Shown piece after piece: positions 1 to 64,000 of a stretch of 64,000 nt of DNA. This DNA comes from Litoreibacter albidus. Its GTDB lineage: Bacteria; Pseudomonadota; Alphaproteobacteria; Rhodobacterales; Rhodobacteraceae. The notes beneath the pieces were generated by a model. The model saw only the letters and a list, made by a program, of their open reading frames with translations. It had not been told where the DNA came from and made no database searches. The translations under genes and the position numbers were made by a program. The stretch spans positions 372,001-436,000 of the forward strand of contig NZ_FNOI01000002.1 in the NCBI RefSeq assembly GCF_900107015.1, in the 5' to 3' direction. The stretch's first letter is position 1, and each line of letters starts with the position of its first letter.

Positions 1-1
1 A

Positions 2-403
2 GAGGTGGAGGTGCTGCGCAACGCTATCCACAAGTGGCCAGACATCGACACGTCGGACATTCGCGAAAACATGAAGCGCCAAGCCGCCAGCGTCGCCGCC
101 AAAGACACCGTGCTGTTTCACGAGCTGGACTATGAGTTTCACAAAAGCCTCTGCGTCGGGGCGGGATTTGAGCTGGCGTTCGAGACGATCTCGGAGATGA
201 AGTCCAAAGTCGACCGCCTGTGCAGCCTGTCGCTGGCGGAGCCCACTGAAATGGAAATCCTGCTCGCCGATCACACCCGCATGATTGCGGCGCTGGACGA
301 CGGCGACGCCGCCGCGTTGGAAACCGTCATTCGCCAGCACCTTGCGCGGCTCGACACAGTGGTGGACCGCATTCAGCAAAAGCATTCGGAATACTTCGAG
401 TAA
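2..403 (+). CDS. GntR/FadR-family regulator, C-terminal FCD domain (5' truncated)
   Basis: This reading frame is open from the left edge and ends with TAA at 401-403, so only the last 133 or so residues of the protein are present. The helical content and residues such as FHELDYEFHKSLC and the late ADHTRMIAAL/IRQHLARL segments match the FCD ligand-binding domain of FadR-type GntR regulators, in which Asp and His residues bind a metal and a carboxylate effector. The winged-helix DNA-binding domain would lie upstream, outside the window. Neither target nor effector can be told, because the neighbouring genes it would control are not visible. A hairpin with a weak pyrimidine tail follows it. Confidence 0.8.
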   Translation, partial: EVEVLRNAIHKWPDIDTSDIRENMKRQAASVAAKDTVLFHELDYEFHKSLCVGAGFELAFETISEMKSKVDRLCSLSLAEPTEMEILLADHTRMIAALDDGDAAALETVIRQHLARLDTVVDRIQQKHSEYFE

Positions 404-431
404 CCGCCACCCGACCGCCAAAATGAAAAGA

Positions 432-453
432 GGGTTCCGACCCCCCGGAACCC
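432..453 (+). terminator. Possible terminator after the FCD regulator
   Basis: GGGTTCCG and CGGAACCC form a perfect 8-bp stem around a six-base loop, 29 bases after the regulator stop codon. The following CCCTTCTA is only mildly T-rich, so it is a weak intrinsic terminator at best. Confidence 0.45.
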
Positions 454-625
454 CCTTCTACCCCACGTGTTTGGTTACTCGCACCACGTGTCTTGGAAAC
501 TGGATCCGGCCCTACTGGCTCGGCATGCTTATGGGTAGCGACGGCGCGGCGGCATTGCAAACAAACTCTGCGCGCAATTCGAACCCCATTCCTGTCAAAT
601 TTTCCGCACCCCTCGGGGAACAGAA

Positions 626-653
626 AACGCCCGCGCGAAAATCGGCGGGCGTT
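626..653 (-). terminator. Intrinsic terminator of the DUF2853 gene
   Basis: On the minus strand AACGCCCGC pairs with GCGGGCGTT and is followed by TTTTCTG. It lies 27 bases past the DUF2853 stop codon and fits a rho-independent terminator. Confidence 0.65.
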
Positions 654-679
654 CAGATCGCGTCAGCCTGTGGTGCGGC

Positions 680-1021
680 TTAGCCGTACACGGACTCTTT
701 GTTGAAGTGCTTGGTCAGCATGTAGTAGACGACCGCGCGGTATTTGTTGCGCTCGGACTTGCCGTATACTTCGATGACCGAATTGATGGCTTCCATCAGC
801 TGCGGGCTGTCGGACAGGCCCAGCTTTTTGATCAGGAAGTTGTTCTTAACAGTTTCCAGTTCCTCGGCTTGGCTGCCAGCAACTGTGGATGCGTCTGCGT
901 TGTAGATTGCAGGGCCGCAACCGATTGTGACTTTCGTCAACAGATCCATATCGGGCGTCATGTTGCATTTGTTTTTCAGATCGTCCGCATAGATTGCGAT
1001 CAACTCGTCACGTTTTCCCAT
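680..1021 (-). CDS. DUF2853 family protein
   Basis: This is a 113-residue soluble protein of the DUF2853 type, a small, mainly helical family common in marine alphaproteobacteria and without an assigned reaction. The ATG at 1021 is chosen because GGGAGA lies 7 bases before it; a longer frame starting at 1051 has no ribosome site and adds residues that do not look conserved. The protein has no signal peptide or membrane segment. It is monocistronic: the next minus-strand gene upstream lies about 140 bases away and a good terminator follows it. The family call is by recognition of the whole sequence, for example TVAGSQAEELETVKNNFL and KYRAVVYYMLTKHF. Confidence 0.8.
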   Translation of the reverse strand: MGKRDELIAIYADDLKNKCNMTPDMDLLTKVTIGCGPAIYNADASTVAGSQAEELETVKNNFLIKKLGLSDSPQLMEAINSVIEVYGKSERNKYRAVVYYMLTKHFNKESVYG

Positions 1022-1160
1022 TGAAATATCTCCCACCAATGTTCGGGCCAACTGCCCCTGTTACAGCCCGTCAAAACGGGCCTTGAAGCGGACAATACTG
1101 GCTAAATCAGCCAATCCAAAGGAAAAATGCAGTGACTTTTCCCCGCAGGCGACAATGGGC

Positions 1161-1874
1161 CTAGCGGCAGGTCCCCCAGCCGTTGTTTTGCATGTGGAAG
1201 TGGTCGGCGTGCAGCGCGTTATACTCCGGACCCAGCACAGTGGAGAACCACTGGCACCCGCTATCGCGCAACTCTTGGAAGAACGCTTTTTGGGCGGGCG
1301 GGCCGGTCCAGCCCGACAGCAGATCAATCCGCGTCCCATCGGCCAGAACCACGCCGCGTATATCAATGGAGGCCGCGGTGGCATGGGTGCTCATCCGTGT
1401 TCTCGCCCCGCGGATAGGGCGGCAATTGTAGCTGCCGATGTGGCGCAATTCTTTGACACCCTGCCCGAAATGCGCCTCTGCCGCCGGTTGCACGCCGTGC
1501 TGTTCCCACATCGCGACCCTGAGGGCGGTCTCGCAAGAGGTCTCGACCGCGCGCAGTCGCGCAGCCCCCACGCCGGACAGATCGACACGGTTGGCGATGC
1601 CGCAGCGCTCCCCCTCCACCAGTGGCGGCATTGATTGGTAGCGCCCGCCTTGCGCCAAGACTTGCAGGCAGATGTCAGGGTCATCCAAGACCCGCCGCAG
1701 CTTGAAATGCGTCACCGGCGTCACGGGATCGGTCACCACCAATTCGCGCAACGGGTTCCATTCGCGCGGCAACGGGCTGCTTGGGTCGGTAAAGGCCCAA
1801 TGAACGCCAAACGCCACCGCAGCAAAGGCTACGGTGGCGCTTAGAATACTCAAGACGACCCGAAAGGCCGTCAT
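1161..1874 (-). CDS. Extensin-like C-terminal domain protein, membrane-anchored
   Basis: A 237-residue protein with one N-terminal hydrophobic helix (about residues 4-26) and a periplasmic part matching the bacterial extensin-like C-terminal family, which is related in fold to LAS/M15-type peptidases. Candidate metal ligands are the His and Asp of STHATAASIDI and the late HADHFHMQ; four Cys could pair. The ATG at 1874 is used; a TTG at 1892 would add six residues. It begins 28 bases after the ahcY stop codon on the same strand, so it is probably co-transcribed with ahcY. A role in the cell envelope is inferred only; no substrate is known. Confidence 0.72.
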   Translation of the reverse strand: MTAFRVVLSILSATVAFAAVAFGVHWAFTDPSSPLPREWNPLRELVVTDPVTPVTHFKLRRVLDDPDICLQVLAQGGRYQSMPPLVEGERCGIANRVDLSGVGAARLRAVETSCETALRVAMWEQHGVQPAAEAHFGQGVKELRHIGSYNCRPIRGARTRMSTHATAASIDIRGVVLADGTRIDLLSGWTGPPAQKAFFQELRDSGCQWFSTVLGPEYNALHADHFHMQNNGWGTCR

Positions 1875-1901
1875 CGCGGGATGGGCTTTCAACCCGCGAC
1901 C

Positions 1902-3287
1902 CTAGTAACGGTAGTGCTCTGGCTTGAACGGGCCGTCAGGCGACACGCCGATATAGTCGGCCTGCTCTTTGTCCAGCTTCGACAGTTTCACGCCGATGCG
2001 ATCAAGGTGCAAACGCGCGACTTTCTCGTCCAGATGCTTGGGCAGGATGTAGACCTCGTTGTTATACGCGTCGTTGTTGGTCCAAAGCTCCATCTGCGCC
2101 AGCACTTGGTTGGTGAAGGAGGCGGACATCACGAAGGACGGGTGGCCCGTGGCGTTGCCAAGGTTCAGCAAACGGCCCTCGGACAGCAGGATCAAGCGGT
2201 TGCCGGATGGCATCTCGATCATGTCGACCTGTTCTTTGATGTTGGTCCACTTGTGGTTCTTCAGCGCGGCGACTTGGATTTCATTGTCGAAGTGGCCGAT
2301 GTTGCCGACGATGGCCATATCCTTCATCTCGCGCATGTGCTCGATGCGGATCACATCCTTGTTGCCCGTGGTGGTGATGAAGATGTCAGCGGTGGACAAC
2401 GCGTCCTCCAGCAGCACAACCTCGAACCCGTCCATAGCGGCTTGCAGGGCGCAGATCGGGTCAACTTCGGTGACCTTCACACGCGCACCAGCACCGCGCA
2501 GGGATGCGGCGGAGCCTTTGCCAACGTCGCCGTAGCCCATGACCACAGCAACTTTACCGGCCATCATGGTGTCCGTGGCGCGGCGGATGCCGTCGACCAG
2601 CGATTCCTTACAACCGTATTTGTTGTCAAACTTGGACTTGGTCACGCTGTCGTTCACGTTGATCGCTGGGAACGGCAGCTGGCCTTTCTTCACCAGATCA
2701 TAGAGGCGGTGAACGCCGGTCGTTGTCTCCTCGGAGACACCTTTGATCTGGTCGCGCATCTTGGTGAACCAACCCGGGCTGGCTTCCATACGCTTTTTGA
2801 TTTGCGCCTGAATGGCGACTTCTTCCTCGGAGGTCGCAACGCCGAATTCTTCGCCGCCCTCGATACGCGCACCCAACAGGATGTAGAGCGTGGCGTCGCC
2901 GCCATCGTCAAGGATCAGGTTCGGGCCTTCAGGGAACATGAAGGATTTGTCGAGGTAGTCCCAGTGCTCCTCAAGGCTTTGGCCTTTGATCGCGAACACG
3001 GGCGTGCCGCCAGCCGCGATGGCCGCAGCGGCGTGATCTTGTGTGGAGAAGATGTTGCAAGACGCCCAGCGCACGTCGGCGCCCAAAGCGACCAGCGTTT
3101 CGATCAGCACGGCGGTCTGGATGGTCATATGCAAGGAGCCCACGATCCGCGAGCCAGCCAGCGGCTTGCTTTCGCCGAACTCTTCACGCAGGGCCATCAG
3201 GCCCGGCATTTCGGTTTCTGCGATGTCGAGTTCTTTGCGGCCAAAGTCAGCCAGATTGATGTCTTTGACGATATAGTCGTTAGCCAT
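1902..3287 (-). CDS. ahcY: Adenosylhomocysteinase
   Basis: S-adenosyl-L-homocysteine hydrolase splits the by-product of methyl transfer into adenosine and homocysteine, in the cytosol and with bound NAD. The 461 residues match the family's usual length. The NAD-binding Rossmann motif [15 protein letters not shown], the substrate segment [17 protein letters not shown] and the C-terminal PFKPEHYRY are intact. The ATG at 3287 has GAGG about 10 bases before it. A small secreted-protein gene lies upstream on the same strand and an extensin-like gene follows. In Rhodobacter capsulatus, ahcY is linked to the reg cluster and controlled by the LysR regulator HvrB; here reg genes and a LysR gene lie within 5 kb. 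Confidence 0.98.
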
Positions 3288-3361
3288 TTCCTAATGTCCT
3301 CATGGGAATTTGCGCTCCGCGTAGCAGTTAATGGGCGCAATCTCAATGGGGCGCGGGACGG

Positions 3362-3664
3362 CTAGCCTTGGCCGTAAGGCAATCCGGCGACCAAAGAACC
3401 GGCGTCCATGTTGGGCGTCCAGTTGTCGCCCTGCGCCAAGGCGCAGCTTGTGCCGTTCTCGTTGTAGCTTACCACGGTCCAAGACCCGCCAATGCCGGAG
3501 GCCCAGACGATCGTACCGTCGTCGTCCATCACGGCAGGGGTTTCGTCGTACCAATCGACCAAAGCGGCTTCCATTTCGTCCGTTGGCATACAGACGGCAT
3601 CATCTTGCGCGACAGCAGGCAAGGTGCTCAGAAGTAGGGCGGCGGCAGTAAAAAGCGGTTTCAT
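3362..3664 (-). CDS. Small secreted protein of unknown function
   Basis: A 100-residue product beginning MKPLFTAAALLLSTLPAVAQ, a clear Sec signal peptide with cleavage expected after AVA. The mature part is acidic, has two Cys and is rich in Trp, Gly and Asp (IVWASGIGGSWTVVSY), suggesting a small disulfide-bonded beta protein in the periplasm. The start at 3664 has GAAGGAG 6 bases before it; longer frames lack this. It sits 74 bases upstream of ahcY on the same strand and is divergent from the HD hydrolase gene. I do not recognise a named family. Confidence 0.75.
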   Translation of the reverse strand: MKPLFTAAALLLSTLPAVAQDDAVCMPTDEMEAALVDWYDETPAVMDDDGTIVWASGIGGSWTVVSYNENGTSCALAQGDNWTPNMDAGSLVAGLPYGQG

Positions 3665-3737
3665 CGTTTTCTCCTTCGGGGGTACAACCCTAAAAAGGTC
3701 ACGAGGTTCCAAGTGATCACGGAAAGGTGGGCAGCGC

Positions 3738-4331
3738 GTGAAGAAACAACCCAGAGCATGGCAACGTATGTTGTCCGGCCGCAGGCTGGACCTGCTGGAC
3801 CCGACTCCGATGGACATAGAGATAGAGGACATCGCCCACGGGCTGGCCTTCGTCGCGCGTTGGAACGGGCAAACCATGGGCGAATTCGCCTATTCCGTGG
3901 CGGAGCATTCCGTTCTGGTGGAGCAGCTTTATTCCGCCGCAAACCCGAATGCGCCGGTCAAATGGCAGTTGGCCGCGCTGCTGCATGACGCGCCCGAGTA
4001 TGTGATCGGCGATATGATCTCGCCGGTGAAGAACGCGGTGGGGCCGGACTACGCCGTGCTGGACGACCGGCTCGCCGCCGCGATCCACATCCGTTTCGGG
4101 CTGCCTGCCGCCATTCCGGTGGCCGTGAAAAAGCAGATCAAGAAGGCCGACAAGCTGTCCGCATGGCTGGAGGCGACGCAAATTGCGGGGTTCTCAGTGG
4201 AGGAAAGCAACAAGTTTTTCGGCAAGCCAAACGCCGATGCACCCCTGCCCGCCAAGCTGGTGCCGCGCCCGCCGATGCAGGTAAAGGCAGAGTTTTTGCA
4301 CCGCTTCGAGACCCTCTCCGCCGCGCTTTAG
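3738..4331 (+). CDS. HD-domain phosphohydrolase (YfbR-like)
   Basis: A 197-residue cytosolic protein of the HD superfamily, closest in layout to YfbR-type 5'-deoxynucleotidases. Metal ligands are visible: the His of SVAEHSVLV, the HD pair in ALLHDAPEYVIGDM and a later Asp in IKKADKLSAWLEA. Such enzymes remove phosphate from (deoxy)nucleoside monophosphates; the exact substrate here is inferred. The start is GTG at 3738 with GGAAAGGTGG upstream. It is divergent from the small secreted-protein gene and alone on its strand; palindromes that could end transcription follow. Confidence 0.8.
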   Translation: MKKQPRAWQRMLSGRRLDLLDPTPMDIEIEDIAHGLAFVARWNGQTMGEFAYSVAEHSVLVEQLYSAANPNAPVKWQLAALLHDAPEYVIGDMISPVKNAVGPDYAVLDDRLAAAIHIRFGLPAAIPVAVKKQIKKADKLSAWLEATQIAGFSVEESNKFFGKPNADAPLPAKLVPRPPMQVKAEFLHRFETLSAAL

Positions 4332-4333
4332 GG

Positions 4334-4349
4334 GTAACCCATGGGTTAC
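4334..4349 (+). terminator. Perfect 16-bp palindrome after the HD hydrolase
   Basis: GTAACCCATGGGTTAC is a perfect palindrome starting 2 bases after the stop codon, followed by TTTCCTCCC. It could act as a short terminator hairpin or as a protein-binding site; the tail is weak. Confidence 0.4.
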
Positions 4350-4408
4350 TTTCCTCCCGCTGCACCGTAGCGGGCGTTAACCATCCTATGCCACGCCAGA
4401 ACACTATG

Positions 4409-4441
4409 CCGGATGCTGCGTTTACACCTATTTGCATCCGG
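4409..4441. terminator. Hairpin between convergent genes
   Basis: CCGGATGC and GCATCCGG form an 8-bp stem with a 17-base loop between the HD hydrolase and the oppositely oriented LysR gene. On the plus strand it is followed by TTAATTTAAT, so it may close the plus-strand transcript. Confidence 0.4.
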
Positions 4442-4499
4442 TTAATTTAATCGCATCAAAAGTCGTGGGGATTTGAGGCGATTAGCATTGACCGCCGCG

Positions 4500-5372
4500 T
4501 CACCCCGCCGCCGTTTTCAGCCACCTGATAAAGGTTTTGAGCGCGTCGGAGCGCGGCACGCGGCGCGTGACTAGGTAGTAGCCCAAAGACGACAACGGCG
4601 CCTCGTGCAGGCACATCAGATTGCCCTTGGCCAAATCGCCCTCCACCAGTGCCCGCGCCTGTATCGACAGCCCGACACCCGCCCGCGCCGCCGACAGCAC
4701 CAGCGAATTGGTCGGCACATTGCTGACCGATGTGGCGGACAGATCCAGCCCCACCTCCTGTGCCCAGACGCGTTGCTCCAGCCGGTTGGTTTCGAACACC
4801 CACGGGAAACTGCAGAGGTCGCGCATAGACGCGCCCACCGCCTTGGCCGCCAACTCCGGCGCGCCGACGACCACGTAGTTGGCGTTCACCAGCAGCTCTA
4901 CATCCAGTCCGGGCCAGATGCCGTGACCGTAGCGGATGGTCAAATCCAGCCCGTCGCGGCGCATATCGACCACCGCGAAGGATGGCTGCAACGTCACCTC
5001 TATGTCGGGATGCTGGGTCCAGAAGCCACCAATACGTGGCATTAACCAGTTCTCTGCAAACGTCGGGGTCATGCCGACGATCAGCGGGCGGTCGTGGCGC
5101 AACGCGCGGATGTCGCGCACGCCGGATGCGATGGTGGCGAACCCCTCGCCCAGCGACAGCGCAAGGCTGCGCCCCGCGTCGGTCAGCCCCATGCCTGCCC
5201 CTTGACGAAACACCAGCTCGCAACCGAACTCCGCCTCCAGCGCCCGCACATGCTGGGAGATCGCCGCATGGGTCACGTTCAACTCCCGCGCGGCAGCGGA
5301 AAAGCTGCTGAGCCGCGCCGTGGCCTCAAACGCCTTGAGCGCGGCAAGCGACGGGATATCGCGCCAGTCCAT
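4500..5372 (-). CDS. LysR-type transcriptional regulator (GcvA/HvrB-like)
   Basis: A 290-residue LysR regulator: an N-terminal winged helix-turn-helix (residues about 5-64, including AAARELNVTHAAISQHVRAL) and a periplasmic-binding-like effector domain from about residue 93 (PLIVGMTPTFAENWLMPRI). The overall sequence resembles the GcvA group. It faces two tiny genes across a 103-base gap that holds a T-N11-A box and an inverted repeat, the usual arrangement in which a LysR protein controls its divergent neighbour and itself. In R. capsulatus the LysR protein HvrB, linked to reg genes, activates ahcY; being near ahcY and regA, this gene may be its counterpart, but that is inference. Confidence 0.9.
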   Translation of the reverse strand: MDWRDIPSLAALKAFEATARLSSFSAAARELNVTHAAISQHVRALEAEFGCELVFRQGAGMGLTDAGRSLALSLGEGFATIASGVRDIRALRHDRPLIVGMTPTFAENWLMPRIGGFWTQHPDIEVTLQPSFAVVDMRRDGLDLTIRYGHGIWPGLDVELLVNANYVVVGAPELAAKAVGASMRDLCSFPWVFETNRLEQRVWAQEVGLDLSATSVSNVPTNSLVLSAARAGVGLSIQARALVEGDLAKGNLMCLHEAPLSSLGYYLVTRRVPRSDALKTFIRWLKTAAG

Positions 5373-5386
5373 TACAGATATGATAG

Positions 5387-5412
5387 TTCAGCTAACATGT
5401 ATGAAATCATAC
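5387..5412. promoter_or_regulatory. Candidate LysR operator in the divergent gap
   Basis: Two overlapping dyads are seen: TTCA (5387-5390) and TGAA (5402-5405) separated by 11 bases, which fits the LysR T-N11-A rule, and GTATGA/TCATAC (5399-5412) with a 2-base spacer. The gap lies between the LysR start codon and the 54-residue ORF. Binding is inferred from position and symmetry. Confidence 0.5.
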
Positions 5413-5475
5413 TGACGTGCATAGCAAAGGCAAGAGACGCAATATGAGGCATCACTTCATAGAAGGACTATAACC

Positions 5476-5640
5476 ATGTTCGACTTAATCGCACGAAGCC
5501 TACACGCCGCCCTGATGCGCCGGTCCGAATTTCCTGACCACCTGAAAGAGCACTCCGACCGTCACACGCCTCGGTCGCGCAGACCGCAGTATGACCACAG
5601 CACACGCCGCGCGGAACGCTACGGGCGGGACCTATGGTAA
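5476..5640 (+). CDS. 54-residue basic protein, divergent from LysR
   Basis: A short frame beginning MFDLIARSLHAALMRRSEF and ending RYGRDLW. It starts 13 bases after an AGAAGGA ribosome site and its stop overlaps the start of the next gene by 7 bases, so the two are likely translationally coupled. The N-terminal third could form an amphipathic helix; the remainder is rich in Arg and His and probably unstructured. I recognise no family. Support comes from the ribosome site, the coupling and the LysR-type divergent promoter, not from homology. Confidence 0.5.
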   Translation: MFDLIARSLHAALMRRSEFPDHLKEHSDRHTPRSRRPQYDHSTRRAERYGRDLW

Positions 5641-5882
5641 CCCTTGCCGCCAAACGCCCGAACGCCGAGGCCGCCACCTTTGCCCTGAAATGGGCGGCGT
5701 CCCTGATCCAGATCGCGGGCTATGCCACCACAGCCTTCGGGATGACTCCGTTGAACGTCTATTTGTTCGTCGTCGGGTTGGTGGGATGGTTCGCCGTCGG
5801 GGTGCTTTGGAACGACCGCGCGATCATGCTGATCCACGCGGTGGCACTGGCGGCGATGGTGGCGGGGCTGCTTAGCAGCTAA
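5634..5882 (+). CDS. Small integral membrane protein (DUF6552-like)
   Basis: An 82-residue protein with two or three hydrophobic segments (WAASLIQIAGYATTAFGM, VYLFVVGLVGWFAVGVLW, AIMLIHAVALAAMVAGLL) and little else, so it sits in the inner membrane. It overlaps the preceding 54-codon frame by 7 bases and the convergent lipoprotein gene by 11 bases. It resembles the small DUF6552 group of alphaproteobacterial membrane proteins, but this assignment is from memory and moderate. Likely controlled by the divergent LysR regulator. Confidence 0.65.
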   Translation: MVTLAAKRPNAEAATFALKWAASLIQIAGYATTAFGMTPLNVYLFVVGLVGWFAVGVLWNDRAIMLIHAVALAAMVAGLLSS

Positions 5883-6204
5883 CCCCCGCCTGCCCCTGAG
5901 CATTGGCCCAGCCGCGCAACGCGCCTGCGGCGAAAACCAGCGTGGTGCCGTCGGGCCAGTCAACGGCCTGACGGCCCTGCGCACAGTCGCGCGGGGCTGC
6001 GGGCGGCTGGCCCACAAGTTTGGTCATGGCGGGGATGGTGGAATGATCCGTGCGCCCGAAATCAATTCGCTGGGCACGGTTCACCAGTTGAACGCCGTTG
6101 CTATCGAGCGTGTAGGGGATCGGCGTTGCGCGCGGGGCCGTGGGGGCCGACGGCGCGCAGGCCGTCAGCAACATGGCCACACCAAGTCCTAACGCATACC
6201 TCAT
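5872..6204 (-). CDS. Small lipoprotein coupled to regA
   Basis: A 110-residue protein starting MRYALGLGVAMLLTACAPSA: a lipoprotein signal with lipobox LTAC. The mature part is Pro/Ala-rich at first, then has a compact domain with two more Cys (PRDCAQG and the terminal GVSC). Its ATG overlaps the regA stop codon as ATGA, so it is translated from the senC-regA message. No family was recognised. The coupling to a redox response regulator suggests an envelope role under the same regulation, but the sequence does not show one. Confidence 0.75.
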   Translation of the reverse strand: MRYALGLGVAMLLTACAPSAPTAPRATPIPYTLDSNGVQLVNRAQRIDFGRTDHSTIPAMTKLVGQPPAAPRDCAQGRQAVDWPDGTTLVFAAGALRGWANAQGQAGVSC

Positions 6205-6755
6205 TTGGGCGACCGCTTGGCGAGGATGCGTTGCAACGTCCGGCGGTGCATGCTCAGGCGGCGCGCGGTCTCCGAGACGTTGCGGTCGCACAGCTCATAC
6301 ACACGCTGGATATGTTCCCACCGCACGCGGTCCGCCGACATCGGGTTTTCGGGTGGCGGGGGCAATTCATCGCCCGTGGCCAGCAGCGCGTTGGTGACGT
6401 CATTGGCGTCAGCGGGTTTGGACAGGTAATCCGTCGCCCCGATTTTGACCGCAGCCACAGCCGTAGCAATCGCGCCGTATCCTGTGAGCACAACGATTTT
6501 GGCGTCGGGGCGCTTCTCTCGGAGGACCTCCACCACATCAAGGCCGTTGCCGTCGCCCAGCCGCAAGTCAATCACCGCATAGGCGGGGGGGCGGGCCGTC
6601 GCGATGGCGCGGCCTGCCGCAACTGTTTCGGCGGTTTCGGGGGCGAACCCGCGCTTTTCCATGGCGCGGGCAAGACGGCGCAAAAAGGGTTCGTCGTCAT
6701 CGACCAGCAACAGGGTGTTGTCCTCGCCGATTTCTTTTAGCGCGTTCTCAGCCAT
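6201..6755 (-). CDS. regA: Redox response regulator RegA/PrrA/ActR
   Basis: A 184-residue two-component response regulator. The receiver domain (residues about 14-130) has the acidic pair in LLLVDDDEPF, the phospho-acceptor Asp63 in VIDLRLGDG and the conserved Lys in YLSKPAD. After a Pro linker (PPPPENP) comes a Fis-type helix-turn-helix, NVSETARRLSMHRRTLQRIL, which is strongly conserved in RegA proteins. RegA is phosphorylated by RegB and controls photosynthesis, respiration, CO2 and N2 fixation and similar redox-linked genes. It follows senC by 87 bases and is coupled to a downstream lipoprotein gene; regB diverges upstream, the classical arrangement. Confidence 0.97.
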   Translation of the reverse strand: MAENALKEIGEDNTLLLVDDDEPFLRRLARAMEKRGFAPETAETVAAGRAIATARPPAYAVIDLRLGDGNGLDVVEVLREKRPDAKIVVLTGYGAIATAVAAVKIGATDYLSKPADANDVTNALLATGDELPPPPENPMSADRVRWEHIQRVYELCDRNVSETARRLSMHRRTLQRILAKRSPK

Positions 6756-6842
6756 GGCAAATTCCCCGAATTGCTGCTCCGCTACAAGATGTAGGTTGCA
6801 TGCAAGGGCGCGTCAAATGTTACCGCGTTACGCGTTTCTGGC

Positions 6843-7463
6843 CTAGCTGCCAGCCTGCGCGTAACACGCCACAGCGTCGGCGATTTTCTCAGGGCTGTCG
6901 TCGCGGCGGAAGAATTCCACGAAACCGGACTCTGGCAGCACCAGATAGGTGAAGGTGGAATGGTCCACGAGGTAATATTCCGGATCACCCGCCTGCTTTT
7001 TGTAGTAGGTCTTATAGGCCTGCGACGCGGCTTTTACCTGCTGAGGCGACCCTGTGAGGCCCAGCATTCTGGGGTGCATCACATCGGTGTATTCCGCTAC
7101 CACTTCTGGGCTGTCGCGCTCCGGATCGATGGTGATGAACAGCGCGTTTGCGTTGATGCCGCGCTCCTCCAGCACGTCCAGCGCCTCCGCGTTGCGGGCG
7201 GCATCCAGCGGGCAGACATCAGGGCAGAAGGTATAGCCGAAGTAAACCAGCGTCGGGTCGGTGATGACGTCGGTGTTTGTCACGGTCTCACCGGTTTCGC
7301 TGACCAACTCGAACGGGCCGCCAATATCGCCGCCAGCCACCGCAGAGGAGCTACAGGACGCGAACTTGTCGTCGCCGCCCTTGTTCATCATCACATACGC
7401 AGCGGTGCCGCCCAGCATTGCGACGACCAGACCGATTGCGGCGACGGGGTAAATCTTGTTCAT
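6843..7463 (-). CDS. senC: SCO1/SenC/PrrC copper chaperone
   Basis: A 206-residue SCO-family protein that delivers copper to the CuA/CuB centre of cytochrome oxidase and may take part in redox signalling to RegB. One N-terminal membrane anchor (residues about 5-26) precedes a periplasmic thioredoxin fold. The copper ligands are present: Cys80 and Cys84 in TFCPDVCP, and His168 in YYLVDHSTFTYLV. It heads the senC-regA-lipoprotein unit and is separated from divergent regB by 98 bases, where the shared control region must lie. Confidence 0.96.
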   Translation of the reverse strand: MNKIYPVAAIGLVVAMLGGTAAYVMMNKGGDDKFASCSSSAVAGGDIGGPFELVSETGETVTNTDVITDPTLVYFGYTFCPDVCPLDAARNAEALDVLEERGINANALFITIDPERDSPEVVAEYTDVMHPRMLGLTGSPQQVKAASQAYKTYYKKQAGDPEYYLVDHSTFTYLVLPESGFVEFFRRDDSPEKIADAVACYAQAGS

Positions 7464-7561
7464 CAGGCGACTCCGAGGGTGAATTTCATTGCCCGAGTTG
7501 ATCCACTATCTCGGCCCATGTATCAATCAGTCATTATGACGCTGACACTCACATCTTCGAG

Positions 7562-8944
7562 ATGGTAGACACCTCCCTTGGCCTGACCTCCGGTGGCCCA
7601 CGTGACGGCGTTGTCCGGCTGCGCACGCTAATTATTTTGCGGTGGTTTGCCGTGGTCGGCCAGATCAGCGCCATTGGCGTGGCCAACCTGTACCTTGGGC
7701 TGCACATAGCGCTTGGCCCCTGCTTCATGGCCATCGGCGCGTTGGTTCTGACGATCATCGTCGCCCAAGTCGTCTACCCCGAAAACCGCCGCCTGCCAGA
7801 GCGCGAGGTGCTGATTACCCTGCTGTTCGACATCAGCCAGCTGGCATTGCTGCTGTATCTGACCGGCGGGTTGAACAACCCCTTTGCCCTGCTGATGCTG
7901 GCCCCTGTCACGGTCTCCGCGATGACGCTGCGGGCGGGGTCCACGTTTTTCCTTGGCGGGTTGGCGGTGGTGTTCGTCAGCTTGCTGGTGTTTTTCTACA
8001 TCCCGCTGCGCAGCGACCTTGGCTTCGTGTTGCGCATGCCGCAGTTGTTCGTCGCGGGGTTCTGGGTCGCTATGGTGATCGGCATCGGCTTTCTGGGCAT
8101 CTACGCCGCACGGGTCACCGCCGAGACCACATCCATGAGCAAAGCCCTGCTGGCCACGCAGATGGCCCTATCCCGCGAGCAAAAGCTGACCGACCTTGGC
8201 GGCGTGATCGCCGCCGCCGCGCATGAGCTGGGCACACCGCTGGCGACGATCAAGCTTGCCAGCTCCGAGCTATACGACGAGTTGGAAGACCCCGTTTTGC
8301 GCGAAGATGCGGCGCTGATCCGCGATCAGGCCGACCGCTGCCGCGACATTCTGCGCTCCATGGGGCGGGCGGGCAAAGACGATCTGCACCTGCGCACCGC
8401 GCCGCTTAGGTCGGTGATTAAGGAAGCCGCCGAACCCCACGCGAACCGCGGCAAGGAACTGCACTTTCAATTTGACGCGGAAGGCGACACCACAGACCCC
8501 AGCGCCTACCGCCTGCCGGAGGTGATCCACGGCGTGCGCAACCTTGTGCAAAACGCGGTGGATTTCGCGGCGGACCATGTGTGGGTGGAAACCAAATGGA
8601 CCCAAGACACGGTGACCGTGCGAGTGATCGACGACGGGCCAGGCTACCCCTACGACCTGCTGGGCCGGATCGGCGACCCGTTCATCAAGCGTGGCGGGCG
8701 GCGTGAAAAGGATGCCTCCCGCCCCGAATATGAGGGTATGGGGCTGGGGCTGTTCATCGCCAAAACGCTGCTGGAGCGGTCCGGCGCTCGGGTAAGCTTC
8801 GCCAATGGCTCCGGCCGCTCCAGAGACCCCGCCGAGCCGCACTACGGCGCGATTGCCGAAGTGATCTGGCCCATCGACGCCATTCTGGAGCCCAACGGCG
8901 GGCCGTCAAAACCGCTGGGCGAGAACAAACCAATTCAGATTTAA
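7562..8944 (+). CDS. regB: Redox sensor histidine kinase RegB/PrrB
   Basis: A 460-residue membrane histidine kinase. Six hydrophobic segments occupy residues about 20-183 and include the ubiquinone-binding signature GGLNNPF (102-108). The phosphorylated His is His221 in AAAAHELGTPLATIKL, and the redox-active Cys is Cys260 in DQADRCRDIL, as in R. capsulatus RegB. A HATPase domain with DDGPGYPYDL and GMGLGLFIAKTLLERSGA follows. It autophosphorylates under reducing conditions and passes phosphate to RegA. The ATG at 7562 has no strong ribosome site. Its stop codon lies inside the CtrA box of the next gene. Confidence 0.97.
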   Translation: MVDTSLGLTSGGPRDGVVRLRTLIILRWFAVVGQISAIGVANLYLGLHIALGPCFMAIGALVLTIIVAQVVYPENRRLPEREVLITLLFDISQLALLLYLTGGLNNPFALLMLAPVTVSAMTLRAGSTFFLGGLAVVFVSLLVFFYIPLRSDLGFVLRMPQLFVAGFWVAMVIGIGFLGIYAARVTAETTSMSKALLATQMALSREQKLTDLGGVIAAAAHELGTPLATIKLASSELYDELEDPVLREDAALIRDQADRCRDILRSMGRAGKDDLHLRTAPLRSVIKEAAEPHANRGKELHFQFDAEGDTTDPSAYRLPEVIHGVRNLVQNAVDFAADHVWVETKWTQDTVTVRVIDDGPGYPYDLLGRIGDPFIKRGGRREKDASRPEYEGMGLGLFIAKTLLERSGARVSFANGSGRSRDPAEPHYGAIAEVIWPIDAILEPNGGPSKPLGENKPIQI

Positions 8945-8955
8945 TCAAGAATTAA
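8941..8955 (+). promoter_or_regulatory. CtrA box upstream of the divL-like gene
   Basis: TTAA at 8941-8944 and TTAA at 8952-8955 are separated by exactly 7 bases, a perfect match to the CtrA consensus TTAA-N7-TTAA. It overlaps the regB stop codon and lies 54 bases before the preferred divL-like start. DivL acts on the CtrA phosphorelay, so a feedback loop is likely. Confidence 0.7.
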
Positions 8956-9009
8956 TGACTCTGCGGTCAGTGTGTCGGCATGGCAATGTCAGCATTAAGG
9001 GCGGCAGTG

Positions 9010-10578
9010 ATGGCACATCTATTCGTTGAATTCGCGGTGACGCTGCTGCTGGGCGCACTTTTGGGCGCGATGGCGTTCTATTCGTGGACCCGCCTTTTCA
9101 AGCCGCCCCAGCAAGCCGCCAATCGTCAATTGGAATTCCACTTTCACAACCGCGAACTGGTGGGCGCCTGCCCCCATGCGCGGCGCTCCCTAAGCTTGGA
9201 AGACCTTGACGAGGACATTTACCACCAGCTGATTGACCGCTTGTCAGGCGTGTTTCCCGACCTGCAAACCCGCCTGTCGGAAGCCGCACCGCGCGGGGCG
9301 AAATTTACCCTGTGCGAGGTGGTCAAGAACGGCCCCGCGACATTGCACGTGGAGGTAAAAGGCGGCAACTTGAAGCTGCAATTGTCTGGCCTTGAGGCCC
9401 CGCTTTCGCGCAAAATACTGGTCGATAGCGACCACGCCGCCGCCGTTGCCTCCGAAGTCGCGGTGTTGCGAGCCAGCACCGACTCCGCGCCCTACCTGTC
9501 GTGGCGCGAAACTGCGGACGGCACCGTCGACTGGATCAACCAGACCTACGCCGCCACCGCGCAGGACGCGGACGTGGAACATGGTGCCAACCTGTGGCCG
9601 CCCACCCGCCTGTTTACCGGCGGGCCAGTCACCCCAGCAGGTGCCGCGCCGCAAAGCAAGCGCTCCACCTTGGTGATGAAATCAGGGGGGCAGAAAACCT
9701 TTGAGGTGACACGCTTTGGCAGCGACACCGGCACCATCAACTTCGCCGTTGATGTCGATGCCACCGTGAAGGCGGAGGAATCCCTGCGCAGCTTCATGCA
9801 AACCCTCACGCAGACCTTCGCCACGCTGCCAATCGGGCTTGCGATCTTTGACCGTTCAAGGGCGCTGATGATGTTCAACCCCGCCCTGACGGACCTGACC
9901 AGTCTGGAGCCGCAATGGCTGGCCGCGCGACCGACACTATACGACTTCGTCAACCAGTTGCGCGAAAAGCGCATCCTGCCGGAACGCCGCGACTTTGCCG
10001 ATTGGCGCAAGAAAATCACCGAACTGGAGCAATCCGCCGCCGATGGCAGCTACTGCGAAACATGGACCCTGCCCACCGGCCAAACCTACCGCGTGACCGG
10101 CCAGCCACACCCGCAAGGGGCCGTGGCCTTCCTGCTTGAAGATATCACCGCAGAGATGAGCCTGACCCGAAAATTCCGCCGCGAACTGGCGTTGAACCAA
10201 ACGATGCTGGATCACCTGCCGGAAGCCTTGGCGCTGTTCGCCGATGACGGGGTGATTTGCATGACCAACGCCGCCTATGACACGCTGTGGGACGCCGACC
10301 CCGAAGCAGCACTTGATCAACTGACGATCACCGACGCCTCAAAGCTGTGGCAGGCCAACAGCGTTCCGACACCGATCTGGGGCGACGCGCGGGATTTTGT
10401 GACCCAGCGCGGCGACCGGTCCGAATGGACCGACACCGCAACGCTGACCAACGGGCTGGTGGTGACCTGCCGGTTCCAACCCCTGGCGGGCGGCGCGACG
10501 CTTGTGGCCTTCACCCGTTGCCAGCGCACGGCGACACCACCGCCACAAACAACGCAACTTACGGCGGTTTCTTCCTGA
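9010..10578 (+). CDS. divL: DivL-like PAS-domain protein without kinase domain
   Basis: A 522-residue protein with one N-terminal membrane helix (about residues 5-25), a long region of unclear fold, and two PAS-like domains (about 260-390 and 395-500; for example FATLPIGLAIFDRSRALMMF and LDHLPEALALFADDGVICM). No DHp or HATPase domain follows, unlike Caulobacter DivL. Kinase-less DivL proteins that feed the CckA-ChpT-CtrA relay are described in R. capsulatus. The ATG at 9010 is chosen for its AAGGG site; ATGs at 8980 and 8986 lack one and would crowd the CtrA box. The order divL-tsaE-...-addB-addA supports the name. Confidence 0.78.
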   Translation: MAHLFVEFAVTLLLGALLGAMAFYSWTRLFKPPQQAANRQLEFHFHNRELVGACPHARRSLSLEDLDEDIYHQLIDRLSGVFPDLQTRLSEAAPRGAKFTLCEVVKNGPATLHVEVKGGNLKLQLSGLEAPLSRKILVDSDHAAAVASEVAVLRASTDSAPYLSWRETADGTVDWINQTYAATAQDADVEHGANLWPPTRLFTGGPVTPAGAAPQSKRSTLVMKSGGQKTFEVTRFGSDTGTINFAVDVDATVKAEESLRSFMQTLTQTFATLPIGLAIFDRSRALMMFNPALTDLTSLEPQWLAARPTLYDFVNQLREKRILPERRDFADWRKKITELEQSAADGSYCETWTLPTGQTYRVTGQPHPQGAVAFLLEDITAEMSLTRKFRRELALNQTMLDHLPEALALFADDGVICMTNAAYDTLWDADPEAALDQLTITDASKLWQANSVPTPIWGDARDFVTQRGDRSEWTDTATLTNGLVVTCRFQPLAGGATLVAFTRCQRTATPPPQTTQLTAVSS

Positions 10579-10621
10579 TGAACGCTTGAAGGCAGTGCCC
10601 GTTGGCGTAAGACTGCGCGCC

Positions 10622-11152
10622 ATGACACTGCCCACCCCTCCCTGCTCCGACGCTGTATCCGAGCGGTCCACATGGTCCGCCGATCTGGCCTCCATCGACG
10701 CCACCGCCCAGTTGGCCCGCGCCTTTGCAGCGCTGGCCCAGCCGGGCCTGTGCGTGTTGTTGAACGGGCCGGTGGGCGCGGGCAAAAGCTTCTTCGCGCG
10801 CAGCGTGATACAGACGCTCATGGCGAAAAACGGCGCCATTGAGGACGTGCCATCCCCCACATTCACGCTGGTGCAAACCTACGATCTGGGCGTGCTTGAT
10901 GTCTGGCACGCAGACCTGTACCGGCTGGGCAACCCCGACGAGTTGATCGAACTAGGGCTGGACCAAGCCTTTGAAGCCGCCATGTGCCTGATCGAATGGC
11001 CGGACCGGCTGGGCGACATGCGCCCCGACGCGGCCACCTGCCTGACGCTGACCCCGCACCCCACGGATTACGACCGCCGGCACGTCGAAATCACGGGGCC
11101 GCGCGACCTGATAACCCGCCTTGAGCAGGCGATGGAGACATCTGCGACATGA
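10622..11152 (+). CDS. tsaE: tRNA threonylcarbamoyladenosine biosynthesis ATPase TsaE
   Basis: A 176-residue P-loop ATPase. TsaE works with TsaB and TsaD to make N6-threonylcarbamoyladenosine at position 37 of ANN-reading tRNAs. The Walker A motif is NGPVGAGKSFFAR, followed by the family segment PSPTFTLVQTYD, the HADLYRL motif and LIEWPDRLG near the C-terminus. The ATG at 10622 is chosen because the protein then begins where TsaE homologs do. Its stop overlaps the amgK start as ATGA. It lies 43 bases after the divL-like gene. Confidence 0.95.
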   Translation: MTLPTPPCSDAVSERSTWSADLASIDATAQLARAFAALAQPGLCVLLNGPVGAGKSFFARSVIQTLMAKNGAIEDVPSPTFTLVQTYDLGVLDVWHADLYRLGNPDELIELGLDQAFEAAMCLIEWPDRLGDMRPDAATCLTLTPHPTDYDRRHVEITGPRDLITRLEQAMETSAT

Positions 11153-12165
11153 CCAAATCCCGCACCGCCCTTGCCGCGGACTTTCTGGCGACAACCGACT
11201 GGAAACACGCGCGCCTCAGCCCGCTGGCCGGCGATGCATCAAACCGCAAATACGACCGCGTCGCAGCGGAAGGGATGCCGGCCGCCGTGCTGATGGACGC
11301 CCCTCCCCAGAAGGGTGAAGACGTACGCCCGTTTGTCAAAATCGCCAAACATCTAGCCGCGCAGGGGCTCAGCGCCCCGACGGTCTACGCCGAGGACGCC
11401 GTGCAGGGGTTCTTGCTGCTTGAAGATCTGGGCGACGACCTGTTCGCGCGGGTTTTAGAGGACAAGCCGGAGCTGGAAACCACACTTTATCAAGCCGCAG
11501 TCGACGCGTTGATTGTGGCGCAAAACGCTAGCCCGCCACCACTTGCGCCCTACGACGCCGCCGCGATGTCGGGGACCGCGCGGCTGGTCACCGAATGGTA
11601 CCTGCCCAACGTCACCGGCGCGCCGACCAACGATAGTTTGAGTAAAACTTATGACGCATTGGTCGCGGATATGTTGGCGCGGTTAATGACCGGACAACCG
11701 GTGATGGTCCAACGGGATTACCATGCGGAGAACCTGCTGTGGTTGCCGATGCGCGAAGGCGCTGCGCGTGTGGGGTTGCTGGACTTTCAAGACGCGATGC
11801 TGGGCCATCCGGCCTATGATCTGGCGTCGCTGCTGAAAGACGCGCGCCGCGATGTCAGCGATGATGTGCAACGCGCGATGCTGGACTATTACATCGCCAA
11901 CACGGGCGTGGAGGACCACGCGTTTCGCGCGGGGTATGCGGCGTGCTCCGCACAGCGCAACCTGCGTATTCTGGGCGTCTTTGCACGACTATGCGTGCGG
12001 GATGGCAAGCCAAACTACCCTGATCTGATGCCCCGCGTCTGGCGCAATTTGATGGATGATTTGCAGCACCCCGAACTGACAGAACTGCGCGCCTTTATCG
12101 AGGACCACGTGCCCGCGCCGGACGCGGACATCATTGCGCGCATCAAGGCCGCCGCCGATGCATAA
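11149..12165 (+). CDS. amgK: N-acetylmuramate/N-acetylglucosamine anomeric kinase
   Basis: A 338-residue aminoglycoside-phosphotransferase-fold sugar kinase. AmgK phosphorylates the anomeric hydroxyl of MurNAc and GlcNAc salvaged from peptidoglycan. Kinase motifs are intact: the catalytic loop VMVQRDYHAENLLWL and the Mg-binding LLDFQDAMLGHPAYDLASLL. It overlaps tsaE by 4 bases and the murU start by 8 bases, and the murU pairing is what supports AmgK over a generic APH kinase. In pseudomonads the AmgK-MurU route bypasses early UDP-MurNAc synthesis and gives intrinsic fosfomycin tolerance. Confidence 0.9.
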   Translation: MTKSRTALAADFLATTDWKHARLSPLAGDASNRKYDRVAAEGMPAAVLMDAPPQKGEDVRPFVKIAKHLAAQGLSAPTVYAEDAVQGFLLLEDLGDDLFARVLEDKPELETTLYQAAVDALIVAQNASPPPLAPYDAAAMSGTARLVTEWYLPNVTGAPTNDSLSKTYDALVADMLARLMTGQPVMVQRDYHAENLLWLPMREGAARVGLLDFQDAMLGHPAYDLASLLKDARRDVSDDVQRAMLDYYIANTGVEDHAFRAGYAACSAQRNLRILGVFARLCVRDGKPNYPDLMPRVWRNLMDDLQHPELTELRAFIEDHVPAPDADIIARIKAAADA

Positions 12166-12853
12166 GCCGAGCGCAGCCATGATCTTTGCCGCTGGATTTG
12201 GCACCCGCATGGGGGCCTTAACGCAGGACCGACCGAAGCCGCTGATCAAGGTCGCGGGGCGGGCGTTGCTGGATCACGCGCTGTCCGCGACCCACGCAGC
12301 AGGCGTGCGTGCCGTGGTTAACGCGCACTATAAGGCGGACATGGTGGCGGCGCATTTGCGAGCGCACCCCAACGCCACGCTGCGGGTGGAGCAGCCGGAG
12401 ATATTGGACACTGGCGGCGGATTGAAAGCAGCCTTGCCAGAGTTGGGGGCCGCGCCCGTGTTTACCTTGAATTCGGATGCGGTTTGGGCGGGGCCAAACC
12501 CGCTCGACTGCCTGCAAGACGCTTGGCGACCGGACGACATGGGCGCGTTGCTGCTGCTGGTGCCGCTGGCGCGCACGGTGGGCTACACCCGCTCCGGAAA
12601 CTTCGCGGCGGACGCGCAGGGGCGATTGACGCGCAGCCCTGACGGCATGGTCTATACCGGCGCGCAGGTGCTGCACACGGACGGGCTGGCCGAGATTGAC
12701 GAAACCTGTTTTTCGCTGAACCTGCTGTGGGACAAAATGCTGGACGGGCAGCAGATTTACGGCGTCGAATACCCCGGATACTGGGCCGATGTGGGAACAC
12801 CGCAAGGCATCGCGTTGGCCGAGCAAATGCTGGAGCGACATGCCGATGTTTGA
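12158..12853 (+). CDS. murU: N-acetylmuramate 1-phosphate uridylyltransferase
   Basis: A 231-residue nucleotidyltransferase that joins UMP to MurNAc-1-phosphate, giving UDP-MurNAc for cell-wall synthesis. The GT-A fold signature is AAGFGTRMGALTQDRPKPLI, with the metal-binding NSDAVW and the late YPGYWADVGTPQG. The ATG at 12158 is chosen over an upstream in-frame codon because it gives the family's start and overlaps amgK by 8 bases. The downstream addB begins before murU ends, so the run is one operon. Confidence 0.92.
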   Translation: MHKPSAAMIFAAGFGTRMGALTQDRPKPLIKVAGRALLDHALSATHAAGVRAVVNAHYKADMVAAHLRAHPNATLRVEQPEILDTGGGLKAALPELGAAPVFTLNSDAVWAGPNPLDCLQDAWRPDDMGALLLLVPLARTVGYTRSGNFAADAQGRLTRSPDGMVYTGAQVLHTDGLAEIDETCFSLNLLWDKMLDGQQIYGVEYPGYWADVGTPQGIALAEQMLERHADV

Positions 12854-15782
12854 CCCGTCAGACCGTAGCCGCGTTTTCGCCCTGCCGATGGGCGTGGATT
12901 TTCCTGCGGCCTTGGTCGACGGGCTTTGCACGCGGATGACAGACGCCGCGCCGCATGAGATGGCGCATGTAGAGTTGTTCGTGAACACCAGCCGGATGCA
13001 GCGCCGGATTCGCAGCCTGTTCGCCAAGAAAGGCGCACGCTTTCTGCCGAAGCTGCGGCTGGTCACGGATTTGGGCCGCGATGACATTGGCCGCGACTTT
13101 CCCGATGCGGTGAACCCGTTGGTGCGGCGGCTGGAATTGGCGCAACTGGTGCGCGGATTGATTGAGGCAGAGCGGGACTTTGCCGCGCGGTCCCATACGT
13201 TTGATCTGGCCGACAGTCTTGCCGGCTTGATGGAGGAAATGCAGGGCGAAGGCGTCCACCCTGACGCGCTGGGGGAGCTGGACGTGGAGCGTCACTCCGC
13301 CCATTGGGAACGCAGCCAGAAGTTTTTGAAACTGGTGACGAAGTTTTTCGGTGACGACGCGCCGCTGAATGCGGAAGCGCGCCAACGTGTTGTCGTGAAG
13401 GCGCTGATTGCGCGGTGGCACACCAACCCGCCTGCGCATCCTGTGATCATCGCGGGCTCTACCGGATCGCGCGGCACCACGCGGCTGCTGATGGAAGCGG
13501 TCGCCAAACTGCCGCAGGGCGCGTTGATCTTGCCGGGGTTCGACACCGATATGCCGGACCACGTGTGGACGCAGCTGGATGATGATCTGACCAGCGAGGA
13601 CCACCCGCAATACCGTTTTCATGCGCTGCTGCGCGCGCTTGATCTAACACGGAACGATGTGCCGTTGTGGGACACGGCACGCCCGGCCTCGGCCGCGCGC
13701 AATGCTTTGATTTCCCTTGCCATGCGGCCCGCGCCTGTCACCGATGAATGGTTGTCGGAAGGCCCTAAACTGCGCGATTTGGCCGAGGCCACCCGCGCGG
13801 TCACGCTGATCGAGGCCCCCACACCGCGCCACGAAGCGCTGGCCATTGCACTGCGCTTGCGCAAGGCGGCGCAGGACGGGCGCAGTGCTGCGCTGATCTC
13901 GCCGGACCGGATGTTGACGCGGCAAGTGACCGCCGCCCTGCAACGCTGGGGGATTGAGCCGGACGACAGTGCGGGCATTCCGTTGCCGCAATCCCCGAGC
14001 GGGCGGTTGCTGCGCCAAACCGCTGAACTGATGGGCCGCAAGCTGCCGTCTGACAAACTGTTGGCGTTACTCAAGCACCCGCTGGTGGCGCATGCCGTCC
14101 GTGGCCGCCACCTGAAACACACCCGCGATATGGAGCTGGAGTTGTTGCGCGGCGGGCCACCATTCCCCACGCGCGCGGACGCGTTGACATGGGCCGCGGC
14201 GCGCAAGTCGGACGAGGACACGCAAGGCTGGATCAACTGGCTTTGGGATGCATTGGACGCCCTTGCCGCCTGCGCCGCCGCACCGTTGCCCGACCTTCTG
14301 GAGCGCCACGTCGCCCTAACCGAGCAGCTGTGCGCGGGGCCGGATGCGGGTGGGGCTGGCACCTTATGGGAAAAAGCCACGGGCGAGGAGGCCACCAAAG
14401 CCGTCACCGAATTGCGCGACGCCGCCGATGCGGGCGGGGAGATGAGCTGCGCGGATTACGGCGACCTGATCCACTTTGTGCTGAACCGCCACGAGGTCCG
14501 CGACCCGAATGCGCCGCACACGGGGATCATGATTTGGGGTACGTTGGAGGCGCGGGTTCAAGGCGCTGACATGGTGATCCTGGCGGGGTTGAATGACGGC
14601 GTTTGGCCGGAGCTTCCCAGCCCTGATCCATGGCTCAACCGGCAGATGCGGCGCGACGCGGGGCTGCTTTTGCCGGATCGCCGCATCGGGCTATCGGCGC
14701 ATGACTTCCAACAGGCGGTGGCCGCGCCCGAGGTCTGGCTGACCCGCGCCAAACGCAACGCGGAGGCCGAAACCGTGCCGTCGCGCTGGATTAACCGACT
14801 GACCAACCTGCTTGGCGGGTTGGACGGGGACGGCACCCAAGCGCTGGCCGATATGAAAGCACGCGGCGCGGAGTGGATCGCCTTGGCGGCGGCGCTCGAT
14901 CACCCGCGCAGTGACGTGCCGCCTGCGCGGCGCCCCTCCCCCGTGCCACCTGTGGAGGCCCGCCCGAAGAAGCTGCCGGTCACCCAGATCGAAACCCTGA
15001 TCCGCGACCCTTACACGGTTTACGCCCGCTATGTGCTGCGGCTGCGCCCGCTTGATGCGCTTCACGCCGCCGCCGACGCGCCGCTGCGCGGGTTGGCCCT
15101 GCACGAGGTGTTGGACCGCTTTGCGAAAGATACGGCGGCGCACCTGCCCGACAACGCGGTGGAGCTGCTGATCAAGATGGCGGACGACGTGTTTGACGAG
15201 ATGGTGCCGTGGCCTGCGACCCGTGCGATGTGGCAAGCCAAGCTGGCGCGGGTTGCGCCGTGGTTCATCGACACCGAGCATACCCGCCGCCAATTTGCCC
15301 GCCCTCTGCGCCAAGAGGATAAGGGCGCCGTGGCGCTAGACGGGTTGGACTTCACCTTGGAAGGCCGTGCCGACCGCATTGACGAGGCCCCCGACGGCGC
15401 GTTGATCCTATACGATTACAAGACCGGAACACTGCCCAGCAAACCGCAGCGGGAGCATTTCAACAAGCAGCTGCCGCTACTGGCCGCAATTGCAGATAGG
15501 GACGGTTTTAAGGGTCTAATCAGGCGCAAAGTGCTTGCGGCGGATTACATCGGCCTCGGCTCTGACCCTCGGCAGGAGGGGGACCGGTTCGAGCATGGCG
15601 ATCTGGACAAAATCTGGGAGGAGCTGACGACGTTGATCAGCGCCTATCTGGAACCGGATAAGGGGTTTTCCGCACGGCGCGCGGTGTTTGAGACGCGGTG
15701 GGAGCAGAACTATGACCACCTTGCGCGCTTTGGCGAATGGGATGAAACGGATGATGCTGTGACGATGGAGGTGGGCCAATGA
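12840..15782 (+). CDS. addB: Double-strand break repair protein AddB
   Basis: A 980-residue subunit of the AddAB helicase-nuclease that resects broken DNA ends for RecA loading. The alphaproteobacterial type is seen: an inactive helicase-like N-terminal two thirds (with segments such as PVIIAGSTGSRGTTRLLMEA) and a C-terminal PD-(D/E)XK nuclease with LILYDYKTGTLPSKPQ. The order of VTQIETLIRDPYTVYARYVL just before the nuclease is typical. ATG at 12840 or 12846 could start it; both lie inside the end of murU. It overlaps addA as ATGA. Confidence 0.95.
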   Translation: MPMFDPSDRSRVFALPMGVDFPAALVDGLCTRMTDAAPHEMAHVELFVNTSRMQRRIRSLFAKKGARFLPKLRLVTDLGRDDIGRDFPDAVNPLVRRLELAQLVRGLIEAERDFAARSHTFDLADSLAGLMEEMQGEGVHPDALGELDVERHSAHWERSQKFLKLVTKFFGDDAPLNAEARQRVVVKALIARWHTNPPAHPVIIAGSTGSRGTTRLLMEAVAKLPQGALILPGFDTDMPDHVWTQLDDDLTSEDHPQYRFHALLRALDLTRNDVPLWDTARPASAARNALISLAMRPAPVTDEWLSEGPKLRDLAEATRAVTLIEAPTPRHEALAIALRLRKAAQDGRSAALISPDRMLTRQVTAALQRWGIEPDDSAGIPLPQSPSGRLLRQTAELMGRKLPSDKLLALLKHPLVAHAVRGRHLKHTRDMELELLRGGPPFPTRADALTWAAARKSDEDTQGWINWLWDALDALAACAAAPLPDLLERHVALTEQLCAGPDAGGAGTLWEKATGEEATKAVTELRDAADAGGEMSCADYGDLIHFVLNRHEVRDPNAPHTGIMIWGTLEARVQGADMVILAGLNDGVWPELPSPDPWLNRQMRRDAGLLLPDRRIGLSAHDFQQAVAAPEVWLTRAKRNAEAETVPSRWINRLTNLLGGLDGDGTQALADMKARGAEWIALAAALDHPRSDVPPARRPSPVPPVEARPKKLPVTQIETLIRDPYTVYARYVLRLRPLDALHAAADAPLRGLALHEVLDRFAKDTAAHLPDNAVELLIKMADDVFDEMVPWPATRAMWQAKLARVAPWFIDTEHTRRQFARPLRQEDKGAVALDGLDFTLEGRADRIDEAPDGALILYDYKTGTLPSKPQREHFNKQLPLLAAIADRDGFKGLIRRKVLAADYIGLGSDPRQEGDRFEHGDLDKIWEELTTLISAYLEPDKGFSARRAVFETRWEQNYDHLARFGEWDETDDAVTMEVGQ

Positions 15783-18700
15783 AGCGCGACGCAGCCACGG
15801 CGGCGCAGGTCGCAGCCGCTGATCCCAAGGCCTCCACATGGTTGGCGGCGAATGCGGGATCGGGCAAAACGCGGGTGCTGACCGACCGCGTGGCCCGCCT
15901 GTTGTTGGACGGGGTGCCGCCGCAGCGCATTTTGTGCCTGACCTATACCAAGGCCGCCGCCTCGGAGATGCAAAACCGCCTGTTCCAGCGGCTTGGCGAT
16001 TGGGCGATGATGCCCGACAGCAAGCTGCGCGACAGCCTGACGGCCTTGGGCGCATCAGAGATCGCGCCGCAGGTTCTGGCCGACGCACGGCGGCTGTTTG
16101 CCAAGGCGATCGAGACGCCAGGCGGGTTGAAAATCCAGACCATCCACTCGTTCTGCGCGTCACTTTTGCGCCGCTTCCCGTTGGAGGCTGGGGTGTCGCC
16201 GGCCTTTGCGGAAATGGACGACCGCGCCGCCAAAGCCCTGCGCGAAGACGTGATGGAGGAGGTCGCCTTACACGCGCCTAACGCCATGGCCGCTTTCGCA
16301 CAGCACTTCAGCGGTGCGGAGATGGACGGATTTTTGCAGGAGCTTTTGGGCCGCAAAGAGCTGTTCGCCGACGCGTTGAGCGACGACGCCCTGAAGGCCG
16401 CGGGCGGGCTGGACGCGAGCATATCGGAAGACGTTATTTTGCAATCCGTATTCCACGGCGGTGAGGCGGAATTACTGCGCGACGTCGGCGCAGTCTTGCA
16501 AGGCTGCACAGGCAAATCGGACGTGCAATTGGGGCAAAGTCTGTCGCTGCTGGATTGCACGGCGCCAAGCCTCGCACTGTTGGCACAGTTTGAAAAACTG
16601 TTCCTTGGGGCGTCCGGCAAGTCGGCGGGGTTGCCCAAGGGCTACCCCCCGACGAAAGGCGCGAAAGAGGCGCTTGGCGCCTTGTTAGACCCTTTTGACG
16701 CACTGCGTATGCGCGTGTCGGAAGCCCGTCCGTTACGACTGGCCCTCTCCGCGCACGCCAAAAACGCGGCGCTGCACCGGTTTGCGCAGGCCTACCTGCC
16801 GCGCCTAGAGGCGCATAAACAGGGCCGCGCGTGGCTGGACTTTGACGACCTGATATTGAAAGCCCGCGCCTTGCTGACCGACCCCAGCGTTGCGGCGTGG
16901 GTGTTGTTCCGTTTGGACGGCGGCATTGACCACATCTTGGTTGACGAAGCCCAAGACACCGCACCGCGTCAGTGGGATGTGGTGCGCCTGTTGGCGCAGG
17001 AATTCACCGCAGGCCAAGGCGCGCGCGCCGACACGGAGCGCACCATCTTCGTGGTGGGGGACCAAAAGCAGTCGATTTACTCATTCCAAGGCGCAGACCC
17101 TGACGCCTTTGAAGCGATGCGCGCCCACTTCGACGAGGCGCTATCTGCCATTGGCCATCCGCTGAAACGGCAGGATTTGCTGCATTCGTTCCGGTCCTCC
17201 AAGGCGGTGCTGGATCTGGTTGACGCCAGCTTTACCGGCGACCTGAAGCGCGGCATGGGCGACCGTGTGGAGCACGTCGCGTTCAAGCAAGACCTGCCTG
17301 GCCGTGTGGACCTATGGGACTGGATCGAGGAGACCGAGAAGGCCGACAACAAAGACTGGTTCGATCCGGTTGATACGGTGGGCGACGACCACCATTCGGT
17401 CATTCTGGCGCGACAGATCGCGGCCACGATCAAGGACCGACTGCTGCATGGGCAGATCACCGAAGTGAAGCGCGTAGACGGGCGAGACGAGCAGGTGACG
17501 CGCCGGATCGAGGCGGGGGATTTCCTGATCCTTGTGCAGCGCAGATCGACGCTATTTCACGAGATCATTCGCGCCTGCAAAGACTTGGGCCTGCCCATGG
17601 CGGGCGCGGACAGGCTGCGGATCGGGGCGGAACTCGGGGTGAAAGACCTCACCGCGTTGATGCGGTATCTGGCGACGCCGGAGGATGATTTGTCGCTTGC
17701 GGCGGTCCTGCGCTCACCGCTGTGCGGATTGTCGGAGGCGGAGCTGTTTGATCTGGCCCATGGGCGCGAGAAATATCTGCGCGGGGCGCTGGAACGTCAG
17801 AAAGCGCGGTTCAAGCCGATCTATGACATGCTGCGCGACCTGCGCGACAACGCCGACTACCTGCGGCCCTATGATCTGTTGGAACGCGCCCTGACCCATC
17901 ACGACGGGCGCAACAAATTGCTGTCGCGCCTTGGTGTGGAGGCGGACGAAGGCATCGCCGCCTTGCTGGATCAGGCGATGGCTTATGAGCGGGCGGACAT
18001 CCCGTCGCTGACGGGGTTTCTGGAATGGCTCGCGCGTGATGAGGTCACGATCAAGCGCCAGATGGACAGCGCGGGCAACGCCATCCGCGTCATGACCGTG
18101 CACGGGGCCAAGGGGCTGGAAGCACCGATTGTGATCCTGCCGGACACCGGACAGGTGGCGAATTCCGTGCGCGACGACATCCTGAACCACGACGGCGTGG
18201 CTTTCTGGAAGGTCTCCGCCAAAGACATGCCGCAGGTGCAGGTGCAGCTAAGCGACGAGATCAAAGCCCGCCAACGCGAAGAACGGATGCGGCTGCTTTA
18301 CGTGGCGATGACGCGGGCGGAAAGCTGGCTGATCATTTGCGGCGCGGGCAAGCCCGCCAAGTTCGAGGACGGCGGCTGGTACGCGGTGGCGGAGGCCGGA
18401 ATGGCAGCCCTTGGGGCCGACGACGGGCGCGTCGCGCATCTGGACTGGCCGCAAGACCTCGGCCCGCGGGCGGCAGAAGCCGCAGTTGTGCGCGCGGCGT
18501 TGCCCGACTGGGTGCTGTCCAACGCGCCGCCGCCGCCCGCCACTTCGGAGCCTATGTCGCCGTCCAAGCTGAACGGGGCTAAGGCCCTGCCGGACCCAAG
18601 CGGCACCGCGCTGTCGGAAGAGGACGCAAAGCTGCGCGGCACGGTGCTGCATCGCTTGCTAGAGCACCTGCCCCACGCCGAAGACCCGATGGATCTGGCG

Positions 18701-19117
18701 AACCGTTTGGGCCGCTATGGCCCCTTTGAGGAGGATTTGTTCCCGCTGGCGCAACGCGTGGTCGACACGCCCGCGCTGGCCCACATCTTTGCCCGCGACG
18801 CGCTGGCGGAGGTCACCCTGACCGCCAAACTGCCGTCACTGGGCGGGCAATCCATGCTTGGCACCATCGACCGGCTGATCATCGGGCCGGACCGAATCCT
18901 CGCGGTGGATTTCAAGTCGAATGTGGTCGTCCCCGACACGCCGGAAAAAACGCCGTCCGGTATTTTGGCCCAGATGGGGGCCTATCTGGAAATGCTGGAG
19001 CAGCTCTATCCGGAAAAAACTGTAGAGGTAGCAATCCTTTGGACGCAATCGGCGCAGTTAATGCCCCTCCCACACGACATCGTGAGGTTGGCCCTAGGGG
19101 CTGCCCATACATCTTGA
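15779..19117 (+). CDS. addA: Double-strand break repair helicase AddA
   Basis: A 1112-residue UvrD/Rep-family helicase-nuclease and partner of AddB. Walker A is AANAGSGKTRVL (Lys30), motif II is ILVDEAQDTAPRQWD, motif III lies near VVGDQKQSIYSFQGADP, motif V/VI near VMTVHGAKGLEAPIV and RLLYVAMTRAE. The C-terminal nuclease has GTIDRLIIGPDRILAVDFKS with the catalytic Asp and Lys. It begins inside addB (ATGA) and ends 66 bases before trxA, which has its own likely promoter. Confidence 0.96.
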   Translation: MKRDAATAAQVAAADPKASTWLAANAGSGKTRVLTDRVARLLLDGVPPQRILCLTYTKAAASEMQNRLFQRLGDWAMMPDSKLRDSLTALGASEIAPQVLADARRLFAKAIETPGGLKIQTIHSFCASLLRRFPLEAGVSPAFAEMDDRAAKALREDVMEEVALHAPNAMAAFAQHFSGAEMDGFLQELLGRKELFADALSDDALKAAGGLDASISEDVILQSVFHGGEAELLRDVGAVLQGCTGKSDVQLGQSLSLLDCTAPSLALLAQFEKLFLGASGKSAGLPKGYPPTKGAKEALGALLDPFDALRMRVSEARPLRLALSAHAKNAALHRFAQAYLPRLEAHKQGRAWLDFDDLILKARALLTDPSVAAWVLFRLDGGIDHILVDEAQDTAPRQWDVVRLLAQEFTAGQGARADTERTIFVVGDQKQSIYSFQGADPDAFEAMRAHFDEALSAIGHPLKRQDLLHSFRSSKAVLDLVDASFTGDLKRGMGDRVEHVAFKQDLPGRVDLWDWIEETEKADNKDWFDPVDTVGDDHHSVILARQIAATIKDRLLHGQITEVKRVDGRDEQVTRRIEAGDFLILVQRRSTLFHEIIRACKDLGLPMAGADRLRIGAELGVKDLTALMRYLATPEDDLSLAAVLRSPLCGLSEAELFDLAHGREKYLRGALERQKARFKPIYDMLRDLRDNADYLRPYDLLERALTHHDGRNKLLSRLGVEADEGIAALLDQAMAYERADIPSLTGFLEWLARDEVTIKRQMDSAGNAIRVMTVHGAKGLEAPIVILPDTGQVANSVRDDILNHDGVAFWKVSAKDMPQVQVQLSDEIKARQREERMRLLYVAMTRAESWLIICGAGKPAKFEDGGWYAVAEAGMAALGADDGRVAHLDWPQDLGPRAAEAAVVRAALPDWVLSNAPPPPATSEPMSPSKLNGAKALPDPSGTALSEEDAKLRGTVLHRLLEHLPHAEDPMDLANRLGRYGPFEEDLFPLAQRVVDTPALAHIFARDALAEVTLTAKLPSLGGQSMLGTIDRLIIGPDRILAVDFKSNVVVPDTPEKTPSGILAQMGAYLEMLEQLYPEKTVEVAILWTQSAQLMPLPHDIVRLALGAAHTS

Positions 19118-19142
19118 CGCCACTGGCTGGGGTACCTAGGTT
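19114..19142 (+). promoter_or_regulatory. Probable sigma-70 promoter of trxA
   Basis: TTGACG (19114-19119) and TAGGTT (19137-19142) are 17 bases apart in the gap between addA and trxA. The start codon follows 41 bases later with GGAGG upstream of it. Confidence 0.45.
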
Positions 19143-19183
19143 CTGGTCAACGTCAATCACACACATTTTGGAGGGCTGAACAC

Positions 19184-19504
19184 ATGGCCACCGTCGCAGC
19201 AACTGATGCAACATTCGATGCCGAAGTCCGCAACTCGGACATTCCTGTCATGGTCGATTTCTGGGCCGAATGGTGCGGTCCTTGCAAACAAATCGGGCCA
19301 GCTCTGGAAGAGTTGTCTGCCGAATACGAAGGCAAGGTTAAGATCGTCAAAGTGAACATCGACGAAAACCCGAATGCCGCCGCCGCCGTCGGCGTGCGCT
19401 CCATTCCGGCCCTGTTCATGTTCAAAGACGGCGAAGTCGTCTCGAACAAAGTGGGCGCTGCCCCCAAGTCCGCCTTTGACGGCTGGATCAAAGAAACTAT
19501 CTAA
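19184..19504 (+). CDS. trxA: Thioredoxin
   Basis: A 106-residue thioredoxin, the general cytosolic disulfide reductant kept reduced by thioredoxin reductase. The active site WCGPCK has Cys31 and Cys34; the cis-Pro loop is [10 protein letters not shown]. Length and fold are those of classic Trx1. It follows addA by 66 bases, as in many alphaproteobacteria, but has its own promoter-like sequence and a strong terminator right behind it. Confidence 0.97.
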
Positions 19505-19531
19505 GCTGTCGGTCACATCGACTGAACGAAG

Positions 19532-19553
19532 GGCGCATCCGTTTGGGTGCGCC
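19532..19553 (+). terminator. Strong intrinsic terminator of trxA
   Basis: GGCGCATCC pairs with GGGTGCGCC (one G-T pair) around a 4-base loop, followed by seven T. It lies 27 bases after the trxA stop codon. Confidence 0.88.
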
Positions 19554-19725
19554 TTTTTTTGTGGCTGGTTCAAGGTAGTTGGACGGCAGTTAGGAGCACA
19601 TACCTACTGAGTTTCTGCCTGATGACGAATGTCAACTTACCATGTCACAAGACGCAACTCTCCCATGCACCGGAATCCGTTGCCAGAAAACTACTGGTCA
19701 GTTCAAAAAGGGGGAAGCTAGCGGG

Positions 19726-19815
19726 TTACTTCTGGTCAAACCACTTGGCGATAAAGTGCCATATGGCACTCGCCAAGAGACTGCCCAGAAACCCGAGAAC
19801 GAGGGTTTCCAGCAT
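19726..19815 (-). CDS. 29-residue hydrophobic peptide, type I toxin-like
   Basis: The frame starts MLETLVLGFLGSLLASAIW and ends KWFDQK: a single membrane-length helix with small residues (Gly, Ser, Ala) on one face, then aromatic and charged residues. This is the design of Fst/Ldr-type type I toxins, although sequence identity to them is low. AGGA lies 7 bases before the ATG. The coding DNA contains a long near-perfect inverted repeat, so the message would fold tightly, another feature of such toxins. No homolog is known to me; it could also be a harmless small membrane protein or a chance frame. Confidence 0.4.
   Translation of the reverse strand: MLETLVLGFLGSLLASAIWHFIAKWFDQK
19744..19777. 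repeat. Long inverted repeat inside the 29-codon ORF
   Basis: The perfect 16-bp palindrome AGTGCCATATGGCACT (19755-19770) is flanked by CTTGGCG (19744-19750) and CGCCAAG (19771-19777), which also pair; only ATAA on one side is unpaired. It could form an mRNA hairpin or be a protein-binding dyad. Confidence 0.85.
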
Positions 19816-19853
19816 CAGCTATTCCTGTGCTTGAGAAGCGTTCATACAAACGC

Positions 19854-19882
19854 AAAAGACCCCACAGGAAAGACCTATGGGG
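19854..19882 (-). terminator. Terminator-like hairpin upstream of the 29-codon ORF
   Basis: On the minus strand CCCCATAGG pairs with CCTGTGGGG (one T-G pair) around TCTTT, followed by TCTTTT. It lies between the minus-strand promoter-like site and the small ORF, so it may end a short RNA of about 120 bases or act as a leader attenuator. Confidence 0.5.
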
Positions 19883-19940
19883 CTACGAAAAACCCCGCGT
19901 CCTGCACGTCAGCAGAAAGCGAGGTTATCTCTATACGGAA

Positions 19941-19977
19941 TGCCTAAAATGCGCGGTGCGCGTTAAAGCCTTAGGCA
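19941..19977. repeat. Inverted repeat at a predicted minus-strand transcript start
   Basis: TGCCTAA (19941-19947) and TTAGGCA (19971-19977) pair, and an inner GCGC-ggt-GCGC pairs too. The right arm lies 8 bases downstream of a minus-strand TATAAT, so a transcript would begin with this stem. Confidence 0.6.
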
Positions 19978-19984
19978 GTGCGAA

Positions 19985-20012
19985 ATTATACCTGTTGTGA
20001 CAGAACCATTAA
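19985..20012 (-). promoter_or_regulatory. Minus-strand sigma-70-like promoter
   Basis: On the minus strand TTAATG (20012-20007) is followed after 16 bases by a perfect TATAAT (19990-19985). A second minus-strand TATAAT lies at 20034-20029 without a clear -35 hexamer. Perfect -10 hexamers are rare in this GC-rich window. Confidence 0.45.
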
Positions 20013-20362
20013 GTTCCGTCTGTTCCCGATTATACCGTCAGGTGCGCCACGCGGCGGAGAAATCCTGCTCACTCGTGCAATTCGGTTAGGCGTATTTAGT
20101 CACCGCTAGAAGTACTCATTTTGTTCTACACCGTCAACCATTGATGCAAACACGAAAAAACCGCCAAAGTTGGAGTGGGCGCGTCTCTACCCATAAGTAG
20201 TTTTTCACCCTTTTGCGTTTCCGCGCAACCTCACGCATTGCAACAATCCAAGAACAGATTCCTCAAAGCGGCCACCCATCTCTCGCACTGCGAACGGCAA
20301 CTCTGCCCGCATAGCGGACCTCCAAAGCTACAGACGCGCGGTGGGTGTTGGGCCCAACGAAA

Positions 20363-20390
20363 AAGCCCGAACCGTTTCCGGTCCGGGCTT
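20363..20390 (-). terminator. Intrinsic terminator of amtB
   Basis: On the minus strand AAGCCCGGACCG pairs with CGGTTCGGGCTT around GAAA, with a following T run. It lies 25 bases past the amtB stop codon. Confidence 0.85.
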
Positions 20391-20414
20391 GGTCTTTGAG
20401 TGTTGGCTCGGAGC

Positions 20415-21749
20415 TTAGTTGGTGAACTCTGGATAGGCTTCCATGCCCAGCTCTGCCATGTCGAGGCCCATGACTTCCTCTTCCTCGGTCACACGGATAC
20501 CGACTGTGGATTTGAGGATGAACCAGATCACGCCGGAGACAACGAAGGTGAACACACCGACCACGAGGATTGAGTAGAGCTGCACCCCGAGGTTGGCCGC
20601 GCTGTTGGTGAAGACAACCGCGATTGTGCCCCAGATACCGGCGAAGAGGTGCACCGGAATGGCGCCGACCACGTCGTCGATTTTCAGCTTGTCGAGGAAC
20701 GGCACCGCGAAGACCACGATCACACCGCCCACCGCGCCGATCAGCGTTGCTGCACCCAAGGACGGGGTCAGCGGCTCTGCGGTGATGGACACCAGACCGG
20801 CAAGCGCGCCGTTGAGCACCATCGTCAGGTCGACCTTCTTATAGAGCAGCTGCGTCAGGATCAGTGCCGCAACCGCGCCACCGGCCGCAGCCGTGTTGGT
20901 GTTGGCAAAGATGCGGCTGATGTCGCCGACTTGACCCGCTGTGTTCATGTACAGCTGCGAGCCGCCGTTAAAGCCGAACCAACCGAGCCACAGGATGAAC
21001 GTCCCCAGCGTGGCCAATGGCAGGTTGGAGCCCATGAAGGGAACCGTGCGGCCTTCTTTGTATTTGCCCAGACGTGGCCCGAGGATCAGCGCGCCAGCCA
21101 ATGCGGCCCAGCCCCCGACAGAGTGCACAACTGTGGACCCCGCGAAGTCTTGGAAGTCGATCACGCCGTCGATGCCCGGAGCCAGAAATCCGCCGCCCCA
21201 TTTCCAAGAGGCTTGGATCGGGTAGATGAAGGCTGTGAGCACGATAACGAAGAACAAGAACGGCCACAGCTTGATGCGCTCTGCCAAGGTGCCGGACACG
21301 ATTGATGCCGTCGTGGCGCAGAACATCAGCTGGAAGAAGAAGTCAGCGCCGACGGACGAATAGGTCAGATCAGGCGTCGCACCTTCCATGCCAACGGGCT
21401 CCAAGCTAGCGGTCGAGAACGCGCCGAGGATGCCGTCGATGGTCCAACCGTCGCCTGGGTACATCAGGTTATAGCCGATCAGGTAGTAGGCAATCGCCGC
21501 GAGCGAGAACAACGCGATGTTCTTGGTCAGCTGCATGGCCACGTTTTTGGAGCGCACCAAACCGGCCTCCAGCATGGCGAAACCAGCCGCCATCCAGAAG
21601 ACGAGGAAGCCCGCCACAAGGAACATGAAGGTGTTAAAGATAAAGCCGACCTCGGAGGAGATCGGAAGGACCTCCGCGTCTTGGGCCAGACCCATCGTTG
21701 GCAACGCGGCAAGCGCGGCAACAACGGGCAGAGTTCTAGTGAGTTTCAT
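20415..21749 (-). CDS. amtB: Ammonium transporter
   Basis: A 444-residue Amt channel protein for ammonium uptake, with an N-terminal signal-like segment (MKLTRTLPVVAALAALPTMG) followed by eleven expected membrane helices. Family segments are clear: MQLTKNIALFSLAAIAYYL, the DFAGSTVVHSVGGWAALAGA signature and the LGTFILWLGWFGFNGGS pore helix. It lies 24 bases downstream of glnK on the same strand. GlnK blocks the channel from the cytosolic side when nitrogen is plentiful, and this pairing is nearly universal. A terminator follows. Confidence 0.97.
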   Translation of the reverse strand: MKLTRTLPVVAALAALPTMGLAQDAEVLPISSEVGFIFNTFMFLVAGFLVFWMAAGFAMLEAGLVRSKNVAMQLTKNIALFSLAAIAYYLIGYNLMYPGDGWTIDGILGAFSTASLEPVGMEGATPDLTYSSVGADFFFQLMFCATTASIVSGTLAERIKLWPFLFFVIVLTAFIYPIQASWKWGGGFLAPGIDGVIDFQDFAGSTVVHSVGGWAALAGALILGPRLGKYKEGRTVPFMGSNLPLATLGTFILWLGWFGFNGGSQLYMNTAGQVGDISRIFANTNTAAAGGAVAALILTQLLYKKVDLTMVLNGALAGLVSITAEPLTPSLGAATLIGAVGGVIVVFAVPFLDKLKIDDVVGAIPVHLFAGIWGTIAVVFTNSAANLGVQLYSILVVGVFTFVVSGVIWFILKSTVGIRVTEEEEVMGLDMAELGMEAYPEFTN

Positions 21750-21773
21750 TGGTCAATTCCCCTTTGCGACGCC

Positions 21774-22112
21774 TTACAGCGCATCTTCGTTTGTTTCGCC
21801 GGTGCGCACGCGGACGGCATGCGTCACGTCCAGCACCAGAATTTTGCCGTCGCCGATTTTGTCGGTCTTGGCGGTGGTGGCGATCGTCTCGACGACCTGA
21901 TCGGCCATCGCGGCGGACACCGCGATCTCCAGCTTCACCTTCGGCACAAAGTTCACGGCGTATTCAGCGCCGCGGTAAATTTCGGTGTGACCGGACTGCG
22001 AGCCAAAGCCCTTAATCTCTGTCACCATCATCCCGCGCACGCCGATGGCGGTCAGTGCTTCGCGGACCTCCTCCAGCTTGAACGGCTTGATTGCTGCAAT
22101 GATCAGTTTCAC
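21774..22112 (-). CDS. glnK: P-II nitrogen regulatory protein GlnK
   Basis: A 112-residue PII signalling protein. The T-loop Tyr51, the site of uridylylation by GlnD, lies in RGAEYAVNF; the nucleotide-binding and 2-oxoglutarate elements GFGSQSGHTEIYRG and TGETNEDAL are intact. The start is GTG at 22112 with AAGGGGA upstream, giving the usual family length; the longer ATG frame would add residues unlike any PII protein. It precedes amtB and is probably controlled by nitrogen status; the divergent gap holds a sigma-54-like element and AT-rich dyads. Confidence 0.96.
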   Translation of the reverse strand: MKLIIAAIKPFKLEEVREALTAIGVRGMMVTEIKGFGSQSGHTEIYRGAEYAVNFVPKVKLEIAVSAAMADQVVETIATTAKTDKIGDGKILVLDVTHAVRVRTGETNEDAL

Positions 22113-22145
22113 TGTCTTCCCCTTCGCTTCCGCCCCACAACCCGA

Positions 22146-22162
22146 GGCATGTCTGACGCCAG
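22146..22162 (-). promoter_or_regulatory. Sigma-54-like element upstream of glnK
   Basis: On the minus strand CTGGCGTCAGACATGCC has the GG-N10-GC spacing of -24/-12 promoters, and starts 50 bases before the GTG. The central bases fit the consensus only partly, and Rhodobacter NtrC can act with sigma-70, so this is tentative. Confidence 0.28.
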
Positions 22163-22369
22163 AACAGTCGTTAGAGCGGGCCACAGCAACGGAAGCGGCC
22201 CTGTTTTTGAGCGAATTGCTGCCTTGCGGCATTATTTTTTGCACAATTTTTAGCCGTTGCTACATTATTGAGCAAAATTGAGACCGATGGTGACGAGACT
22301 CCCCCTCCACATCCGGATCGTCCCGACCTATATTGAGGGGAACAAAAAGCAGCTTTGAAGCGCAGGTAC

Positions 22370-24571
22370 ATGAGCAACTCCGGACGTAAAAAGCCCACCT
22401 TGGTGGCCGATAAGCGCTACACCAAAGCGCCAGCGAAACCCAAACCGAAGGCTACGAAGCCGAAGCCGCGCGTGACCAAGCGCAAGACTGCGCCCAAAAA
22501 GCGTGGCCTCATCGGGTGGATCCTGTTCCCGTTTATCTGGACCCTGCGGCTGATCTGGCGGCTGACATGGCGGATCACCGCCGTTGGCGCCATCCTGCTG
22601 GCGGCGGCCGTCGCCTATACCTACGCGCAATTGCCACCGGTGGAGCAACTGCTGGACGGGCGGACACGCGGGTCTGTGACCCTATTGGACCGCGAGAACG
22701 TCGTGTTCTCGTGGCGCGGCGATAACTTTGGCGGCGCGATCCGTGCGGAGTCCGTGGCCCCTGCCCTGAAGAATGCTGTCGTCGCCACAGAGGACAAACG
22801 GTTCTACTGGCACCTTGGCATTTCCCCGCGCGGCATCGCGTCGGCCATGCGCATCAACATGCGCGAAGGCCGCAAGCCGTGGAAGGGCAACGGCGGCTCC
22901 ACGCTGACGCAACAAACAGCCAAGCTGCTGTGCCTTGGCGTCGCGTTCGACCCGACAAAATGGAAAAACGAAACCGAATACGAGGCGGACTGCCGCCGCA
23001 CCACCCTTGCCCGCAAAGGCAAGGAGGCGCTGTATTCGATGGCGATGGAAGCCAAGTATTCCAAGAACGATATCCTGTCTATTTACCTGAACCGCGCCTA
23101 TCTGGGCGGCGGCGCGCGCGGCTTTGAGGCGGCGGCGCAGCTGTATTTCGGACGCAGCGCCGCGCAGGTCAGCATCCCAGAAGCCGCCATGTTGGCGGGC
23201 CTGCTGAAAGCGCCGTCGGTCTATTCGCCAACCAACGACCTGCAACGCGCCCAAGACCGCGCCGCCACGGTTCTGAAGCTGATGCGCGAACAGGACTATA
23301 TTACCTCTGCCGACGAGGCTGCCGCGAATGTCGCGCCTGCAACCCTGTCCAAAGCCGCGCAAGCGCGCGCCGGTGGGTACTTCGTTGATTGGGTGATGGA
23401 CACCGCCCCCGGCTTCCTGTCGAGCGAGACGACAGAGGACGTGGTGATCCGCTCCACCTTTGACACGCAGTTGCAAAAGGCTGCGGAAGACGCGTTGGAC
23501 TACGTTTTCGAGAACAAGGTGAGCAAAAGCTCCAAGGCGCAGGCCGCGATTGTGGTGATGTCTGCCGACGGTGCTGTGCGCGCGATGGTGGGGGGGCGTC
23601 AGTCCAAAGTGTCCGGCGCGTTCAACCGCGCGGTACAGGCCAAACGGCAAACCGGCTCCGCGTTCAAACCCTTCGTTTACGCCGCCGCGATGGACTTGGG
23701 CTTCCAGTACGATTCCGTAGTTGAAGACAAAAAGATCTGCATCAACACGCCGGGCTCCGGCAATTGGTGCCCCGAAAACTACACCCGCAACTTCAAGGGT
23801 GACATGACCCTGACCGATGCGCTGGCACAGTCGATCAACACGGTCGCGGTCAGCGTATCCGAGGCCGTCGGGCGCGAAAAAGTGCGCGACGTGGCGGAGC
23901 GGTTCGGCATCGACAACGAGCTGGCCGATGGCCCCGCACTGGCGCTCGGCGCGTCTGAAAGCACGCTACTGGAAATGACCGGCGCATATGCGGGCATTCT
24001 GAACGGCGGGCGCGCGGTGTCGCCCTATGGCATCCGCGAGTTGCGCCTTAAAGGCGACAGTGACCCGCTTTTGGGGCAGGACGGCGGCTACGGCGAGCGC
24101 GTTATTACCGAGAGCGCCGCGAACCAGCTGACCTATATGATGTTCCGCGCCGTGAACGACGGCACAGGCAAACGCGCCAAACTGGATGACCGCGAAGTCG
24201 CGGGCAAAACCGGCACAACCAGCGCAGCGAAAGACGCGTGGTTCATCGGCTTCACCGCGCAATATGTGGTGGGGGTCTGGATGGGCTACGACGACAACAC
24301 GCCTTTGAAAGGCGTGACGGGCGGCGGGCTTCCTGCGGATATCTGGCGCGAAACCATGACGCGGGTGACGTCTGGGCTGCCGGCGGAGCCGCTGCCAATG
24401 ATCCGCCCAGCCAAGCCGCCGCGCGTGTCACGGCCAGAGCCTGTGCAGCAACCCCAAGTGGCGCAGCGTCCACGCGGGAACGGCAATGGTCAGCAAAATC
24501 TGGAGAACGTCACCGAGCAGATCATCCGCGATGTGGGAAGTCTGCTCGGCAAGTTGTTGGGCGGGAATTAA
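22370..24571 (+). CDS. Class A penicillin-binding protein (PBP1A family)
   Basis: A 733-residue bifunctional peptidoglycan synthase. A basic Lys/Pro-rich cytosolic tail (residues 6-46) precedes one membrane helix (about 48-85). The GT51 glycosyltransferase domain has the catalytic Glu in ATEDKRFYWHLG (E141) and GGSTLTQQTAK; the transpeptidase has Ser430-x-x-Lys in TGSAFKPF, SIN (488-490) and KTG (613-615). The C-terminal tail is Pro/Gln-rich. ATG at 22370 is preferred; a TTG at 22355 is possible. Its stop codon overlaps the convergent mlaC stop (TTAA). Confidence 0.93.
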   Translation: MSNSGRKKPTLVADKRYTKAPAKPKPKATKPKPRVTKRKTAPKKRGLIGWILFPFIWTLRLIWRLTWRITAVGAILLAAAVAYTYAQLPPVEQLLDGRTRGSVTLLDRENVVFSWRGDNFGGAIRAESVAPALKNAVVATEDKRFYWHLGISPRGIASAMRINMREGRKPWKGNGGSTLTQQTAKLLCLGVAFDPTKWKNETEYEADCRRTTLARKGKEALYSMAMEAKYSKNDILSIYLNRAYLGGGARGFEAAAQLYFGRSAAQVSIPEAAMLAGLLKAPSVYSPTNDLQRAQDRAATVLKLMREQDYITSADEAAANVAPATLSKAAQARAGGYFVDWVMDTAPGFLSSETTEDVVIRSTFDTQLQKAAEDALDYVFENKVSKSSKAQAAIVVMSADGAVRAMVGGRQSKVSGAFNRAVQAKRQTGSAFKPFVYAAAMDLGFQYDSVVEDKKICINTPGSGNWCPENYTRNFKGDMTLTDALAQSINTVAVSVSEAVGREKVRDVAERFGIDNELADGPALALGASESTLLEMTGAYAGILNGGRAVSPYGIRELRLKGDSDPLLGQDGGYGERVITESAANQLTYMMFRAVNDGTGKRAKLDDREVAGKTGTTSAAKDAWFIGFTAQYVVGVWMGYDDNTPLKGVTGGGLPADIWRETMTRVTSGLPAEPLPMIRPAKPPRVSRPEPVQQPQVAQRPRGNGNGQQNLENVTEQIIRDVGSLLGKLLGGN

Positions 24572-25161
24572 CCCAGCTTGTTAAGGTCGGCGGTCAGCGC
24601 GCCGATATCGCCGCGGCGCTTATCGAGCATCGCGCCGATTTCGGCCCGCTCGGAGGTCAGCGTGTTCACGCCTTCAATGATGATATTGAAGATCTTCGGG
24701 CTGCCGGACTTATCCGACACCAACCACGTCACCTTGAACGGCGCGGACCCGCGCAGCTTGGCGGTCGACTGAACCTCCACGTTGCTTTTGGACGCGCGGG
24801 AGCCTTCGACGATGATCTGACCACCCACGAATTCGTGGAACCGCTTGCCGTATTTGCGGGTGAAGTAGCCTTTGAAGGCCTTCACGAATGCGGACACCTC
24901 TGCCTTGCTGGCAGAGCGGCGCGCAGGGCCAAGCGTGGTCAGCGCGATGATGTTCACATCAGCGTAGCGTTCAAACACACGCTGAAAATCGCTTTGCATC
25001 GCACGCTCCGATTTGCCGGACGCGATGATCTTGTTGATGTCGGCCACGGCGGCGTTCACCAAGGACTCCGCGGCTGAGCCGGAGAGTGCAAAAGCGGGAA
25101 GTGGCAGTGTGAGCGCAGCAAGGCTTGCGACAACTGCGCGGCGGGAAAACTTGTTATTCAT
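24568..25161 (-). CDS. mlaC: MlaC-like phospholipid-binding ABC transport protein
   Basis: A 197-residue periplasmic protein of the MlaC/Ttg2D family, which shuttles phospholipids between the outer-membrane MlaA complex and the inner-membrane MlaFEDB transporter. The N-terminus MNNKFSRRAVVASLAALT carries a twin-arginine-like pair and an export signal. The body has family segments such as FVKAFKGYFTRKYGKRF and IFNIIIEGVNTLTSERAEI. Its ATG lies inside the end of mlaA (8-base overlap), so the two are coupled. The transporter genes mlaFED are not in this window. Confidence 0.88.
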   Translation of the reverse strand: MNNKFSRRAVVASLAALTLPLPAFALSGSAAESLVNAAVADINKIIASGKSERAMQSDFQRVFERYADVNIIALTTLGPARRSASKAEVSAFVKAFKGYFTRKYGKRFHEFVGGQIIVEGSRASKSNVEVQSTAKLRGSAPFKVTWLVSDKSGSPKIFNIIIEGVNTLTSERAEIGAMLDKRRGDIGALTADLNKLG

Positions 25162-25906
25162 TTCCGTAGACGTCCTCATAGGGGTCAATGTAATCAGGCT
25201 GCGCCCCGCCCGAAAGCTTGAAGCGGCGGCTTTGCAGATACAAAAGCCGCGCTTGGGAGTAGCTGTCCTCGCTCTCATATAGGACAGAATCGATCAAATC
25301 CGAATACTGGTAGCGATCACCAAATCGTGCAGCGACACTGGCGCCCGTCGCGGCCGTCTTCAAAGAGCCTTCCGCGCCGAAGTTCAGCGGGTTCATCAGC
25401 AGATCCACGATGCGGCCAGCCGCGTGGCGTTCCGTGGACGGACCAACCAACGGCAACTCCAGATACGCACCCTCTGGTGCGCCCCAAACGTGCAGCGTTT
25501 CGCCAAAATCAGTGAAGCGGTTGTCCAGCCCCGCGTCGGTCGCCACGTCCAGCACGCCACCGAAGCCGAAGGTCGTGTTTACCAAGAAACGGAACGCGTT
25601 GTGCCCCGCGTTCTCAATGCGGAATTGCAGCAGGTTGTTGAGCACCTGCCCCGGCAAATTCAGGTTGGATGCAAAGTTGGACACCCCCGTGCGCACAGGC
25701 ATCGGCAGCGCCTTGCCGTAGCCTTTGGAGGCGGGGCTAACGAAGGCTTTATCAATGGCGCGGTTAACCGAATGCGTGCCACGGTTTTGCGTCTCAATCG
25801 GGTCGTTCACGCCCACGCCGATGGGCGCCGCAGTGCAGCCGGCGACCGCAACAGCCAGCGAAACGGCACAGAGACGTTTGATCAAAACATTTAGCATTCT
25901 ATCCAT
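25154..25906 (-). CDS. mlaA: MlaA-family phospholipid-removal lipoprotein
   Basis: A VacJ/MlaA lipoprotein of about 250 residues with lipobox AVAVAGC, anchored in the outer membrane, where it removes phospholipids from the outer leaflet. Diagnostic segments include NDPIETQNRGTHSVNRAIDK, NTTFGFGGVLDVATDAGL and LELPLVGPSTERHAAGRIVDLL. Starts at 25915, 25906 and 25897 are possible; ATG at 25906 has GGGAAAG before it. It overlaps mlaC by 8 bases. Confidence 0.93.
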   Translation of the reverse strand: MDRMLNVLIKRLCAVSLAVAVAGCTAAPIGVGVNDPIETQNRGTHSVNRAIDKAFVSPASKGYGKALPMPVRTGVSNFASNLNLPGQVLNNLLQFRIENAGHNAFRFLVNTTFGFGGVLDVATDAGLDNRFTDFGETLHVWGAPEGAYLELPLVGPSTERHAAGRIVDLLMNPLNFGAEGSLKTAATGASVAARFGDRYQYSDLIDSVLYESEDSYSQARLLYLQSRRFKLSGGAQPDYIDPYEDVYGNE

Positions 25907-26101
25907 CTTTCCCACGTTAGGGTCTGCCAGAGCACGAATATGGCGCTATATGGGCGAATTTTGCAAATCACCAGTTGTTCAAGCCACGTGTTCTCAATCT
26001 TTTGGTCATAGAGGACTGAAAGGCACAATCTTGCGTCGTTTTCACCAAACGGTTGCACAACAGTGGCGTAGTTTACGCAAAATGAGGTTACTACAAAACC
26101 T

Positions 26102-27838
26102 ATGAGAAAAGAACCAAACCACCTTGGCACCGCAGAGCTGCGCGCCGCCCGTCGCGAAAGCCGCCCGCTTTTCATTGCTGCCTTTGTGTTCAGTATCTTC
26201 GTCAACCTGCTGATGCTGACTGGCCCGCTTTACATGTTGCAGGTCTATGACCGCGTGCTCGGCTCGCGCTCCGAGGAGACATTGGCCGCGCTGTCGATAC
26301 TGGTGGTTTTCCTTTATGCGATGATGGGCCTTCTGGATTACGCCCGTGGGCGCATCCTGTCGCGGATCGGCGCGCGCTTTCAAGACAAGCTGGACCGGCG
26401 CGTGTTCTCCGCGATGCTGCGCAAGACCAACCTGATGCCAAAGTCCGGCGACAACAACACGGGCTTGCGCGATCTGGAGGCGGTGCAAACGCTGCTGTCC
26501 TCCCCCGCGCTGCTGGCGCTGTTCGACATGCCGTGGACGCCGTTTTTCTTGGCCGCGATCTTCATTTTCCACCCGTGGCTTGGCTATCTTGCCGTGGCCG
26601 GTGGCGCATTGCTGATCGTGCTGACCGTGGTGAACCAACGCATGACCCGCCAGCCGCAGATGGAGGCAGGGCTGTCCGGGCTGCAAGCCAACCGCCTGTC
26701 CGATGAGATCATGGACGAGACCGAGATCATCGCGGGACTTGGCATGCGCGAAGCCAGCTTTGACCGCTGGCAAAAACTACGCTCGGAATCGCTGTTCAAA
26801 TCCATGCAGAAATCGGACCGCGCGGGGGCGATCACCGCGACCACCAAAACGCTGCGGCTGTTTTTGCAGTCGGCGATGCTGGGGCTTGGCGCCTATCTGG
26901 TGCTGCAAAACGAGATGACGGCGGGCGCGATGATTGCGGGCTCCATCCTGCTGGGCCGCGCCCTTGCCCCCGTAGAAATGGCGATCGGCCAATGGGCCTT
27001 GGTGCAGCGCGCGAAAATGGGGTGGGACAGCTTGAAGGCCCTGCTTTCGGAAGTCGCCAACTTACCCAAACGTACCCCGCTGCCCCGCCCCGAGGCGCAC
27101 CTGCGCGGGGAGCAAGTCACCGTCATCCCCGCAGGGGAACGGCAGGCCACATTGCGCATGATATCTTTTGATCTGCCTGCAGGCCAAGCCATGGGCGTGA
27201 TCGGGCCGTCGGGCGCAGGCAAATCAACCTTGGCCAAGGCGCTAACGGGCATCTGGCCCACGGCAGGCGGCAAAATTCGGCTGGGCGGTGCGGCACTGGA
27301 CCAATACGATCCCGACACGCTGGGCAGCCACATCGGATACCTGCCCCAGAAGGTGACCCTGTTTGACGGCACAATTGGCGAGAACATTGCGCGGCTACAA
27401 CAAAACGCCGACCCTGCCGCGATCATTAAAGCGGCACAAAAGGCCGACGCCCATGAGCTAATTTTGCGCCAGCCACATGGCTACGACACGCAAATATCAG
27501 CGACCCGTGGGCGTCTGTCCGGCGGGGAGTTGCAACGCATCGGGCTGGCCCGCGCGCTTTACGGTGACCCCGTTTTGCTGGTGCTGGACGAGCCGAATTC
27601 AAACCTCGACAATGACGGCTCCCTTGCGCTCAACACCGCCATTCGCGCGGTGAAAGCCGATGGCGGATCGGTGATCATCATGGCGCACCGCCCGTCGGCC
27701 ATCGCCGAATGCGAGTTTTTGATGGTGTTGGAGCAAGGCCAGCGCCGCGCCTTCGGGCCGCGCGACGAAATCCTCAAAGGCACCGTCGCCAACCACAAGA
27801 CCATCACCGAGACCAGCAAACCGGGAGGTGTGACATGA
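26102..27838 (+). CDS. Type I secretion ABC transporter (PrtD-like)
   Basis: A 578-residue half transporter that drives type I secretion. Six membrane segments (residues about 22-300; starting [20 protein letters not shown]) precede an ATPase with Walker A GPSGAGKS (368-375), Q-loop [13 protein letters not shown], signature LSGGE (472-476) and Walker B VLLVLDEP (491-498). It lacks an N-terminal C39 or CLD domain, as in PrtD/AprD-type exporters of RTX-like proteins. It overlaps the HlyD-family gene as ATGA. No substrate gene adjoins; the secreted Hint protein 26 kb away is a candidate. Confidence 0.93.
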
Positions 27839-29136
27839 GTGACGCGAAAAAATGGTCCGCCCGCGCACCTATCACATTGGGCCTGCTGGCCCTGCTGATC
27901 CTGCTGGGGGGCTTCGGCATATGGGCGGTGCAGGCCAACATCGCGGGGGCGATCATCGCGCCGGGCCGTATCGAAGTCGACCAGAACCGGCAGGTTTTGC
28001 AGCACCCTGACGGCGGCGTGGTCTCTGAAGTGGCGGTGCGCGAAGGGCAGCGGGTGGAGAAGGGCGACGTGTTGGTGCGCCTTGATGATACCCGCCTACG
28101 GTCCGAGCTGCTGATCGTGGAGGGCCAGCTTTTCGAGATCATCGCCCGCAACGGTCGGCTGAAAGCCGAACGCGACGACGCGGCGGCGATTACCTTCGAC
28201 CCTATCCTTCTGGACGCCAGCAAAACCCGCCCCCAGCTTCTGGAACTGACCCAAGGCCAAGAACGGCTGTTTGCCACGCGCCAAAGCTCCGCCGCGCAAT
28301 CCATAGAACAGCTGGAAAAACGCAAAGCCCAGATCGGCAACCAAGTGGACGGCGTGCGCGCGCAGCAACAAGCCTTGGAGACACAGCTGGCGCTGCTGCA
28401 AGAAGAGCTAACAGCGCAGCAAGGGCTGCTTGATAAAGGGCTTGCGCAAACCAGCCGCGTTCTGGCGCTGCGCCGCGAAGATGCCCGCCTGCGCGGAACG
28501 GTGGGTGAGTTAACTGCCTCCGTCGCGGAAAATGAGGGCCGCATTACCGAGATTGACTTGGATATTTTGCGGCTGGCAACGCAGCGCAAAGAAGACGCCA
28601 TCACCCAGCTGCGCGACCTGCAATACCGCGAGTTCGAGTTGCGAGAACAACGCTTGTCCCTGCGCGAACGCCTGTCGCGACTGGACATCACCGCGCCGGT
28701 TTCGGGGCTGATCTTCGGGCTGACGGTGTTCGCCGAACGCGCCGTGATCCAACCCGCCGAGGCCCTGATGTTCATCGTGCCGCAAGACCGCCCGATGGTT
28801 ATCACCGGCGAGGTGGAGCCTATTCACGTGGATGAGGTGTATCTGGGGCAGGATGTGACGCTGCGCTTCTCCACATTCGACGCGCGAACCACGCCTGAGG
28901 TATTTGGCACAGTGTCGTCGATCTCTGGCGATGCCTTCCGCGACGACACGACGGGCCGCAGCTATTACCGCGTGGAGATGACCCTGAAAGACGGAGAAAT
29001 GGACCGGCTAGGCGACGTTGACCTTGTGCCGGGTATGCCGGTTGACGGGTTCATTCGCACGGCCGACAGATCACCGATGACATATCTGCTGAAACCTTTT
29101 ACCGATTACTTCAATCGCGCCTTCCGCGAGACCTGA
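27835..29136 (+). CDS. HlyD-family type I secretion adaptor
   Basis: A 433-residue periplasmic adaptor linking the ABC transporter to an outer-membrane TolC-type channel. One N-terminal membrane helix (about residues 11-33) is followed by a lipoyl/barrel-sandwich half ([20 protein letters not shown]), a long coiled-coil hairpin (about 95-290, rich in Glu, Gln, Arg and Leu), and the second lipoyl half with a beta-barrel ([18 protein letters not shown], then [14 protein letters not shown]-like region). Coupled to the ABC gene by ATGA with GGGAGG upstream. Confidence 0.92.
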
Positions 29137-29148
29137 ACGGAGATCATC

Positions 29149-29613
29149 ATGTCGCATCACGAAACCCGCCTTGCCGAAATGGGCGTCACCCTGCCCGACG
29201 CCCCCGCCCCCGCCGCCAATTACGTGCCATACGTGGTGACTGGCGACACGGTCTACATTTCCGGCCAGATCAGCCAGAACGAAGACGGTTTTATCACCGG
29301 CAAAGTTGGCGCGGACCTGACTGCCGTACAGGGTGCTGCCGCTGCGCGCACCTGCGCAATTTCACTGCTCGCCCAACTGAAAGCAGCCTGCGGCGGCGAC
29401 CTGAGCCGTCTGGTGCGCGTTGTCAAACTGACGGGCTTCGTGAACTCCACCCCCGATTTCACCGAGCAACCCAAAGTGATCAACGGCGCGTCAGACTTCT
29501 TCGTTGATGCGTTGGGCGATGCCGGAAAACATGCGCGCTCCGCCGTCAGCGCTGGCGCGTTGCCCTTCAACGTTGCCGTCGAGATCGAAGGCATTTTCCA
29601 GATCAAGCCGTGA
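29149..29613 (+). CDS. RidA family protein
   Basis: A 154-residue protein of the RidA/YjgF/YER057c family, enzymes that hydrolyse reactive enamines and imines or bind small metabolites. Core segments are VVTGDTVYISGQISQNEDG, RLVRVVKLTGFVNS and ARSAVSAGALPFNVAVEIEG; the Arg of ARSAVSAG is the one that contacts the substrate carboxylate in active members. It follows the secretion pair by 12 bases and overlaps the next gene as GTGA, so these genes appear to be co-transcribed. Confidence 0.88.
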   Translation: MSHHETRLAEMGVTLPDAPAPAANYVPYVVTGDTVYISGQISQNEDGFITGKVGADLTAVQGAAAARTCAISLLAQLKAACGGDLSRLVRVVKLTGFVNSTPDFTEQPKVINGASDFFVDALGDAGKHARSAVSAGALPFNVAVEIEGIFQIKP

Positions 29614-30365
29614 CCCTGCCCGCCGCGTTCTTTGAGCGTCCGATTACGCACCGCGGGCTGCACGACAGATCGAAGGGGGTGATTGAAAACTCCCTCTCTG
29701 CCTTTGAGGCCGCTATCACTGGCGGCTACGGGATCGAACTGGATGTGCAACTGTCCTCCGATGCGGAAGCGATGGTGTTTCATGACTACGACATGGCCCG
29801 CCTGACCGGCGAACGCGGCGCGATCCAGACCCGCACCGCAGATGTGGTGCGGGGCATGACGTTGACGGATAGCAGTGACACGATCTTTGACCTTCCTGCG
29901 GTGCTGGATCTGGTCGACGGGCGCGTCCCGCTGTTGATCGAGCTGAAGGACCAAGACGGCGCGATGGGGCCAAACATCGGCCCGTTGGAACGGGCCGTCG
30001 CGGATGCTCTTCGCGGCTATCAGGGGGAGGCGGCGTTGATGTCATTCAACCCGCATTCCACCAAGGCGTTGGCGCAGCTGGCCCCCGACCGACCCCGCGG
30101 GCTGGTGACCAGCAGCTATGACCCCGAGGATTGGGCGCCCCTGCCCGCGCGGGTTTGTGACCACCTGCGCGACATTCCTGATTACGCCGCGAGTGGGTCG
30201 TGCTTTATCTCTCATGAAGCCCATGATCTGCAGCGCCCGCGCGTTGCGGAGCTGAAAGCCGAGGGTGCCGCCATCTTGTGCTGGACGATCAAATCGCAAG
30301 CGCAAGCCGACGCCGCCCTCGCTATTGCGCAGAACATCACCTTCGAGGGGTTTATCCCCGCTTGA
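29610..30365 (+). CDS. Glycerophosphodiester phosphodiesterase family protein
   Basis: A 251-residue TIM-barrel phosphodiesterase. Hallmarks are THRGLHD (His-Arg), ENSLSAFEAA, IELDVQLSSD and VFHDYD, together giving the Ca/Mg site and catalytic His pair; PLLIELKDQ carries the later Glu and Lys. Such enzymes release glycerol-3-phosphate from phospholipid head-group diesters. No signal peptide is present, so it acts in the cytosol. The start is GTG at 29610, within the RidA stop (GTGA). Confidence 0.9.
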   Translation: MTLPAAFFERPITHRGLHDRSKGVIENSLSAFEAAITGGYGIELDVQLSSDAEAMVFHDYDMARLTGERGAIQTRTADVVRGMTLTDSSDTIFDLPAVLDLVDGRVPLLIELKDQDGAMGPNIGPLERAVADALRGYQGEAALMSFNPHSTKALAQLAPDRPRGLVTSSYDPEDWAPLPARVCDHLRDIPDYAASGSCFISHEAHDLQRPRVAELKAEGAAILCWTIKSQAQADAALAIAQNITFEGFIPA

Positions 30366-30416
30366 CCCTGCCCCCTGAACACCCATCTTACAGTCATGGA
30401 TGACGGGACCGAAGAC

Positions 30417-31601
30417 ATGACGCAAACGCAGGTGGAGATCAGTGTGATCCCCAGCCTGAGCCACGTCGACGCCGCCGATTGGGACGCCTGCGCCTGCCCT
30501 GAGGCCGCGGATGGCCGCCCCATTGACCCGTTCACCACACACCGCTTTTTGCTGGCGCTGGAGCAATCGGGCTCCGTCGGGGCAGGAACAGGGTGGCAGC
30601 CGCAGTACCTTCTGGCACGGCAAAACGGCAGCCTGATCGGCGCGGCCCCGCTTTATGCGAAAAACCATTCGCAGGGCGAATACATCTTCGACCACAATTG
30701 GGCGCAGGCCTATGAGCGCGCGGGCGGCGACTACTACCCCAAGTTGCAAATGGCGGTCCCGCACACGCCAGCCACAGGGCGCAGGCTTTTGGTGAAGCCC
30801 GCCCACGCTGCATTGGCGCAATCCGCATTGGTGCAGGGCGCTGTGCAACTGGCCGCGCAGAACCACGTATCGTCGCTGCACATCACCTTTTGCACCGAAG
30901 AGGAGGCCGAGGCTGGGACGCAAATGGGGCTGATGCCGCGCCTGAGCCAGCAGTTTCACTGGGTCTCGAACGGCTACAACAGCTTTGACGACTTCCTTGC
31001 CTCCCTGTCTGCGCGAAAACGTAAGAACATCCGCAGGGAGCGCGCGCAGGCAGCGGAGTTTGGCGGCACCATCCACGCGCTGACGGGTGACCAGATCCAG
31101 CCGGAGCATTGGGATGCCTTCTGGACGTTCTACCAAGACACCGGCGCGCGCAAATGGGGCACGCCCTACCTGACCCGCGCGTTCTTTGACGCGGCGCAGG
31201 AGAGCTTGCGCGACGACATGCTGTTGCTTTTGGCGGAACGGGACGGGCATTACATCGCGGGGGCGCTGAATTTTATCGGGCGCGACACGCTTTATGGCCG
31301 CTACTGGGGCTGCATCGAGGATCACCCCTGCCTGCATTTCGAGCTGTGTTACTACCAAGCCATTGACTGGGCGATCAGGCACGGCATCACCCGCGTCGAG
31401 GCCGGTGCGCAGGGGGCACACAAACTGGCGCGGGGCTATTTGCCGATCGCCACGCATTCCCTGCACTGGATCGCCGACGACGCGTTTCGCGACGCGGTGC
31501 AGCAGTTTTTACACGCCGAAAGCGCCGCCGTGGATGAAGATATAGAGGTGCTGACGGACTACGGCCCCTTCAAGAAAACCGCCTCTACGGTCGATCCGTA
31601 A
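30417..31601 (+). CDS. FemAB-like GNAT N-acyltransferase (PF04339/DUF482 type)
   Basis: A roughly 394-residue protein of the family called GNAT N-acetyltransferase or peptidogalycan biosynthesis protein, a double acetyltransferase fold related to FemAB. Typical segments are DACACPEAADGRPIDPFTTH, EYIFDHNWAQAYERAGG, YYPKLQMAVPHTPATGRRLL and RYWGCIEDHPCLHFELCYYQ. Homologs start near MTQTQ, so ATG 30417 is preferred to 30396. It follows the GDPD gene by about 50 bases. A role in acyl or aminoacyl transfer is inferred from fold; the substrate is unknown. Confidence 0.82.
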   Translation: MTQTQVEISVIPSLSHVDAADWDACACPEAADGRPIDPFTTHRFLLALEQSGSVGAGTGWQPQYLLARQNGSLIGAAPLYAKNHSQGEYIFDHNWAQAYERAGGDYYPKLQMAVPHTPATGRRLLVKPAHAALAQSALVQGAVQLAAQNHVSSLHITFCTEEEAEAGTQMGLMPRLSQQFHWVSNGYNSFDDFLASLSARKRKNIRRERAQAAEFGGTIHALTGDQIQPEHWDAFWTFYQDTGARKWGTPYLTRAFFDAAQESLRDDMLLLLAERDGHYIAGALNFIGRDTLYGRYWGCIEDHPCLHFELCYYQAIDWAIRHGITRVEAGAQGAHKLARGYLPIATHSLHWIADDAFRDAVQQFLHAESAAVDEDIEVLTDYGPFKKTASTVDP

Positions 31602-31794
31602 GCGCCTGCAAAAATAATTCATAAAAGTCGGGAACCTTCCAGCCTCCCGCAGAGTTGGTACCCCGTGCCGCAACCCATGCGGAAAAGCAGGTCCCGTGTT
31701 CCTTAGGGGTCGCACGCTCGGCAAGATATAGCCCCGTTTTTCCCTGACAGACATTTTGCTGGCGCGGGAAACGGACTGATTGCGAGAAAATAAC

Positions 31795-32640
31795 GTGGAA
31801 GACCTACTGAATACCGAAGTTTGGAACGGCAAAAGCGTTGCCGACTACCTCACCCTAGACATGATTGTATCCGTTGTTGGCAGCCTTGCCAGCGCGATTG
31901 TCATTCTGGTCATCGCTCTTGTGGTGTCCGGCTGGGCCAGCCGCCGCATCCGCACCATTGGCGAGACCCATGCGAAGCTGGACGACACACTGTTCAACTT
32001 CCTGTCCAACATCGCCCGCTACGTCATCATGGCCTTCGCCATTTTGTTCGTCCTCAACACCTTTGGCATCCAGACCACATCCATGGTCGCGGCGATTGGT
32101 GCCGCAGGTTTGGCGATTGGCTTGGCGCTGCAAGGCACGCTGTCCAACGTGGCGGCAGGGGTGATGCTGATCTTGTTCCGGCCGATCAAGGTCGGGGATT
32201 TCGTCGAGATTAACGACAAGAGCGGCACCGTGAAGGATGTAACGCTGAACTATGTGGAGATGGCGTCGCTGTCGAACACCCAAGTGATCGTCCCGAACTC
32301 CGAAGTGTGGGGCAACACGATCGTCAACTACTCCGTCTATCCAACGCGCCGCGCGGAATGGACGTTTGGCGTGGGCTACGGCGTGAACCTCGCCAAGGCG
32401 GAGGAGGTTATTTTGAGTACCATCATGGCCGACGACCGCGCCCACGCCGACCCAGAGCCGTTTATTCAGGTAACGAACCTCGGCGGCAGCTCGGTTGATT
32501 TTCTGGTGCGTGTCTGGTGCGACCGGACAGAATACTTTGCCTTCAAGGCCGACATGACCCGCAAGGTGAAAGAGGCGCTGGATGAGGCGGATATCAACAT
32601 CCCGTTCCCAACGCGCACGATCATCGCAGAATCGTCGTAA
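31795..32640 (+). CDS. Small-conductance mechanosensitive channel (MscS family)
   Basis: A 281-residue MscS channel that opens on membrane tension to release solutes in hypo-osmotic shock. Three helices are seen (about residues 20-46, 65-90 and the pore helix), with the pore helix rich in Gly and Ala (AAIGAAGLAIGLALQGTLSNVAAG) and the beta domain VGDFVEINDKSGTVKDVTLNYVEM followed by VIVPNSEVWGNTIVNYS. The GTG at 31795 has GAGAA upstream; a TTG at 31780 would add five residues. A bidirectional terminator follows. Confidence 0.92.
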   Translation: MEDLLNTEVWNGKSVADYLTLDMIVSVVGSLASAIVILVIALVVSGWASRRIRTIGETHAKLDDTLFNFLSNIARYVIMAFAILFVLNTFGIQTTSMVAAIGAAGLAIGLALQGTLSNVAAGVMLILFRPIKVGDFVEINDKSGTVKDVTLNYVEMASLSNTQVIVPNSEVWGNTIVNYSVYPTRRAEWTFGVGYGVNLAKAEEVILSTIMADDRAHADPEPFIQVTNLGGSSVDFLVRVWCDRTEYFAFKADMTRKVKEALDEADINIPFPTRTIIAESS

Positions 32641-32645
32641 CGCAA

Positions 32646-32674
32646 AAGGCCCTGCCATTATCCGGCAGGGCCTT
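32646..32674. terminator. Bidirectional terminator
   Basis: AAGGCCCTGCC and GGCAGGGCCTT form a perfect 11-bp stem between two convergent genes. T-rich tails exist on both strands (CGCTTTT on plus, TTGCG after TTTT on minus). Confidence 0.85.
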
Positions 32675-32693
32675 CGCTTTTGGTCTTGGTGTT

Positions 32694-33182
32694 TTAGAGG
32701 CTGTCGAGCAGCGCCTCGCCGCCGGATACGTCGCAAGCGCCTGGGTTTTCTTCGGCTTGCAGCACCTTCACCACGCCGTCCTCAGCATACATCGCGTACC
32801 GCTTGGAGCGTGCGATCAAGCCAGCGGGTGGCGCGTCAAAGTCCATACCGATGGCTTTGGTGAATTCGGACCCTGCGTCGGACAGCATGGTCAAGCCAGC
32901 CTCGGTGGCGCCAGTGGCCTCGCCCCATGCGTTCATCACAAAGGGGTCATTCACCGATACGCAGATGATTTCGTCCACGCCTTTGGCGTCAAAATCACCC
33001 TTGGTGCGAATGAAGCTTGGCACATGCGCGGAGGAACATGTGGGGGTGTAAGCCCCGGGAACCGCGAAAATCACGACCTTGCGGCCCTTGGTCAGGCTGG
33101 ACAGTGAAACCGCTTCGGGGCCTTCAGCCCCAAGGCGGATAAGGTTTACGTCGGGCAGCGTGTCGCCAGTAGATATCGCCAT
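32694..33182 (-). CDS. Peroxiredoxin (Prx5-like)
   Basis: A 162-residue thiol peroxidase of the Prx5/AhpE-like group that reduces hydroperoxides with electrons from glutathione or glutaredoxin. The peroxidatic Cys lies in PGAYTPTCSSAHVPSF and the conserved Arg in GLIARSKRYAMY; a second Cys in the C-terminal NPGACDVSG is common in this group. The ATG at 33182 is chosen because GGGAA lies before it and the product begins MAISTGDTLPD like its homologs. It is divergent from the flavoprotein gene. Confidence 0.93.
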   Translation of the reverse strand: MAISTGDTLPDVNLIRLGAEGPEAVSLSSLTKGRKVVIFAVPGAYTPTCSSAHVPSFIRTKGDFDAKGVDEIICVSVNDPFVMNAWGEATGATEAGLTMLSDAGSEFTKAIGMDFDAPPAGLIARSKRYAMYAEDGVVKVLQAEENPGACDVSGGEALLDSL

Positions 33183-33261
33183 GTCATATTCCCTGATTGA
33201 GTTATGGTTCCTCCTGCATATAGGCTCCCCGCGAACGCTAGACCAGAAGAAGGCAATCTGA

Positions 33262-34464
33262 ATGAGCCATATTATTGTGATCGGGGCCGGCCAAGCCGGA
33301 TCATCTTTAACAGCCAAGCTGCGCAATTCAGGCTTCGACGGTGATATCACGCTGATCGGTGCGGAGGCTGTGCCCCCCTACCAGCGCCCGCCGCTGTCCA
33401 AGGCTTACCTGCTGGGCGACATGGAGAAAGAGCGCCTGTTCTTGCGACCGGAGAAATTTTACGACGACCAGAACATCACCCTGCGCCTTGGCGCGCCGGT
33501 GACCAAGATCGACCCCGCCGCCAAAACGGTAAGCCTTGCGGGGGAGACGCTGTCGTATGACCAACTGGCCCTGACGACGGGATCAAACCCGCGCCACCTG
33601 CCCGCGAGCATCGGCGGCGCGCTTAACGGCGTGCATGTGGTTCGCAGTCTGGACGACGTGGACGCGATGGGCGCGGACATGGCCCCCGGAAAACGTGCGT
33701 TGATTGTCGGCGGTGGCTACATCGGGCTGGAGGCCGCTGCGGTGGCCTCAAAGATGGGGCTTGAGGTCACGGTAATCGAGATGGCCGACCGCATCTTGCA
33801 ACGGGTCGCAGCACCAGAGACGTCGGGCTACTTTCGCAAACTGCACGAGGCGCATGGCGTCGATGTCCGCGAAGGTATCGGCCTCGACCGGCTGCTGGGC
33901 GAAACCCATGTCAGCGGCGCGCGCCTGACCGACGGCAGCCAGATGGACGTGGATTTGGTCATCGTCGGTGTTGGCATCACCCCCGGTGACGCCTTGGCGG
34001 CGAACGCAGGGCTGACCATCAACAACGGCATCGAGACCGACGCGCATGGCCGCACCTCCGACCCGAACATCTGGGCAGCGGGCGACTGCGCCTCCTTCCC
34101 GTGGCAGGGTGGGCGGATCCGGCTGGAGTCTGTGCAGAACGCCATCGACCAAGCCGAACTGGTTGCCGAAAACATCATGGGCGCGGGCAAGGACTACGTG
34201 CCGATGCCGTGGTTCTGGTCCGATCAGTATGACGTGAAGCTGCAAATCGCGGGGCTGAACACCGGCTACGACAAAATCGCCGTGCGCCACACCGACGACG
34301 CGGTGTCCTACTGGTACTACAAGGGCGATATCCTGCTGGCCGTTGACGCGATGAACGACCCGCGCAACTTCATGATCGCCAAACGGCTGATCGCGGCGGG
34401 CAAAAGTCCCTCTGCGGATGCTGTGGCCGACCCCGACACCGATATGAAAGCCCTGCTGAAATGA
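33262..34464 (+). CDS. FAD-dependent ferredoxin-reductase-like oxidoreductase
   Basis: A 400-residue flavoprotein of the putidaredoxin/rhodocoxin reductase family, moving electrons from NAD(P)H to a 2Fe-2S ferredoxin. The FAD-binding GAGQAGSS (7-14), the PPYQRPPLSKAYL segment, the NAD-binding GGGYIGLEAAAVASK and the second FAD motif NIWAAGDCASFPW are all intact. No ferredoxin or P450 gene adjoins, so its partner is elsewhere. It overlaps rsmD as ATGA and diverges from the peroxiredoxin gene over 79 bases. Confidence 0.9.
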   Translation: MSHIIVIGAGQAGSSLTAKLRNSGFDGDITLIGAEAVPPYQRPPLSKAYLLGDMEKERLFLRPEKFYDDQNITLRLGAPVTKIDPAAKTVSLAGETLSYDQLALTTGSNPRHLPASIGGALNGVHVVRSLDDVDAMGADMAPGKRALIVGGGYIGLEAAAVASKMGLEVTVIEMADRILQRVAAPETSGYFRKLHEAHGVDVREGIGLDRLLGETHVSGARLTDGSQMDVDLVIVGVGITPGDALAANAGLTINNGIETDAHGRTSDPNIWAAGDCASFPWQGGRIRLESVQNAIDQAELVAENIMGAGKDYVPMPWFWSDQYDVKLQIAGLNTGYDKIAVRHTDDAVSYWYYKGDILLAVDAMNDPRNFMIAKRLIAAGKSPSADAVADPDTDMKALLK

Positions 34465-35027
34465 GGATCATCGGCGGCATCCACCGCTCCATTGCCCTGA
34501 CGCCTGTTGGCAAGGGCGATGAGGCGGGACACCTGCGCCCGACCACCGACCGCATCCGCGAAAGCCTGTTCAACGTGCTGGGCGGCGGTCGCTTCGGGGA
34601 TCCGCTGGACGGCGCACGTGTGCTGGATCTGTTCGCGGGAACCGGTGCTTTGGGGCTGGAAGCTCTGTCCCGCGGGGCCGCGCAAGTGTGCTTTATCGAG
34701 AAGGGGCGCGCGGGCTACAAAATCCTAAGCAAGAACATTGCCAAGCTGCGCGCGGCGGAAGTCACCAACGCTCTGACATGGGACGCCACGCGTCTGGCGG
34801 CCAACCCGTACAAGCCCTTCGACTTGGTGTTCCTTGACCCGCCTTACGGCAAAGACCTTGGCGCAAAGGCCCTGACCTGCGCCAAGGAACAAGGCTGGAT
34901 CGCGGATGACGCGCTGATCGTCTGGGAGGAAGAAACCCCGCAGGCCGCACCGCAGGGATTTAACGTGCTGGAGCATAAGAAATACGGCTCCACCCACATC
35001 ACCTTCCTAGGCGTTGCCGACACTTAG
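34461..35027 (+). CDS. rsmD: 16S rRNA (guanine966-N2)-methyltransferase
   Basis: A 188-residue RsmD enzyme that methylates N2 of G966 in 16S rRNA during 30S assembly. The SAM-binding motif VLDLFAGTGALGLEALSRGA and the catalytic DLVFLDPPYGKDLG are complete, and the N-terminus MRIIGGIHRSIAL with the TTDRIRESLFNVL segment is typical. It is translationally coupled to the flavoprotein gene (ATGA). Confidence 0.95.
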   Translation: MRIIGGIHRSIALTPVGKGDEAGHLRPTTDRIRESLFNVLGGGRFGDPLDGARVLDLFAGTGALGLEALSRGAAQVCFIEKGRAGYKILSKNIAKLRAAEVTNALTWDATRLAANPYKPFDLVFLDPPYGKDLGAKALTCAKEQGWIADDALIVWEEETPQAAPQGFNVLEHKKYGSTHITFLGVADT

Positions 35028-35039
35028 GGCATAAAAAAA

Positions 35040-35062
35040 CCGCCCCGACAGGATCGGGGCGG
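35040..35062 (-). terminator. Intrinsic terminator of the TRAP binding-protein gene
   Basis: On the minus strand CCGCCCCGA pairs with TCGGGGCGG around a 5-base loop and is followed by seven T. It lies 28 bases after the dctP-like stop and also separates it from convergent rsmD. Confidence 0.9.
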
Positions 35063-35090
35063 CTGGGTAACATACTCTTTACACGGGTAA

Positions 35091-36116
35091 TTACTTGCTC
35101 TCGGCGACGAACGCCTGCGCGTCTTTCACAAGGGCCGCGCCATCAAGACCTTTCTCGGTGGCCTCGACGATCCATTCGGCCGTGACCTCTTCGCCAAGCG
35201 CTTTCATACGGGCGGTTTCTTCCGCGGACAACACCCCGATTTCGTTGCCGTCAGCGACCATCACCTGTTTGCCAACAACATCGCCCTCGTCATGGGCACG
35301 CCCCGCCCAACCGGACGCATATTCGCCGGAGTTGGCGTCAAGCACCGCCTGAAGATCCGCAGGCAGGCTGTTGTATTTGTCCTTATTCATCGCCCAGATG
35401 AAATAGAGGTTATAAAGCGCCTGATCGCCTGCCACATCGGTGTGGCTGTCGGTCAATTCGTCCAGCTTCAACGACGGCGACATTTCCCAAGTGATCACGC
35501 CACCATCGACCACACCTTTGGCCAAGGCCTCGGGGAAGGCAGGTACGGGCATGCCGATTGGCGTGGCGCCCATCTTGTCCAGCAACAGCGTCGCGGGGCG
35601 CGACGGGCCGCGCAGTTTGAGGCCTTTGAAGTCCTCTACCGTTTTGATCGACGGGCCTTTCTTGTGCACCAGACCGGGGCCGTGCATGTGCGCGGCAATC
35701 ACGTGGACGTCTTTGAAGTCATCCATCAGGTATTTTTGGGTGAATTTCCAAGCGGCAATCGACGCCTCTTCGCCGGACTTGGTGGTCATGAACGGCAGCT
35801 CCAGCGCTTCCGCCTCTGGGAAGCGACCGGGCTGGTATCCGGGGATCACCCAGCCGCCGTCAATCGCGCCGTCGCTGATCAGGTCAAACTGGTTCGGGGC
35901 TTTGCCGCCCAGCTGCATGAAAGGGTAAAGTTCAACCTTGATGCGACCGCCAGAGTCCTTCTCGATCTTCTCGGCCCAAGGCTGCATAAAATAAGTTGGG
36001 TTCGCCGACTTGGGGGACACGAAGTGCTGGAAACGTAGTGTCACTTCCTGTGCCAAGGCAGTAGAGGCGCTCGCCAATGTGAAAAGCGCAAAAGTTGTCG
36101 TTTTTAGAAAGGTCAT
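35091..36116 (-). CDS. TRAP transporter substrate-binding protein (DctP family)
   Basis: A 341-residue periplasmic solute receptor with the signal peptide MTFLKTTTFALFTLASASTALA. The family's carboxylate-binding Arg lies in FKGLKLRGPSRPATLLLDKM, and the PVPAFPEALAKGVVDGGV stretch is typical of DctP proteins. AAAGGAGG lies before the ATG. No dctQ or dctM membrane genes flank it, so it is an orphan receptor that must share permeases elsewhere or act alone. The ligand is unknown, probably an organic acid. Confidence 0.92.
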   Translation of the reverse strand: MTFLKTTTFALFTLASASTALAQEVTLRFQHFVSPKSANPTYFMQPWAEKIEKDSGGRIKVELYPFMQLGGKAPNQFDLISDGAIDGGWVIPGYQPGRFPEAEALELPFMTTKSGEEASIAAWKFTQKYLMDDFKDVHVIAAHMHGPGLVHKKGPSIKTVEDFKGLKLRGPSRPATLLLDKMGATPIGMPVPAFPEALAKGVVDGGVITWEMSPSLKLDELTDSHTDVAGDQALYNLYFIWAMNKDKYNSLPADLQAVLDANSGEYASGWAGRAHDEGDVVGKQVMVADGNEIGVLSAEETARMKALGEEVTAEWIVEATEKGLDGAALVKDAQAFVAESK

Positions 36117-36195
36117 CCAAGGACCTCCTTTTAATAAGTACGGTAGCGAGGCTTTAACCTCTTCGTGGCCTATATGTAAGTACTTGCAGGGCTAG

Positions 36196-36260
36196 TTGCA
36201 AATCACTCGCAAAAATGATGACTACATCTGGTGGTGTCGGGGATTGTTTGCACAAGCAAA
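36196..36260. promoter_or_regulatory. Two TTGC/GCAA inverted repeats in the dctP-recQ gap
   Basis: TTGC-N9-GCAA (36196-36212) and TTTGC-ACAA-GCAAA (36247-36260) share the same half-site in the divergent gap. They could be operators for a regulator of the TRAP receptor; no regulator gene lies near, so this is tentative. Confidence 0.3.
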
Positions 36261-36304
36261 ATATGGGAGATTTCGCCAAAATCGAGCATAAAACCAAAAT
36301 AGGC

Positions 36305-38353
36305 ATGACCCACATGAATGACCCGCAAAAGCTGCTGGCCGATATCTTTGGATTCGACGAATTCCGCCCCGGCCAACGTGATATTGTGGATGCCGTCTGT
36401 GGGGGTAAAAACACGCTCGCCATCATGCCAACCGGCGGAGGCAAGTCGCTGTGTTTCCAACTTCCCGCCCTTGCCCGGGACGGGCTAACCGTCGTGATCT
36501 CCCCGCTTATTGCGTTGATGCGCGACCAAGTGCGCTCCCTTCGGGCGGCGGGTGTGTCGGCGGGGGCGCTGACCTCTGGCAACACCGAAGAAGAAAGCGA
36601 CCTTGTCTTTGATGCCTTGCGCAGCGGGTCGTTGAAACTGCTCTATATCGCACCGGAACGGCTGGCCTCCAGCGGCACCCGCGACATGCTGGCCCGCGCC
36701 AATTGCACGATGATTGCCGTGGACGAGGCGCATTGCGTCAGCCAATGGGGCCACGACTTCCGCCCCGATTATCTGCGCATCGGCGAGCTGCGGCGCGCCT
36801 TGAACGTACCACTGGCGGCCTTCACCGCCACAGCCGACGCCGAAACCCGCGAAGAAATGGTCACCCGCCTGTTCGACGGCGAACAGCCCGAAACCTTCAT
36901 GCAAGGGTTTGACCGGCCAAACCTCCATCTGGCCTTTGACGTCAAAGACGGTCCGCGCCGCCAAATTCTGGACTTCGCAGCTGCGCGCCGCGATCAGGCT
37001 GGCATCGTCTACTGCGGCACCCGCGCAAAAACAGAAACGCTGGCGCAAGCCCTGCGCGAGGCGGGGCATTCTGCCTGCCACTACCACGGCGGTATGGACC
37101 CCGATGATCGCCGCGAGGTGGAGCGGCGTTTCTCCCAAGAGGACGGGTTGATCGTTGTAGCAACCGTGGCCTTCGGGATGGGCGTCGACAAGCCCGACAT
37201 CCGCTGGGTCGCCCACGCCGACCTGCCGAAATCGGTGGAAAGCTACTACCAAGAAATCGGCCGCGCAGGGCGCGACGGCACCCCTGCCGACACGCTGACG
37301 CTCTATGGGCCCGACGACATCCGCTATCGTCGACAACAGATCGACGAAGGCTTGGCCCCCGACGACCGCAAAGCCGCCGACCACGCCCGCCTGAACGCGC
37401 TTTTGGGTCTGGCGGAGGCACTGGAGTGCCGCCGCGCGCCCCTGCTGGAATACTTCGGCGACACCGACATCACCTGCGGCAACTGCGACCTCTGCGAGAA
37501 GGCGCCTGAAACGTTCGACGGCACCGTTGCCGTGCGCAAAGCGCTTTCCGCAATCTTGCGGACCGGCGAATACTTTGGTGCTGGGCATTTGATCGACATC
37601 CTGCTGGGCAACTCCACCGACAAGGTGAAGGCGCGTGGCCATGACGAATTGCCGACCTTCGGCATCGGCGGCGAATACGACAAACGCGGCTGGCAGGCGG
37701 TGTTCCGCCAGATGATGGGGCGCGACCTGATCCGCCCCGATCCATCGCGCCACGGGGCGTTCCGCATGACCCAATCCGCCCGCCCCATTCTGCGCGACGA
37801 GGCGACGATCACCCTGCGCAAGGACACCATCCGCAAGGGCGCGAACCGCCCCGCCGTCAAAACGCTGGTGTCCGACGAAGACGCGCCGTTGCTGTCGGCG
37901 CTAAAGGCCAAACGCCGCGCCTTTGCAGAAGCGGCGCGCGCGCCGGCTTATGTAATCTTCAACGACAAAACCCTGATCGAGATGGCCGAAACCCGCCCTG
38001 CGACGCTCGACGAGTTCGCCCGCATTTCCGGCGTTGGTGCAAAGAAGCTCGAAAGCTTCGGGGCGGCCTTTCTAGAGGTGATTAACGGTGCCCCCGCGCC
38101 GGAACTACACCCCACCCGTCGCAAGCTGGCGGGGCGCGAGAGCGGCGCGCTCTACGATCAGTTGCTAGAGGCGCAGGCGAACCTGTCCCGCGGACCGGAT
38201 GGCTATGACAAGCCGCTTAGCTGTTCCGCCTCCCTGATCGCCAAGGTGGCCGAAATCAAACCCAGCGACACCGGCTCCATGGCCCGCATTTTAGGGGAGC
38301 GACGCACGGAACGTTTTGGTGAGGCATTCCTGAATGTGCTGAAAGCCTCTTGA
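36305..38353 (+). CDS. recQ: ATP-dependent DNA helicase RecQ
   Basis: A helicase of about 682 residues that unwinds DNA 3' to 5' in recombination repair. The helicase core has Walker A MPTGGGKSLC, motif II VDEAHCVSQWGHDFRPDY, and VATVAFGMGVDKPDIRWVAH with QEIGRAGRDG. The Zn-binding Cys set lies around CRRAPLLEYFGDTDITCGNC, and an HRDC domain closes the protein (about 525-600: FAEAARAPAYVIFNDKTLIE). ATG at 36305 or 36314 fits homologs; an upstream ATG at 36215 would add a non-conserved tail. Confidence 0.96.
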   Translation: MTHMNDPQKLLADIFGFDEFRPGQRDIVDAVCGGKNTLAIMPTGGGKSLCFQLPALARDGLTVVISPLIALMRDQVRSLRAAGVSAGALTSGNTEEESDLVFDALRSGSLKLLYIAPERLASSGTRDMLARANCTMIAVDEAHCVSQWGHDFRPDYLRIGELRRALNVPLAAFTATADAETREEMVTRLFDGEQPETFMQGFDRPNLHLAFDVKDGPRRQILDFAAARRDQAGIVYCGTRAKTETLAQALREAGHSACHYHGGMDPDDRREVERRFSQEDGLIVVATVAFGMGVDKPDIRWVAHADLPKSVESYYQEIGRAGRDGTPADTLTLYGPDDIRYRRQQIDEGLAPDDRKAADHARLNALLGLAEALECRRAPLLEYFGDTDITCGNCDLCEKAPETFDGTVAVRKALSAILRTGEYFGAGHLIDILLGNSTDKVKARGHDELPTFGIGGEYDKRGWQAVFRQMMGRDLIRPDPSRHGAFRMTQSARPILRDEATITLRKDTIRKGANRPAVKTLVSDEDAPLLSALKAKRRAFAEAARAPAYVIFNDKTLIEMAETRPATLDEFARISGVGAKKLESFGAAFLEVINGAPAPELHPTRRKLAGRESGALYDQLLEAQANLSRGPDGYDKPLSCSASLIAKVAEIKPSDTGSMARILGERRTERFGEAFLNVLKAS

Positions 38354-38398
38354 GGCTCATGCGCTGACCACTACATTGATCCCCAAAGGAGACCGCAT

Positions 38399-39193
38399 AT
38401 GCTGACCGTCATTTCCCCCGCCAAGAAGCTCGACATGTCCGCCGTAGACGTCACCCCGACGACGCCGGAATTTCAGGCGCAGGCCAATGAGTTGGCGCAG
38501 GTTGCGCGTGATCTGTCGGTGGATGATCTTCGCAAGTTGATGCATATCTCTGAGAACCTGGCGACGCTGAACCGCGACCGCTTCCAAAGCTTTGCGGACA
38601 AAAGCACCGCCGACAATTCCAAAGCTGCGATGTATATCTTCGCGGGCGACACCTACACGGGGCTGGAGGCGAAAAGCCTCGACGGCGACGAAGTCACATT
38701 TGCGCAGGACCACCTGCGCATCCTGTCGGGGCTTTACGGGTTACTCAAACCGCTTGATGCGATCCAGCCCTACCGCTTGGAGATGGGCAGCCGCCTGAAG
38801 ACCGCGCGCGGCAAGTCGCTCTATGATTACTGGGGCAGCACGATCAGCGAGGCGTTGAACGCGCAAGCCGAGGCGCAAGGTACAGACACATTGATCAACT
38901 GCGCCAGTCAGGAATACTTCGGCGCGGTTCAGCCCGACGCCCTGTCGCTGAACGTCGTCACCCCGCAGTTCTACGAGGACAAACCCGGCGGCCCCAAGAT
39001 CGTCAGCTTCTACGCAAAACAGGCACGCGGTGCGATGGCCCGCTTCATCATTCAGAACCGCCTGACCAAGCCGGCGCAAATCCGCGACTTCGACACGGGC
39101 GGCTATGCCTACCAGCCCGATCAGTCAACGCCGGACCGCCCTGTTTTTCTGCGCAGCGACGCCGCAGAAAACGCGCTGAAAAAGGCGTCTTAG
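38399..39193 (+). CDS. yaaA: Peroxide stress protein YaaA (DUF328)
   Basis: A 264-residue member of the YaaA/DUF328 family, which lowers free iron and protects DNA against hydrogen peroxide; the E. coli member binds DNA with a helix-hairpin-helix. The start MLTVISPAKKLDM, the segment LYGLLKPLDAIQPYRLEMG and the C-terminal FYAKQARGAMARFIIQNR are diagnostic. AAAGGAG precedes the ATG. It lies 45 bases after recQ; an oxidative-stress link with nearby peroxiredoxin is plausible but not shown. Confidence 0.95.
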   Translation: MLTVISPAKKLDMSAVDVTPTTPEFQAQANELAQVARDLSVDDLRKLMHISENLATLNRDRFQSFADKSTADNSKAAMYIFAGDTYTGLEAKSLDGDEVTFAQDHLRILSGLYGLLKPLDAIQPYRLEMGSRLKTARGKSLYDYWGSTISEALNAQAEAQGTDTLINCASQEYFGAVQPDALSLNVVTPQFYEDKPGGPKIVSFYAKQARGAMARFIIQNRLTKPAQIRDFDTGGYAYQPDQSTPDRPVFLRSDAAENALKKAS

Positions 39194-39317
39194 CGCGCTT
39201 GAGCAACGGCTTTTGCCAACGGCGCGCAAACCCCTTAACCTGCCTCCAACCCTTATAGAGTCCGCGCCCCTTTGGTAGGCGACGCGGATCAGCACCAATC
39301 GGGGACAGAGGATTAGG

Positions 39318-40802
39318 ATGAGCAACACAAGACGCGCATTTTTGCTCGGCACCGGCGCATTGGCGGGCGCATATGTAACCCGCAAATACTACACGACCCC
39401 TGACCCGTCGGGCCGGTTGCTTGGCACCGTGTCCGGCGACCCGCTGATCCTGAACGATGCGTCGGAGCTGTCCCCGACCCGCGTCGCCAAGCACCTGACC
39501 CTGACCGAACGCTTCAACGCGCCCCAGATAAGCACCCTCAGGGCGGAGCTTGCAGACGCGAAACGCTCAGGCCGTCCCGTCATCGCATCTGCTGCGCGCC
39601 ATTCCATGGGCGGGCAAAGCATGGCCGTCGCGGGCACCACCCTCACAGTGGCCGACGAATGGGTCGAACTCGACAAAACCGCCATGACCTATCGCTGCGG
39701 CGCAGGCACCCGCTGGTCCACCGTCATCGCCAAGCTGGACGCCGAAGGCTACTCCCCCGCCGTGATGCAATCCAACAACGACTTCAGCGTCGCCGCCACA
39801 TTTGCGGTCAACGCGCACGGCTGGCCGACGCCCTATTCCGGCATGGGGGCCACGGTGCTATCCCTCCGGATGATGCTGGCGGATGGCACTCTGGTCACTT
39901 GCTCGCGCGAGGAAAACGCCGACATATTCTTTGCCGCGATGGGCGGCTATGGCCTGCTCGGCGTGATCACCGACTTGACTGTCAAGATGGTCGCCAACAC
40001 CCGTCTGAAACCCACCTTCGAGAAAATGGATGCCGCGCAATTCGGCACGCGCTTTGTGCAGGCGGTCAAAGGGGCCTCTGGCGTGCAAATGGCCTACGGG
40101 CGCCTTGATGTCAGCAAGGATCGGTTCTTTGAGCAGGCGGTGATGATCACCTACCGCCCCACCCAAGACCAAAGCGACCTGCCCGCCGCGCGTGGCTCCG
40201 GCTTCATGTCAAAGGCTGCGCGGTCAATCTTTCGCGGGCAGCTTGGCTCCGACAGCGCGAAGCACCGCCGCTGGTGGTTCGAGGCAGGGCTGGGCCCGTG
40301 GATTGGCGGCGCAGAGACGACCCGCAACACCCTACTGAACGAGCCGGTGATCACGCTCGACGACCGCGACGACACCCGCACTGATATCTTGCACGAATAT
40401 TTCATCGCCCCTGAGAAATTCGCGGGCTGGGTCAGCGCCTGCCGCGACATCATCCCGTCAAGCTATCAGGATCTGCTCAACATTACCCTGCGCTATGTGG
40501 CCCAAGACGGCGAAAGCTGGCTTAGCTACGCCCCCGCAGACCGCATAGCCTGCGTGATGCTGTTCTCTCAGGAAAAGACCCACCGCGCGGAAGAAGACAT
40601 GAGGCGCATGACCCAAGAACTCATCGACCGTACGCTTGATCTGGGCGGCAGCTACTATCTGCCTTACCGCCTACACGCACGGCCCGACCAAATGATCCGC
40701 GCCTACCCCGGCCTGCGCCCCTTCGTGGCCAAGAAACGCGCCATGGATCCCACCAACCTGTTCCGCCACGCAATGTGGGACACCTATATGGTAAGGGCCT
40801 AA
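39318..40802 (+). CDS. FAD-binding oxidase, aldonolactone/alditol-oxidase-like, Tat-type leader
   Basis: A 494-residue VAO-family flavoprotein. The leader MSNTRRAFLLGTGALAGAYV has a twin-arginine motif and hydrophobic core, so the folded enzyme is likely moved to or held at the periplasmic face. The FAD domain has GRPVIASAARHSMGGQSMA, where the His next to Ser is the position that carries covalent FAD in alditol and gulono-lactone oxidases; the C-terminal segment RAYPGLRPFVAKKRAMDPTN ends like ALO-domain enzymes. It heads a four-gene unit with three uncharacterised membrane-associated proteins. The substrate (a polyol or lactone) is inferred. Confidence 0.82.
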   Translation: MSNTRRAFLLGTGALAGAYVTRKYYTTPDPSGRLLGTVSGDPLILNDASELSPTRVAKHLTLTERFNAPQISTLRAELADAKRSGRPVIASAARHSMGGQSMAVAGTTLTVADEWVELDKTAMTYRCGAGTRWSTVIAKLDAEGYSPAVMQSNNDFSVAATFAVNAHGWPTPYSGMGATVLSLRMMLADGTLVTCSREENADIFFAAMGGYGLLGVITDLTVKMVANTRLKPTFEKMDAAQFGTRFVQAVKGASGVQMAYGRLDVSKDRFFEQAVMITYRPTQDQSDLPAARGSGFMSKAARSIFRGQLGSDSAKHRRWWFEAGLGPWIGGAETTRNTLLNEPVITLDDRDDTRTDILHEYFIAPEKFAGWVSACRDIIPSSYQDLLNITLRYVAQDGESWLSYAPADRIACVMLFSQEKTHRAEEDMRRMTQELIDRTLDLGGSYYLPYRLHARPDQMIRAYPGLRPFVAKKRAMDPTNLFRHAMWDTYMVRA

Positions 40803-40806
40803 TCCC

Positions 40807-41214
40807 ATGACCACTTTACGCCTTGTCACCTTCGGATACTTCATCGCGTTGCTGATCGCCGCGTCGCTGAACTACCTGCCGATCCCTGGCATCATCGACG
40901 ACCAAGGCTACGCCTTTGGCATTTTCGCGCTCGACGTGTTCGACGACCTGCTCCACATCGCCTCCGCGCTTTGGGCACTTGCGGCAGCGTTGATCTCGCA
41001 CCGCGCCAGCCGCACATTCCTCACCTATTTCGGCGCGCTCTATTTCGTCGACGGGCTGCTTGGCCTTGCCACGGGGTCGGGGTTCTTGGACGCGGGCATC
41101 CTGATCTACGGCTTTTATGAATACTCCAGCTTCCTTATCAAACTCGCCGCAAACATCCCGCATCTTTTCCTTGGCGGTTTCGCGCTGGCCTGCGCGTATT
41201 TTGGCCGCAAATGA
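40807..41214 (+). CDS. Four-helix integral membrane protein
   Basis: A 135-residue inner-membrane protein with about four hydrophobic segments (VTFGYFIALLIAASLNYLPI, LLHIASALWALAAALI, FLTYFGALYFVDGLLGLATG, IPHLFLGGFALACAYF). It starts 4 bases after the flavin-oxidase stop codon and overlaps the next gene as ATGA. Lone charged residues in the helices (Asp in DVFDDLLHI) could bind a cofactor or partner. I recognise no characterised family; a membrane partner of the flavin oxidase is inferred from gene order only. Confidence 0.8.
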   Translation: MTTLRLVTFGYFIALLIAASLNYLPIPGIIDDQGYAFGIFALDVFDDLLHIASALWALAAALISHRASRTFLTYFGALYFVDGLLGLATGSGFLDAGILIYGFYEYSSFLIKLAANIPHLFLGGFALACAYFGRK

Positions 41215-42266
41215 AGCGGTTTCTCAAATGGCTCGGGCTGGCGTTTCTGGCGCTGATCTTGCTGATCGCCACCCCCATCGCCTACACCGAAACCATGTGC
41301 CGCGGCACACCGCTGGAACAAGCCGAGGCCGCGCATATCACCGACCCCGCATGGCAACGCGCGGAGGCACGCACCTATCTGACCTACCCCGAATGGTACA
41401 TCGTCTACGCTTACGAGGGCTACGCGGAGGTCTTGCGCAGCGCCCCGCCGCATGGCTTCCCCTACACCACAGCCATCACAGGCTTTTGGTCATCGCTTTG
41501 CGCGCTAACGCCGAAAGCGGATGAGCTGGGCGCGGCAGGCGTGGATGCCAAACTGACGATCTACACCATCGGCGCCAGCTTCACGCTGGAGATGTTATTC
41601 AAAGCCGCCTATGAGGAAACCATCGGGCGCATCGTCTCTTGGACCGCCAGCACCTCCCCGCAAGACAAGGTGGAGGCAGCAATGGCCGCCGACTACGCCA
41701 CCTTCCTGCAAGAAACCCCGTGGTACAAATACGACTTCAACGGCTGGCACGCCAAACTCATGGCCGCGCCCACAGAAGGCATCCGGTCCCTTGAGCGCCG
41801 CATCGCGCTTGGCATCGAATGGAAGGCCAAAGCCGCCTACGCCCGCGTCATTGCCAAGGCCGCCGGCGCGGTGGGCGCGGATGAGCTAACCATGCGCATT
41901 GCCCTCCAAGGCGTCACGCCCGACTATCTAGAGACCTATCCCGAAATCACCGTAATCTCCGGCACGGGTGATACCATAATCGCCGAAGTCCCCCGCTACC
42001 GCACCTTCACCAAACTCGTCGAAAAGCTCCGCGTGAATAACCCGCGGGCCCGCATTGCCGAGATCGCGGGCAATGATGACATTCTGATCAGTCTCGACGC
42101 CCCCGCAAACGCCTTCCTGCCAGACAGGTTGAACGTGCTCTCCGTCACCCCTCGCGTTGGCTTTCCCGACCGGTCCCGCGTGCTGATCGCCACAAAAACC
42201 GACCAACTGCTCGACGTCGCGCCCGCACCGAACCAGATGCGGGTGGAGCACATATATGACTACTGA
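41211..42266 (+). CDS. Membrane-anchored protein of unknown function
   Basis: A 351-residue protein with one N-terminal membrane helix (about residues 5-24, WLGLAFLALILLIATPIAY) and a large soluble domain probably outside the membrane. Notable are the early Cys in TETMCRGTP and aromatic-rich stretches (YLTYPEWYIVYAYEGYAEVL, FLQETPWYKYDFNGWHAKL). No family or active-site motif was recognised. It is coupled to the gene before (ATGA), and the next gene begins directly after its stop codon. Confidence 0.78.
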   Translation: MKRFLKWLGLAFLALILLIATPIAYTETMCRGTPLEQAEAAHITDPAWQRAEARTYLTYPEWYIVYAYEGYAEVLRSAPPHGFPYTTAITGFWSSLCALTPKADELGAAGVDAKLTIYTIGASFTLEMLFKAAYEETIGRIVSWTASTSPQDKVEAAMAADYATFLQETPWYKYDFNGWHAKLMAAPTEGIRSLERRIALGIEWKAKAAYARVIAKAAGAVGADELTMRIALQGVTPDYLETYPEITVISGTGDTIIAEVPRYRTFTKLVEKLRVNNPRARIAEIAGNDDILISLDAPANAFLPDRLNVLSVTPRVGFPDRSRVLIATKTDQLLDVAPAPNQMRVEHIYDY

Positions 42267-42527
42267 ATGCGCCCGTTCCTGATCATATCAACCATCGCCG
42301 CCGCATGGCTCGCCTTGGCCCTCGCCGCAATGCTGACCGGTTCAATCGCGACGGCAGCGGTGCCCAAAGGCACCCGCATCCCGCCAGATATCGCGATCAT
42401 CGGCACCGCGCCCGGCTTGCTCATTTTGCGCAGCGATGATCCGGATTACGTGGCGAAGCTCTACGCCGCAGGCGCGGCATTCGTGCTGCCCGCCCGCCGT
42501 AAAACCTGTCTCGACCTGCAACGCTGA
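42267..42527 (+). CDS. Small membrane-anchored protein
   Basis: An 86-residue protein with one N-terminal membrane helix (ISTIAAAWLALALAAMLTGS) and a short soluble tail containing the segment PGLLILRSDDPDYVAKLYAAGA. Its ATG directly follows the TGA of the gene before (TGAATG). The tail looks like a small sensor or interaction domain, but no family was recognised. Last gene of the flavin-oxidase unit. Confidence 0.68.
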   Translation: MRPFLIISTIAAAWLALALAAMLTGSIATAAVPKGTRIPPDIAIIGTAPGLLILRSDDPDYVAKLYAAGAAFVLPARRKTCLDLQR

Positions 42528-42577
42528 GGGCAGCGCGGAGCCCCCATCTCCATTTGGTCACAAATACTCAAATTCCG

Positions 42578-43198
42578 TCAGCAGCCGAAAAACCCGCAGT
42601 CGCGGTACTTCAAAACCACGTCAAATGTCTTGGGCAGGGTCTGCGACGGCTGCAAAATCTCAACCGTCGGGATCACCAGTTCAACCATCGTCCGGTCCTC
42701 GGAAATCGTCCCGTTGGAGCTTTCAATCTCCAACGCACGCAAGCGCATCACAATCTCGGAGCCCTCCAATCCCCCCGTAATCATGCTGAACATCGGGTTG
42801 TCGTCGGTCAGCTCGGACGGCTTGCCCTCAATGTTCTCAAAATCCAGCGGCAGAGATATTTTCAGCCGTTCGTCGTCCAGCTTGGCGAACTCCATCTCGC
42901 TCAGGAACGGGTCATCCTTCTTGGCGGTGTTGGCCTGCTCGATCGCCTCGTCGATCGTCATCGTCTCGCGGCTTTTGCATGAGACGGTCTCCGGCGTCTC
43001 GACGCGCTCCGCATCGGCGGGGCACAGGGCCGCGCCCTGCGGACCCATCATCTGCATCATGTCAAACAGTTGACGCCCCAAAATCATCGTCGTGTCCGCG
43101 CTGATGACTTCGTCTTCCCCAACGGTCACATCGGATTCAACATCAAGACAAGCCGCCAAGGGCAGCATCAATACAAGGGCAATTCGGTGTAGGCGCAT
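42578..43198 (-). CDS. Lipoprotein of unknown function
   Basis: A 206-residue lipoprotein: MRLHRIALVLMLPLAACLDV has a lipobox LAAC. The mature part is acidic, with repeated Asp/Glu runs and the sequence DTTMILGRQLFDMMQMMG; it ends KYRDCGFFGC with two Cys, and two more Cys lie in the middle. This layout resembles the LppM-type domain of secreted lipoproteins, but I am not sure. The ATG at 43198 is chosen because only it gives a signal peptide. It lies downstream of typA on the same strand, after the typA terminator. Confidence 0.75.
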   Translation of the reverse strand: MRLHRIALVLMLPLAACLDVESDVTVGEDEVISADTTMILGRQLFDMMQMMGPQGAALCPADAERVETPETVSCKSRETMTIDEAIEQANTAKKDDPFLSEMEFAKLDDERLKISLPLDFENIEGKPSELTDDNPMFSMITGGLEGSEIVMRLRALEIESSNGTISEDRTMVELVIPTVEILQPSQTLPKTFDVVLKYRDCGFFGC

Positions 43199-43282
43199 TA
43201 TGAAACTCCAAAAACTATGCAGCCAGTTTGCCCGAGATTGCACCCTTTGGAAAGCACACGCCCTGCACCCCGCATATGAAAA

Positions 43283-43308
43283 AGGCCCCGGCATATCTGC
43301 CGAGGCCT
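43283..43308 (-). terminator. Intrinsic terminator of typA
   Basis: On the minus strand AGGCCTCGGCA pairs with TGCCGGGGCCT (one T-G pair) around a short loop, followed by TTTTTC. It lies 24 bases past the typA stop codon. Confidence 0.85.
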
Positions 43309-43331
43309 CTCATCAAATTATCGCCGTTCCC

Positions 43332-45149
43332 TTAAGCCGAACGCGACGCGCGTTTGCGCTCGTGTGGGTCAAGGTGACGTTTGCGCAGACGGATGGCGTT
43401 CGGCGTAACCTCAACCAACTCGTCGTTGTCGATGTAGGCAATCGCCTCTTCCAGCGACATGCGCACAGGCGTCGTCAGGCGCACAGCCTCGTCCGTGCCA
43501 GAGGCCCGCACGTTGGTCAGCTTCTTGCCTTTCAACGGGTTCACTTCGAGATCGTTCTCGCGCGAATGCTCGCCGATGATCATGCCTTGGTAAACGGCCT
43601 CTTGGCTGCCGATGAAGAACTTGCCGCGGTCCTCAAGGTTGAAGATCGCGTAGGCCACGGACACGCCGCTCTCCATGGAAATCAGAACGCCCGCACGACG
43701 GCCAGGGATGTCGCCTTTATGTGGCGCCCATTCTTGGAACACGCGGTTCAGAACACCGGTGCCGCGTGTGTCGGTCAGGAACTCACCGTGGTAGCCGATC
43801 AGGCCACGCGAAGGAACGTGGGCGATGATGCGGGTCTTGCCAGCGCCGGCGGCTTTCATCTCTGTCAGGTCGCCCTTGCGGGTGCCTGTCAGCTTCTCGA
43901 TGACCACGCCGGAATACTCGTCATCCACGTCAATGGTGACTTCCTCTATCGGCTCATGACGCACGCCGTCGATGTCTTGGAACAAAACCTGCGGGCGCGA
44001 GATCGACAGCTCGAACCCTTCGCGGCGCATGTTCTCGATCAGAACGCCCATTTGCAATTCGCCACGACCGGCAACCTCAAAGGCGTCGCCGCCAGGGGTG
44101 TCGGTGATCTTGATCGCAACGTTGGATTCAGCTTCTTTCATCAGGCGGTCACGGATAACGCGCGACTGCACTTTCTTGCCGTCCTTGCCAGCCAGCGGGC
44201 TGTCGTTGATGCCAAAGGTCACGGTGATGGTTGGCGGGTCAATCGGTTGCGCAGGGATCGCGTCGTTCACGTCCACCGAACACAGGGTATCCGCAACCGT
44301 CGCTTTGGTCATACCGGCAAGCGAAACGATGTCGCCGGCTTCCGCAACCTCGATAGGCTCTTGCGCCAGACCGCGTGCGGCCAGAATTTTGGTGGCGCGG
44401 AACTGCTCGATCTTTGTGCCGTCACGCGACAATGCTTTAACCGTCTCGCCGACTTTCAGCGTGCCGGTTTCAACGCGGCCTGTCAGCAAACGACCAATGA
44501 ACGGGTCAGCACCCAATGTGGTGGCCAGCATGGAAAACGGCTGGTCGCGTTTTTCAACTTGCTTAGGCGCAGGCACGTGCTCAACGATCAGGTCCAGCAG
44601 CGCGGACAGGTCTTTGCGCGGACCGTCAAGTTCCATATCGGCCCAGCCGGAGCGGCCAGAGGCGTACATGGACGGGAAGTCCAACTGCTCGTCGGTGGCG
44701 TCAAGGCTGGCGAAAAGGTCGAAGCACTCGTCCAGCGCGCGATCCGGCTCGGCGTCGCCTTTGTCGACCTTGTTCAGGACCACAATCGGGCGCAGGCCCA
44801 AGGCCAGCGCTTTGGAGGTCACGAATTTGGTTTGTGGCATCGGGCCTTCCGCCGCGTCCACCAGCAGCACAACACCGTCCACCATGGACAGGATGCGCTC
44901 CACCTCGCCGCCGAAATCGGCGTGGCCAGGGGTGTCGACGATGTTCATACGAATGCCCTTCCACTCCACCGAGGTGGCTTTGGCAAGAATCGTAATCCCG
45001 CGTTCGCGTTCCAGATCGTTACTGTCCATGGCGCGTTCGGCCACAGCCTGGTTCTCGCGGAACGAGCCAGATTGCTTAAGCATTTCATCCACCAGCGTCG
45101 TTTTGCCGTGGTCAACGTGAGCGATAATCGCAATATTGCGAAGGTCCAT
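43332..45149 (-). CDS. typA: Ribosome-associated GTPase TypA/BipA
   Basis: A 605-residue translational GTPase of the EF-G/LepA group that binds ribosomes and aids 50S assembly at low temperature or under stress. G1 is AHVDHGKTTLVDEML, switch and G3 include GITILAKATSVEW and DTPGHADFGGEVERIL, and G4 is VLNKVDKGDAEPD. The C-terminal TypA-specific domain has GRGELQMGVLIENMRREGFEL and a basic tail. The promoter and 5' leader lie in the 476-base gap upstream. Confidence 0.97.
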   Translation of the reverse strand: MDLRNIAIIAHVDHGKTTLVDEMLKQSGSFRENQAVAERAMDSNDLERERGITILAKATSVEWKGIRMNIVDTPGHADFGGEVERILSMVDGVVLLVDAAEGPMPQTKFVTSKALALGLRPIVVLNKVDKGDAEPDRALDECFDLFASLDATDEQLDFPSMYASGRSGWADMELDGPRKDLSALLDLIVEHVPAPKQVEKRDQPFSMLATTLGADPFIGRLLTGRVETGTLKVGETVKALSRDGTKIEQFRATKILAARGLAQEPIEVAEAGDIVSLAGMTKATVADTLCSVDVNDAIPAQPIDPPTITVTFGINDSPLAGKDGKKVQSRVIRDRLMKEAESNVAIKITDTPGGDAFEVAGRGELQMGVLIENMRREGFELSISRPQVLFQDIDGVRHEPIEEVTIDVDDEYSGVVIEKLTGTRKGDLTEMKAAGAGKTRIIAHVPSRGLIGYHGEFLTDTRGTGVLNRVFQEWAPHKGDIPGRRAGVLISMESGVSVAYAIFNLEDRGKFFIGSQEAVYQGMIIGEHSRENDLEVNPLKGKKLTNVRASGTDEAVRLTTPVRMSLEEAIAYIDNDELVEVTPNAIRLRKRHLDPHERKRASRSA

Positions 45150-45625
45150 TAGACTAACCTTGTAAGGAGTGTTTGCGCGCGGCCTAACGCACCCGCCCTA
45201 CAAAAGCCAGCCTATTCGCTGCAAAGCGGCAATTCTGGCCCCTTCAAGCTCAAAAACGTTGCTTTAGGGACGAAAACCCTGCGTCACGGGCCGCAACGAA
45301 GACTTCACACCGCCCCAACCCCGAGTGCCTTCCGCAAGAATTTGCCGTGCGCCCCAGCGCGCAGAATATTTTGATGTGATGTTGACGACGCCTAGGGTAG
45401 TAAACGACTATCTAACGGTCAATTGCGACCAAACCTGAACAGCCGCGGTAGGACCATGACGCAGATTTTGAACCAACCCATTTGCACGGCGGCCCCACGT
45501 TTGCCCTAACTCACATCACCCCCAGCCCCCGCGCGCGAGCCGCGTGAACGTCACGAAACGTTCACCTCGGCGCGACAAGCTGGCCCATAATTACCCACTC
45601 AATTTAAGACCCAGAAGGACACAGC
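45150..45625. other. Divergent intergenic region of typA and pmtA
   Basis: A 476-base gap between two divergent genes. Near pmtA it holds a strong inverted repeat (45544-45565). Near typA there is AAGGAG close to the start codon at 45149. A 17-codon frame at 45456-45509 after TAGGACC is the only small ORF with any ribosome-site resemblance, and I do not call it. No RNA gene was recognised. Confidence 0.6.
45544..45565. promoter_or_regulatory. Inverted repeat upstream of pmtA (candidate operator)
   Basis: GTGAACGT and ACGTTCAC are perfect 8-bp arms around a 6-base spacer, centred about 70 bases before the pmtA start. The length and symmetry suit a dimeric repressor or activator. The cognate protein is unknown. 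Confidence 0.5.
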
Positions 45626-46249
45626 ATGGAACTTAGCGCAGTCAAGAATTCATACGCGCGGTGGGCTCCGGTCTATGACAAGACATTCGGCGCGATCACC
45701 AAAGCGGGACGGCGCGCGGCCGTGGACTTTATCAACTCTCAGAACGGCGAAACCACGCTGGAGGTTGGCGTCGGCACCGGATTGGCGCTGCCCCACTACC
45801 GCGCAGACCTGAACGTCACGGGCATCGACTTCAGCGACGAGATGCTGCGCAAGGCCCGCACCAAGGTCAGCGAGCTTGGCTTGAACAACGTGCAAGAGCT
45901 TCGCCAGATGGATGCGCGCTATCTGGATTTTGCCGACAACAGCTTTGACACCGTCGCCGCCATGCACATCATCTCCGTGGTGCCGGAGCCGGACCGCGTG
46001 ATGTCGGAAATGGCCCGCGTCTGCAAACCCGGCGGGAACATCGTGATCACCAACCACTTCGCCCGCCAAACCGGCTTTCTGGCGCGGGTCGAGAAGCTCT
46101 CCGCGCCCTTCGCCAACATCTTGGGGTGGCACTCCGACTTTGCGATTGAAACCGTACTCGGTCAGCCCGATCTGGCATTGGTGGAGCGCAAGGCCCTGCC
46201 GCCCATGGGCATGATGACCTTCCTAGTGCTGAACAAGCCGCACGCCTAG
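45626..46249 (+). CDS. pmtA: Phosphatidylethanolamine N-methyltransferase PmtA
   Basis: A 207-residue SAM-dependent methyltransferase of the Rhodobacter type, which adds three methyl groups to phosphatidylethanolamine to give phosphatidylcholine at the inner membrane. Motif I is LEVGVGTGLALPHY, motif II FDTVAAMHIISVVPEPDR, and the start MELSAVKNSYARWAPVYDK is typical of rhodobacterial PmtA. AGAAGGA precedes the ATG. Its SAH product is broken down by AhcY. Convergent with smoS. Confidence 0.9.
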   Translation: MELSAVKNSYARWAPVYDKTFGAITKAGRRAAVDFINSQNGETTLEVGVGTGLALPHYRADLNVTGIDFSDEMLRKARTKVSELGLNNVQELRQMDARYLDFADNSFDTVAAMHIISVVPEPDRVMSEMARVCKPGGNIVITNHFARQTGFLARVEKLSAPFANILGWHSDFAIETVLGQPDLALVERKALPPMGMMTFLVLNKPHA

Positions 46250-46257
46250 GCGGGCGG

Positions 46258-47031
46258 TCAGCTCATCCACTGGCCGCCATCGACGTTATACGTCTGGGAT
46301 ACGATGTAATCTGCGTCGGGTGACGCCAAGAACACAGCCATCCCCGTAAGATCCGCAGGCACCGCGAAGCGGCCCGCAGGCACGCCTGCCTCAACTTCGG
46401 CCTTCTTCTGGCCCAGCGGCTTGCCCTCCAGCTTGGCGAACATCGCGTCCACGTGCTCCCAATGCGCCCCGTCCACCACGCCCGGCGCGATGGCGTTGAC
46501 GTTGATCCCGTGCTCGATCAAATCCAGCCCCGCCGACTGCGTCAGCGATATCACCGCCGCCTTGGTGGAGCAGTAAACGGCGACCAAAGCCTCGCCACGA
46601 CGGCCCGCTTGCGACGCCATGTTGATGATCTTTCCGCCATGCCCCTGCGCGATCATCTGCCGCGCCGCAGCTTGCAAGGTGAACAACGTCCCCGCCACAT
46701 TCACCGCGTAAAGCTTCTCATAGCTGGCGCGTGTGATATCGACCGTCCGCGACGCGTCAAACAGCGCCGCGTTGTTGATCAAGATGTCCAGCTTCCCCGC
46801 ACGCTCCACCACCGCCGCAATCGCGGCGTCGATGCTGTCTTGGCGGGTCACGTCCATCTCCACGGCATAGGCCGCAGAGCCAATGTCCTTGGCGGCGGCC
46901 TCGGCAGCCTCAAGATTCACATCAGCAATCGCCACAGTGGCGCCCTCGGCGATATACGCCTCGGCAAAGCCGCGCCCGATGCCACGCGCAGCACCTGTGA
47001 TCAGCGCCGATTTTCCATCCAGTCGTTTCAT
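46258..47031 (-). CDS. smoS: SmoS-type polyol (sorbitol/galactitol) dehydrogenase
   Basis: A 257-residue short-chain dehydrogenase. The NAD motif is TGAARGIGRGFAEAY with Asp in AIADVN favouring NAD over NADP, and the catalytic set is Ser140, Tyr153 and Lys157 (NMASQAGRRGEALVAVYCST). The sequence closely follows the R. sphaeroides sorbitol dehydrogenase SmoS/GDH, including the INVNAIAPGVVDGAHWEHVD and YIVSQTYNVDGGQWMS segments. In Rhodobacter the gene sits with a polyol ABC transporter; here none adjoins. It is the last gene of the dapE-to-smoS minus-strand run. Confidence 0.86.
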   Translation of the reverse strand: MKRLDGKSALITGAARGIGRGFAEAYIAEGATVAIADVNLEAAEAAAKDIGSAAYAVEMDVTRQDSIDAAIAAVVERAGKLDILINNAALFDASRTVDITRASYEKLYAVNVAGTLFTLQAAARQMIAQGHGGKIINMASQAGRRGEALVAVYCSTKAAVISLTQSAGLDLIEHGINVNAIAPGVVDGAHWEHVDAMFAKLEGKPLGQKKAEVEAGVPAGRFAVPADLTGMAVFLASPDADYIVSQTYNVDGGQWMS

Positions 47032-47048
47032 GTCAAACCTACCACCGG

Positions 47049-48407
47049 CTACCGCAGCCGCTTTAATATATCCAAAGACGCATACCCGTCCGGCACCAAC
47101 CCGACAGAGCGCTGGAACCCGCGCACCGCCTCAATCGTCAGCGGGCCGATCTTGCCGTCGATCTTCTTGGTGTCAAAGCCCTTGGCCGTCAGAAGTTGTT
47201 GCATCTCCTTGCGTTCCGCGAACTTCAACGCGCGGTCCCCGCGCGGCCAGTCCGACTGGATCGCGGGTTTGCCCTTCAGCCGATCCGACAGATGCCCCAC
47301 CCCGATCACATAGGCATCGGCGGTGTTGTACCGCTCGATCACCGCGAAGTTCTTGAAAATCATGAACGCGGCCCCCTTGGCCCCTGCCGGCAGCAAAATG
47401 GACGCCTGCCCGTGGTTCGGCACCGTTTGCCCGTCCATGCCCTTGATCCCCATCGCGCCCCACTGGGCGGGGGATTTCATAATCTTGCGGTCCGCCAACG
47501 CGTAATCGAACCCGCTGGGCACCCGCACCTCAACGCCCCACGGCTGGCCTTTGACCCAACCGAATTTCGCCAGATAGTTGGCGGTGGAGGCCAGCGCATC
47601 CGTCGGATCATCGCCCCAGATGTCACGTTTGCCATCGCCGGTGAAATCCACCGCGTAATCCAGATAGGACGTCGGCATAAACTGCGTGTGCCCCATCGCC
47701 CCCGCCCAAGATCCGGTCATCCCGCGCGGGGCCACATCCCCCGCCTGCAAAATCTGCAACGCGGCGATCAACTGCTGCTCAAAGAACTTGGCGCGCCGCG
47801 CGTCGAACGCCAGCGTCCCAAGCGAGCCCACCAGATCGCTGGAGCCTTTGAACGTGCCATACGCGCTCTCCAGCCCCCACACGGCGGCGACGACTTCCTT
47901 GTCGACGCCGTAGCGCGCCTCGATCCGGTCCAGCGTCGCGCGGTGCTTGGCAAGCGCCGCCTTGCCGTTGGCAATGCGTACGTCGCTGGCAGCGCTGTCC
48001 AGATACTCCCAAAGCGTTTTGCTGAATTCCGACTGGTTGCGGTCGCGCTTGATCACGTCCGGATCATAGCGCACGCCACGAAACGCCGCGTCGAAGGTGG
48101 CGCCCGATATCCCTTGCGACATGGCACGCGGGCGAAACGCTCTCACCCAAGCCTCGAACCGCGCGTTCGATACCGCCAGCTCTACCGGTGGCGCACCCGC
48201 TGGCGCGGCCTCGCGGACCACGCCGCGCAGCCGTGGACGCAGCGATCGCTCCACCGCAAATGCGGAGGTTGTCGGCGCAATAATCAACCCTGCCTGCACC
48301 ACAGTCGCGCCCAGATCAGGGCGCACCATTGGCCGCTTCGACGCCTCGGTCGCGTCAGCGCCCTGCGTCAGGAAAATGGCCGCGATAGCCGCACCAAAAT
48401 ATCTCAT
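47049..48407 (-). CDS. mltB: Lytic murein transglycosylase with peptidoglycan-binding domain
   Basis: A 452-residue periplasmic enzyme that cleaves peptidoglycan glycan strands to 1,6-anhydro products. The SLT_2/MltB domain spans about residues 90-385, with the catalytic Glu in VWGLESAYGTFKGS and the FMPTSYLDYAVDFTGDGKRD segment; a PG_binding_1 domain (GKIGPLTIEAVRGFQRSVGL) closes it. The N-terminus MRYFGAAIAAIFLTQGADA is a signal peptide; ATG at 48407 fits AGG 8 bases upstream better than GTG at 48416. Its products would feed the AmgK-MurU salvage route. Confidence 0.93.
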   Translation of the reverse strand: MRYFGAAIAAIFLTQGADATEASKRPMVRPDLGATVVQAGLIIAPTTSAFAVERSLRPRLRGVVREAAPAGAPPVELAVSNARFEAWVRAFRPRAMSQGISGATFDAAFRGVRYDPDVIKRDRNQSEFSKTLWEYLDSAASDVRIANGKAALAKHRATLDRIEARYGVDKEVVAAVWGLESAYGTFKGSSDLVGSLGTLAFDARRAKFFEQQLIAALQILQAGDVAPRGMTGSWAGAMGHTQFMPTSYLDYAVDFTGDGKRDIWGDDPTDALASTANYLAKFGWVKGQPWGVEVRVPSGFDYALADRKIMKSPAQWGAMGIKGMDGQTVPNHGQASILLPAGAKGAAFMIFKNFAVIERYNTADAYVIGVGHLSDRLKGKPAIQSDWPRGDRALKFAERKEMQQLLTAKGFDTKKIDGKIGPLTIEAVRGFQRSVGLVPDGYASLDILKRLR

Positions 48408-48471
48408 GTTGGACACCTGCTCGTGTTCTCGATTTGGAAACAGTCTACCCAGATTCCCAAGCCGAGGAAAG

Positions 48472-50715
48472 CTACGTGCGCTTGCGTTTCAGCTTCTTCT
48501 TCAGCTTGGCGCCTTTGGCTTTGAATTTGCCGGTCTTACGCCCTTCGGGTGACCCGCCACGCCCGCGCCCGCCCGTTTGCGGCAAGGCTTTGCCCTCTAG
48601 CTCCAGCAGTTCCAGCACCAATCCGCCGGTGATCGGCGTGGCCTCCGCCAAACGCGTCAAAACCCGCGCACCTAGGCCAATAACCACGCCGGACTTCTCG
48701 CCGCGCAGGGTCTGCGCGTCGCGGTCATAGGCAAAGTATTCCCGCCCCAACGTGCCAATCGGGATCAACCCGTCCGCACCGGAGCCATCCAGCTTCACAA
48801 ACATCCCGAACTTGGCGATCCCGCTCACGCGGCCCTCCATCTCGGTGCCCACACGGTCCGCCAGATAGGCCGCCAGATAGCGGTCGGTCGTGTCCCGCTC
48901 CGCCACCATGGAGCGCCGCTCCGTCATCGAAATATGCTCGCCCGTGGACTTCAGGTCATCATCGACCAAACCATCCTTGCCGAACTTATGGGCCGAGATC
49001 AGCGCACGGTGCACAATCAAATCCGCATAGCGACGGATGGGCGACGTGAAATGCGCATAGTCGCGCAACGCCAGCCCGAAGTGCCCGAAGTTTTGCGGGC
49101 CGTAATACGCCTGCGTCATCGACCGTAGCGCGGAGATGTTGATCAACTCCGCCTGATCGGTGCCCGCCGCCTGCTCCAGCAGCCGGTTCAGATGCCGCGT
49201 TTGCAGCACTTGCCCCTTGGCCAGCCTCAGGCCACTGGCTTGCACAATCTCGCGTAGGGTCTCCAGCTTTTCGGGGCTGGGTTCCTCGTGAACACGGTAC
49301 AACAGCGGCGTGTTACGCGCTTTCAGCTCCTCCGCGGCGCAGACATTCGCCAGCACCATGAACTCTTCAATCAGCTTATGCGCGTCCAGCCGGTCGCGGA
49401 AGGCCACGGACGTGACCTTGCCCGCGTCGTCCATCGCGATTTTGCGCTCCGGCAGGTCCAGCTCCAGCGGTTGCCGATGCTCCCGCGCGGTCTTCAACGC
49501 CTCATAGGCGGCAAACAGCGGCGCAATCACCCCCTCCATCAAGGGCGCCACCTTGTCGTTCGGAGTGCCGTCCTGGCCCTCTTGCACTTCCTCATAGTTC
49601 AGCGCCGCGGGGGAGCGCATTAACCCGCGCGTAAACCGGTGCGACAGCTTCGTGCCGTCCGCACTCAGTACCATGCGCACCGCCATGCAGGGGCGTTCCA
49701 CCCCCTCATGCAACGAGCACAGATCACCCGACAATGCGTCCGGCAGCATCGGCACCACGCGGTCGGGGAAGTAGGTAGAATTGCCGCGCTTGCGCGCCTC
49801 TATATCCAGCTTGGAACCGGGCGTGACGTAATGCGCCACATCCGCAATGGCGACCCACACAACATGCCCGCCCTTGTTCTTCGGGTCATCATCCGCATGG
49901 GCATAGCACGCGTCGTCATGGTCGCGCGCGTCGCTGGGGTCGATGGTTACCAAGGGCAGGTCGCGCAGGTCCTCGCGTTTGCCCAGCGCCACTGGCTTCG
50001 CGGCCTCGGCCTCCGCCACCACATCCTCAGGGAAGGCATCAGGGATGCCGTGCTGGTGAATGGCGATCAGGGATACCGCGCGCGGCCCGTTCGGGTCGCC
50101 CAGACGCGCCAGAATGCGGGCCACGGGCAAGCCCATGCGTGATTTGGGGCCAGTTTGCTCCGCCTCTACCAACTCGCCGTCCTTCGCGCCGGACATAGCG
50201 CCCGCAGGCACCCGCCATTCCTTGCCGTCGCCCTTGTCGATTGGCGTCACGCGCCCGCCATCCGCCCCTGCGCGGAAAATGCCCAGTATCTTGTCAGGGC
50301 TTCCCGCAATGCGGCGGATCAGCCGCGCCTCATAGGCGTAATCCTCGCCCGTCACCTTGGTCAGGCGGCACAGCACGCGGTCGCCCTCGGCCAAGGCCGG
50401 ATCGCCGTCCTTGTCAATGAACAGCACGCGCGGCGGCGTGTCGCCCGCCTCTACCGGCTCTAAGAACAAGTCGCCGTCGCCATCTGCGCCCGTGACACGG
50501 CACACCGACACTGGCGGCAACGCGCCATCCTCGCGGTAGGTCTTGCGCCGCTTCTCCAGATGCCCCTCGTTTTGCAGCTCCTTGAGCATGCGCTTCAGGT
50601 CAATCCGCGCAGCCCCCTTGATCCCGAAGGCGCGGGCGATGTCGCGCTTGTTGGTTTTCGTGGGATTGTCCTCGATAAAGGACAAGATATCGGCTTTGGT
50701 GGGAAGGTTTTTCAT
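48472..50715 (-). CDS. rnr: Ribonuclease R
   Basis: A 747-residue 3'-5' exoribonuclease that degrades structured RNA and helps in rRNA and tmRNA quality control. The N-terminal winged helix (about 1-65) is followed by cold-shock domains, the RNB catalytic domain with VTIDPSDARDHDDACYA (metal-binding Asp set) and GLALRDYAHFTSPIRRYADL, an S1 domain, and a Lys/Arg-rich tail (KFKAKGAKLKKKLKRKR). It lies 31 bases after the DUF2064 gene and 64 before mltB in the same direction. Confidence 0.97.
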   Translation of the reverse strand: MKNLPTKADILSFIEDNPTKTNKRDIARAFGIKGAARIDLKRMLKELQNEGHLEKRRKTYREDGALPPVSVCRVTGADGDGDLFLEPVEAGDTPPRVLFIDKDGDPALAEGDRVLCRLTKVTGEDYAYEARLIRRIAGSPDKILGIFRAGADGGRVTPIDKGDGKEWRVPAGAMSGAKDGELVEAEQTGPKSRMGLPVARILARLGDPNGPRAVSLIAIHQHGIPDAFPEDVVAEAEAAKPVALGKREDLRDLPLVTIDPSDARDHDDACYAHADDDPKNKGGHVVWVAIADVAHYVTPGSKLDIEARKRGNSTYFPDRVVPMLPDALSGDLCSLHEGVERPCMAVRMVLSADGTKLSHRFTRGLMRSPAALNYEEVQEGQDGTPNDKVAPLMEGVIAPLFAAYEALKTAREHRQPLELDLPERKIAMDDAGKVTSVAFRDRLDAHKLIEEFMVLANVCAAEELKARNTPLLYRVHEEPSPEKLETLREIVQASGLRLAKGQVLQTRHLNRLLEQAAGTDQAELINISALRSMTQAYYGPQNFGHFGLALRDYAHFTSPIRRYADLIVHRALISAHKFGKDGLVDDDLKSTGEHISMTERRSMVAERDTTDRYLAAYLADRVGTEMEGRVSGIAKFGMFVKLDGSGADGLIPIGTLGREYFAYDRDAQTLRGEKSGVVIGLGARVLTRLAEATPITGGLVLELLELEGKALPQTGGRGRGGSPEGRKTGKFKAKGAKLKKKLKRKRT

Positions 50716-50746
50716 GGATACCGCCTAGCATGCCCCGCGCGGGACG

Positions 50747-51346
50747 TCATTGCTTCATCTTGGCATAAATATTCAAAGCGCCTAGGTCCGCCACAGTGTC
50801 GACGTCCCTTAGGGTATCGACATAGGCCACCCGCGCCCCCTGTAAAGACGCAACACTGTCGGCCAGCGCGTGCTCTGTGGACCAGCGCACCCCGTCAAAC
50901 AGCCCCGCATGTCGGCGCAACCGCTTGAGCCCCACCAGCCAGAACCCGCCGTCCGGCGCGGGGCCGAACACCGCGTCACTGCGGCCCAACTCCGCGAAGG
51001 CTTTGGCAATACGCGGCCGCGTCACCTCGGGGATGTCCGCACCAATGATGCACACGGGGCCTTCCGGCATCGCGTCGAAGGCAGCCCCCATCCGGTCGCC
51101 CAGATCGCCGCGCCCCTGCGCCCAGCGCGGCAGGTCCGCAGGCCACACCCGCGATGCCAGCCCCTCGGCGTCCGGCGCGACGGCCAACACCAAGTCCCAG
51201 CGCGGGTCACGCAAGCGACGCAGCAAGCTGCGCGTCTGATGGCGAAACCACCACGCGGCCCCGACCATACCCAAATCCCGCCCCAGCCGCGTTTTAACAC
51301 GGCCGGGATGCGGCTCTTTCACCATGACAACTAGGGTTTTACGCAA
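50747..51346 (-). CDS. DUF2064/TIGR04282 glycosyltransferase-like protein
   Basis: A 199-residue GT-A-fold nucleotidyl/glycosyltransferase of the TIGR04282 group, some members of which lie in arsenosugar clusters. Diagnostic are [17 protein letters not shown] near the start, [19 protein letters not shown] and [16 protein letters not shown]. The TTG at 51346 overlaps the dapE stop by 8 bases and gives the family's usual start; no ATG is equally well placed. No arsenic genes adjoin, so the real substrate is open. Confidence 0.85.
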
Positions 51347-52487
51347 AATAGTCCTGCAAAATCCGGGTGTAGATACCCTTCAACTGATGCACCTGCTCCA
51401 CCATCACCCGCTCATCCACTTGGTGCATGGTTTTGCCCACCAGCCCGAACTCCACCACGGGGCAGTGGTTCTTGACGAACCGCGCGTCCGACGTCCCGCC
51501 CGATGTCGACATCTCCGGCACAACGCCGGTCTCCGCCTCTACGCTTTTGGCAACCATCGCGGACAATTCGCCCGGTGGGGTCACGAAGCTTTCGCCCGAC
51601 ACTTGGGTGGTCATCTCAACCGTGGCACCGCTCTCGCGTGCAATCTTGTCCGCCTCCCCGCGCAGCCACGCAATCAAGCTGTCGGAACTGTGGTCGTCGT
51701 TAAACCGGATGTTCACCGTGGCGCGGCACTCCGCAGGGATGACGTTGTTGGCCGCGTTGCCCGTGTCAATCGTCGTGACAGCCAGCGTGGAGGCATCGAA
51801 GTGGTCCGTCCCCTCGTCCAGCACATGTGACGCCAAGCGGTCGACCAGCCGCGCCAACACCGGCACGGGGTTTAGCGCACGGTGCGGGTAGGCGGCATGC
51901 CCCTGCACCCCTTTAACGGTGAAATAGGCGGTCATGGAGCCACGCCGCCCGATCTTCATCATCTCCCCCATCTCGTTGGGGCACGTCGGCTCACCCACAA
52001 GGCAGGCGCTCATCGCCTCGCCTTGGGCGTCCATCCACTCCAAAAGCGCCACGGTGCCGTCCACCGCCACGCCCTCCTCGTCGCCGGTGATGGTCAGGAT
52101 GATCGCGCCGTCCGGCGGCGTGTTGGTCACGTAATCCACCGCCGCAGCAGCAAAGGCAGCCACGCCGGATTTCATGTCCGTTGCGCCGCGCCCATAAAGG
52201 TAGCCGTCCTTAATTTCTGCGCCAAACGGGTCCACCGTCCACGCCGCCACGTCGCCCACGGGCACCACATCCGTGTGCCCGTTAAAGCCGAAGCTGCGGG
52301 CGTGGCCCTTGTCGCCCCAGCGGGCAAACAGGTTCGACACCTCGCCGCGGTCCACCCGCGTGCAGTCAAATCCTGCGCCTTCCAGCAGCGTTTGCAAGGT
52401 CACAAGCGCGCCGCCTTCCGCGGGGGTTACCGAGGCGCAGCGCACCAGCTTTGCCGTGAGGTCAACGGGGTCGATGGGTGGGGTCAT
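51339..52487 (-). CDS. dapE: Succinyl-diaminopimelate desuccinylase
   Basis: A 382-residue M20 zinc enzyme that removes succinate from N-succinyl-L,L-diaminopimelate in lysine and peptidoglycan synthesis. Zn ligands lie in [34 protein letters not shown], and the late [11 protein letters not shown]; the [11 protein letters not shown] segment belongs to the dimerisation domain. dapD, two steps earlier in the pathway, lies 4.2 kb away in the same direction. It heads a minus-strand run that continues to smoS. Confidence 0.96.
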
Positions 52488-52629
52488 GTCGTTCTCCGCT
52501 CAATTTGCCCCCTTCTACCGCGCCCGCAAGGTGCGGCGCAATCGCAACAGGCTCTTTGAAATTATGGCTAAAATTCGGGCAAATCACGGCGCTGGCCAAA
52601 AAAACCTTCCCTCGACGTGAAGCTGCGCG

Positions 52630-52644
52630 TTAACAAAGATTTAA
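52630..52644. promoter_or_regulatory. CtrA box upstream of the choice-of-anchor L/Hint gene
   Basis: TTAA at 52630-52633 and 52641-52644 are exactly 7 bases apart, matching the CtrA consensus TTAA-N7-TTAA. It lies 140 bases before the Hint-protein start and 143 bases before the dapE start on the other strand. Confidence 0.6.
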
Positions 52645-52724
52645 TAATATTAAGCCCGAGGCAGGGTATGCGGTCCGCAAAAGGGCCGTTCGAGCGTAAG
52701 TTTACAGAGTTCCAGTTTATATCG

Positions 52725-52777
52725 GGGGAGTGTCTTTCCCCTTTGTGTCTACGCTTGCCTGATCTCCGGATACGGAG
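52725..52777 (+). promoter_or_regulatory. Leader hairpins of the choice-of-anchor L/Hint gene
   Basis: Two stems lie in the leader. GGGGA/TCCCC (52725-52741) is followed by TTTGTG and could attenuate. CTCCG/CGGAG (52764-52777) with a GATA loop covers most of the GGAGG ribosome site 6 bases before the ATG at 52784, so translation may be switched. Confidence 0.4.
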
Positions 52778-52783
52778 GCAGTA

Positions 52784-54364
52784 ATGGTTGCAGCATCGGA
52801 ACTTCCGATCAACGAGGGCGCGTCTGCGGTGCAGATGGCCAACGAAATATTCGGCAACGGCGCGACCGTGGTCGGCGCATCCTATTCGGGGTGGTCGCAG
52901 TCATCCGGTATCTACTACAACGGCGACAGCGTCGCGCCCGGCGCGACGCCATCCGACACCGGTGTGATCCTGTCCACCGGCCGTGCCAGCCACTTCACCA
53001 ACTCGCGCGGGCAGGCCAACCAAGACACCAACACCTCCACCAACACGCGCGGCCCAAACAACGACGCGCAGTTCAACGCGTTGGCGGGTACCAACACCTA
53101 TGACGCGTCCATCCTGACGGTCGACTTCATCCCCGAAGGCGACACTATGTCGATCCAATTCATCTATTCCTCAGAGGAATACCCAGAGTACGTCAACTCG
53201 ATCTACAACGACCTTGTGGGCGTCTGGGTCAACGGCGCGCCCGTGTCCTTGGCGGTAGGGGACGGCGATAGCGACATCGGCAACGTCAACGCCACCAACA
53301 ACATGAACCTGTTCCAGAACAATTCGAACGACGACTACAACACCGAAATGGACGGCTTCACGGTGACGCTCACGCTGACGCTGAACGTTAATCCCGGCGT
53401 GGTGAACTCCATCCGCATCGGTATCGCCGACGTGGCCGACAGCAACTACGACAGTAACCTGCTCATCGCCGGCGGCTCCATCCAAAGCGATGTGTTGGCC
53501 TATGATGACGACTACGACGTGGTCCAGAACGGCAGTACGACGTTTGATGTGCTCGCCAACGATGTGGAGGGCGATGGCGGCACGCTGACCATCACCCACA
53601 TCAACGGGCAGGCCGTCACCGCGGGCAGCACCGTGACATTGGCGAGCGGCGCGCAGGTCACCCTGAACGCGGACGGCACATTCGGCTATGAAAACGACCT
53701 CGATATCGAGGAAGTCAGCTTCACCTATACGACTGAGAACTCCGCAGGCGTGTCCGATACCGCCTTCGTGACGGTCAACACGATTCCCTGCTTTGTGGCA
53801 GGCACCTTGGTGCAAACCCCCTCCGGTCTGCGGCAGGTGGAGCAGCTCCAGCCCGGTGATCTGGTGACCACCAAGGACGACGGCCCGCAGCCCGTGCGCT
53901 GGATCGGCTCGCGCACCGTGGATGCCACCGCCGCGCTGGCCCCGATCCGCATCGAGGCAGGCGCATTCGGCGATCACGGCACCCTGTCGGTGTCGCCGCA
54001 ACACCGCGTCCTGATCACCGATGAGATGGCCGAGGTTCTCTTTGGCTCCAAAGAGGTGCTGGTCGCCGCCAAAGACCTGATCAACGACAAAACCGTGCGC
54101 CGTGACACCACCCTGCGCGAGGTGACTTACGTGCACATCCTGTTCGACACGCATCAGGTGATCTACTCCGAGGGCCTTGCAACAGAAAGCTTCTTGCCGG
54201 GGCCGCAATCCCTGCAAAGCTTCGAGCATGACGTGATTCACGAAATCTGCACTATTTTCCCCGAGATTGACCCCATGACAGGACATGGGTACGGCGCCGC
54301 GGCGCGAACATCTTTGAAGGGCTATGAGGCGCAAGTTCTCATGGCACAGGGTTATGCCGCTTAG
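52784..54364 (+). CDS. Secreted choice-of-anchor L, cadherin-like and Hint domain protein
   Basis: A 526-residue acidic, Asn/Asp-rich protein without a signal peptide. A choice-of-anchor L domain covers about residues 15-235 (FIYSSEEYPEYVNSIYNDLV is typical), a VCBS/cadherin-like repeat about 245-332 (STTFDVLANDVEGDGGTLTI), and a Hint_2 self-splicing-type domain about 334-490 with catalytic Cys336 (PCFVAGTLVQTPSG) and His407 (SVSPQHRVLI). Such proteins leave by type I secretion, and Hint may cut or crosslink the chain. The leader has a CtrA box and a hairpin over the ribosome site. Surface attachment or adhesion is inferred. Confidence 0.85.
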   Translation: MVAASELPINEGASAVQMANEIFGNGATVVGASYSGWSQSSGIYYNGDSVAPGATPSDTGVILSTGRASHFTNSRGQANQDTNTSTNTRGPNNDAQFNALAGTNTYDASILTVDFIPEGDTMSIQFIYSSEEYPEYVNSIYNDLVGVWVNGAPVSLAVGDGDSDIGNVNATNNMNLFQNNSNDDYNTEMDGFTVTLTLTLNVNPGVVNSIRIGIADVADSNYDSNLLIAGGSIQSDVLAYDDDYDVVQNGSTTFDVLANDVEGDGGTLTITHINGQAVTAGSTVTLASGAQVTLNADGTFGYENDLDIEEVSFTYTTENSAGVSDTAFVTVNTIPCFVAGTLVQTPSGLRQVEQLQPGDLVTTKDDGPQPVRWIGSRTVDATAALAPIRIEAGAFGDHGTLSVSPQHRVLITDEMAEVLFGSKEVLVAAKDLINDKTVRRDTTLREVTYVHILFDTHQVIYSEGLATESFLPGPQSLQSFEHDVIHEICTIFPEIDPMTGHGYGAAARTSLKGYEAQVLMAQGYAA

Positions 54365-54499
54365 GATTACACCCAAATATGGCAACAATGCCGTGATTGT
54401 TCCACGGAATGACCACGCATTGCACATGCTTTGGGCACCAACGGGCGCTACTTCTTATCCATGCAAAGGTCATGTTGACCATGTGTGGGGTAGTAACGA

Positions 54500-55147
54500 A
54501 TGAAACGTGTAAGTGTAAAACTGGAAGGGCAGGCCGCAGATTTTGGCCGTTTTGCCATGTCCGAACGAATTGCCATGCGGGCGAATGATCGCACGACCTA
54601 CGGCGCGGATGTTCAAACCGCGTTCTCCAATATCAACGATCTTCCGCAGGCGCCCGCCAACACGGGTATGATGGCCCACACGCGTGTGGCCTCCCCCGAT
54701 GGGCCGCGTCGCATTGACGAACTCAAAGCCGGTGCTTTGGTGCTGAACGCGCAGGGGCAAACCACCACGGTGCGCCACGTGCTGACCACGGATGCGCCGC
54801 GCAACTCCTTCATGATCCGCGCGCCTTACTTTGGGCTGGATCAGGATCTGGTGCTGGCGCCGGAGCAAAAGATCGTCATCTCCTCCGTCATCGCAGAATA
54901 TCTGTTCGGGGAAGAAACCATCATGGTTCCAGTCTGGGCGCTGAACGACGGCACCAAGGTCGGCCACTATGAGACGCGCAAATCCGACCGCATGTATCAA
55001 CTGCAACTCGACTCCCCCGCGCCGCTGGCCATCGGCCGCTGCGAGGTGTCCGCCCTGCACAAAACAGGCGCGACCGACGGCTACGTGCTAAGCGACGCTG
55101 AAGCCCGCTGTTTTGCCACCGAATACCGCACCGGTTTCCACAACTAG
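54500..55147 (+). CDS. Degenerate Hint-domain protein
   Basis: A 215-residue protein whose residues about 54-185 align with the Hint domain of the gene before: TRVASPDGPRRIDELKAGAL matches the TLVQTPSGLRQVEQLQPGDL stretch, and IAEYLFGEETIMVPVWALND matches MAEVLFGSKEVLVAAKDLIND. The nucleophile Cys is Gly56 here and the motif-B His is Gln123, so self-processing by the usual chemistry is not expected. It has no signal peptide and its own GGGGT ribosome site 136 bases after the first gene. It may bind the partner protein, or be a decayed copy kept for another use. Its stop overlaps the convergent next gene (CTAG). Confidence 0.75.
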   Translation: MKRVSVKLEGQAADFGRFAMSERIAMRANDRTTYGADVQTAFSNINDLPQAPANTGMMAHTRVASPDGPRRIDELKAGALVLNAQGQTTTVRHVLTTDAPRNSFMIRAPYFGLDQDLVLAPEQKIVISSVIAEYLFGEETIMVPVWALNDGTKVGHYETRKSDRMYQLQLDSPAPLAIGRCEVSALHKTGATDGYVLSDAEARCFATEYRTGFHN

Positions 55148-55479
55148 TTGCTGCCACCCTCATAGAACGCCGTAGTCTGCGCCACGACGACAGAGTTCTC
55201 GTCCAGCGCGCGCTGCATCAACGCCCGCTCTTCGTCCTCAATGTCATGACCTTCCGCCAAACGGTCATTCAGCGACCCGTAGCCCGTCACATCCAACGGA
55301 GCCAAACCGGCCTGCTTCATCAAGGCCACGGTTTCGCGCACGGCTTCCGCCTCATCCACACCGCTGGAATAGCACATCAACGCCGCACCCGACGCATGCT
55401 CCGGAAGCCCGTCCCCGTCCTTGCGGCCCACTTCGATCAGCAGGGTGTAAACTTGGTGTTTCGACTTTTCCTTGACCAC
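55144..55479 (-). CDS. Conserved hypothetical 111-residue protein
   Basis: A small cytosolic protein starting with GTG at 55479 after AAAAGGA. It begins MVKEKSKHQVYTLLIEVG, has one Cys (ALMCYSSGVDEAEAVRETV) and an acidic C-terminal half (AEGHDIEDEERALMQRALDE). The predicted alpha/beta pattern suits a small ACT-like or ferredoxin-like fold, but I recognise no named family. It lies between the degenerate Hint gene (overlapping stops) and the divergent receptor-channel gene. Confidence 0.72.
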   Translation of the reverse strand: MVKEKSKHQVYTLLIEVGRKDGDGLPEHASGAALMCYSSGVDEAEAVRETVALMKQAGLAPLDVTGYGSLNDRLAEGHDIEDEERALMQRALDENSVVVAQTTAFYEGGSN

Positions 55480-55605
55480 GACCTGTCCTTTTAGCTTTTG
55501 GCCTCCGGTTCTCTCAATCGCAGTGAGGAGTCAAGCCACTTGCAATTATGTGCCTTCACGGTCCATCTACAGCGTCACCCAGATACCATCCACAAGGCGA
55601 CCCAA

Positions 55606-56652
55606 ATGCGCGCTCTTCTCACTGCCCTGTTGCTGCTCATGCCGCTCGCCGCGTCGGCGCAAGACCCGCTGACCATCGCCACCGTGACCCGCGCCCCCTT
55701 CTCCATGGAAAACAATGGCCGCGACACGGGGTTCGCCATCGAGCTATGGGAAATGGTCGCCAAGGATTTGGGCTTGGAATACACCTACCAACGCGCCAAC
55801 AGCTTTGGCGGGATGCTTGACCTCGTGACCAGCGGCGCGGCGGACGGCGCGATCGCCAATATTTCCGTCACCGCAGAGCGCGAAGCCAAAATGGACTTCA
55901 CCAAGCCCATTTTCGACAGCGGCCTCCAGATCATGGTCCCCAATGATGAGCAAGGCAGCGCCCTGCTCTCCGCGTTGGTGACCCGCGATATCGCCCTGTC
56001 CCTCTTGGCTGCCGCGGCGCTGCTCTTTGGTGGCGGCATGCTCATGTGGGTGTTCGAGCGGGGCCGCGCCGGTTACTTCGACCGCCCTGCCCGCGACGCC
56101 ATGTTTCCGGCCTTTTGGTGGGCACTCAACCTTGTGGTGAACGGCGGGTTTGAGGAACGGATCCCCCAGTCACGGCCCGGTCGTTTCTTCGCCGTGGTCC
56201 TTGTTGTGGGATCTTTGTTCGTGGTGTCGATCTTTGTGGCGCAGATCACCGCCACCATGACCGTCACCGCCCTGCAAAACAGCGTCGAGTCGCTGTCCGA
56301 TCTGGAAGGCAAGCGCGTCGGCACCGTCACAGGCTCCACCGCCAGCGCGTTCCTCTCGGCCCGCGACATGCAGCACGCCAGCTACGACGATCTGGACGAA
56401 ATGTTAGATACGTTCAGCGAAGGCGAGTTGGACGCGGTGTTCTTCGACAAACCGATCCTCGCCTATTACGCCGCCAATGACGGGTACGGGAACGCGCGCC
56501 TGATAGAGCGCACGTTCAAGCCGGAAAACTACGCGATGGCGCTCCCAACCGGCAGCCCCTTGCGCGAGCAGATTGACCAAAGCCTGCTAAGAATACGCGA
56601 AAACGGTGAATATGACCGCCTTCGCGCAAAATGGTTTGGCACGGCCCGCTAG
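55606..56652 (+). CDS. Glutamate-receptor-like ligand-gated ion channel (GluR0 type)
   Basis: A 348-residue protein with the layout of bacterial ionotropic glutamate receptors: signal peptide (1-18), first lobe of a periplasmic binding domain (20-112), a membrane helix (about 129-150), a re-entrant pore loop (FPAFWWALNLVVNGGFEERIP, about 167-187 in part), a second membrane helix (about 193-216), then the second lobe (225-345; LEGKRVGTVTGSTASAFL). The filter VNGGFEE differs from the TVGYG of potassium-selective GluR0, so ion choice is uncertain. The ATG at 55606 gives the signal peptide. The ligand is probably an amino acid. Confidence 0.82.
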   Translation: MRALLTALLLLMPLAASAQDPLTIATVTRAPFSMENNGRDTGFAIELWEMVAKDLGLEYTYQRANSFGGMLDLVTSGAADGAIANISVTAEREAKMDFTKPIFDSGLQIMVPNDEQGSALLSALVTRDIALSLLAAAALLFGGGMLMWVFERGRAGYFDRPARDAMFPAFWWALNLVVNGGFEERIPQSRPGRFFAVVLVVGSLFVVSIFVAQITATMTVTALQNSVESLSDLEGKRVGTVTGSTASAFLSARDMQHASYDDLDEMLDTFSEGELDAVFFDKPILAYYAANDGYGNARLIERTFKPENYAMALPTGSPLREQIDQSLLRIRENGEYDRLRAKWFGTAR

Positions 56653-56657
56653 GCCGC

Positions 56658-57485
56658 TTAGTCGCGCAGCAACTCGTTGATGCCGGTCTTGGAGCGCGTC
56701 TTGGCGTCCACCCGCTTCACGATCACGGCGCAGTACAGGTTCACACCGTTTTTCGACGGCATGGAGCCCGCAACAACCACCGAGTAAGGCGGCACTTCGC
56801 CGTACATCACTTCGCCGGTTTCGCGGTCCACGATCTTGGTGGATTGGCCGATAAACACGCCCATGCCCAAAACCGCGCCTTCGCGCACGATGCAGCCTTC
56901 AACAACTTCGGAACGCGCGCCGATGAAGCAGTTGTCCTCAATGATCGTCGGGCCAGCCTGCATAGGCTCCAAAACGCCGCCGATACCAACACCGCCGGAC
57001 AGGTGCACGTTCTTGCCGATCTGCGCGCAGGAGCCAACCGTGGCCCATGTATCAACCATCGTGCCCTCTTCGACGTGGGCCCCAAGGTTCACGAAGGACG
57101 GCATCAACACCACGCCCGGCGCGATGTAGGCAGATTTGCGCACGATGCAGTTCGGCACAGCGCGAAAACCTGCGGCTTTCCACTGGCTGTCGCCCCAGCC
57201 TTTGAACTTGCTGTCGACCTTGTCCCACCAGCCAGCGCCTTGCGGGCCGCCGTCTTGCTGCTCCATATCTTTGATGCGGAAGCCCAGCAGAACGGCCTTC
57301 TTGGCCCACTGGTTTACGTGCCAAGACCCGTCGTCCTGCTTCTCCGCCACGCGCAGCTTGCCGCTGTCCAGCGCGTTCAGCGTATCTTCGATAGCGTCAC
57401 GTGTTTCGCCGGTTGTGGCGGGCGTAATCGTGTCACGTGCCTCCCAAGCGGCCTCGATAGCAGTCTCTAGCTGAGCGTTGGACAT
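56658..57485 (-). CDS. dapD: Tetrahydrodipicolinate N-succinyltransferase
   Basis: A 275-residue left-handed beta-helix acyltransferase that succinylates tetrahydrodipicolinate in the lysine/diaminopimelate pathway; the product is later cut by DapE. Hexapeptide repeats run from about residue 105 to 240 ([22 protein letters not shown], in parts; [15 protein letters not shown]). The ATG at 57485 has GAGGGAA upstream, which decides against a longer frame. Convergent with the channel gene and divergent from the LOG gene. Confidence 0.96.
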
Positions 57486-57572
57486 ATGCGGTTCCCTCAA
57501 TCGTGTCTGGTTTCAACGGTTGATCGCCTATAGACCAAAAAGACGCACACGCGCAATGAAGAGGCAGACGAT

Positions 57573-58385
57573 ATGAAAGACGACAACCGCAAGCACCCCA
57601 TGCGCCACTCTCGGCAGGACATGGAGGAGGTCAAGCAGATCCCCGACACGCCGCAAACGCGGTCCCCTGCCTATGCCCTTGCGTTTACCGACAACGACTT
57701 CATGTGCCGCGACGAGCTGCGCCCCGTGCGGTTGCAACTGGAACTGCTGAAACCCCAGCTGATGATGGACGAGGCCGGCATCGAGTCGACAATCGTTCTG
57801 TTCGGCGGCGCCCGCATCCCAGAGCCCGCCAAGAAGTCCACCGCCCGCACCTCCACATTGGCGGAGCTGTCAAAATACTATGAAGAGGCCCGTCGTTTTG
57901 CGCAGATCATGACCGCGCGCTCCGACGGGACGCGCAACGTGATCTGCACCGGCGGCGGCCCCGGCGTTATGGAAGCAGGCAACCGTGGTGCGCTGGATGC
58001 AGGCGGGCGCTCCGTCGGTCTAAACATCGTGCTGCCGCACGAGCAGGCCCCGAACGAATACGTCACGCCGGAGCTATGCTTCAACTTCCACTACTTCGCG
58101 ATCCGCAAGATGCACTTCCTGATGCGCGCCAGCGCGGTCACCGTGTTCCCGGGCGGCTTCGGCACGCTGGATGAAACCTTCGAGGCCCTGACCTTGATCC
58201 AGACCGGCCGCATGCAACGCGTGCCGTTCGTGCTGTTCGGGGAGATGTTCTGGCGCTCTATCATTAACTGGGACGCCCTGTCAGAGGCAGGCACCATCGC
58301 CGCCGAAGATCTGGAGCTGTTCCACTTCGTGGAAACCGCCGAAGAAGCCATCGCCATCATCGACGCGCATCAGGCCAACACCTAG
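57573..58385 (+). CDS. LOG-family nucleotide 5'-monophosphate phosphoribohydrolase
   Basis: A 270-residue Rossmann-fold hydrolase of the TIGR00730/LOG group, which cleaves the N-glycosidic bond of cytokinin-riboside or purine nucleoside monophosphates. The signature PGGFGTLDETFEALT (PGGxGTxxE) and CTGGGPGVMEAGNRGA are intact. An N-terminal extension of about 70 charged residues precedes the core, as in the longer type II members. GAGGCAGACG lies before the ATG. Its substrate may be AMP or GMP rather than a cytokinin. Confidence 0.9.
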   Translation: MKDDNRKHPMRHSRQDMEEVKQIPDTPQTRSPAYALAFTDNDFMCRDELRPVRLQLELLKPQLMMDEAGIESTIVLFGGARIPEPAKKSTARTSTLAELSKYYEEARRFAQIMTARSDGTRNVICTGGGPGVMEAGNRGALDAGGRSVGLNIVLPHEQAPNEYVTPELCFNFHYFAIRKMHFLMRASAVTVFPGGFGTLDETFEALTLIQTGRMQRVPFVLFGEMFWRSIINWDALSEAGTIAAEDLELFHFVETAEEAIAIIDAHQANT

Positions 58386-58387
58386 GC

Positions 58388-59272
58388 TCACTGCACCAGA
58401 CGGTACTCCACCAGCTCTGTGCGCTGGAAAAACTTGAAGTTGTCGTCGGATATCATCGTCACACGGATCACCCCTTCGGGGGTGGCCCACACCGCCAGAC
58501 CTTCCAAATTGTCATGCGTGCCCGGCGTGGTGCGCAAAATCTCGCGCTCATCGCTCAGCGCGTTGCGCTCCAGCTTGAAGCTGCGCACCCGCGACGCAAA
58601 CCCGTTCAGTCCCGCAAGCTCCCGCTCCAGCAGATACAGCCGCCCGTCGGGGCCGAAGTCCGCCCCCACGGGCAGAAACCCGTCGCGGCGCGGGATGCTC
58701 AAGGCTCGGTCCCAGCGTCCGTTGCGCAGGCGAAACACAGGGAACGGACGGTTCAGATCGCCAGACCGTTCCGGCATGGTGTAAAGCACCCCCGCGCCGT
58801 CAATCGCCAAAGCCTCCAGCGACGAATTGCTTTGCAAAGTGCTGCGCCAAGGCAGCTCCGGCAGGGCCTTCGCCGCGCCTTGGGTGCTGTCATACGCCAA
58901 GACGCGGTGCGTCCCCTCGAACGAAATATAGATCGTCCCGTCCGGCGCAATCGCCAGCCCTTCGGCGTCGGTGCGGTAGCTGCGCAGCGGGGCACCGTCG
59001 GTGTTTTGTATCCGCTCGAACCGCAGGTTATCGACGCCGCGAATACGCCCGCCATCGCGCACGATCCGCCCCTCCGCGATCATCCCTTTGTCCGACGTCG
59101 TGGTAAAGCTGGTGCCATCGCGCGTCAGCTCCAGTGACGAAAACCCGCCGAACCCGTCCACAGGATCATTCCACACATACCGGCTCACGAACTCCAGCGA
59201 CTGCGCCCCCGCAGCCCCCGCAGTCAGCCAGACAGCAGCAACAGCTACTTGGAGTTCAGAACGCCAACACAT
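58388..59272 (-). CDS. Esterase-like activity of phytase family protein
   Basis: A 294-residue secreted beta-propeller protein of the phytase-like esterase family (PF13449). The N-terminus [20 protein letters not shown] is a signal peptide ending AGA-Q. Blade-like segments include [57 protein letters not shown] and [16 protein letters not shown]. The catalytic role in this family is poorly known. The gene overlaps the end of mepA by 28 bases, so it is co-expressed with it. Confidence 0.84.
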
Positions 59273-60126
59273 GCTTTTGGCAAATCCGCTAACCGCAATT
59301 CACCGCGTTTTTTGGCGGTGGCTTTAGGTGGGTTTTTCGGTGGGGGCGGTGGGTTCAGGATGTTGTTCACCCACTGCTGCGCATCCGCGCACCCGTCGCC
59401 CGGTGGCGGTGGCGCTTGGTCAACACACCCGCGAGAGCCTTTGGGGCAGCTCAGGCGCACGTGAAAATGGTAGTGGTGCCCCCACCAAGGCCGGATTTTA
59501 CGCAGCCAAGCGCGCTTGCGTTTGCTGCGCGCCTTCTCGTCTTTGCACATCTGCACCTTCGCGCCGGGGAACACAAAGATACGTGCAACGCGCGGGTCGC
59601 TTGCCGCGGCTTTCAGAATTTCATGGTGCGCGCGGGTCCATTTGTCGTTCACAAATGCCCCGCCCGCCCGACGCATCGAAATCGCCGAGATGTTTTCGCG
59701 CTGGTTGCGGTTCAGGTTCACGCGGCCAACAGGGTTCATCCAGATGTCAGCGTCCAACCCCAATTGGTGGCTGCGGTGCCCCGTCAGCATCGGGCCGCCC
59801 CGTGGCTGCGAGAAGTCGCCGAAGTACAAGCCCTTCCAGCCTTGTTTGACGGCAACGCGGCTCAGCTTAACGGAAAAGTCGATCAGGTCCGGATGGCCCC
59901 AGTTGCGGTTGCGCGACAGGCGCATGGATTGCCACGTGGGGCCGGTTTCGGGCATTTGTACCAAGCCGGCGGCGCAACCTTTGGCGTAGGATCCATAGGC
60001 CGCCGCTTTCTGGGCAGAGCCATCCCGCTGGGCGCCGAAGTACTGCTTGGCCAGCTTTTCTGCGCTGGCGGTTCCGGCCATGCAGACCACCGCCAATGCC
60101 GCCCCTATCAGATGTCGGAATCCCAT
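59245..60126 (-). CDS. mepA: Penicillin-insensitive murein endopeptidase
   Basis: A 293-residue periplasmic LAS-type zinc endopeptidase that cuts D-Ala-mDAP crosslinks in peptidoglycan. Metal and catalytic residues are seen: His117 or His120 and Asp127 in [16 protein letters not shown], and His217-His222 in [13 protein letters not shown] signal peptide (1-22) and a Pro/Lys-rich C-terminal tail ([15 protein letters not shown]) frame the domain. The start lies 19 bases inside the MFS gene, giving a coupled trio MFS-mepA-phytase-like. Confidence 0.93.
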
Positions 60127-61511
60127 ACTGCGTCGTCCTCTCCGTCTGGTTTCACCCAGAGTAACAGGACCAGCCCCAAAAGAAAGAGCCCGATAAGCGG
60201 AGTCACGCCAATCCGTTGCGATCCCGTGATCATCGTCACCAAGGCGATCAACCCCGGCGCCAGGAAAGACGTCGCCTTACCCGCCAGCGCATAAAGGCCG
60301 AAGGCCTCGGTCATGCGGTGCGGGTTGGCTTGGCGCACCATCATCGTGCGCGACGCGGATTGAATGGTCCCGCCCGCAGCGCCCACCAGAATACCCGCCA
60401 GATAAAACGCAATGTCAGACGCCGTGCGCCCCGCGATCAGGCCCGCGTCCGAAACCGGCACGCCGTAGATCGAAGTCGGCGTGATCATCACGATGGAAAT
60501 CGCGGCAATGATCAGCCAGAAAATCGACACAAGGATCACTGGCTTCGGCCCTTTGCGGCTGTCCGCCCGACCGCCCACATAGGCCGCCAACGCGCCCGCG
60601 ATCACCGCTAGAATGCCGAACACGCCGACGTCCACAACGCTCCAGTCCAGCACACCCACGGCGTAGACGCCGCCGAAGGTATACATGCCGTTCAACGCGT
60701 CGCGGTACAGCATGGAGGAGCCGAGATAGCTCGCAAGGCTCGGGCTTTGCGGCAATTTGCGAATCGTGCGCACAAGGCTGCGCAACCCCGCGGTGATAAC
60801 GCCTTTGGTGCGCACGGGCCGGTCTTTGGGGTCGCGGACCCAAACGAAGAACGGCACCATGAAAACAATGAACCACAAGGCCGAGAACACCCCAACAAAA
60901 CGTGTGCCCTCCCGCGCGGCGGGGTCCAATCCGCCCAGCGGTGCAATGCCGATCAACGTGCGCCCTTGGCTGTTCTCCGCCAGAAAAACCAAGGCAAGGA
61001 TCAGCGCCAGAAAGCCGCCCAGATACCCCATTGCCCAGCCGGAGCCGGAGATGCGCCCGATCTCTTCGCGGGTGCCCAGTTCGGGTAACATCGCGTTGGT
61101 GAAGATCGTGGCGAACTCCATGCCGACCAATCCGACGATGAACAGCCCCATGACCAACGGCAGGTGAAACCCTTGGGGGTCCGCCAGCCATGTGCCAGCC
61201 GCGCCGATGACATAAAGCAGCGAGAACACCCAGATAAACGGCATCCGGCGGCCGGTGCTGTCGGCCACGGCCCCCAGCACCGGGGCGGAGAACGCGATAA
61301 GCAGGCCGGAAATCGTCAGCGCCCAACCCCACAGGCTTTGCGCGTTGGCTTTGGCAAGCTTTTCCGACATGCCGCCAAGCATGTATTGATTGGTCACGAC
61401 CTCGGCGAAGAAAGGGCCGAAAATGAACGTCAAAAGCAAGGTATTATACGGTTGGGAGGCCCAATCGAACATAAACCAGCCCCAAATACGCTTGGTCGCA
61501 GACGTCGCCAT
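60108..61511 (-). CDS. MFS transporter, UMF1/Atg22-like
   Basis: A 467-residue transporter with about twelve membrane segments, of the UMF1 (Atg22-like) MFS family. The N-terminal GWFMFDWASQPYNTLLLTFI and later SAPVLGAVADSTGRRMPFIW are characteristic; the GRADSRKGPKP segment is a cytosolic loop. Some Atg22-like proteins export amino acids. A role in export of cell-wall breakdown products is a guess suggested by the overlap with mepA. Confidence 0.88.
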   Translation of the reverse strand: MATSATKRIWGWFMFDWASQPYNTLLLTFIFGPFFAEVVTNQYMLGGMSEKLAKANAQSLWGWALTISGLLIAFSAPVLGAVADSTGRRMPFIWVFSLLYVIGAAGTWLADPQGFHLPLVMGLFIVGLVGMEFATIFTNAMLPELGTREEIGRISGSGWAMGYLGGFLALILALVFLAENSQGRTLIGIAPLGGLDPAAREGTRFVGVFSALWFIVFMVPFFVWVRDPKDRPVRTKGVITAGLRSLVRTIRKLPQSPSLASYLGSSMLYRDALNGMYTFGGVYAVGVLDWSVVDVGVFGILAVIAGALAAYVGGRADSRKGPKPVILVSIFWLIIAAISIVMITPTSIYGVPVSDAGLIAGRTASDIAFYLAGILVGAAGGTIQSASRTMMVRQANPHRMTEAFGLYALAGKATSFLAPGLIALVTMITGSQRIGVTPLIGLFLLGLVLLLWVKPDGEDDAVWDSDI

Positions 61512-61614
61512 ATCGTCAAAATTCCTAGTTTGTCACCCTTGACCTACGGCCATCGGGCGACGTGAAGCAAGGAATAACTTACCTTGAAAAATTGACGTAA
61601 ACGTAAACCAGAAC

Positions 61615-62142
61615 CTAAAATGGCGGCCACGGACGGGTAGATTCGGCCTCGATCCACGCCTTTATCCAAGCGGGCGTTTCCGGCGTATCCATCGACAGTT
61701 CCAGCGCGCCCATAACCTGTTGCGGTGGGACGATGCCGTTTTTGCCCGTCACGGCAGAGCGGTACAACACATGCGACGTGGCTTCGCCGCGTACCCGCAT
61801 GGACTGCTCCAGATACAAAAACTTGTCGTCCCAGCACACTGCCCGCGACCGCATCTCAATGCGGTCAAACATGCGCACGCGGCGGCGATACCGCACCGAG
61901 GCCCCCGCCATCGTCAGCCCCCAACCGTTTGCCTTCAGCACCTTGATCAGCCCGACACGACCGGCCAGCGGCAACCGCCCCAGATCGTAAATGGTCAGCG
62001 TCCGCCCGTTGTTCAGCTCGCGCCACAGGTCCAGATCCCAAGGCCAGCAAATGTGGTGGGACACATGCGTGTCGAGCGGCCCCAAAGGCGCGTCATTCCG
62101 GTGGCGGAAAAATTGATAAATCAGGCGGATAAATGGAAACAT
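61615..62142 (-). CDS. Thioesterase-like (hotdog-fold) protein
   Basis: A 175-residue protein of the 4-hydroxybenzoyl-CoA-type thioesterase group (FcbC/YbgC-like), with the typical GRTLTIYDLGRLPLAGRVGL region and ASVRYRRRVRMFDRIEMRS strand pair. The segment WPWDLDLWRELNNGRTLTI carries the HNN-like Asp-Asn positions of these acyl-CoA thioesterases. AAGGAG lies 6 bases before the ATG at 62142, which decides the start. Physiological acyl substrate unknown. Divergent from yggT. Confidence 0.85.
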   Translation of the reverse strand: MFPFIRLIYQFFRHRNDAPLGPLDTHVSHHICWPWDLDLWRELNNGRTLTIYDLGRLPLAGRVGLIKVLKANGWGLTMAGASVRYRRRVRMFDRIEMRSRAVCWDDKFLYLEQSMRVRGEATSHVLYRSAVTGKNGIVPPQQVMGALELSMDTPETPAWIKAWIEAESTRPWPPF

Positions 62143-62269
62143 GTCGACTCCTTCGTTGCGCCGACACATGCCCTAATTGGCACCAACGTCAACCAAGACA
62201 TCGCGTCACACCTTGCGCGTAGGGGCCACCGCGCTTACCTAGTCCGCAACCTTTAAGCGGAGTGCCTGA

Positions 62270-62557
62270 ATGACAAGCCTGTTCCAAATCCTGATGATGA
62301 TCCTCGGCGTGGTCCGCACAGTGATCATCATTCATTTCATCATGAGCTGGCTTATCAGTTTCGGCGTCCTCAACATCCGCCAGCCTGTCGTCGCCCAAAT
62401 CTGGGACGGGCTGAACCGCCTGCTGGAGCCGCTCTACGGCCCGATCCGCCGCATGCTGCCGCAAATGGGCGGGATTGATCTAAGCCCCGTCGTCGCCCTT
62501 CTGGGCATCTACGCGATCCAGATCATCCTGACCAACAACGCCGCGCTATTCTACTAA
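62270..62557 (+). CDS. yggT: YggT family membrane protein
   Basis: A 95-residue protein with two membrane segments (MILGVVRTVIIIHFIMSW and PVVALLGIYAIQIILTN) and the conserved loop QIWDGLNRLLEPLYGPIRRMLP that marks the YggT/Ycf19 family, linked to membrane organisation, cofactor assembly and cell division. GGAG lies before the ATG. Convergent with msrA after an 17-base gap. Confidence 0.93.
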   Translation: MTSLFQILMMILGVVRTVIIIHFIMSWLISFGVLNIRQPVVAQIWDGLNRLLEPLYGPIRRMLPQMGGIDLSPVVALLGIYAIQIILTNNAALFY

Positions 62558-62574
62558 GCGCGGCGCGCTAAGCG

Positions 62575-63225
62575 TTAGTGGGCAAAGGGCGCGGCTTTGC
62601 CCCATAGCTGTTTCACCCGCTGATCGCGGCCACAGGCGTCGCGGTACTTCTTGTACGCCACCGCCTTGGAGCGCGGGCCGAACCGCGTGATGATGATCTT
62701 GTCCTGCTTGTAGTAATCCTGATGATAGGCCTCCGCCGGATAGAAGGTCGCCGCGTCGCGGATAGGGGTCACGATCTTCTGGCCCAGCGCCGCCTCCGCG
62801 TCCGCCTTGGAGGCTTCCGCCGCCTTGCGCTCCGCCGCGCTGCTCACGAAAATTGCGGTGGCGTAGCTTTCGCCACGGTCGCAAAACTGCCCGCCCGCAT
62901 CCGTTGGGTCAACGGAGCGAAAGAACAGATCATAAAGCGCCTTCGGGTCGATTTTGGACGGGTCGTAGTCGATCTCCACCGCTTCCAGATGGCCCGTGCC
63001 GCCGCCCACAACCTGCTTGTAGCTGGGGTTCTTGACCCGTCCGCCGGTAAAGCCGGAGACCACTTCGTTCACGCCTTTGACCGTCTCGAAGTCACTTTCC
63101 ACGCACCAGAAGCAGCCCCCCGCCACGGTAATTTTCGCGGCCTCGGCCTGTTGGGCGGACAAGGTGCCGATTGAGGTAACGGCAAGGATCGCGGCGCTGC
63201 GCAACAGCGTGTCGGTTAGGTGCAT
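62575..63225 (-). CDS. msrA: Peptide methionine sulfoxide reductase MsrA (exported)
   Basis: A 216-residue MsrA that repairs methionine-S-sulfoxide. The catalytic motif is GGCFWCVESDFE; conserved GGTGHLEAVEI and FFRSVDPTDAGGQFCDRGESY follow. Unlike cytosolic MsrA it has a clear signal peptide (MHLTDTLLRSAAILAVTSIG to SAQQAEA), so it works in the periplasm. The C-terminal part has an additional Cys (RDACGRDQ) that may act as the resolving residue. It needs periplasmic reductant, for example a thioredoxin-like partner not seen here. Confidence 0.93.
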   Translation of the reverse strand: MHLTDTLLRSAAILAVTSIGTLSAQQAEAAKITVAGGCFWCVESDFETVKGVNEVVSGFTGGRVKNPSYKQVVGGGTGHLEAVEIDYDPSKIDPKALYDLFFRSVDPTDAGGQFCDRGESYATAIFVSSAAERKAAEASKADAEAALGQKIVTPIRDAATFYPAEAYHQDYYKQDKIIITRFGPRSKAVAYKKYRDACGRDQRVKQLWGKAAPFAH

Positions 63226-63310
63226 GGGGCTCTCCTAAAGGGGTGCGGATGCGCTGAGAGCTACACCGCCCGCGCCCCAAATCAACTAAAGTCGTCGTGA
63301 GGTGACGTGA

Positions 63311-64000
63311 TCAAAGCCCGTCGATATAGGCGTCGATCGCCTCGACCCGCGCCGCACTGGAGGGGTGGGTGGACTTCCATTGCGGCGGCTCGCTATCGCC
63401 AAATCTGCCGTCCAACTCCTTGAAGAAGCGCTTCAGACCCGCAGGATCGAAACCGGAGGCCTTCGACAGCTTCAGCCCGAATTCGTCGGCCTCGGTTTCC
63501 TGCGCGCGGCTGAACGACAGCGACAGCAGCACGTTCCCCTCCAGCACCACATCCTCAAGGATCGGCCCGACGTCCCCCGCAAGGAAGGCGATCAGAACAT
63601 ACATGCTCAGCGACCGGTAAATCCGTTTCAGCCCGTGCTGCTCCACCACATGCCCGATCTCGTGGCCCAGCACGCCCGCCATCACGTCCGTGTCGGGGAA
63701 GTCCTTCACGAAGGCGTCTGTCATCAACATCGTGCCGCCCGGCAAGGCGAAGGCGTTCGGCCCCATGCCTGGCACATCGCGGAACAGCAATTCAAAGCTG
63801 TGCGTGCGGCGCACATCGTCCGGCAAGGCGTTCACCAAGCGTCGGTACACCTTTTCCACGTCGCGCTTTTGGGTGTCGGTTAGTTTGGAGGGCGCGGCCA
63901 TGGTGAAATCCATGGTCTGCATGGTGCCCACGTCAATCTGCTCAATCACGGCGGGCGGGGTCACGGCAATCGCGGCGGCGGCCATGATGTCCAACCCGTA
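63311..64000 (-). CDS. M48 family metallopeptidase (5' truncated)
   Basis: The frame is open to the right window edge, so the N-terminus is missing. The visible 229 or so residues hold the zinc motif HEIGHVVEQH (HExxH) and the downstream Glu in AQETEADEFGLKLSKASGF, typical of M48 proteases (HtpX/BepA-like). The segment LPGGTMLMTDAFVKDFPDTD matches the secreted or membrane-linked BepA/YcaL group. It may act in envelope quality control. Fourteen or more hydrophobic or small residues near the cut suggest a membrane or signal region upstream. Confidence 0.9.
   Translation of the reverse strand, partial: YGLDIMAAAAIAVTPPAVIEQIDVGTMQTMDFTMAAPSKLTDTQKRDVEKVYRRLVNALPDDVRRTHSFELLFRDVPGMGPNAFALPGGTMLMTDAFVKDFPDTDVMAGVLGHEIGHVVEQHGLKRIYRSLSMYVLIAFLAGDVGPILEDVVLEGNVLLSLSFSRAQETEADEFGLKLSKASGFDPAGLKRFFKELDGRFGDSEPPQWKSTHPSSAARVEAIDAYIDGL

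Follow-up and report, generated by a model that had tools for sequence, protein, structure and literature searches.

The window (the whole 64-kb stretch of Litoreibacter albidus DNA analyzed here) contains, between the terminators of trxA (19184-19504, plus strand) and amtB (20415-21749, minus strand), a conserved block of approximately 720 bp (19594-20310, minus strand). The names of these genes, and of the neighboring genes mentioned below, are readings of translations. Within the block, a 29-codon open reading frame (ORF) is located on the minus strand at 19726-19815. Its translation product, MLETLVLGFLGSLLASAIWHFIAKWFDQK, has a single hydrophobic helix and is a candidate membrane toxin; the best 19-residue Kyte-Doolittle (KD) mean is 1.93, and neither proline nor cysteine is present. 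The Shine-Dalgarno (SD) sequence AGGA (19823-19826, minus strand) is found 7 nt 5' of the ATG. The first-pass annotation had described an ORF with this ribosome site and a hydrophobic helix, which was confirmed by the translation and by the position of the AGGA. Hydrophobic 19-mers (KD of ≥1.6) are encoded by seven ATG ORFs of 20 to 40 codons in the window, two of which, including the ORF at 19726-19815, also have an SD sequence. The interval had been noted as AT-richer, and its G+C fraction (19562-20362) is indeed 0.513, compared to 0.615 for the window; the five lowest-GC segments among 1,265 sliding 750-bp segments begin at 19401-19601.

The locus exists as annotated at first but is larger than initially noted, since homology extends from approximately 19594 to approximately 20310. 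In blastn comparisons with the copy from CANMWG (L077), positions 20310-19594 were covered at 87%, and the coverage by other copies was 20168-19594 (G230), 20296-19585 (Aestuariivita), and 20248-19646 (CANLYJ). The upstream part of the block (20150-20310, same strand) is a conserved piece. In Aestuariivita, CANMWG, and CANLYJ it has a terminator-like end (CCCGCC...GGCGGG TTTTTT), of which the window has a weakened form and which G230 and G526 lack or have in reduced form. The piece may be transcribed separately as a short RNA, or it may represent the end of an older neighbor. A role as antitoxin RNA was rejected: G230 lacks the piece and G526 has it in reduced form, so that it is not required.

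Insertion between trxA and amtB

The gene trxA was detected (E of ≤1e-30) in 20 of the 21 genomes of the genus, the source genome included, and in 13 of the 19 other genomes amtB was located within the fetched flank of trxA. The gap between both genes measured less than 200 bp in 8 of these 13 congeners and about 600 to 1130 bp in the remaining 5. An intergenic match to the block exceeding a 46-base scrap was found in none of the 19 congeners with trxA, and searches of the 20 congeners (17 of them at least 90% complete) with the peptide and with 351 bp of locus DNA gave no more than short matches. The best congener match, 26 bases of the leader block in G015 (E of 0.0018), was rejected, as it lies inside an unrelated longer reading frame. 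As the block was not found at trxA-amtB in the congeners, we consider it an insert in the source genome, which contains one copy of the element. In the congener G013 (L045 1821-2651), the same gap holds an unrelated insert of approximately 830 bp, and the site thus seems to accept inserts.

Distribution of the locus

In total, seven copies are known, namely, six close copies, including that of the window, and one distant copy (G546), all of them found in Rhodobacteraceae. The five other close peptides are 93 to 97% identical to that of the window. These copies were retrieved by several searches. (i) A peptide search of 394 genomes of the family gave three positives (the source genome, G230, and G320), i.e., 2 of the 393 other genomes. 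(ii) A peptide-core pattern run against one genome per species in 84,980 species returned three records, from Aestuariivita boseongensis (the same contig as in G320), CANMWG, and CANLYJ. (iii) A DNA search of 390 genomes of the order, which scored two candidates per genome, detected the source genome, G230, G455 (the CANLYJ contig), G526, and the distant G546. (iv) A peptide profile run against 385 genomes of the class produced no further full-length match and weak partial matches in 88 other genomes. Eight loci (two of which are the same place) were inspected among the 3 + 21 weak peptide matches listed, and none was homologous. No match was present in the 11 congeners of G230, 3 of which are at least 90% complete, or in the single congener of G320.

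The six close copies occupy six unrelated sites, and the neighboring genes differ in all of them: trxA and amtB in the window, a sugar-nucleotide cluster in G230, a cupin-HTH regulator and a GAF-domain reductase in Aestuariivita, an aminotransferase and a lipoprotein-like gene in CANMWG, polysaccharide genes in CANLYJ, and a cupin and a LOG-like gene in G526. Beside the CANMWG copy (L077 505-3925) there are three tandem paralogues whose translations resemble formylglycine-generating/sulfatase-modifying proteins. The peptide of the distant homologue G546, MLLEAFVSLLVSLLACVLWHFISRWLERRK, is 41% identical and retains WHFI and the second W; its locus also retains a hairpin 5' of the ORF and GGGAGGTGCGTC 3' of it. 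Because this homologue lies near a resolvase and a phage-family protein, it is possibly located on a mobile element. In the same resolvase-bearing region, an AAA-ATPase-like gene (L093 8980-10593; Pfam AAA_16 below cutoff) adjoins it.

No homologues were found in plasmids, phages, or IMG/VR viral contigs. A match in a Paracoccus plasmid was discarded, as it lies inside a longer reading frame, which we take to be DedA-like. A 16-base pattern from the 3' untranslated region (UTR) matched 19 viral contigs, which we estimate to be about the number expected by chance for 16 bases; three of these had a weak peptide match at a similar spacing that falls inside a longer unrelated frame. The comparison of genomes shows a locus that was dispersed sporadically to unrelated sites.

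Coding evolution of the ORF

The ORF alignment of the six close copies contains no gap, stop, or frameshift. A test set beforehand asked whether relatives keep the hairpins and break the frame, and none of the five other close copies was found to break it. Nine of the 13 changes in the ORF are synonymous and 4 are nonsynonymous, with 25% synonymous changes expected (P = 0.001); their distribution over the three codon positions is 3/1/9, and the four peptide replacements are V/A, V/I, I/V, and Q/H. Variable columns amount to 13 of 90 in the ORF and to 65 of 248 ungapped columns, plus 12 gapped ones, in the leader. Since the changes are mostly synonymous, the frame is coding, and the substitution pattern leads us to conclude that the ORF is a real coding gene. 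The earlier preference for a gene over a chance frame is borne out by this synonymous bias and by the 41% identical homologue in G546. A short hydrophobic peptide gene, which is a trait of type I toxin loci, is thus present here (29 amino acids, with coding evolution).

A second reading frame in the leader (19986-20072, with a GTG or ATG start and without an SD sequence) is open in all six close copies and crosses the invariant leader block; in five of the six, QQ[VPL] precedes its stop. With three synonymous versus four nonsynonymous changes, this frame has no coding signal and was rejected as a second gene; a mok-like role is conceivable.

Structure of the minus-strand RNA

The minus-strand RNA of 19700-19975 has a fold z score of -5.3, and none of 200 shuffles was as good. 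For single transcripts of the copies, z ranged from -2.95 to -4.94 (60 shuffles each), and the minus-strand folds were more stable than those of the plus strand by 15 to 27 kcal/mol in 6/6 copies. RNAalifold on the six copies gave a consensus structure of 138 pairs in which 97.6% of the cells were paired, compared to 37 to 45% when this structure was slid along the alignment. The covariation score exceeded that of 500/500 shuffles, and four double-changed pairs were counted, a value reached by 27/500 shuffles; the "further pair types" measure gave no excess, with 419/500 shuffles reaching the observed value, and the shuffle counts overstate independence because the copies are related, which inflates the measures other than "further pair types". 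Taken together, the folds and the covariation show that the minus-strand RNA is structured. The first reading of the locus, a minus-strand RNA with a long structured leader in a type I toxin-like layout, thus gains support from the covariation and from the strand comparison in 6/6 copies, and the individual elements it listed (the hairpin TGCCTAA/TTAGGCA, a terminator-like hairpin, and an inverted repeat in the ORF) are all present.

From the 5' end, the first element is a leader hairpin at 20054-20068 (minus strand, like all elements in this section), in which three of six pairs have changed on both sides and are still paired. The surrounding segment (20047-20077) occurs in two hairpin versions across genera, one shared by the window and G526 and the other by the remaining four copies, as if the segment had been exchanged between copies. 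Next, GGCGCACCUGACGGUAUAAUCGGGAA (20024-20048), which includes the TATAAT, is the 5' arm of a predicted 5'-3' long-range helix whose RNAalifold partner is 19651-19675. In this helix 94 to 98% of the cells are paired, four pairs vary on one side only, four have an unpaired cell, and no pair has changed on both sides in the six copies. It forms in three of the six single folds, with mean pair probabilities of 0.95 in Aestuariivita, 0.89 in CANMWG, and 0.42 in CANLYJ, and of at most 0.05 in the window, G230, and G526. The duplex was better than shuffles in CANMWG (0.012), whereas that of the window was not (0.251). The hairpin TGCCTAA...TTAGGCA (19941-19977), earlier regarded as a start-site hairpin, corresponds to helices 7 and 8 of the consensus structure. 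The closing pair of a small hairpin, GCGUUUGUAUGAACGC (19838-19853), exchanges among UG, UA, and CG. In one pair of a hairpin inside the ORF (19744-19777), both sides have changed in a compensatory manner, each by a synonymous substitution (GCG/ATC to GCA/ATT).

Candidate promoters and terminators

The likely promoter is TTGACG-N17-TACTTC (20109-20137, minus strand), as TTGAC-N17-TACTTY was found in 5/5 copies scanned; in the sixth copy (G526), the candidate promoter is degraded and its -35 box lost. The first-pass annotation had assigned the promoter to TATAAT (20029-20034). This hexamer is present and perfectly conserved and has no good -35 box, and no sigma-70 site was called (0, compared to 0.7 in shuffles). 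The compensatory changes in the hairpin just upstream (20054-20068) suggest a transcription start upstream of that hairpin, so that the TATAAT is probably inside the RNA. We infer that TTGACG-N17-TACTTC is likely to be the better promoter candidate; the TATAAT is possibly a second transcription start.

Directly 5' of the ORF there is a terminator-like hairpin with a U-tail (T2, 19854-19883, hairpin at 19859-19883, minus strand), and in G546 a similar hairpin with six T's precedes the ORF, a short distance behind a TTGACA box. In the region 19000-20600, the terminator scan called three sites, and a call alone is weak evidence since shuffles gave 2.0. A G+C-rich hairpin (T1, 19893-19924, minus strand), which the terminator scan did not call, is followed by T's in most copies, with the T run lost in Aestuariivita and interrupted in G230. 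The hairpins at 19859-19883 and 19893-19924 are both conserved in the close copies. The terminator scan called no terminator 3' of the ORF. On the plus strand, no antisense promoter with two good boxes was conserved across the five copies scanned (all close copies except G526), although consensus scans are weak evidence of absence. The best conserved antisense pairs, TTGCCA/TTCAAA (19680) and TTGAGA/CAAAAG (19831), have a weak -10 box and were rejected, as was a TANNAT near 19650 seen by eye, which is lost in G526.

Predicted occlusion of the start site

A fold-back element in the 3' UTR (19652-19691, minus strand) is an imperfect complement, with 31 pairs, of 19805-19842, which contains the SD sequence and the start codon. 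In five of the six close copies, the energy of this duplex, a helix first picked from the folds, was better than that of 98.3 to 100% of 1000 shuffles (shuffle fractions of 0.001, 0, 0.017, 0.002, and 0.003). The duplex was no better than shuffles in G526 (0.214) and in G546 (0.253), and the helix, with 95.7% of its cells paired, has no covariation. The fold-back is thus predicted by computation on the sequence. In the consensus fold, the SD sequence and the start codon are placed in a small hairpin (19811-19831), and the same 3' UTR segment pairs with the 5' leader. The surroundings of the SD sequence are identical in the close copies save one base in G526. The predicted state of its GAA varied among the single folds. 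The GAA was paired in the window and CANMWG, so that occlusion is full in two of six folds; for G230 and Aestuariivita, the unpaired share was about half to two thirds; and the folds of CANLYJ and G526 placed it in a loop (at least 0.95 unpaired).

Interpretation of the locus

The explanation that we regard as reasonably probable is that the copies represent a small new family of loci that resemble type I toxin loci, have a self-folding mRNA, and spread sporadically. A minus-strand mRNA of approximately 455 nt, assumed to start near 20102, would encode the 29-residue single-helix membrane peptide, and at full length it would be largely silenced by its own fold. The SD/start region would be held either in the local hairpin or by the complementary 3' UTR segment, whose alternative partner would be the 5' leader. 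Trimming of the 3' end or refolding would then open the SD sequence, and the peptide would enter the inner membrane, where it would either slow the cell or kill it; a putative repressing RNA would normally hold the toxin off. In this scheme, we infer the promoter, the 3' processing, the toxicity, and the antitoxin. Since a well-conserved antisense promoter, a 3' terminator, a known family, and the Fst/Ldr motif are missing, the locus is classified as working like a type I toxin rather than as a proven one. A more specific and tentative idea, to which we give little weight, is that the copies form an undescribed family of mobile type I toxin loci of Rhodobacteraceae that are controlled mainly in cis, with a 3' UTR segment that switches between the 5' leader and the SD/start region in a largely self-repressing mRNA; attenuation at the terminator-like hairpin 5' of the ORF may be a further step.

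Four other explanations were considered. The ORF may encode a nontoxic small membrane protein, a partner or regulator of a larger one, behind a signal-sensing and possibly attenuated leader in which the hairpin before the ORF acts as a switch. This is unlikely, although it would agree with the presence of a terminator-like hairpin before the ORF in G546 as well, there close behind TTGACA, with a length and a single helix that suit regulatory peptides as well as toxins, and with an SD sequence that is partly open in several predicted folds. However, no gene neighbor is constant in the six close copies, and the patchy presence and the complementarity between the 3' UTR and the start would be more usual for a toxin locus. 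Rather improbable is a structured small RNA of approximately 250 nt that ends near 19854, with the ORF as a secondary read-through product. The call of 19859-19883 as an intrinsic terminator and the conservation of this hairpin and of that at 19893-19924 in close copies are in its favor, but chance alone would give about two such sites in a region this large, conserved structure and sequence run through the ORF and about 75 nt past it, and the ORF shows coding evolution and less variation than the leader. We give very little credit to a small non-autonomous mobile repeat with ends and hairpins serving transposition and an incidental ORF: the six unrelated insertion sites, the size of approximately 720 bp, and the absence from the congeners searched would fit, whereas the source genome has only one copy, the ORF has a coding signal, and inspection by eye revealed neither a common end nor a terminal repeat or target duplication. 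Finally, the ORF could be a frame that arose by chance in ordinary AT-rich intergenic DNA, as suggested by its shortness and by its not being found in congeners. This explanation is refuted by the frame conservation and synonymous bias across the six copies and by the 41% identical G546, and its probability is negligible.

The locus is not covered by Pfam, NCBIfam, or Rfam. If the peptide is a toxin, the locus would provide a compact natural example of 90 bases constrained both by coding and by RNA folding, and it would mark sporadic gene transfer.

Comparison with known type I systems

No Pfam or NCBIfam toxin family matched; isolated weak hits, for example to Pfam AMO (E of 0.0049) in one of five members, were judged to be due to chance. 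The Hok profile had no match in either database at an E of ≤10 for five peptides, within the HMMER filters. Rfam gave no hit at the gathering score in the window, and three matches at E values of 1.1 to 6.6 are attributed to chance; PHROGs gave weak matches to families of unknown function (best E of 0.026). Among the open-access papers searched, none that connects type I toxins with Roseobacter or Rhodobacterales was found, and among the matches listed for Rhodobacteraceae no title contained a type I system.

The layout had initially been likened to that of Fst/Ldr toxins, and the peptide does resemble them in its small size, its single helix, and its charged C terminus. The motif of this family is PXXXGC, according to PMC8309996. 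This motif is absent here, no Pfam Fst or Ldr match was obtained at an E of ≤10, and the genome has no second copy, so that kinship with Fst/Ldr is not supported. The Fst (par) locus has a convergent antisense RNA that shares a terminator at the 3' end; here, no terminator was called 3' of the ORF and no good convergent promoter was found, in consensus scans that are weak evidence of absence.

Similarities with tisB/istR-1 of E. coli are the 29-residue membrane peptide (PMC8309996) and an inert structured primary transcript (PMC4147584). In contrast to that system, no divergent sRNA was found at the locus and the peptide has no Pfam match to a TisB family. TisB is under LexA/SOS control, whereas an exact copy of the alphaproteobacterial SOS box GTTCN7GTTC is absent from all seven loci.

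The AapA peptide of the aapA/IsoA system is short. The host of aapA, Helicobacter pylori, belongs to the Epsilonproteobacteria, its peptide is unrelated to that described here, and no IsoA-like antisense transcript is predicted at our locus. The short membrane peptide is a shared feature. An anti-SD element at the 3' end in combination with local SD hairpins, as described for aapA (PMC6733600), is similar to what is predicted here.

Compared with hok/sok, no Sok-like antisense was found at the locus. In hok/sok, mok overlaps the toxin gene; the leader frame of our locus is open in 6/6 copies and lies upstream, as mok does, but it has neither an SD sequence nor a coding bias, is far upstream, and does not overlap the peptide gene. 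The resemblance to hok/sok of plasmid R1 and to chromosomal hok lies in the long structured leader and in the mRNA fold, which in hok hides the start until 3' processing (PMC4147584, PMC6733600) and would do so here. According to a review and a primary paper (PMC4147584, PMC6733600), the translation of hok and aapA mRNAs is inhibited by their own fold, a control similar to that predicted for the present locus.
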